Below, piece after piece: positions 1-20,046 of a stretch of 20,046 nucleotides of DNA. The notes below the pieces were generated by a model, which had not been told where the DNA came from, searched no databases, and was given only the letters and a program-made list of their open reading frames with translations. The translations under genes were made by a program, and so were the position numbers. Each line of letters opens with the position of its first letter. Position 1 is the first letter of the stretch. Location of the stretch: positions 1-20,046 of the IMG/VR virus record IMGVR_UViG_3300021963_000837, one strand, 5' to 3'. The stretch comes from a virus.

Positions 1-395
1 ACTCCCTATATATGGAATTAATATTACATATATAGATAACCTGTTGGAATATAAAAACCGAACAACATAGGGTGATATATTTTTTAAAATGTCCGAATTA
101 TACCAATATATACCTATAATAGGGGGCTATATAACAGAAAATTATTGTGGGATATTATAACCAGGGTCTGACGCTGAGTTTAAGCACCCCACCCCAAATA
201 TCGACTTATCGACTTATAGATATATCGACAATTTACTAGGGTGTTATATTGTCCTATTTATACTATTTAGGGGGTTTATATTGTTTTGGTGGGGTTTGAT
301 ATAAATAGTCGGTTATAGACTATCTGCCCTAATAAATCCTAATCGCCCCTATTGTCCGAATTGGTATAGTGTGATAGACACCACACCCACCACAC
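1..395. other. AT-rich gene-free left region
   Basis: I see no convincing gene here. There are short open frames (for example from the ATG at 89), but none has a ribosome-binding site or a recognisable product. The stretch is AT-rich with short runs of G or C. It contains three copies of the heptamer TATCGAC and repeats of CCGAATT that recur further right (near 93, 356 and 430). It is probably upstream regulatory or non-coding DNA for the plus-strand gene block. Confidence 0.6.
199..229. repeat. Three TATCGAC heptamers (iteron-like)
   Basis: The heptamer TATCGAC occurs at 199-205, 207-213 and 223-229, so two copies are spaced 8 bp apart and the third lies 16 bp further on. Regular short direct repeats in AT-rich DNA can be protein-binding sites for regulation or replication initiation. 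The spacing is only partly helical and the motif is short, so chance is possible. Confidence 0.35.
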
Positions 396-424
396 TTGAC
401 TATTCTTAAATGGCGTGGTATAAT
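396..424 (+). promoter_or_regulatory. Sigma70-type promoter P1
   Basis: TTGACT (396-401) and TATAAT (419-424) are separated by exactly 17 bases. The -10 box is preceded by GTGG. The predicted start is near 431, well upstream of the first plus-strand gene at 752. The -35 hexamer TTGACT is identical to those of the other plus-strand promoters in the window. Confidence 0.75.
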
Positions 425-436
425 CCCGCCCGAATT

Positions 437-456
437 GGTGTGGTATAAATCACACC
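437..456. promoter_or_regulatory. Perfect palindrome, operator-like
   Basis: GGTGTG (437-442) and CACACC (451-456) are perfect inverted arms around GTATAAAT. The site lies just downstream of the predicted P1 start and upstream of the P2 -35 box. Related GTGT..ACAC inverted arms occur at 369-381 and 548-558, near the neighbouring promoters. It is probably a binding site for a dimeric repressor or activator. The AT-rich centre could also be read as a -10 box, but no -35 lies at the right distance. Confidence 0.5.
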
Positions 457-464
457 GACACGAC

Positions 465-493
465 TTGACTAGGTTCGCCTAGCATGGTAAGAT
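465..493 (+). promoter_or_regulatory. Sigma70-type promoter P2
   Basis: TTGACT (465-470) and TAAGAT (488-493) have a 17-base spacer. The spacer contains a small perfect inverted repeat CTAGG-TTCG-CCTAG (469-482) that overlaps the end of the -35 box, a possible operator. The TGGTA run into the -10 is shared with P1, P3 and the promoter at 1674. Confidence 0.7.
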
Positions 494-634
494 ACGCAGT
501 ATCACAATTAAATATGGGTTAGGCAGTATCGGATAATCGCTTAAAGCGTGTGATACACTTCACATAGAATATAGCGTGTCGGACTTGACTAGCACAATTA
601 AGCGTGGTAGAATACGCAGTATAACAATTAAATA
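485..634 (+). repeat. 30-bp direct repeat of promoter -10/start regions
   Basis: Bases 485-514 and 605-634 match at 27 of 30 positions, starting with TGGTA and ending with CAATTAAATA. They cover the -10 box and transcription-start region of P2 and P3. The two -35 boxes are exactly 120 bp apart, so P3 looks like a duplicate of P2. The conserved part extends past the -10 box, which suggests that the initial transcribed sequence also matters. Confidence 0.75.
585..613 (+). promoter_or_regulatory. Sigma70-type promoter P3
   Basis: TTGACT (585-590) and TAGAAT (608-613) have a 17-base spacer. This is the promoter nearest to the first gene. A start near 620 would give a leader of about 130 nt that contains the whole 636-732 hairpin. 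Confidence 0.7.
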
Positions 635-635
635 A

Positions 636-732
636 GGATATGCGGTTAAGCAGTAGTTAGGCTTGATTAGATATTAGTAGCAGTAGGTCGCCTATGGTAT
701 CACGACCCTAACTACTACTTAGCCGTATATCC
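636..732 (+). promoter_or_regulatory. Long structured leader hairpin (26-bp stem)
   Basis: Bases 636-661 pair with 707-732 over 26 positions: 23 Watson-Crick pairs, two G-U wobbles and one C-A mismatch, around a 45-nt loop. The loop holds a second inverted repeat GGTCG (686-690)/CGACC (703-707). That inner stem competes with the outer stem for base 707, and GCAGTAG occurs both in the outer left arm (650-656) and in the loop (680-686), so two alternative folds can be drawn. The structure ends 8 nt before the AAAGG of the next gene. I infer a cis-regulatory leader. A DNA-level role such as a replication or packaging hairpin cannot be excluded. Confidence 0.65.
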
Positions 733-751
733 CCTAGTGAAAGGTGAGATA

Positions 752-1078
752 GTGTCCTATAACCCTTATGGGGTTATGGGTAGTATTATCACACCACCTA
801 GACAAGTTAAAGCGTCTAAGGCGTGGAAAGGCTCACGCAGTAGGCGGTTTAGTGAAGTCGTGGTGTGTGATAAGTCGGGCAATATAATCGCAGTAGTTGA
901 GAATAGTCCTGCGGTTAAATTGGCTAAGCGTGTCGCTAAGAACGCTAAGCCTATCGACACTACCCCTAAACCCTTAACTGCTGATGAGTTGCGTGCTATT
1001 GCCCTAGATGAGCGTAGGCGACAATTTGAAGCACAACAAGCGCAGAATTATCGTAAATTAGTCGGCAATTACAATTAG
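752..1078 (+). CDS. Hypothetical basic protein, first gene of plus block
   Basis: A 108-residue protein that I do not recognise. I chose the GTG at 752 because AAAGG (741-744 and flanks) lies about 7 bases upstream, the same arrangement as at 3944 and 4245. A GTG at 737 would add five residues but has no ribosome-binding site. The N-terminal half is rich in Lys, Arg and Ser, including KAWKGSRSRRFSEVVV, followed by VCDKSGNIIAVVENSP, which looks like a short beta hairpin. The C-terminal part (about 65-108) is predicted helical and Gln/Arg-rich (ERRRQFEAQQAQNYRK). A small nucleic-acid-binding protein would fit, but this is inference. It is the first gene behind promoters P1-P3 and the long leader hairpin, so it is probably expressed early and strongly. 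Confidence 0.7.
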   Translation: MSYNPYGVMGSIITPPRQVKASKAWKGSRSRRFSEVVVCDKSGNIIAVVENSPAVKLAKRVAKNAKPIDTTPKPLTADELRAIALDERRRQFEAQQAQNYRKLVGNYN

Positions 1079-1087
1079 TAGCCGATA

Positions 1088-1138
1088 GTCCTAGCCCGTA
1101 GGTCGGGTGTCTATGGGGTTCGATACCCCACTAGGACA
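1088..1138 (+). ncRNA. 51-nt tRNA-like element lacking an anticodon arm
   Basis: GTCCTAG (1088-1094) pairs perfectly with CTAGGAC (1131-1137) as a 7-bp acceptor stem. Directly before the 3' strand is a T-arm: stem TGGGG (1114-1118) and CCCCA (1126-1130) with loop TTCGATA, the canonical 5-bp/7-nt geometry including TTCGA. A discriminator A follows at 1138, with no encoded CCA. Only 19 nt separate acceptor and T-arm, with one small stem CCCG/CGGG (1095-1098/1104-1107). A normal D-arm plus anticodon arm cannot fit. It may be a degenerate tRNA, a tRNA mimic or processing signal at the end of the preceding message, or a tRNA-derived attachment site. No integrase is visible in the window. Confidence 0.55.
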
Positions 1139-1143
1139 CGCCC

Positions 1144-1190
1144 ATAGTCAAGGCGACTTGACTATATGCCCTAAGTATGCTATACTTAGG
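1144..1190 (+). promoter_or_regulatory. Promoter with both boxes inside perfect palindromes
   Basis: TTGACT (1158-1163) and TATACT (1181-1186) have a 17-base spacer. The -35 box lies in a 9-bp perfect inverted repeat (ATAGTCAAG 1144-1152, loop GCGA, CTTGACTAT 1157-1165). The -10 box lies in an 8-bp perfect inverted repeat (CCTAAGTA 1170-1177, TACTTAGG 1183-1190). Predicted start is near 1193, giving a leader of about 20 nt to the ATG at 1212. Two operators over the core boxes suggest tight repression. The first hairpin could also act on the upstream transcript. Confidence 0.75.
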
Positions 1191-1211
1191 TATTAAGTGG
1201 AAAGGTTAAAC

Positions 1212-1364
1212 ATGGAGATAATCCAAGAGTTTAGTGTGGATAGCGTTGCTACCTACCTGAGCACTTACTTCGGTGAGATATGGCTACCCCATAGAACGCT
1301 GATTATGTTAGCAATAATCGCTATCACCCTAAGAAGTATCAAACTATTCAGAGAACGCAAGTAA
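1212..1364 (+). CDS. Small single-pass membrane protein
   Basis: A 50-residue protein starting at ATG 1212, with GGAAAGG (1199-1205) upstream. Residues 1-27 are mixed and mildly acidic (MEIIQEFSVDSVATYLSTYF). Residues about 29-42 (RTLIMLAIIAITLR) form one short hydrophobic segment, and the tail is basic (RSIKLFRERK), so the C terminus is probably cytoplasmic by the positive-inside rule. I recognise no family. It is the first gene after the palindromic promoter and is followed two bases later by the next gene, so the two are co-transcribed. A small phage membrane protein could affect superinfection or the membrane, but there is no direct evidence. Confidence 0.65.
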   Translation: MEIIQEFSVDSVATYLSTYFGEIWLPHRTLIMLAIIAITLRSIKLFRERK

Positions 1365-1366
1365 TC

Positions 1367-1543
1367 ATGGATAGCGATATAATTTGGGAGAAGGCAATAA
1401 CTACCGATATGGTAGCAGGGTGGTCAGCAGACAAGGTAAGCCTACTCATTAGAGAGTTAGACGACCTAGTCCATATAACTTATGAAGAATTGTCTATGGA
1501 CAATAACTTAGAAGGGCTATTTGATGACGACTTTATTGAGTAA
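1367..1543 (+). CDS. Small acidic hypothetical protein
   Basis: A 58-residue acidic protein from ATG 1367 to TAA 1541-1543, starting two bases after the preceding stop. It is mostly predicted helical, with ADKVSLLIRELDDLVHIT in the middle and a very acidic end (NLEGLFDDDFIE). I recognise no domain. Its last 20 bases overlap the start of the next gene. The ribosome-binding site is weak (GAACGCAAGTAATC), so it is probably translated by reinitiation after the upstream gene. Size and charge fit the many small host-takeover proteins in early phage regions, but no function can be assigned. Confidence 0.65.
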   Translation: MDSDIIWEKAITTDMVAGWSADKVSLLIRELDDLVHITYEELSMDNNLEGLFDDDFIE

Positions 1544-1709
1544 GTGGGGCAACCTACTAGGCTACACCTTCGCTGGTGATGAGTATTGTAGAGATTGCGC
1601 TATAAATGATAACATGCTAGTAGCATTAGCACGACCAGTATTTACTAGTGATATAGATTACACTAGTGGCGACTTGACTTGTGCTAATTGTATGGTAGAA
1701 TTAGTCTAA
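1524..1709 (+). CDS. Small CxxC protein (possible zinc ribbon)
   Basis: A 61-residue protein. I place the start at ATG 1524 because GAAGGG (1511-1516) is 7 bases upstream. An in-frame TTG at 1521 directly before it is also possible. It carries two paired Cys motifs, CRDC near residues 22-25 and CANC near 53-56, the pattern of a small treble-clef or ribbon zinc site. No hit can be named. It overlaps the previous gene by 20 bases, and its 3' end contains the promoter at 1674-1701 for the next two genes. These also encode Cys-rich proteins, so this gene may be functionally linked to them. Confidence 0.65.
   Translation: MTTLLSKWGNLLGYTFAGDEYCRDCAINDNMLVALARPVFTSDIDYTSGDLTCANCMVELV
1674..1701 (+). 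promoter_or_regulatory. Promoter for amidoligase/amidotransferase pair
   Basis: TTGACT (1674-1679) and TAGAAT (1696-1701) have a 16-base spacer and the same TGGTAGAAT run as P3. The promoter lies inside the 3' end of the preceding gene. Predicted start is near 1708, giving a 35-nt leader to the ATG at 1743. Confidence 0.6.
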
Positions 1710-1742
1710 CAAGGTAGAGATACACCTAAAGGGGGTGATGAT

Positions 1743-2963
1743 ATGCCGATAGATGATGAAGTAGAAGTAGAGCATAGTTGCGGTTCATGTTCTTTCACTA
1801 CTACTGATGAGGACTACTTTGTAATAGTTAATGATAAATTACTATGCGAGGATTGCCGAGCATTTTGTAATCGGTGCGAGGAGTATTGCTACTCTGAAAA
1901 TAGTCGCCATATAGAGGGTGAAGGTATATGGTGCGAGTATTGCGCTGATAACAATACTTCATGGTGCGAAAGGTGCGAGTGCCTATACTCTGATAGTATA
2001 AGCATGTTCGAGATTAGCGATAGGAGTGAGTATTGGTGCGAGGGTTGCGCTGATGATTACTCTACCTATTGTGATGATTGTAATGAGAACTACGAAAGTG
2101 AGTGCGCCCATTGTGGCGATACTGGTAGCGGTAGTAGAAGTAATCTAGTCCATAACTATTCTTACAAGCCTGACCCTAGATTTATAGGTCAAGATAAGAA
2201 TAACCTATACTTCGGTATAGAATTAGAGATGGAGATTAGGTCAGGAGATATTAGAAGTAGTGCCGACTATGTTAATGATAGACTAGGTAATTGGTTCTAT
2301 ATGAAAGAGGATAGCAGTATAGGTTCGGGTGGATACAAGGGGTTCGAGTTAGTATCTCACCCTATATCATTTAATAGTTGGTCAGATATGAAAGCGTTTA
2401 ACAATACCTTAGACTACCTAAGAGAACACCAAGAGGCTAGGGCATGGGACGCTAGTAATTGTGGGCTACATATTCATGTAAGTCGTAAAGGATTTAAGAG
2501 TGGGGCGCATACTCATAGGTGGCTAACGCTTATCTATAAGAACGCACCAGAGATGATGAAGTTTGCTGGTCGCAAGTCCGACTATGCTAAGTTTAATGAT
2601 GTGTATAAGTATGATGATTACGATAGACCATACTTTACACTAGCAGATAAGATAGCCCCACCTAATAGGGCTATGACCCAAAGATATTCTGCGGTAAATA
2701 CGCAGAACGAACACACGCTAGAACTTCGGTTCTTTAGAGGGACTACTAAGCCTAGCGGTGTTCATAGTGCTATCCAATTAGCACACGCAAGCATAGAATA
2801 CACTAGAGATATGACCCTATCTGATGTTAAGTTAGGCATGTTAAACTGGGATTGGTTCTATGATTATGTCGAAGCCAATAACGGCTTCTATCCTGACTTA
2901 TATGAACGCATGTCCAAAGTGCGTTCATTAAGTCTTAATAGTAAAGAACTAGTTAATGCGTAA
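1743..2963 (+). CDS. Amidoligase-like enzyme with Cys-rich zinc N-terminus
   Basis: A 406-residue protein with GGGGGTG just before ATG 1743. Residues 1-125 hold about 17 cysteines, mostly as CxxC pairs (13/16, 35/38, 42/45, 64/67, 75/78, 99/102, 110/113, 121/124), so several LIM- or ribbon-like zinc knuckles. Residues about 155-340 match the amidoligase (COOH-NH2 ligase, glutamine-synthetase-like fold, Amidoligase_2) pattern: FGIELEMEI (157-165), KEDSSI (188-193), FELVSHP (201-207), CGLHIHVS (240-247) and TLELRFFRGT (325-334). The acidic and His residues are expected to bind Mg-ATP. Family members form amide bonds in peptides or proteins. The gene is followed 12 bases later by a class II glutamine amidotransferase, a pairing that suggests a common peptide- or protein-modifying pathway. 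The substrate is unknown. Confidence 0.8.
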   Translation: MPIDDEVEVEHSCGSCSFTTTDEDYFVIVNDKLLCEDCRAFCNRCEEYCYSENSRHIEGEGIWCEYCADNNTSWCERCECLYSDSISMFEISDRSEYWCEGCADDYSTYCDDCNENYESECAHCGDTGSGSRSNLVHNYSYKPDPRFIGQDKNNLYFGIELEMEIRSGDIRSSADYVNDRLGNWFYMKEDSSIGSGGYKGFELVSHPISFNSWSDMKAFNNTLDYLREHQEARAWDASNCGLHIHVSRKGFKSGAHTHRWLTLIYKNAPEMMKFAGRKSDYAKFNDVYKYDDYDRPYFTLADKIAPPNRAMTQRYSAVNTQNEHTLELRFFRGTTKPSGVHSAIQLAHASIEYTRDMTLSDVKLGMLNWDWFYDYVEANNGFYPDLYERMSKVRSLSLNSKELVNA

Positions 2964-2975
2964 AGGGGGTATGAT

Positions 2976-3860
2976 ATGTGTCTATTAGTGGTATGTAATC
3001 CTAACTCAATACCGAGTAAAGATGACCTAACTAGAGGGGCATGTAGTAATCCGCATGGCTTTGGCTTTGCGATACAGACACCTGAAGGTATTATATCTGA
3101 ACGCAGTATGTCTGCTAAGAAGTCTATTGCTAGGTTCTTAGAATTGCGTGAGCAGTATCCCGAAGGCTACGCTATGTGGCACGCAAGATACGCAACGCAT
3201 GGTGTTAAGAACGAACTTAACTGCCACCCATTTAAAGTAGCAGGTGAGCATGATACTTACTTAGCGCACAATGGTGTGTTAGATATTCATATACCTAAAG
3301 GTGATAAGCGTAGCGATACAAGAATACTAGCAGAGGAATTACTGCCACGACTAGGCGGTGTGTCTGCGCTAGATAATGACTACACTTATGATATGATAAG
3401 TTCATGGGCTAGGGGTAGTAAAGTAGCAGTAATGACCAATGACCCTAGCGCACAATACAAGATGTATATTATCAACGAAAGTGCTGGTAGTTGGGACGAT
3501 AGTGGTATATGGTGGAGTAATGCTTCATATAAACCAGTAGTAGTTAAGCCAACGACTGCGATTTGCGATATCTACTATGGGTATGACGACTATAAAAGCG
3601 AAAGCGCAGAAGTAAATAGCGACACAGTATTTAATTGTGGTTGGTGCGATACGCCAACAGACATGGAGATAAATCCTTACTACTGCTATGAGTGTAGTTC
3701 ATGCTACGATTGTGGCACTACAATGAGCGATTGCTTATGCTACAATGATGATGATAGACACGCTATCATTAGCGAGTATGAGTATGTAAATAATTATTTA
3801 TTAGATGAGCACGCATGGTATAATGCGAAGTGGAAAAGTAAAGAGCCACTTGACTTCTAG
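2976..3860 (+). CDS. Class II glutamine amidotransferase, Cys-rich C-terminus
   Basis: A 294-residue protein with AAAGGGGGT upstream of ATG 2976. The Ntn-hydrolase glutaminase signature is clear. Cys2 becomes the N-terminal nucleophile after Met removal, followed by NPHGFGFA (25-32), WHARYATHG (68-76), NCHPF (82-86) and LAHNGVL (96-102). These residues bind glutamine and shape the oxyanion hole. The glutaminase domain ends near residue 185. A second part (about 218-257) has CGWC and a CxxCxxCxxC run (237-246) plus CLC, a zinc-ribbon region resembling the Cys-rich part of the upstream amidoligase. No synthetase domain is fused, so the released ammonia or glutamyl group must go to a partner. 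The adjacent amidoligase is the obvious candidate. Stand-alone proteins of this type could also act as amidohydrolases. Confidence 0.85.
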   Translation: MCLLVVCNPNSIPSKDDLTRGACSNPHGFGFAIQTPEGIISERSMSAKKSIARFLELREQYPEGYAMWHARYATHGVKNELNCHPFKVAGEHDTYLAHNGVLDIHIPKGDKRSDTRILAEELLPRLGGVSALDNDYTYDMISSWARGSKVAVMTNDPSAQYKMYIINESAGSWDDSGIWWSNASYKPVVVKPTTAICDIYYGYDDYKSESAEVNSDTVFNCGWCDTPTDMEINPYYCYECSSCYDCGTTMSDCLCYNDDDRHAIISEYEYVNNYLLDEHAWYNAKWKSKEPLDF

Positions 3861-3893
3861 AATTGGTAGTGGTATAATCACTATCGATACCAA
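3850..3893 (+). promoter_or_regulatory. Promoter with -10 box enclosed by palindrome
   Basis: TTGACT (3850-3855) and TATAAT (3873-3878) have a 17-base spacer. TAGTG (3867-3871) and CACTA (3879-3883) flank the -10 as perfect inverted arms. Outside them, TTGGTA (3863-3868) matches the complement of TACCAA (3888-3893). The layout resembles the 437-456 palindrome, where matching arms enclose GTATAAAT. The -35 box overlaps the end of the amidotransferase gene. Predicted start is near 3885. The leader also has a CTTGG/CCAAG hairpin (3903-3919). Confidence 0.7.
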
Positions 3894-3943
3894 CAGACAC
3901 CACTTGGTAAATTGCCAAGCGGATAACTAATGAAAGGTAAGAT

Positions 3944-4219
3944 ATGCCAAACACGACAATCAATAGCGATTACCTGACAAGTATCGCATATTCCCTACAA
4001 GATATAGTAGATGAACTTAGTTCTCTACCTGATAATGCTAACGACTATTATGTTCGTGGCACTATCGTCAAAGCACAGCAAGAACAATCACGCTTTAAGC
4101 CACGCTCTATGTGGGTATCACTAGGCGACGGAACTTACAAGCATATTACAGGTAAGCGTGGGCTTATCGCAAAGCATGAACGACTAGACGGCTATGTTGA
4201 TGTCGTCTTTGTTCCTTAA
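3944..4219 (+). CDS. Hypothetical protein
   Basis: A 91-residue protein that I do not recognise. ATG 3944 is preceded by GAAAGGTAAGAT, a good ribosome-binding site. The N-terminal part (about 8-45) is predicted helical and the C-terminal part is beta-rich, with GTIVKAQQEQ, SMWVSLGDGTYKHITG and DGYVDVVFVP. The latter run resembles a small SH3-like or OB-like barrel, but this is only an impression. It is the first gene after the 3850 promoter. Next comes a 25-base gap and another small gene with its own strong ribosome-binding site. Confidence 0.7.
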   Translation: MPNTTINSDYLTSIAYSLQDIVDELSSLPDNANDYYVRGTIVKAQQEQSRFKPRSMWVSLGDGTYKHITGKRGLIAKHERLDGYVDVVFVP

Positions 4220-4244
4220 TCAAATACTTATTCGAAAGGATACC

Positions 4245-4439
4245 ATGACCACAGATATAAAAGTTAATACAGAACCACAAGGTTCTTGGCTAGCAGGATA
4301 TATCACACTAACAGATACAATAGATGGCGTGGTATCCTACGGATTATTCGAGAACTTAGAACAAGCAACAGTTTGGGCTAAGCAATTATCTAATGCTACA
4401 ATACAAGCGGTATGTGTGCCAGCACACAATAGGGGGTGA
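4245..4439 (+). CDS. Small hypothetical protein
   Basis: A 64-residue protein. I chose ATG 4245 because GAAAGGA (4234-4240) lies just upstream. An upstream in-frame extension would run into the preceding gene without a ribosome-binding site. The sequence reads as two beta strands (GSWLAGYITLTD and DGVVSYGLFEN), a helix (LEQATVWAKQLSN) and a last strand (ATIQAVCVPA), a compact alpha/beta domain. No family is recognised. It ends 4 bases before the WhiB start, and its 3' end carries the AGGGGGTGAATAG ribosome-binding site of WhiB, so the genes are coupled. Confidence 0.7.
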   Translation: MTTDIKVNTEPQGSWLAGYITLTDTIDGVVSYGLFENLEQATVWAKQLSNATIQAVCVPAHNRG

Positions 4440-4443
4440 ATAG

Positions 4444-4836
4444 ATGACAGCCAAACTACAATACTCATATGTATATGAAGGTGCTAACTTAGAATTAACT
4501 AAAGGTTTATGTGCTAGCAGTTCTGACCCTGACTTGTGGTTCTCACAAGAGAACTTTGACTTAGGTGCTAGACCAACGGAACACGATAAAGAAGTGTTAG
4601 TTGTTAGAACTTTATCAGCATTAACCATGTGCGACAAGTGTCCTATTAAGGATACCTGCCTAGCAGAAGGTATGAAAGATGATAACCTAGACTGGGGTAT
4701 ATGGGGTGGGACACTACCAGCAGAGCGACTAGCAATAGCGGGTAAGCCTATGGCTGGACATGAGAGATATAATAAATTATTATTCTCTAATAAAATTAGG
4801 ACAAGACAAGCCCTAATGAAGGAGTATGGTTTATGA
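4444..4836 (+). CDS. whiB: WhiB-family iron-sulfur transcription regulator
   Basis: A 130-residue WhiB-like protein. The four [4Fe-4S] ligands are C23, C63, C66 and C72 (CDKCPIKDTC), with the typical DPDLWF stretch after the first Cys. The family turn GIWGG is at 85-89, followed by the usual short basic segment (TLPAERLAIAG). WhiB proteins bind the primary sigma factor domain 4 and tune promoter use. They are restricted to Actinobacteria and their phages, which gives the best host clue here. Known phage WhiB proteins (for example from TM4) interfere with host WhiB2 and septation and cause superinfection exclusion. The C-terminal tail (105-130) is basic and longer than minimal members. The start ATG 4444 has a strong GGGGGTG site. 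The stop overlaps the next start by ATGA. Confidence 0.93.
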   Translation: MTAKLQYSYVYEGANLELTKGLCASSSDPDLWFSQENFDLGARPTEHDKEVLVVRTLSALTMCDKCPIKDTCLAEGMKDDNLDWGIWGGTLPAERLAIAGKPMAGHERYNKLLFSNKIRTRQALMKEYGL

Positions 4837-5231
4837 CAATCAAGAAAAGAATATTGTTTGTAGTTATGTTAGCCGTATTCTTTGCTGGAATATTTACAGC
4901 ACCAATAGTAGACAAGAAAATACATAAAGAAGATAGACAATGGACAGTAGTAGATAGCAAGGCATACGCTAAAGATATGCTATCAGTATGGCAAGATAAA
5001 CAATGGTCTTGTCTTAATAGTCTATGGACTAAGGAAAGTAATTGGAGACCCGAAGCATACAATAAGATAAAAGTTATGGGTAAGAATGCTGGCGGTATTC
5101 CACAGTTGCTTGGCTTAGACCCTAAGACACCAGCACCAAGACAGATTGAACGAGGACTTGACTATATATACAATAGATATGATACCCCATGTAAAGCATG
5201 GGCATTCTTTAAGAAGAAGGGATACCATTGA
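4833..5231 (+). CDS. Secreted lytic-transglycosylase-like protein
   Basis: A 132-residue protein starting in an ATGA overlap with whiB. Residues 1-24 form a signal peptide or membrane anchor: basic MTIKKR, then a hydrophobic core to about 23. The rest resembles the small SLT/lysozyme-like domain of actinomycete secreted proteins: WTKESNW (65-71) with probable catalytic E68, AGGIPQ (86-91), and a C-terminal GLDYIYNRYDTPCKAW (108-123). C60 and C120 are likely to form the disulfide typical of exported members. The role would be cleavage of peptidoglycan glycan strands outside the membrane. It is oddly placed: not with the holin and endolysin at 12550-13387, but in a plus-strand block coupled to whiB. 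It may remodel or locally weaken the wall during infection. Confidence 0.8.
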   Translation: MTIKKRILFVVMLAVFFAGIFTAPIVDKKIHKEDRQWTVVDSKAYAKDMLSVWQDKQWSCLNSLWTKESNWRPEAYNKIKVMGKNAGGIPQLLGLDPKTPAPRQIERGLDYIYNRYDTPCKAWAFFKKKGYH

Positions 5232-5467
5232 AGCCTAAAAGATATAAAAGTATCTATGATATGAAGCCTAAAGATTACAGTCAGGCTATGGATATTCGTG
5301 GTAATCCAACCACAGTATGTCCTTGTGGCTGTAATGTATGGACAGTTAAACTAAAGTGGGATAGTGATGATGGTAGCATTGACATGTATTTCCTAGACAT
5401 GGAGTGTGCCATGTGTGGTACTAGAGCAACAGCCCCCACACCTATTGACGCAGAGAGGATAGACTAA
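5228..5467 (+). CDS. Zinc-ribbon protein
   Basis: A 79-residue protein with probable start TTG 5228 (TTGA overlap with the previous stop). AAGAAGGG sits about 6 bases upstream. An ATG at 5261 is the alternative and would remove 11 residues. CPCGC (residues 32-36) and CAMC (60-63), separated by a beta-rich stretch, form a four-Cys zinc ribbon. The N terminus is basic (MKPKRYKSIYDMKPKD). Proteins like this are common small accessory genes of actinobacterial phages, but I cannot assign a function. The next start overlaps its TAA by one base. Confidence 0.7.
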   Translation: MKPKRYKSIYDMKPKDYSQAMDIRGNPTTVCPCGCNVWTVKLKWDSDDGSIDMYFLDMECAMCGTRATAPTPIDAERID

Positions 5468-5643
5468 TGCCAACATATGAGTATCGTTGCATAGACGATA
5501 AAACATTGATAACATTATCTAGAAATGTAGATGATAGAGATGACTTGGTAGAATGCCCTGCTTGCGGTAGGGAAATGCGCCGAGAGTACAGCCCTGTGCC
5601 TGTTAAGTTTAATGGGACTGGCTTCTATTCTACGGGAGGATAA
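5467..5643 (+). CDS. FmdB-type zinc-ribbon protein
   Basis: A 58-residue protein starting in TAATG. The N terminus MPTYEYRC is the hallmark of the FmdB-like putative regulatory zinc-ribbon family. A second Cys pair, CPAC, follows at 30-33, then GREMRREYSPVPVKFNGTGF, which also fits the family (usually ...PVxFKGxGFYxTD). The end, GFYSTGG, is where family members normally stop or continue into a low-complexity tail, so length is near minimal. The molecular role of the family is not established. It is probably nucleic-acid or protein binding. It sits in a run of four short overlapping genes. Confidence 0.85.
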   Translation: MPTYEYRCIDDKTLITLSRNVDDRDDLVECPACGREMRREYSPVPVKFNGTGFYSTGG

Positions 5644-5644
5644 C

Positions 5645-5743
5645 ATGGAAGATACAATTCAAATACTAGAGAAAGCAAATAGATTATTTGCTGATATGTT
5701 CGGGATAAATGAAGGAGAAGAAGAATGCCTGAGCCAAGACTAG
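5645..5743 (+). CDS. Very small hypothetical protein
   Basis: A 32-residue open frame from ATG 5645 to TAG 5741-5743. GGGAGGA (just before the previous stop) serves as a strong ribosome-binding site, which is the main reason to accept it. The protein is one predicted amphipathic helix (TIQILEKANRLFADMF) and an acidic end (NEGEEECLSQD). Its 3' end contains the GAAGGAGAAGAA site for the next gene, and the two overlap by 19 bases. It may be a real micro-protein or a translated leader for the next gene. Confidence 0.5.
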   Translation: MEDTIQILEKANRLFADMFGINEGEEECLSQD

Positions 5744-5868
5744 AAGATGATATAGCCTACTATGGTGCTGAGAGATGCGATGAGTGTGGAGAACGACATG
5801 ACTCAGATGAATCGCATAACTATGGTGATGACCCTGACAGAATGTGGGATGAGATGCATGAACTCTGA
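5725..5868 (+). CDS. Small acidic CxxC protein
   Basis: A 47-residue protein from ATG 5725, with GAAGGAGAAG just upstream. It is highly acidic and has one CDEC pair (residues 18-21) followed by HDSDESHNYG, so His residues could complete a zinc site. I recognise no family. It overlaps the previous gene by 19 bases, and the next gene starts one base after its stop. Gene spacing and ribosome-binding site support it more than its sequence does. Confidence 0.6.
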   Translation: MPEPRLEDDIAYYGAERCDECGERHDSDESHNYGDDPDRMWDEMHEL

Positions 5869-5869
5869 T

Positions 5870-5992
5870 ATGCCAACTGCTAAGGAAGAAGAAGAAGAAA
5901 TGTTAGCAAAGTTTTGGGCTGACTACGGCGAGAGCATGTGGGTAGACCCTATGGAAAGAGAGGATATATGGAGTGTTCCTGAGGCTGATTAA
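5870..5992 (+). CDS. Small acidic hypothetical protein, end of plus block
   Basis: A 40-residue protein from ATG 5870, one base after the preceding stop. It is very acidic, beginning MPTAKEEEEEMLAKFW and ending DIWSVPEAD. The same frame stays open to an ATG at 5762, but that extension would lie wholly over the CxxC gene at 5725-5868, so I use the shorter form. No ribosome-binding site is obvious, so reinitiation is likely. A 10-bp-stem terminator begins 11 bases after its stop. Confidence 0.55.
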   Translation: MPTAKEEEEEMLAKFWADYGESMWVDPMEREDIWSVPEAD

Positions 5993-6002
5993 GTATAGTG
6001 TT

Positions 6003-6043
6003 GTTACCGCAATAGTAACTTATTATATTATTCTTGCGGTAAC
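6003..6043. terminator. Hairpin terminator between convergent blocks
   Basis: GTTACCGCAA (6003-6012) and TTGCGGTAAC (6034-6043) form a perfect 10-bp stem around a 21-nt AT-rich loop. It lies between the plus-strand block ending at 5992 and the convergent minus-strand gene ending at 6028, and includes that gene's last codons. There is no strong T run on either side, so it may work as a bidirectional stall or as a transcript-end stabiliser. Confidence 0.7.
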
Positions 6044-6735
6044 TGCTCTTCTGATTCTTGTGACTCCACTTGATTAGGTTCGCTATCTATATCTTGATGT
6101 GGTCTGAATCCACCAATTCTAAATACCAAGCGCTTTAATGCACGCTTATATCTCATTCGTGCTGCATCTTCACTAAACAATTCAAGGACATTCGCTATCT
6201 CCTTGAAGTCCATTGACTCTGCGTGGCGGAAGAAGAGTATTTTTCTATCTTCTTTATTCAACTTCCAAAACGCAGCGTCAATTTCTAACATCATAACAGT
6301 TAGATTACCACCCTCCGCAGGGGCAGAAGGTGCGCCACTAAACCCTAAGTTTAATTTATGTGTAACACCATACTCGCCACGCAATACAGATGGCAAGATA
6401 ACTTCTACTAGTTCAATGTCATAGTAGTATAGGTCTGATACATCGTAACCAAGAGACTTGGCTTTCCAACGCTGACAGTAATCCAATGCATCATTTCTTA
6501 ATGAGCGATAGATGAGATTCTTAGCGTCCCTCTCACCTATCGCTTCCCACTCAGCAAGTTTATTAGGGTGCTCAACGAACCATTGATAGAGAGACTGTTT
6601 AATATCTTCTAGTTCTACCATAGAAAATTTCTTATGATACTCAGAAGCAACAGCAACTACAATGTAGTCCCACTTCTCAATGTTATCCCAATTCAATTTA
6701 CTTCCAAACCTTCCCATCAAATACGAATGAACCAT
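6028..6735 (-). CDS. Sigma-factor-like DNA-binding protein
   Basis: A protein of up to 235 residues with a sigma70-like plan. An N-terminal helical part includes VELEDIKQSLYQWFV (40-54), similar to the sigma region 2 entry helix. A C-terminal helix-turn-helix region (about 160-205) has KEDRKILFFRHAESMDFKEIA and AARMRYKRALKRL, typical of sigma region 4. The tail after 210 is acidic and Gln-rich. It probably redirects host RNA polymerase or binds DNA. The start is uncertain: ATG 6735 overlaps the upstream gene by 38 bases, ATG 6717 is possible, and TTG 6696 directly after the upstream stop has GGAAG near it. It is the last gene of the replication operon, so it is made late relative to its neighbours. 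It may help switch on later promoters (inference). Confidence 0.7.
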   Translation of the reverse strand: MVHSYLMGRFGSKLNWDNIEKWDYIVVAVASEYHKKFSMVELEDIKQSLYQWFVEHPNKLAEWEAIGERDAKNLIYRSLRNDALDYCQRWKAKSLGYDVSDLYYYDIELVEVILPSVLRGEYGVTHKLNLGFSGAPSAPAEGGNLTVMMLEIDAAFWKLNKEDRKILFFRHAESMDFKEIANVLELFSEDAARMRYKRALKRLVFRIGGFRPHQDIDSEPNQVESQESEEQLPQE

Positions 6736-7447
6736 CCATATTTACTGGAACAAGATGAGGCATAACTTTATTTCCATCTACATATAATACGCCAAAGCCT
6801 TTGTGCCATGTGAATAATCCACCACGAATATATTTAGCAAACTTAAAGTCCATTAAACAACCAACTTCTAATCCCCAAAGAGTCTTAGGGTGACCACCAA
6901 AGTATGATTGCGTGTAATGTGTTAGACCCATGCGATGTGTATGACCACAGACTACGGACATACCAGCACGCTTTGCTAAACCTAGTGCAGTAGCACCAGC
7001 AGTAGGCTGGACATTACCTTCGTCACCATGCAGTAGCAACCAGTTAGGTGCTAGTTCATATGGCTTCTCGTGGTATTTAATGCCTAAGTTATCTAGTCGT
7101 AAGAAGTTCTTTAACTCTAACTCGGGTAAACCAGCAAGTCCCGGCGCTCTCATTTTAATTGTATTAAATAATCTATCTGTATGGTTGGAACGAATCATAT
7201 GTTTAATCTTTAATGATTCAAGCACACGATAAGTCTCATCTCTATCTCTAGCAATAGACTTCTCATGCTCTAGGTCAGTTCCCTTACTCCATTTTGAAAT
7301 GGTTTGCATGTCCATTTCATCTCCGACTGACACAACCTCATCAGGTTTATATGTTTTAATGAAGCGTGATAATACGGAGACCGCTTTCCTATCGTGATAA
7401 GGAACTTGCAAGTCAGACACGCAAACGATTACTTTCATTTGTTCCAT
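6698..7447 (-). CDS. Calcineurin-like metallophosphoesterase
   Basis: A 249-residue protein with the full set of metallophosphoesterase motifs: SDLQVPYH (11-18, with Gln where many members have His), GDEMD (42-46), SNHTDR (87-92), HGD (140-142) and GHTHR (168-172). These bind two divalent metals and catalyse phosphodiester or phosphomonoester hydrolysis. Phage members sit among replication genes and may act on nucleic-acid ends or nucleotides, but the substrate is not known here. ATG 7447 has AGAGG three bases upstream. ATG 7438 forms an ATGA overlap with the previous stop and is a reasonable alternative. It overlaps the sigma-like gene downstream. Confidence 0.88.
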   Translation of the reverse strand: MEQMKVIVCVSDLQVPYHDRKAVSVLSRFIKTYKPDEVVSVGDEMDMQTISKWSKGTDLEHEKSIARDRDETYRVLESLKIKHMIRSNHTDRLFNTIKMRAPGLAGLPELELKNFLRLDNLGIKYHEKPYELAPNWLLLHGDEGNVQPTAGATALGLAKRAGMSVVCGHTHRMGLTHYTQSYFGGHPKTLWGLEVGCLMDFKFAKYIRGGLFTWHKGFGVLYVDGNKVMPHLVPVNMDGSFVFDGKVWK

Positions 7448-7800
7448 TGTCCTCTCAGGACTAACAATCCTATGATAGCATAGTTAGCCATATCCTTGAA
7501 GGAATCTTCAAGGCTTTCGTGCTCAGGATTTTTACCATTATCAACTAGATTATTTATCCGTGCAAGTTTATCATGCATACGAACTCTTAATCCATTGACT
7601 GGTCCACCTGGTGAATCAGATATATTCTTTGGTCCATAATCTTTATGCTTAGATAATAGTAAGTCTAATAGTTCTTGGTATGTTCGTCCGACTGCTGACT
7701 CAAAAGAGGTATCGTCAGAGTTAGAATCAGTTTTCCATGAGACTTCTCTGCTTGTGTTATATGGAAACCTTGTCCCACCAAGTGGGTTATAATCTGCCAC
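7435..7800 (-). CDS. DUF1599/Nmad1-like nucleotide-related protein
   Basis: A 121-residue protein with GTG start 7800 and AGAGGAG upstream. Residues about 40-120 match the nucleotide-modification-associated domain 1 (DUF1599) pattern: a helix with LLLSKHKDYG (47-56), GLRVRMHDKLARI (70-82), and SLEDSFKDMANYAI (96-109). Charged residues (K51, D54, R74, D77, K78, E98, D103) would line a MazG- or dUTPase-like all-alpha site. Such domains are associated with modified nucleotides in phages, perhaps as kinases or pyrophosphatases. The first 35 residues are Ser/Asp-rich and probably disordered. No base-modifying synthase is visible in this window. Confidence 0.75.
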   Translation of the reverse strand: MADYNPLGGTRFPYNTSREVSWKTDSNSDDTSFESAVGRTYQELLDLLLSKHKDYGPKNISDSPGGPVNGLRVRMHDKLARINNLVDNGKNPEHESLEDSFKDMANYAIIGLLVLRGQWNK

Positions 7801-7803
7801 TCT

Positions 7804-8145
7804 TCACTCTCCTCTTTCAAGTAATTGTTTAAGTTCATCTTCCAAATCTATCATGTTAGTTTCTACTACCATATCTTCAATGAGACTCGCTATTGTATTT
7901 GGCTGAGTCTCTGCCGTAAATAAAGTCATATAAGTTGACTCCGTTATCCCCTTAATATGTTCGGGACTGTCTGCATATTTATACATACACCTAAGCAATG
8001 AACCAATCATCAACCTATATCCATTAGGAAGAATTAATGATGGGTCAAACTCTTCATCATCTTCTAATAAGTGGTCAGTTGCATCAAATACATTCTCAAA
8101 ATGTTCGCCACATTCAGGGCATGGTGGCACAGGTTTTCTATTCAT
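7804..8145 (-). CDS. Conserved actinophage-type zinc-finger protein
   Basis: A 113-residue protein beginning in an ATGA overlap with the primase stop. Near the N terminus CPEC (9-12) and ATDHLLED (around H25) give a partial C2H2- or C2HX-like zinc site. The rest is helical and acidic: LILPNGYRLMIGSLLRCMYKYAD, then ITESTYMTLFTAE, ending LEDELKQLLERGE. I have the impression of similar proteins beside primase genes in actinobacterial phages, but the function is unknown. Three bases separate it from the next start, so translation is coupled. Possible roles are a primase or helicase partner, or DNA binding. Confidence 0.7.
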   Translation of the reverse strand: MNRKPVPPCPECGEHFENVFDATDHLLEDDEEFDPSLILPNGYRLMIGSLLRCMYKYADSPEHIKGITESTYMTLFTAETQPNTIASLIEDMVVETNMIDLEDELKQLLERGE

Positions 8146-8759
8146 AGCCCAGCCTTCTCTCTGATATAATCTGAACCATGTTTAACATACATACTATTGA
8201 CATCTTCATTGTCAGGTAGTTGAACAATAGTAACAGGTAGTTCTCTTGCTAAACTTGTAGCAAATTCTTTTCCTGGTTGGTCACCATCCGCGAACACGAA
8301 CACTCTCTCAAAGTCTGCCAACAATCTAGTGTAGTGTCGCTTCCAACTGTTAGCACCTGGAACTCCAACACATGGTATGCCAATGCAACTAGACATAGTT
8401 AAAGTATCTAACTCACCTTCGCATATACCAATATAATCTCCTGCTCTTTCAATATCTAAAACATTATACATTCTAGTTTCAGCACCAGTCATACCCATAT
8501 ACTTAGGTTCAACTGCTGGATTCAAAGAACGAAATCTTAAATCAACAACACCAGTCTTTGTAATGTAAGGGATAGATAGTCTACCAGTAAACTGTTCATG
8601 TCCAACTTCAGGTTCCACGACTACGCCTAATCGTGCCAGTCGTGCTGCTTCCATTGTTATACCTCTGCTTCGGAGGTAATCTTCTGCCTGATAAATGTTT
8701 GCCGCGTACCGCTGTGTCGCTGACCCCAGTAATTCCTTCTGCAATTCTTTTTGCTTCAT
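8142..8759 (-). CDS. Primase TOPRIM catalytic subunit
   Basis: A 205-residue protein with the DnaG-like TOPRIM core: GRLSIPY (59-65), CEGELDTL (113-120, catalytic Glu in the EGxxD motif), VPGANSWK (133-140), and FADGDQPGKEFA (156-167, the DxD metal site). The family makes RNA primers for replication. It lacks the CHC2 zinc finger, which is encoded just upstream in another frame. ATG 8759 has AGGAAAGGG about 9 bases upstream, so it can start independently. Its first 50 codons overlap the 3' end of the zinc-finger gene. The run AAAAA at 8750-8754, just inside the start, would also allow a +1 slip that fuses the two proteins in natural primase order. Confidence 0.85.
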   Translation of the reverse strand: MKQKELQKELLGSATQRYAANIYQAEDYLRSRGITMEAARLARLGVVVEPEVGHEQFTGRLSIPYITKTGVVDLRFRSLNPAVEPKYMGMTGAETRMYNVLDIERAGDYIGICEGELDTLTMSSCIGIPCVGVPGANSWKRHYTRLLADFERVFVFADGDQPGKEFATSLARELPVTIVQLPDNEDVNSMYVKHGSDYIREKAGL

Positions 8760-8973
8760 GTATATCTACCCTTTCCTGCTGTGAGACAATTTGTAATGAG
8801 TTACCTTGGACTCCGCAGGCAAAACAGATGAATATGTTATTATCGAGATTAGCACTTCCTGACTGGTGAGTGTCCGAGTGGAATGGACACTTGATATTAA
8901 CTTGCCCGTGTCCTTGTCGTATACTCGCTCCATAGTGGATGAGTATTTCTCTAATGCTTGGTAAGTCATTCAC
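8608..8973 (-). CDS. Primase CHC2 zinc-finger subunit
   Basis: A 121-residue protein. I chose GTG 8973 because GAGGGG lies 4 bases upstream. TTG 8985 in the same frame is less likely. It has the primase zinc finger: CPFH (C29, H32) and CFAC (C50, C53), with NIKCPFHSDTHQSGSANL before and IFICFACGVQGNSLQIV after, exactly the DnaG CHC2 arrangement. After VDIHEAKRIAEGITG the conserved primase sequence moves to the next frame, where the TOPRIM gene starts. The remaining residues here are basic and low-complexity (GKHLSGRRLPPKQRYNNG). The finger would recognise template and guide the TOPRIM subunit. Confidence 0.82.
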   Translation of the reverse strand: MNDLPSIREILIHYGASIRQGHGQVNIKCPFHSDTHQSGSANLDNNIFICFACGVQGNSLQIVSQQERVDIHEAKRIAEGITGVSDTAVRGKHLSGRRLPPKQRYNNGSSTTGTIRRSRGT

Positions 8974-9319
8974 TAATCCCCTCAATCCATTGCTCCAAAT
9001 CTTGTATTACCCATGCTTTACTTAACGGTGCTTGCTTTCGCTTGAGTATTATATACTTTGCTGGAACATAGTCGAGGTTGCGTGCCTTAGCATAGTTCTC
9101 TGCTTCAACACTAGCCTCTCTCCAAAACTGTGGTAAATCAATTTTCTTTGTAGCCTTTAGTTCTAATACATAAGTGTTGCCACCAATTACAGCAACGATA
9201 TCACCCTCATCTTTAGCGCCAGCCTTAGTTAATCTTTCAGCAAATATTTTCTTAGACCGTAACCATTTCACTATACCAGTTTCAAATGATGCGCCTTTGC
9301 GTTTACCATAACTACTCAT
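8966..9319 (-). CDS. Holliday-junction-resolvase-like nuclease
   Basis: A 117-residue protein. ATG 9319 is preferred over an in-frame GTG at 9331 because it overlaps the previous gene less. The sequence fits a small PD-(D/E)XK nuclease of the Hjc/resolvase type: basic N-terminal YGKRKGASFE with E13, then KAGAKDEGDIVAV with D40, then LELKA with E53 and K55 (the E-x-K signature), and an amphipathic helix with FWREASVEAENYAK. It would cut branched recombination or replication intermediates before packaging. It lies between the primase and another nuclease-like gene. A general nuclease role is the alternative. Confidence 0.75.
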   Translation of the reverse strand: MSSYGKRKGASFETGIVKWLRSKKIFAERLTKAGAKDEGDIVAVIGGNTYVLELKATKKIDLPQFWREASVEAENYAKARNLDYVPAKYIILKRKQAPLSKAWVIQDLEQWIEGISE

Positions 9320-9794
9320 GAGTGAACCCACTTATAGGTATACGCCAACCATTTATATAGGAATCATAATACTCAGGCTTCATAAACTCTTCAGGATATG
9401 CTACCCCAAATATTTCAACTTCAGAAAAATATTCTAAATCTAAACACTTAGTTCCTATAATAACTTTACCTTTATCTTTACCCCAAAATGGTATACTATC
9501 TTGAGTTCTAATTGACCTTACTTCAACGTTCTCACCAACATCAGGCAATGCATGTCGTTTCTTATGCAATCCGTTTGGATACCAAGGATTGTTCCACGCT
9601 AAGTTATAGTGCTTTGCTACTGCCCACTCACACACATTGGCACGTATGTTAGCATTAATCTCAGGCTCTAACCTACCATCAGCCTTGCCTTGGGCGTAGT
9701 TAGGTTGGTCAGTTGAACCAAATTTAGTCAGCCATCTTTCTACTGCAAGCATGGTGCATACTCTAACCTCGTCTTTACTCAGGGTTATTATCAC
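9312..9794 (-). CDS. Possible PD-(D/E)XK-type protein
   Basis: A 160-residue protein if the start is GTG 9794. A TTG at 9821 would extend it 9 residues deeper into the upstream gene. I do not recognise it with confidence. CEWAVAKHYNL, then LPDVGENVEVRS, then VIIGTKCLDL resembles the Glu helix, Asp, and E-x-(R/K) strand order of PD-(D/E)XK folds, with Arg in place of the usual Lys. It has a clear beta-rich end (SEVEIFGVAYPEEF, GWRIPISGF). Its place beside a resolvase-like nuclease supports a DNA-processing role, but an inactive or different fold is possible. Confidence 0.6.
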   Translation of the reverse strand: MIITLSKDEVRVCTMLAVERWLTKFGSTDQPNYAQGKADGRLEPEINANIRANVCEWAVAKHYNLAWNNPWYPNGLHKKRHALPDVGENVEVRSIRTQDSIPFWGKDKGKVIIGTKCLDLEYFSEVEIFGVAYPEEFMKPEYYDSYINGWRIPISGFTHE

Positions 9795-9987
9795 GCCACG
9801 CCACCTTAGGATATCTAGCAAAGTTTATAAAGAAAAACAATAAATCAAATCTTGTTACCCATGCACTAACTGTTGCTTCGTAACCTAGTTCTGTTTCAAC
9901 AATAGGATATCTTTCGAAACCTAAGCCAAAGCAGTATCTAGTGTTACGAGCAATAGTTACTGTATATCTACCTATATCTTTTTGCAT
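9775..9987 (-). CDS. Small hypothetical protein
   Basis: A 70-residue protein starting in TAATG with the ATPase stop. The first half is beta-like and basic (MQKDIGRYTVTIARNTRY). The second half has an aromatic hydrophobic run, FDLLFFFINFARY (48-60), that is too short and mixed to call a membrane segment. I recognise no domain. Its last 20 bases overlap the start of the next gene. The close coupling suggests it works with the replication proteins around it. Confidence 0.6.
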   Translation of the reverse strand: MQKDIGRYTVTIARNTRYCFGLGFERYPIVETELGYEATVSAWVTRFDLLFFFINFARYPKVAWRDNNPE

Positions 9988-10769
9988 TAGTGGTTCTCTG
10001 GAATATCGTCAACGAACATATACTCAGGGTTAAATGCAATCCATGTCATTAAACCACCACCAGCATCGGCCCTTCCGTATCTATTCTTAACTGGAGCAAC
10101 ACCCATACTGGTGCCAACAACTCCCAATGTACAGATTAACGCAGGAAGTTGAGCGACTTTACCCTGGATAGCAGACCGTGGCTGACACGGAGAACCAGTG
10201 ACCGCTTCACTAGTATGATGTAACACAACGACAGCAGAATTAGTAGCCCTAGCAAGATACTTTAACTCCTTCATAATAGCACGCATAGAAGCGAACTCTT
10301 CGCCTCCATCAGTAGCAACATCCATTAAGTTGTCTACTATAATAAGGGTTGGTGAACAACCCCACAGTTCTTCAAATGCCTGAACTTCTTCATCAATATC
10401 TTGAAGAGTAGGCGCTGATTCAAATGACCAAACAACATGACTGCTCTTAGATAGAGTAGCCTTGGTCCAACCTAAATCAGAAGATAACATATCCTCTACA
10501 TCTGATTGACTCTTACCCGAAATCATCGATGCTAATCGCATAGCCATCGTATGGGCATTGGTATCTGCCGATATATAAAGCGTCGGCACTTTCATCTTTA
10601 GTGCTAACGCCAATGCTAAAGTAGATTTACCTACACCTGGCGCTGCTGCGAACATCGAAACTTCGGAACGACGGACGATAATCTTGTTTGCTTCAAATGC
10701 CTTGAAGCAGGACGGAAGAGGTTCTCCGCCGATACTTGTACGTCCAACAGAGCGGACAAGTGTACGCAT
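9987..10769 (-). CDS. RecA/DnaB-fold replication ATPase
   Basis: A 260-residue P-loop ATPase. Walker A is AAAPGVGKST (41-50) and Walker B is LIIVDNL (142-148). A conserved VVLHHTSEA (181-189) acts as the sensor strand, as in RepA- and DnaB-like helicases. LYISADTN (64-71) is the usual acidic/aromatic strand after the P-loop helix. It lacks the DnaB N-terminal domain and is about the size of hexameric RepA-type helicases, so it is likely to be the replicative helicase or a recombination ATPase. ATG 10769 has GAAAGGAACC upstream. An 11-bp-stem terminator-like hairpin lies between it and the preceding gene, so its expression may be separately set. Confidence 0.82.
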   Translation of the reverse strand: MRTLVRSVGRTSIGGEPLPSCFKAFEANKIIVRRSEVSMFAAAPGVGKSTLALALALKMKVPTLYISADTNAHTMAMRLASMISGKSQSDVEDMLSSDLGWTKATLSKSSHVVWSFESAPTLQDIDEEVQAFEELWGCSPTLIIVDNLMDVATDGGEEFASMRAIMKELKYLARATNSAVVVLHHTSEAVTGSPCQPRSAIQGKVAQLPALICTLGVVGTSMGVAPVKNRYGRADAGGGLMTWIAFNPEYMFVDDIPENH

Positions 10770-10789
10770 CCTGGTTCCTTTCTAGTTCC

Positions 10790-10840
10790 GAAAAAGAATC
10801 GTAGCCATAATGCTACAGGAGTTTTACGACTACGATTCTT
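10790..10840 (-). terminator. Intrinsic-terminator-like hairpin or attenuator
   Basis: On the minus strand AAGAATCGTAG (10840-10830) and CTACGATTCTT (10804-10794) form a perfect 11-bp stem followed by TTTTTC-type sequence, an intrinsic-terminator layout with a 25-nt loop. A competing inner hairpin GTAGC/GCTAC (10801-10805 and 10812-10816, plus-strand coordinates) shares four stem bases. It lies between the zinc-ribbon gene and the ATPase gene, so it probably lowers ATPase transcription relative to the upstream genes. Confidence 0.6.
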
Positions 10841-10856
10841 GTTCATTGTATGATTA

Positions 10857-11243
10857 TTAATTTACTGGTTTACATTGGTCAGGTGTGCCTTGTGGTGATG
10901 GACACGCCCAGAATGCATATGGCTTTCCACTTGCTTTACTGATTCCCTCTCGCCAAATACGGGGTCCGTGTTTGCATACGGGAGACGCTGTACCTGACGC
11001 TGGCGACACCTGGGTTGGAGGCGAGGATACTAAGGGCTTTGTGCCGATAGTGGAACTCGTGGTCGATAAAGGGGCAAGTGTGTAAGCACCTACTACCTTC
11101 TGTTGCACAGATGAAATCTGTGTAGAGTAATCGCCTATGCCTTCAAGTAGCACAGACAATTCATCCGCAGTATTAGCACGGATATTTATCATATCACCTG
11201 TTGGTGTTTTGTAGGAAACTTGTAGTTTCCAGTCTTCATTTGC
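10857..11243 (-). CDS. Zinc-ribbon protein with Ser/Thr/Pro linker
   Basis: A 128-residue protein. The start at ATG 11243 follows a GAAGAAATGAGAA site and gives the natural N terminus MANEDWKLQVSY. A longer frame would overlap the exonuclease. Residues 1-50 are a small beta/alpha domain (LQVSYKTPTGDMINIRA, then ADELSVLLEGIGD). Residues about 60-92 are a Ser/Thr/Pro linker. The end has CKHGPRIWREG, AFWACPS and DQCKP, a four-ligand zinc ribbon. I have the impression of similar proteins next to exonuclease genes in actinobacterial phages, where single-strand DNA binding or a recombination accessory role has been suggested. That role is inferred here. Confidence 0.72.
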   Translation of the reverse strand, partial: ANEDWKLQVSYKTPTGDMINIRANTADELSVLLEGIGDYSTQISSVQQKVVGAYTLAPLSTTSSTIGTKPLVSSPPTQVSPASGTASPVCKHGPRIWREGISKASGKPYAFWACPSPQGTPDQCKPVN

Positions 11244-11251
11244 CATGTTTC

Positions 11252-11857
11252 TCATTTCTTCGAAGTGAACTGACAATGTTCTGTAAGTCCACATCGATTG
11301 CAGTTGTTTGTATTAGGTATAAAAATTCCTGACTTGCGTGCCTTATCAAATCCGCTGACAAGATACTCAAGTTTCTCTTCAGTATAATCAGTTAAATCTA
11401 TTAGTGGTGTAGTTCCTGACTGCCTAGCCATCCAGTATGCACCATACTTAACATCTACCCCTAGAACTTGTTTAAGTCCTAGGCGGTAGAAGCCAAGTTG
11501 TAGCGTGCTGAATGGGGTCTGTTGTGAAGTCTTCAGGTCAACCACGACTAATTCACCATCAACTTCAAACACTCTATCAATCACCATCTTAACAGGTATA
11601 TCTGCAAAGACAGGTGTTAGACCCAACTCAACGGCAGGTGCGCCTTCTGGTGTGTGCCAGATTCTCCAGTTATGATTAGCAGTTCGCCAATCAATATATG
11701 ATTGAACCCATTCAGGTCCAGTCTGTTGCCAGAAATCTATGTTCTCTCTATTAGGAAATGCTTTAGATGTTCTACCACCAACACGAGCAAAGGTTAAGTC
11801 TTTACCTTCTGCTTCCTTATTCCAAGCATCAGTCCAAAGACTTTGAGCGGTGACCAC
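11252..11857 (-). CDS. Cas4/RecB-like exonuclease, C-terminal part
   Basis: A 201-residue protein, GTG 11857 with GGGAGG 6 bases upstream. It carries the PD-(D/E)XK core: VELGL (E77), VIDRVF (D94), VVVDLKT (D107, K109) and QLGFYRL (120-126, motif IV). It ends with three cysteines CNRCGLTEHC (186, 189, 195), the C-terminal iron-sulfur ligands of Cas4-type nucleases. The N-terminal helices and first Cys of the family are missing here but present in the gene at 12059-12250, which is in the same reading frame 200 bases upstream. It would resect DNA ends for phage recombination, probably only with the N-terminal piece. A small ORF lies between the two. Confidence 0.8.
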   Translation of the reverse strand: MVTAQSLWTDAWNKEAEGKDLTFARVGGRTSKAFPNRENIDFWQQTGPEWVQSYIDWRTANHNWRIWHTPEGAPAVELGLTPVFADIPVKMVIDRVFEVDGELVVVDLKTSQQTPFSTLQLGFYRLGLKQVLGVDVKYGAYWMARQSGTTPLIDLTDYTEEKLEYLVSGFDKARKSGIFIPNTNNCNRCGLTEHCQFTSKK

Positions 11858-12062
11858 TTAGTGCCTCCCTAAGAACTAGTTTGGCATGTTGTAGTCCAGC
11901 AAGTTCAGTCTCATCTGTAGTCTTGTCAATAAGCGAATTAATGGAACCCATTGCAACAGCCCAGGTTTCTCTTAATCCATCTTCATAACGCTCACGCATA
12001 ATGGCTGAGTAAGTTTTCCAGGTCATAGTAGTTGACCCATCTTCATTAATAATTTCAATCAT
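11829..12062 (-). CDS. 77-residue ORF inserted in the exonuclease gene
   Basis: The frame runs from ATG 12062, in an ATGA overlap with the N-terminal exonuclease piece, to TGA 11831-11829, overlapping the C-terminal piece by 29 bases. The protein is helical and charged: MIEIINEDGSTTMTWKTYSA, RERYEDGLRETWAVAMGS, DETELAGLQHAKLVLREALS. I recognise no domain and see no homing-endonuclease, HNH or GIY-YIG motif. It interrupts what in related phages is, to my knowledge, one continuous exonuclease. It may be a moron-like insertion, a binding partner of the two halves, or the product of gene fission. Confidence 0.65.
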   Translation of the reverse strand: MIEIINEDGSTTMTWKTYSAIMRERYEDGLRETWAVAMGSINSLIDKTTDETELAGLQHAKLVLREALSGHRSKSLD

Positions 12063-12250
12063 AGGTTCTCCAAGTCCCACGCTTCTGTGGCTGAGTGAAA
12101 GGCAGAGCCACCAACAGACCATACGGATGGCTCTTCGGGTAGGCTAAGTAGACGACCTAGATAATACTGATATCCGCAGTCGATGAATGTAGTAAATGCT
12201 GAGTATGATATATGCTCAGGTAATGTGTAGTCTTGCAGTTGTATAGTCAT
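12059..12250 (-). CDS. Cas4/RecB-like exonuclease, N-terminal part
   Basis: A 63-residue protein from ATG 12250. HISYSAFTTFIDCGYQYYL (13-31) is the classical N-terminal helix of Cas4/AddB/RecB-type nucleases, with C25 as the first iron-sulfur ligand. GGSAFHSATEAW (47-58) is the next conserved helix with His52. The frame then ends at TGA 12061-12059. The continuation of the family is found in the same frame at 11857, after a 200-base stretch with several stops, so simple readthrough cannot join them. No ribosome-binding site precedes the ATG. The -10 box ends 7 bases before it, so translation is probably leaderless. It is the first gene of the replication operon. Confidence 0.75.
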   Translation of the reverse strand: MTIQLQDYTLPEHISYSAFTTFIDCGYQYYLGRLLSLPEEPSVWSVGGSAFHSATEAWDLENL

Positions 12251-12257
12251 AGGATTA

Positions 12258-12286
12258 ATTATACAGGATAGATTCTATCTTGTCAA
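12258..12286 (-). promoter_or_regulatory. Strong promoter giving a leaderless message
   Basis: On the minus strand TTGACA (12286-12281) and TATAAT (12263-12258) are both consensus, with a 17-base spacer. The predicted start is at or next to 12250, the A of the first ATG. The spacer contains the perfect palindrome GATAGA-T-TCTATC (12267-12279), an operator candidate. It drives the replication operon. Confidence 0.85.
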
Positions 12287-12415
12287 GGTAAGGTTCCTAT
12301 GAGTAAGAATCAGGTATGCTATAATTGTATATTATAATATACAGTATATATATATAAGACCCCGAAGGGGTCTATTATATAATATATATAATATATACTA
12401 TAGGTAACTTACCTT
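12285..12415. repeat. Large AT-rich imperfect inverted repeat
   Basis: Outer arms 12285-12300 and 12400-12415 match at 14 of 16 positions (AAGGTAAG..CCTAT against ATAGG..CTTACCTT). Inside are the 16-bp palindrome GTATATTATAATATAC (12327-12342), long TA alternations and the hairpin at 12357-12373. The left arm touches the -35 box of the replication promoter. It could be a regulatory site, an origin-like duplex-unwinding region, or both. Confidence 0.6.
12357..12373. terminator. Short GC hairpin, terminator-like
   Basis: AGACCCC (12357-12363) and GGGGTCT (12367-12373) form a perfect 7-bp stem around GAA. On the minus strand the loop is TTC, as in many strong terminators, and AT-rich sequence follows. 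It would act as a second stop for transcripts arriving from the late operon. Confidence 0.6.
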
Positions 12416-12462
12416 AAATCTTATCTGAGTGGTTAGGGGAAGACCACCTAGATACGACAAAA

Positions 12463-12503
12463 GACCCCCCTTCCTAGTAGTGATACTAAGTTGGGGGGTT
12501 TTC
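12463..12503. terminator. Strong hairpin terminator of the late operon
   Basis: ACCCCCC (12464-12470) pairs with GGGGGGT (12493-12499). An inner stem TAGTA/TACTA (12475-12479/12484-12488) extends it. TTTT follows on the plus strand, and TCTTTT on the minus strand. It lies 47 bases after the holin stop, so it ends the minus-strand late transcript before the replication promoter. Confidence 0.8.
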
Positions 12504-12549
12504 GTGTCTCTAAAGGGCGTTTAAAGCCTGATTAGGGGCATATCTAAGC

Positions 12550-12741
12550 CTATCTTCCGAAGTCTTTTTCAGCGCTGTCAGCCCATTTAGCCAATGGGCC
12601 GAACACAGCACCGATTGCAATAGCGTATTGAGGGGCTAGGTCAGCAGCCAATGCTAGTCCTAATGTTACGGCTGATGCTAGTACTGCACGGCAGTAAGAC
12701 TTGAATGCTTTCTTCTGACGCTCTGTAATTTTGAACTTCAT
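12550..12741 (-). CDS. Holin
   Basis: A 63-residue protein, ATG 12741 in ATGA overlap with the endolysin stop and AAAGGAG upstream. The N terminus is basic (MKFKITERQKKAFKSY), followed by two hydrophobic segments at about 19-33 (AVLASAVTLGLALAA) and 38-52 (QYAIAIGAVFGPLAK), then a charged end WADSAEKDFGR. A small, two-segment membrane protein right after an endolysin is the classic holin arrangement. It would form membrane lesions that let the endolysin reach the cell wall. It is the last gene of the late operon. Confidence 0.78.
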   Translation of the reverse strand: MKFKITERQKKAFKSYCRAVLASAVTLGLALAADLAPQYAIAIGAVFGPLAKWADSAEKDFGR

Positions 12742-13187
12742 TTGTTCTCCTTTGTTGGTAGTGGTTCTTTCGAAGCCTTTACCTTGTTGAGTATTGTTGC
12801 CTTTCCCATCCAAGGGAACCAAGGTGATGTATCATTACCGCAGTTGTCTTTGATGGAAATATGTATATGTTTTGTATGCTTATTTGAACCAGTGTATTCT
12901 CTGTCACCCTTTTCGGCTGACCAGATTCTACCCTTAAATATTAAATACTTAACTCGTCTATCTGATTTAAGGTGTGCGTAAACCTCATGACAATTAATGT
13001 CATTGTCAGGGTCATGAGTCAAGTCTACTGCTAGCCCAGTATTGTGGTCCGAAGTTGGGCTGGCTTTCAGATGAGCAGCAGATGGTAGCAGACCATCGCT
13101 GGCTTTCTTGCGTTTCGGTCTTAACGCCGTCGCCTGGCGCAACACAGCAATTGCAGCAGGTGTGGCTTTCTTTACAACAGTTGTCAT
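12738..13187 (-). CDS. Endolysin, M15-type peptidase
   Basis: A 149-residue protein starting in TAATG. It shows the zinc-peptidase signature of the M15/VanY-like group: SDHNTGLAVDLTHDP with H48 and D55, and TKHIHISI with H107 and H109. An upstream basic stretch ALRPKRKKASDGLLPSAAH (21-39) contains the conserved S-D-G region. The family cleaves peptide cross-bridges or stem peptides of peptidoglycan. There is no signal peptide and no separate wall-binding domain, so release depends on the holin encoded next. The Lys-rich tail (KVKASKEPLPTKENK) may aid wall binding. Confidence 0.85.
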   Translation of the reverse strand: MTTVVKKATPAAIAVLRQATALRPKRKKASDGLLPSAAHLKASPTSDHNTGLAVDLTHDPDNDINCHEVYAHLKSDRRVKYLIFKGRIWSAEKGDREYTGSNKHTKHIHISIKDNCGNDTSPWFPWMGKATILNKVKASKEPLPTKENK

Positions 13188-13387
13188 TATTTCCCATTTT
13201 GAATTAGTATCTGATAAAGGGTATCTACTTTTTGCTCTAACCTATTGACTTGGTCTTTGACACTAGAGCCACCATTAGGGCGAAGTTCAGATAAATAGTG
13301 TTTAACTAAGTGTCTTACCGCAACCGCAAGTGTTCCAAGTAAAGTTGTTATGGCTACTGCTAATGCAGCCCAGTCATTAGGTGTCAT
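13187..13387 (-). CDS. Small membrane protein with coiled coil
   Basis: A 66-residue protein. Residues 6-27 (WAALAVAITTLLGTLAVAVRHL) form one membrane segment. Residues about 43-62 (VKDQVNRLEQKVDTLYQIL) have heptad spacing and should form a coiled coil. It sits directly before the endolysin and shares TAATG with it, so a lysis function (second holin, antiholin or spanin-like) is likely. A host Gram-positive envelope makes a spanin less likely. ATG 13387 lacks a ribosome-binding site and follows the preceding stop by 4 bases. Confidence 0.7.
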   Translation of the reverse strand: MTPNDWAALAVAITTLLGTLAVAVRHLVKHYLSELRPNGGSSVKDQVNRLEQKVDTLYQILIQNGK

Positions 13388-13391
13388 AATA

Positions 13392-15368
13392 TTATACCGT
13401 TCTAATCGTAATTTCTACGACTCCCCCGAAGCCATCAAATCTCTTGTCTGGTGGAGTCATACGTATGAATGAAATTTGTTCAATAACTACTTGACGACTT
13501 TCACCAGTAGTTAAATCCTGCCAAGCAATAACGTCACCGCTTTCCTCTACGTTTTCAAGCGCATTAAGTCTTGCTTGTGCCTTGCCTTCATATCCAGATA
13601 CAACATTGTATCTATCTGTTTCGATATCAAAACAATACACAGGAAATCTGATTACTCTTTGACGAGGTGTAGCAATAGTTGCTTTTGCCTGATAACCTTT
13701 GAAGATTGGCCCTAGGCTTGTAGTTGTTGCATCGCGGTTAAGAACAAACTTATATGCTACATACTCTTGTGCTGTAGCAGGACTAGATGTGGTTACTTCT
13801 ACTGGGGTTACACCGCTTGTGTATGTAATATGGTCATACTCTACACCGCTTTTATCTACAGTTTCAAGAGTCATAGAACCATATGTAAAGTCACCACGAC
13901 CTAATAGTCGCTTAAAGTTCTTAGGCTCTAATGTTCCATAGCGTATATTACCTGTAGTAATATAGCCACTAGATATAAGAACTGATGGGTCTTCACGATA
14001 TACATGACCATTAGCAGATGATGCATAAGCAGTTGTATACATTAAGTAGTTAGTTGAACCAGCAAAACCACATGATGTTGTGACATGTTCAGTTACCCCA
14101 GAATAATACAAATCATTTGCATAAGCAAAGCGCAATGTTTCTATTTCATTTCCTAGGTCAATACGAATTACACCTGGTTCTCCAGCAACGCCAGTCGCAC
14201 ACCACACGAATTTGTCTCGTGCAGCAAAGTCATAGCAAGGCTGTGTGGTTTCCACAATAAGTGGACCATAATTAATGGAGCCATCAGTGTCAGAGACAAC
14301 TGCTGCACGGATTCCTTTACTAGTACCTATCATCATATAGCCTAGGTAGTAGAAAATTTTATGTACTATCTCACCTACTGGTAACTCTGCGGCAACTTGG
14401 GCTGAGGTTAAAGTAGGCATAGCACCTGAAGTTTGTAGTGTAAATTTTTGAATAGTAGATTGAATACCATTATATCCAGCAACATATATAGCAGCGCCAG
14501 ATGCAGTAATGCTTGTGTATGTATGAGTTGCAGATGGATGTGTGTATAATGCTGTTGGCATAGATGTTGCACTACCAGTAAATTCATATACAGCATTATT
14601 AGCGCACATAACTAAACGTTCTTTAACAAATTCCATTACAGCATTTGTTAACACAATAGATGGAGATGTAAACATAGATGTATTGGCTGTACTGGAATCA
14701 CCAGTCAAAGCCTTCTTATATACACGTAGTTTACCAGCACCACTTAAGTCGTTAGTTACCCAGTAGGCTGTAGTTCCATCATCACATACGGCATATACTT
14801 TATCATCTGTTCCTGCATTATAATCAATAAAGTGTGTAACTGTTCCATCAAGTGCTACTTTATCAACATCGTATTCGTCATGAAGTAATACACCATTAGT
14901 ACCATTCCAGGTAATTGAGCGTGATTGTTGTTGAGAACGAGCATTAGATGCAATAGCGCCAGTTGTAATGTGGTTTTCGTTACAGTTATTAAGTAATGTT
15001 ACTTGACCTTTAGTCCAAACATTAACACCCTTGCTATCAGCAAATCTATGTGATACAATTTCTCCAGCAGATGGGTCATAAAACTTAATGCCTGAACCAG
15101 AGTGGAATGATGATTGACTTCTTATCCACCAACCAGTAAGTGATTGCTCACCTGGTTCTGCTCCATTATCAAACTGGTCTTTACGGAAAGGTGCAGTCTG
15201 TCTAATGTATGGGCGTGCATCACTAATAGCATAAAAGAATGGTTGCCCACCAATGGCTACATCATATGAATCAGATGTATTCTGCCAGTATGCGCTTGTA
15301 GATACAATGCCAACATCAACAGCAATTGCTTGATTGGCACGACCTTCGGTTATATCACGACCAGCCAC
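13392..15368 (-). CDS. Minor tail / tail-tip beta-propeller-like protein
   Basis: A 658-residue protein, GTG 15368 with AAGGAG upstream. It is beta-rich throughout, with many strand repeats of the type AVCDDGTTAYWV, ERLVMCANNAVYEF and DKFVWCATGVAG in roughly 40-residue spacing between 140 and 400. This gives the impression of a beta-propeller. The last quarter contains long strands (TYGSMTLETVDKSGVEYD, FPVYCFDIETDRYNV) and ends VVEITIRTV. Location just before the lysis genes and after small fibre genes fits a minor tail or baseplate protein that contacts the host surface. I cannot name the exact family. Confidence 0.72.
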   Translation of the reverse strand: MAGRDITEGRANQAIAVDVGIVSTSAYWQNTSDSYDVAIGGQPFFYAISDARPYIRQTAPFRKDQFDNGAEPGEQSLTGWWIRSQSSFHSGSGIKFYDPSAGEIVSHRFADSKGVNVWTKGQVTLLNNCNENHITTGAIASNARSQQQSRSITWNGTNGVLLHDEYDVDKVALDGTVTHFIDYNAGTDDKVYAVCDDGTTAYWVTNDLSGAGKLRVYKKALTGDSSTANTSMFTSPSIVLTNAVMEFVKERLVMCANNAVYEFTGSATSMPTALYTHPSATHTYTSITASGAAIYVAGYNGIQSTIQKFTLQTSGAMPTLTSAQVAAELPVGEIVHKIFYYLGYMMIGTSKGIRAAVVSDTDGSINYGPLIVETTQPCYDFAARDKFVWCATGVAGEPGVIRIDLGNEIETLRFAYANDLYYSGVTEHVTTSCGFAGSTNYLMYTTAYASSANGHVYREDPSVLISSGYITTGNIRYGTLEPKNFKRLLGRGDFTYGSMTLETVDKSGVEYDHITYTSGVTPVEVTTSSPATAQEYVAYKFVLNRDATTTSLGPIFKGYQAKATIATPRQRVIRFPVYCFDIETDRYNVVSGYEGKAQARLNALENVEESGDVIAWQDLTTGESRQVVIEQISFIRMTPPDKRFDGFGGVVEITIRTV

Positions 15369-15387
15369 AGTGCTCCTTAATTAAAAA

Positions 15388-15741
15388 TTAGTTTTCAACC
15401 CATTGTCTTGTAAGTTCAGACCAAGCGTATTTTTTTCCATCATTAGGATAAGCAACTGGTGCTTGCCATTGACAAGTATCTTCATCTAGTACCCAAGATG
15501 TAAATGGTTTAAATGGTATAAAAGCATTTTTTTCAGAATCATAAGTCATACCTACGCCTGCAAAATTTTTGCGGATATTACCATTATAGGAAGTTTGTTT
15601 CCAATTACCACCAAATAATGACTGGCAAAATGCTATACCTTTAGATTCTGATTCAACACCATTATCTAATAGTTCATTATTATGAATAACAATAACTTCA
15701 GTAACTACATTATTTTCATCTAATTTTGCAAAGTGTGCCAT
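15388..15741 (-). CDS. Conserved aquatic-phage tail-region protein
   Basis: A 117-residue protein beginning MAHFAKLDENNVVTEVIVIHN, with a Trp-rich end: KPFTSWVLDEDTCQWQAP, then DDGK-like NDGKKYAWSEL. From memory it matches a protein found near tail-fibre genes of cyanophages and other aquatic phages (MAHFA...V..V.V, ..NWKQTSYN, RKNFAGVGMTYD, ..F.PFKPF.SW). Its role is not established. It is probably a virion or fibre accessory protein. It starts in TAATG with the glycine-rich gene, and has no signal peptide or membrane segment. Confidence 0.75.
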   Translation of the reverse strand: MAHFAKLDENNVVTEVIVIHNNELLDNGVESESKGIAFCQSLFGGNWKQTSYNGNIRKNFAGVGMTYDSEKNAFIPFKPFTSWVLDEDTCQWQAPVAYPNDGKKYAWSELTRQWVEN

Positions 15742-16682
15742 TAGTATCTAATGCTCCCGCTTCCAGTAAATTTATAAATGTGGTATGAGCCTGATGTTGT
15801 ATAAGTTGGAGAACCAGTAGTTGCTGCTGCGGCTTTTGGACCACGAATAATTACAACTCCTGAACCACCTGTACCACCTAATGTAAAACTACCATTGTAG
15901 CCTCCGCCACCACCGCCACCGCCTGTATTTGCAGTTGCAGCAGTTCCAGCAGAACCTTCAGTTCCACCAGCACCGCCTCCACCTGTGCCACCTGTACCAC
16001 CACTATTAGTTCCAGACCTGCGGTAGTCAGTTCCTCCTCCGCCACCACCTGCATAATATGTAGCAGTTCCTGAAATAGAAGTTTCTACACCTACTCCACC
16101 ATTACCACCATTAAGGCTTGCAGAATCTCCACCAACAGCGCCAGCACCTCCGCCACCGCCACCAATTGAACCTTGTGTAGAACTATTAGGGTCACCATTA
16201 CCGCCATTATTTCCTTGGCCAGCAACACCTACACCTGTTGTATAAGCATATCCTGACTGATAAGTACAGCCCGCGCCTGAACCACCATTAGTGCTGTTAA
16301 AAGCCTCTGCGTTAGGTGGTGAAGCACCTCCGCCATTTGCGGTAATAGTAGTTATTCCTTCTCCAGAAACAGATGAGTTACTTCCTTTAGTTGCAGTAGT
16401 AATAGTTGGCGCTGTACCACCTGCACCAACAGTAATTGTATAAGTAAAGCCACCTTTAAAGACTACTGGACTTTCTACTGAACTATTATTAGTACCACCA
16501 GTTTTATCAACGGTACAACGTAAACCTCCAGCACCAGCGCCACCTTGTCCGTCACCACCTGCAGCACCTCCACCACCAGCAACTACAAGATAATCAACAG
16601 TAACTGGCTCTGTATACATAGTATTGCCAACCAGCATTGTTCCTTTAAATAAACCAGTCTTAAGACTTCTTACTGGAGTCAT
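15741..16682 (-). CDS. Glycine-rich tail fibre protein
   Basis: A 313-residue protein. After a short N terminus (MTPVRSLKTGLFKG) comes VDYLVVAGGGGAAGG (28-42), the standard opening of glycine-rich phage fibre domains. Then come many poly-Gly runs with Thr/Ser/Asn to about residue 270, and the end GGSGVVIIRGPKAAA and YHIYKFTGSGSIRY, also typical. Such domains form polyglycine-helix tips that bind surface receptors. The nucleotide sequence is correspondingly repetitive (CCACC-rich on the plus strand, 15880-16580), which makes it prone to recombination. Confidence 0.82.
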   Translation of the reverse strand: MTPVRSLKTGLFKGTMLVGNTMYTEPVTVDYLVVAGGGGAAGGDGQGGAGAGGLRCTVDKTGGTNNSSVESPVVFKGGFTYTITVGAGGTAPTITTATKGSNSSVSGEGITTITANGGGASPPNAEAFNSTNGGSGAGCTYQSGYAYTTGVGVAGQGNNGGNGDPNSSTQGSIGGGGGGAGAVGGDSASLNGGNGGVGVETSISGTATYYAGGGGGGTDYRRSGTNSGGTGGTGGGGAGGTEGSAGTAATANTGGGGGGGGYNGSFTLGGTGGSGVVIIRGPKAAAATTGSPTYTTSGSYHIYKFTGSGSIRY

Positions 16683-16984
16683 TACGCAATCTCCACTCCG
16701 CTAATATGAAAGTTAACAGTTGTTGCAGAGGCTAAACCTTTAATAGTTTTTGTAGTAGCCAATACTTGTTTTAAGTCAATAACGGTTGTATCTCGTCCAC
16801 CAACTGTAACTAAAGTTGCAACAGAAACATCATCTAAAGATAAAGTAAATGTTGCATCATTTAAATCCGTATTAGTAACTGCAATATTAGTTACTACTGT
16901 AGTAGTTGCCGAAGGAGTTGTGTATAGGGTTGTGCTTGATGTTGATGCTGCTCCACGAAAGAGCGCCTTACTTGTTGTAGCCAT
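16682..16984 (-). CDS. Small tail/fibre-associated protein, family B
   Basis: A 100-residue Thr/Val-rich beta protein, ATG 16984 with GAAAGGTAG upstream. STTLYTTPSATTTVVTNIAV (16-35), TVIDLKQVL and ending FHISGVEIA are shared with the partial gene at the right window edge (TTLYTVPSATSTVVSTITI ... GSEIA). So the two are paralogues about 3 kb apart. Similar proteins occur beside fibre genes in other phages and are probably structural. The exact role is unknown. The stop shares TAATG with the glycine-rich gene. Confidence 0.7.
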   Translation of the reverse strand: MATTSKALFRGAASTSSTTLYTTPSATTTVVTNIAVTNTDLNDATFTLSLDDVSVATLVTVGGRDTTVIDLKQVLATTKTIKGLASATTVNFHISGVEIA

Positions 16985-17006
16985 TAGTTACTACCTTTCG
17001 TTATTG

Positions 17007-17150
17007 TTAGTATGAATCCATTACATCAGCAATTGTTACTGATGATAAATCTGGGGCAGGGATTGCTGCGATTGCTGCTGATACTTCTGCGTCTGTTGCT
17101 AGAACTGTGGCTGAGCCAGCCAATGTTGCTAGGTCTCTTGCTTTACTCAT
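17007..17150 (-). CDS. Short fibre-region protein (MSKARDLA type)
   Basis: A 47-residue protein from ATG 17150 with AAGGA upstream, ending at TAA 17009-17007. It begins MSKARDLATLAGSATVLATD, close to the MSKARDLADL opening often seen as the N terminus or linker of phage tail fibres. Then comes AEVSAAIAAIPAPDLSSVTI and a stop. In other phages this start leads into a longer fibre, so this may be a reduced or broken fibre gene, or a small independent adaptor. It lies between two other small fibre-region genes with gaps of 9 and 22 bases. Confidence 0.65.
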   Translation of the reverse strand: MSKARDLATLAGSATVLATDAEVSAAIAAIPAPDLSSVTIADVMDSY

Positions 17151-17159
17151 TGGTTGTCC

Positions 17160-17393
17160 TTACTTAGTTAGGGCTGCAATTTCATCAGCGGTTAAACCTA
17201 GTGATGCTAACTTTGCCTCAGCACTTGCTTTGGCTGCAGCCTTGGCTGCTTCTGCTGCTTCTTCTGCTGCTTTAATCTCAGCAAACTTTGCTGCTTCTAC
17301 TTCACGCTGAGCAAGTTCTTCTGCTGTATATGGGCGTTCTGTTACTTCGCCTGTCTCGCAGTTTACTTCTACTACCATAGGTGTATCTGACAT
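17160..17393 (-). CDS. Ala/Glu-rich helical tail-region protein
   Basis: A 77-residue protein, ATG 17393 with AAAAGGAATAACA upstream. VVEVNCETGEVTERPYT (7-23) is a beta start. Residues 24-65 are one long Ala/Glu helix (AEELAQREVEAAKF ... AAKASAEAKLA), and it ends LGLTADEIAALTK. The pattern (E-x-G-E-x-x-R-P-T followed by a coiled coil and LGLTxDE) resembles small phage proteins of unknown role near fibre genes, some of them possible fibre chaperones. It could trimerise with or chaperone a fibre. Confidence 0.68.
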   Translation of the reverse strand: MSDTPMVVEVNCETGEVTERPYTAEELAQREVEAAKFAEIKAAEEAAEAAKAAAKASAEAKLASLGLTADEIAALTK

Positions 17394-17417
17394 TGTTATT
17401 CCTTTTCTCGTTAGTTA

Positions 17418-17927
17418 TTAAATACCGTAAAGGTATGCTGTTGAACCAGCCATAAACTGGCTACCACCGCTATCAAAGTTACCAATAGATATGCTGGTAA
17501 TTCCAGAGGTAGTTGGGTGCTGACTTACTGAGTGCATATATAAAGCAGTGCTACCATTTTTCTCAGATGCTGATTCAGTTAAAATTGATTTAATGGCACT
17601 GCTTGTATAGTTAGGGAAAATATATTCAGCATTTGAAAACATTGAGGCGAGTGTTCCGCTTCCATTTCCTCCAACATATACATAGTTTAAGTTAGAACCA
17701 CCAGACCAGCCCGAACTACCATTGCCAAATAATCTTACTCCATAACCAGTAGGATTTATATCAGTTCCATTGATGGTTAAACGAACTCCATCGCCGTCAC
17801 CAGCAATGTTTGTCTTACCAGCAAGTTTTAGTACTAGGTGTTTATATGTTTGTGGTATAGAGGTGAATGAAATTGAAGATGCAGCACTACCTAAAGAAAC
17901 GCTTGCAATCCATTTGTATGTTGCCAT
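17418..17927 (-). CDS. Tail/receptor-type beta protein, family A copy 1
   Basis: A 169-residue member of a four-gene paralogous family. Shared features: a start with YxxIxxxxLGSxxSxIxFTSIPxTYKHLxLxL (here KWIASVSLGSAASSISFTSI, then PQTYKHLVLKLAG), a central beta region with Asn/Gly-rich loops, and the end STAYLYGI. This pattern resembles a jelly-roll-like virion domain of small phage tail proteins. The middle (about 55-130) differs strongly from the other copies while both ends are kept, as expected for receptor-binding proteins. Its start shares TAATG with copy 2. Confidence 0.7.
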   Translation of the reverse strand: MATYKWIASVSLGSAASSISFTSIPQTYKHLVLKLAGKTNIAGDGDGVRLTINGTDINPTGYGVRLFGNGSSGWSGGSNLNYVYVGGNGSGTLASMFSNAEYIFPNYTSSAIKSILTESASEKNGSTALYMHSVSQHPTTSGITSISIGNFDSGGSQFMAGSTAYLYGI

Positions 17928-18409
17928 TATGCCACCGATATTCCGTATAAGTTGAATGTAGTTCCAGATGCAAAACTAGACAATGTATTAACCTCCACTG
18001 AGGTAACTGCACTTGTACTTATCCATCTTCCAACATTCATATCATAAGAGCGTTGACCAGAACTTCCTTTTGATATGTAGTGTTTTTGAGTATTAGTGCT
18101 TCTATAATTAAAAATATCAATATGAAGCATAAATGGGTCAGTACCAACATTGTTTATTTGAAGGTATGCAGTAGTATAACTACCACCATTTGCAGTAGCA
18201 CCTGCAGCGGATGCATAATTTGTAGCAGAGTCATAACTTGAAGCACTGCCATTAAATGTTAAATAATCTAAACTACTAGATACAGCCGTATGGGTTCCTT
18301 GTACTATTAATACTAGGTCCTGATAACTACCCAGACTAGAAAAAGTAACAGTAGATGCTGATGAACCAAGGGTTTGGCTTTGTATTAAATCATAGGTTGC
18401 TGTTGGCAT
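17927..18409 (-). CDS. Tail/receptor-type beta protein, family A copy 2
   Basis: A 160-residue family member: YDLIQSQTLGSSASTVTFSS, LGSYQDLVLIVQG at the start and TTFNLYGISVA at the end. The central part has SSYDSATNYASAAGATANGG and FNYRSTNTQKHYISKGSS, which is partly comparable to the INDYKDTN-type segment of copy 3 (DILNYKDTNNRKVARAYGG). So the N.R-type strand is conserved across copies. It is a likely virion surface protein. It overlaps copy 3 by TAATG. No membrane or signal segment is present. Confidence 0.7.
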   Translation of the reverse strand: MPTATYDLIQSQTLGSSASTVTFSSLGSYQDLVLIVQGTHTAVSSSLDYLTFNGSASSYDSATNYASAAGATANGGSYTTAYLQINNVGTDPFMLHIDIFNYRSTNTQKHYISKGSSGQRSYDMNVGRWISTSAVTSVEVNTLSSFASGTTFNLYGISVA

Positions 18410-19272
18410 TATGAATCCTTTATTCCGTATAGAGTAAATTTAGTTTTGGCGTTCCAGTTGCCATTAGATGCAAACAAAGATATAGAAGTAATTGCTGAAG
18501 TACTATCCCAAAACATAGAAGCACCTTGTATAATAGCCCTGGCACCTTGAGTAGAATAAGTACTACCACCGTATGCTCTTGCTACTTTTCTATTATTTGT
18601 ATCTTTGTAATTAAGAATGTCAATTACTGTTGGAAATACAGAATCTTGATTTTGATTTAAGAAACAGTTAAAAATCATACCGTAAGTTATAGTTCCTAAA
18701 GTATAATTAATTCCTTGTTTATTACCAGTGCTGCCATCCCAGTATCCTCGTATAGAGTGATTGGTATAATTACCACCAGTGTCACTATTAAATCTTAAGC
18801 CACCATTTCCATAGTCAGTGCTTCCGTAGTTAACCACATTAACACCTCTGATTTGTAAATGTTTATATGTACTAGGAATAGAAGTAAAGGTTATGGTATC
18901 ACTAGAGCCATTGCCACTAAGAGTAGCAATAGCCTCATATGAGTTTGGTTCTACAAGAGTAAGTGAATTGCTTGCGCTAGATTCAGGTCCACTACCAGTT
19001 GCATTAGTCGCTTTTACTTTAAAAGTGTAAGCAGTTCCAGCAGTTAATCCTGATACGGTAACAGGGCTAGTTGAGGCGGTTCCAGTAAATGAACCAGGGG
19101 TAGAGGTAGCGGTATAGTAAAATACTGGTCCACCAGTTGTTTCGCTACCAGCAGTAAATGCTACTGATGCTACGGAACCAGTACCACTATCTGTCGCAGT
19201 ACCAATAGTAACCGTTCTGTCTGGTGTATCTACTATCTTACCAACTTTAGGAGATACTTGTCCTGTTGCCAT
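18409..19272 (-). CDS. Family A copy 3 fused to a fibronectin III domain
   Basis: A 287-residue protein. Residues about 15-108 are a fibronectin type III-like domain: PDRTVTIGTATDSGTGSVAS, FYYTATSTPGS, SPVTVSGLTAGTAYTFKVKA, TNATGSGPESSASNSLTL. Residues about 113-287 are the family A domain (YEAIATLSGNGSSDTITFTS, IPSTYKHLQIRGV, ending TKFTLYGIKDS). Ig-like or FN3 domains on phage virion proteins are thought to bind cell-surface carbohydrates weakly. This is the only copy with such an addition, which indicates module shuffling inside the cluster. Its start is 2 bases past the upstream stop. Confidence 0.75.
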   Translation of the reverse strand: MATGQVSPKVGKIVDTPDRTVTIGTATDSGTGSVASVAFTAGSETTGGPVFYYTATSTPGSFTGTASTSPVTVSGLTAGTAYTFKVKATNATGSGPESSASNSLTLVEPNSYEAIATLSGNGSSDTITFTSIPSTYKHLQIRGVNVVNYGSTDYGNGGLRFNSDTGGNYTNHSIRGYWDGSTGNKQGINYTLGTITYGMIFNCFLNQNQDSVFPTVIDILNYKDTNNRKVARAYGGSTYSTQGARAIIQGASMFWDSTSAITSISLFASNGNWNAKTKFTLYGIKDS

Positions 19273-19274
19273 AG

Positions 19275-19757
19275 TTAAGCCGCAATTCCATAAACATAGA
19301 TTGTTCCACCAGTAAAGTTTACTCCACCTGCTTTTAATTCAATAGAAGTAACAGCATCAGAATTAAGCCAAGCGCCACTACTTACTGCTCTTTCGCCACC
19401 AGTATCAGCAGTTCCATACATTATTTTAGGAGTAATTTCTAAAACATTGTCTATATACAAATATCCATTATGTGTGGTAGCATTTACTAAAGAAACATAA
19501 AGTTCATTGGTACTACTTGCTCGGTTGCCATTATATTCTGGAACACTGCATCCACCAGAATATCCACTGCTAGAAGCGTTAAGAGTGACAGTCATTACTG
19601 TGCTAGAAGCGGTTACCATCGTTTTCCATACTAACATTAATCTTTTATATCCAGTTAATCCACTTACTGCTGTAGCAGTTGCCGTACCAGTTGGAGTTAC
19701 TGTATTTATTAATTGCCAGTTATCTCCTGATATAGAACTTACTGTACCTGTAGCCAT
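19275..19757 (-). CDS. Tail/receptor-type beta protein, family A copy 4
   Basis: A 160-residue family member and the most diverged copy: WQLINTVTPTGTATATAVSG, LTGYKRLMLVWKTM at the start and GGTIYVYGIAA at the end. Its first residues, MATGTVSSISG, resemble the MATGQVSPKVG start of copy 3, so those two share a leader segment that copies 1 and 2 lack. The central part carries VTLNASSSGYSGGCSVPEYN. It probably has the same virion role as the others. It begins in TAATG with the partial gene to its right. Confidence 0.68.
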   Translation of the reverse strand: MATGTVSSISGDNWQLINTVTPTGTATATAVSGLTGYKRLMLVWKTMVTASSTVMTVTLNASSSGYSGGCSVPEYNGNRASSTNELYVSLVNATTHNGYLYIDNVLEITPKIMYGTADTGGERAVSSGAWLNSDAVTSIELKAGGVNFTGGTIYVYGIAA

Positions 19758-20046
19758 TACGCAATCTCGCTTCCAAATGCATTGAAGGATAGGTTTGCAG
19801 ATGAGGCATATACTGTAACCACATCTGTAGTTGCTAGGGTTAGACCTAGGGTTAAGGTTGTTGTATCAGATGCAGGGACTGTAGCGCCATACACAATGTA
19901 GTGTTTGGCTGCTAAAGTTTCTCCTGCTGGTCGTACCGCAATACGATATGTAGCAGCAGATGATGCTTGGTTGCATATTGTAATTGTTGATACTACTGTA
20001 GAAGTAGCAGAGGGTACTGTGTATAGAGTTGTTGCGGTTGTTGCTG
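19757..20046 (-). CDS. Small tail protein, family B (5' end outside window)
   Basis: At least 95 residues, cut by the window edge, so the start is not visible. It reads TTLYTVPSATSTVVSTITI, then NQASSAATYRIAVRPAGE, KHYIVYGATVPASDTTTL, and ends LSFNAFGSEIA. This is the standard pattern of a small phage beta protein often found beside fibres (…LYTVPA..TVVS.I.I.N....TYRIAV…). It is a paralogue of the 16682-16984 protein. The stop shares TAATG with family A copy 4. Confidence 0.72.
   Translation of the reverse strand, partial: ATTATTLYTVPSATSTVVSTITICNQASSAATYRIAVRPAGETLAAKHYIVYGATVPASDTTTLTLGLTLATTDVVTVYASSANLSFNAFGSEIA

Follow-up and report, generated by a model that had tools for sequence, protein, structure and literature searches.

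A Cas4-family nuclease encoded in two pieces across a family of lake phages, with and without a small gene at the junction

Here, we analysed a stretch of phage DNA of 20,046 nucleotides (IMG/VR virus record IMGVR_UViG_3300021963_000837, positions 1 to 20,046; hereafter the window), in which a nuclease of the Cas4 family (PDDEXK_1) lies in two pieces with a 77-codon open reading frame (ORF) between them. It is most likely, with a probability that we put at roughly 0.78, that this enzyme consists of two polypeptides produced through translational coupling, and that the junction between their genes tolerates insertions. Comparison of the sequences indicates that the split is family-wide, that start codons are present at every insertless junction and that the 77-codon gene was gained after the split. 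The locus contains the following features:

12059 to 12250, minus strand: N piece of the split nuclease, 63 aa, with N-terminal helices and the first cluster-type cysteine, C25
11829 to 12062, minus strand: insert ORF, 77 codons, whose ATG overlaps the stop codon of the N piece as ATGA
11252 to 11857, minus strand: C piece of the split nuclease, GTG start, 201 aa, with the PD-(D/E)XK core and three cysteines; motif residues D94, D107, K109 and QxxxY at 120-124, cysteines C186, C189 and C195
11864 to 11869, minus strand: Shine-Dalgarno-like GGGAGG within the insert ORF, ahead of the GTG of the C piece, as read from the sequence

Both nuclease pieces matched the PDDEXK_1 profile (PF12705) above its curated cut-off of 22 bits and over complementary parts, the N piece at profile positions 1-47 (E 1.8e-6, 28.5 bits) and the C piece at positions 82-247 (E 2.6e-9, 37.8 bits); the C piece also matched Cas_Cas4 (E 2.7e-7). 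A preliminary description of the window had assigned these two ORFs to the N-terminal part of a Cas4/RecB-type nuclease, including C25, and to its catalytic core with the three other cysteines, and both assignments hold. It had also described the halves as being in the same frame with five stops between them and an ATGA-coupled 77-codon ORF in the gap; reading straight through from the N piece indeed meets exactly five in-frame stops, and the coupled ORF is present at 12062 to 11829. The last codons of the N piece (GAG AAC CTA TGA) hold both a Shine-Dalgarno-like GGAG and the ATGA start of the insert ORF, and the C piece begins within the 3' end of the latter. Since all three ORFs are conserved at the protein level in dozens to hundreds of other contigs, they are not chance ORFs.

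To define the family, we pooled scans of IMG/VR, run with the two nuclease pieces, the insert and divergent C pieces, with scans of phage records, and removed duplicates. This gave 257 distinct loci from a single phage family in which both halves are present (213 distinct C proteins). The halves are separate in all 257 and fused in none, which marks a difference from known PDDEXK_1 members, where a single polypeptide is the rule even though it is no formal condition for the family. Among the loci read, fused ORFs were present only in four distant relatives, from phages of Mycobacterium (two), Rhodococcus and Cutibacterium, with 32-34% identity to the family in the C part; the enzyme is a single chain in other phages, as stated in the preliminary description. 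No single-chain relative was found between about 35% and 58% identity. Two scans of bacterial genome contigs did not reveal any relative, and no paper describing the split nuclease was found in the open-access literature.

One member of the family is OX376640, whose title gives it as the cultured Planktophila phage LanE43AprE7 (PMC10202952), in which the halves overlap by a few bases and no insert is present. OX376640.1 and OX376641.1, the latter presumably the sister phage F5, are both labelled 'Caudovirales sp. ct2KA10' and carry no annotation. An assembly error or a decayed pseudogene would account for the interrupted reading frame itself and for nothing else; against either stand the 257 distinct loci from many metagenomes, the two phage records of cultured isolates that show the split, the intact motifs and the low dN/dS, and we regard this explanation as negligible. 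Sequencing error as the source of the stops was likewise rejected by their recurrence across the family.

Three kinds of junction could be distinguished. At 193 loci there is no insert, and the halves overlap or abut (AATGxx, ATGA, TAATG). The frame of the C piece relative to the N piece is +1 in 162 of these loci, +2 in 31 and 0 in none, and every one of the 193 has an ATG or GTG in the C frame no more than 25 nt from the N stop. The 77-codon insert family is present at 58 of the 257 loci, with a length of 77-79 codons where measured and with ATGA or GTGA coupling in nearly all; N and C share a frame in most of them and differ in L132. The remaining six loci have something else at the junction:

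L289: ORF of 69 aa with CxxC
L306: ORF of 47 aa with a DUF7695 match
L234 and L238: ORFs of about 110 aa, similar to each other
L224 (the same as L228): an L234-like ORF and a second gene with a sub-threshold DUF7574 match
L549: ORF of about 78 aa

The L289 ORF has a relative in a further genome of the family, where it seems to lie apart from the nuclease genes. The proposal that the insert had split the gene is contradicted by these data, as the split is family-wide and present in the 193 insertless loci, including the cultured phage.

It had further been proposed that the halves must either meet as separate chains or be joined by ribosome bypass or RNA removal. Programmed frameshifting or bypass might be suspected because both halves retain all motifs, and in most insertless loci the halves would be joined by a single +1 shift at the N stop. 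However, the offset varies among close relatives (+1, +2, or about 200 nt of another ORF), no common slippery codon precedes the stop in the junctions inspected, and a start codon in the C frame accompanies all 193 insertless junctions, so that joining of this kind is highly improbable. Removal of the insert from the transcript as an intron or other RNA element deserves even less credence. It would agree with the shared frame of N and C in the window and in most insert loci, but the insert has no Rfam match, an unremarkable fold z-score (-0.98) and the codon-position pattern of a protein gene; moreover, the frame is broken in L132, and the halves of insertless relatives are out of frame with nothing between them. 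The conserved RNA structure with in-frame flanks that would mark a group I/II intron or a bypass element was not seen. Because the C piece is never in frame 0 at insertless junctions and a start codon always lies near the N stop, frameshifting, bypass and splicing are all strongly argued against, and of the two options first proposed only that of two polypeptides is supported.

Two polypeptides joined by translational coupling would be produced as follows. The ribosome would make an N piece of about 62 aa and stop, and the C piece would be started separately, in insertless phages through the stop-start overlap and in most insert phages from a Shine-Dalgarno sequence of its own. An exact 7-nt match to AAGGAGGT precedes the C start in 39 of 56 insert loci, whereas the match in insertless loci reaches 5 nt at most and the majority lack even 4 nt. 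This pattern would fit initiation afresh where the insert is present and re-initiation where it is missing. Counting against the proposal, most insertless junctions have a weak Shine-Dalgarno match or none. The two chains would then associate non-covalently into one nuclease, with Cys25 of one chain and three cysteines of the other binding one Fe-S cluster. The separate translation, the assembly, the cluster and the nuclease activity are inferred.

The residues concerned are highly conserved. C25 was found in every N piece that covers the position, and D94, D107, K109, Q120, Y124, C186, C189 and C195 are each present at no less than 98% of 210 loci. The four conserved cysteines typical of an Fe-S module are C25 in the N piece and three in the C piece, and the earlier suggestion that iron-sulfur-type ligands are divided over two polypeptides stands as a division of one plus three cysteines, with the cluster itself presumed. 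Median pairwise dN/dS was 0.05 for N, 0.10 for C and 0.29 for the insert, values that are descriptive because pairs share branches and saturated pairs were left out. Both halves are under strong purifying selection with their motifs intact. Differences among insert sequences are most frequent at third codon positions and the insert ORF is intact in 54 of 54 loci examined; to judge from its sequence, the insert is also under purifying selection.

The model of the C piece alone (mean pLDDT 80) matched the Cas4-family nuclease ACE1 (9iab, 9iac), the nuclease domain of AdnA and human MGME1, with Foldseek E-values down to 7e-6 for the core and VIA Z up to 9.5 with AdnA. The C piece is accordingly modelled as a Cas4/AdnA/MGME1-type nuclease. 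Its cysteine tail (residues 187-201) was predicted with a pLDDT below 50, for which the absence of the N piece may or may not be responsible. Searches with the N and C profiles against the sequences of solved structures gave chance-level hits, with weak matches to MGME1 and an AdnA-like helicase-nuclease.

To order the events, we reconstructed a phylogenetic tree from N plus C and rooted it on the fused relatives. Its deep branches are insertless split loci, and the 77-codon insert marks one subclade (SH-aLRT 97) that includes the window. The other junction inserts fall in separate subclades. It is most likely that the 77-codon gene was gained after the split, in the subclade of the window. 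L149 and the L108 group are nested within this subclade and lack the insert, which was most likely lost at least twice; this number is approximate because branches within the subclade have moderate support (80-93). L350, which lies outside the tree, has a distant homologue of the insert, and a second gain or a transfer of the insert is therefore possible.

No Pfam or PHROG family matched the insert protein. Its model (pLDDT 87) shows a predicted beta-hairpin followed by a helical hairpin, and a fold search found no significant match in the PDB or among viral models; VIA Z scores did not exceed 8.1 and belonged to unrelated helical hairpins, which are a common arrangement. Neither Pfam nor PHROGs gave the insert a match to a homing endonuclease or to another mobility function, so that a homing endonuclease has no backing from a family match there. 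The preliminary description had seen in the insert a new type of small mobile or accessory gene: a separate small gene new to the databases it is, and the mobile part of the idea found no support in any recognised function. L057 and about ten similar loci carry an alternative C-terminal third of the insert (..HPENLAGLSIALRLAKQV..); at these loci the C piece seems to start at TTG, and the region looks like a replaced segment.

We consider the 77-aa protein most likely to be the product of an accessory gene tolerated by an already split junction. A role as a partner of the split nuclease is possible because the insert was found only at this junction. In its strong form, the protein would be a true third subunit or regulator, for example one that clamps the halves or gates the active site. 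All 68 relatives of the insert found in IMG/VR lie directly before a C piece (N is upstream in 65, and the other three are at contig ends), the insert is ATGA-coupled to N and overlaps C, it is under purifying selection, and its nucleotide distances correlate with those of the nuclease halves (Mantel r 0.54 and 0.45), as under a shared history. On the other hand, 193 insertless members of the family keep both halves, including L149 and the L108 group nested among insert carriers, and unrelated ORFs take the place of the insert elsewhere. The insert was also not found elsewhere in insertless genomes searched whole, in a scan that finds only sequences close to its patterns, so that remote homologues elsewhere are possible. 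Such a subunit is rather unlikely on balance. Still more doubtful is a junction that acts as a docking slot, where the 77-aa family and the unrelated inserts would be alternative third subunits tuning a two-chain Fe-S nuclease; if true, phages would change nuclease regulators by exchanging the gene that lies between the halves.

For the T-even genes in pieces, the split is usually attributed to an endonuclease gene. Examples are Aeh1 nrdA with mobE, the T4 topoisomerase gene with mobA and gene 43A/43B of Aeromonas phage 25 with seg43, and the split NrdA and split gp43 have been reported to be functional (PMC2988022). As in those cases, an enzyme made as one chain in relatives is here encoded as two polypeptides with a gene between them. 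Unlike in those cases, the nuclease is split family-wide, in an event that predates the inserts; these are small, unrelated to one another and not recognisable as homing endonucleases, and the split enzyme is a nuclease whose cysteine cluster is divided. Gene 43 of phage 44RR, which is split by an untranslated stretch, comes closest to the insertless state (PMC2988022). The split nuclease can thus be considered a variant of the T-even genes in pieces, in which the split predates the inserts and no endonuclease is recognisable.

Another close counterpart is the Cas4 exonuclease of actinophages (Mycobacterium phages Miramae gp67 and HINdeR gp68; PHROG 69 and 1870; Cas4-like branch of pfam12705, PMC5704561). 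It shares with the split nuclease the domain family, the motifs, the four cysteines and the neighbourhood, with a DnaB-like helicase nearby, but it is a single chain of about 265 aa and is 32-34% identical in the C part. In the Argonaute-associated ACE1, the match starts at residue 77-83, and the preceding part of that single chain would correspond to the separate N piece here.

The hosts of this lake virus family appear to be very abundant freshwater bacteria, and from its kinship with LanE43AprE7 the window's phage would also infect Nanopelagicales. The enzyme would be a nuclease whose Fe-S ligands are spread over two gene products and kept in this state across the phage family; two proteins would have to contribute to a single iron-sulphur site. 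With members that carry the insert, members that carry none and members that carry another, the family allows the split to be told apart from the invader and makes it testable how split enzymes persist and become places for gene insertion. In automatic annotation, the 63-aa piece may be overlooked or the enzyme taken for a truncated one. Experiments are possible with the cultured pair of phage LanE43AprE7 and its host Planktophila LanE-43.

Upstream of the N piece, the window contains strong inverted repeats, a terminator-like GGGGTCTTTT stretch and a long AT-rich palindrome (12346-12514), with two sub-threshold Rfam hits that are probably due to chance. Downstream of the locus lies a replication module with an L5 gp49-like protein, the DnaB-like helicase, a RusA-like resolvase and a primase in two ORFs. 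These primase ORFs overlap (8142-8985, minus strand), with a CHC2 zinc finger at 8608-8985 and a Toprim domain at 8142-8759; since a zinc-finger-only primase family is known (PHROG 360), the primase split is not new in itself.
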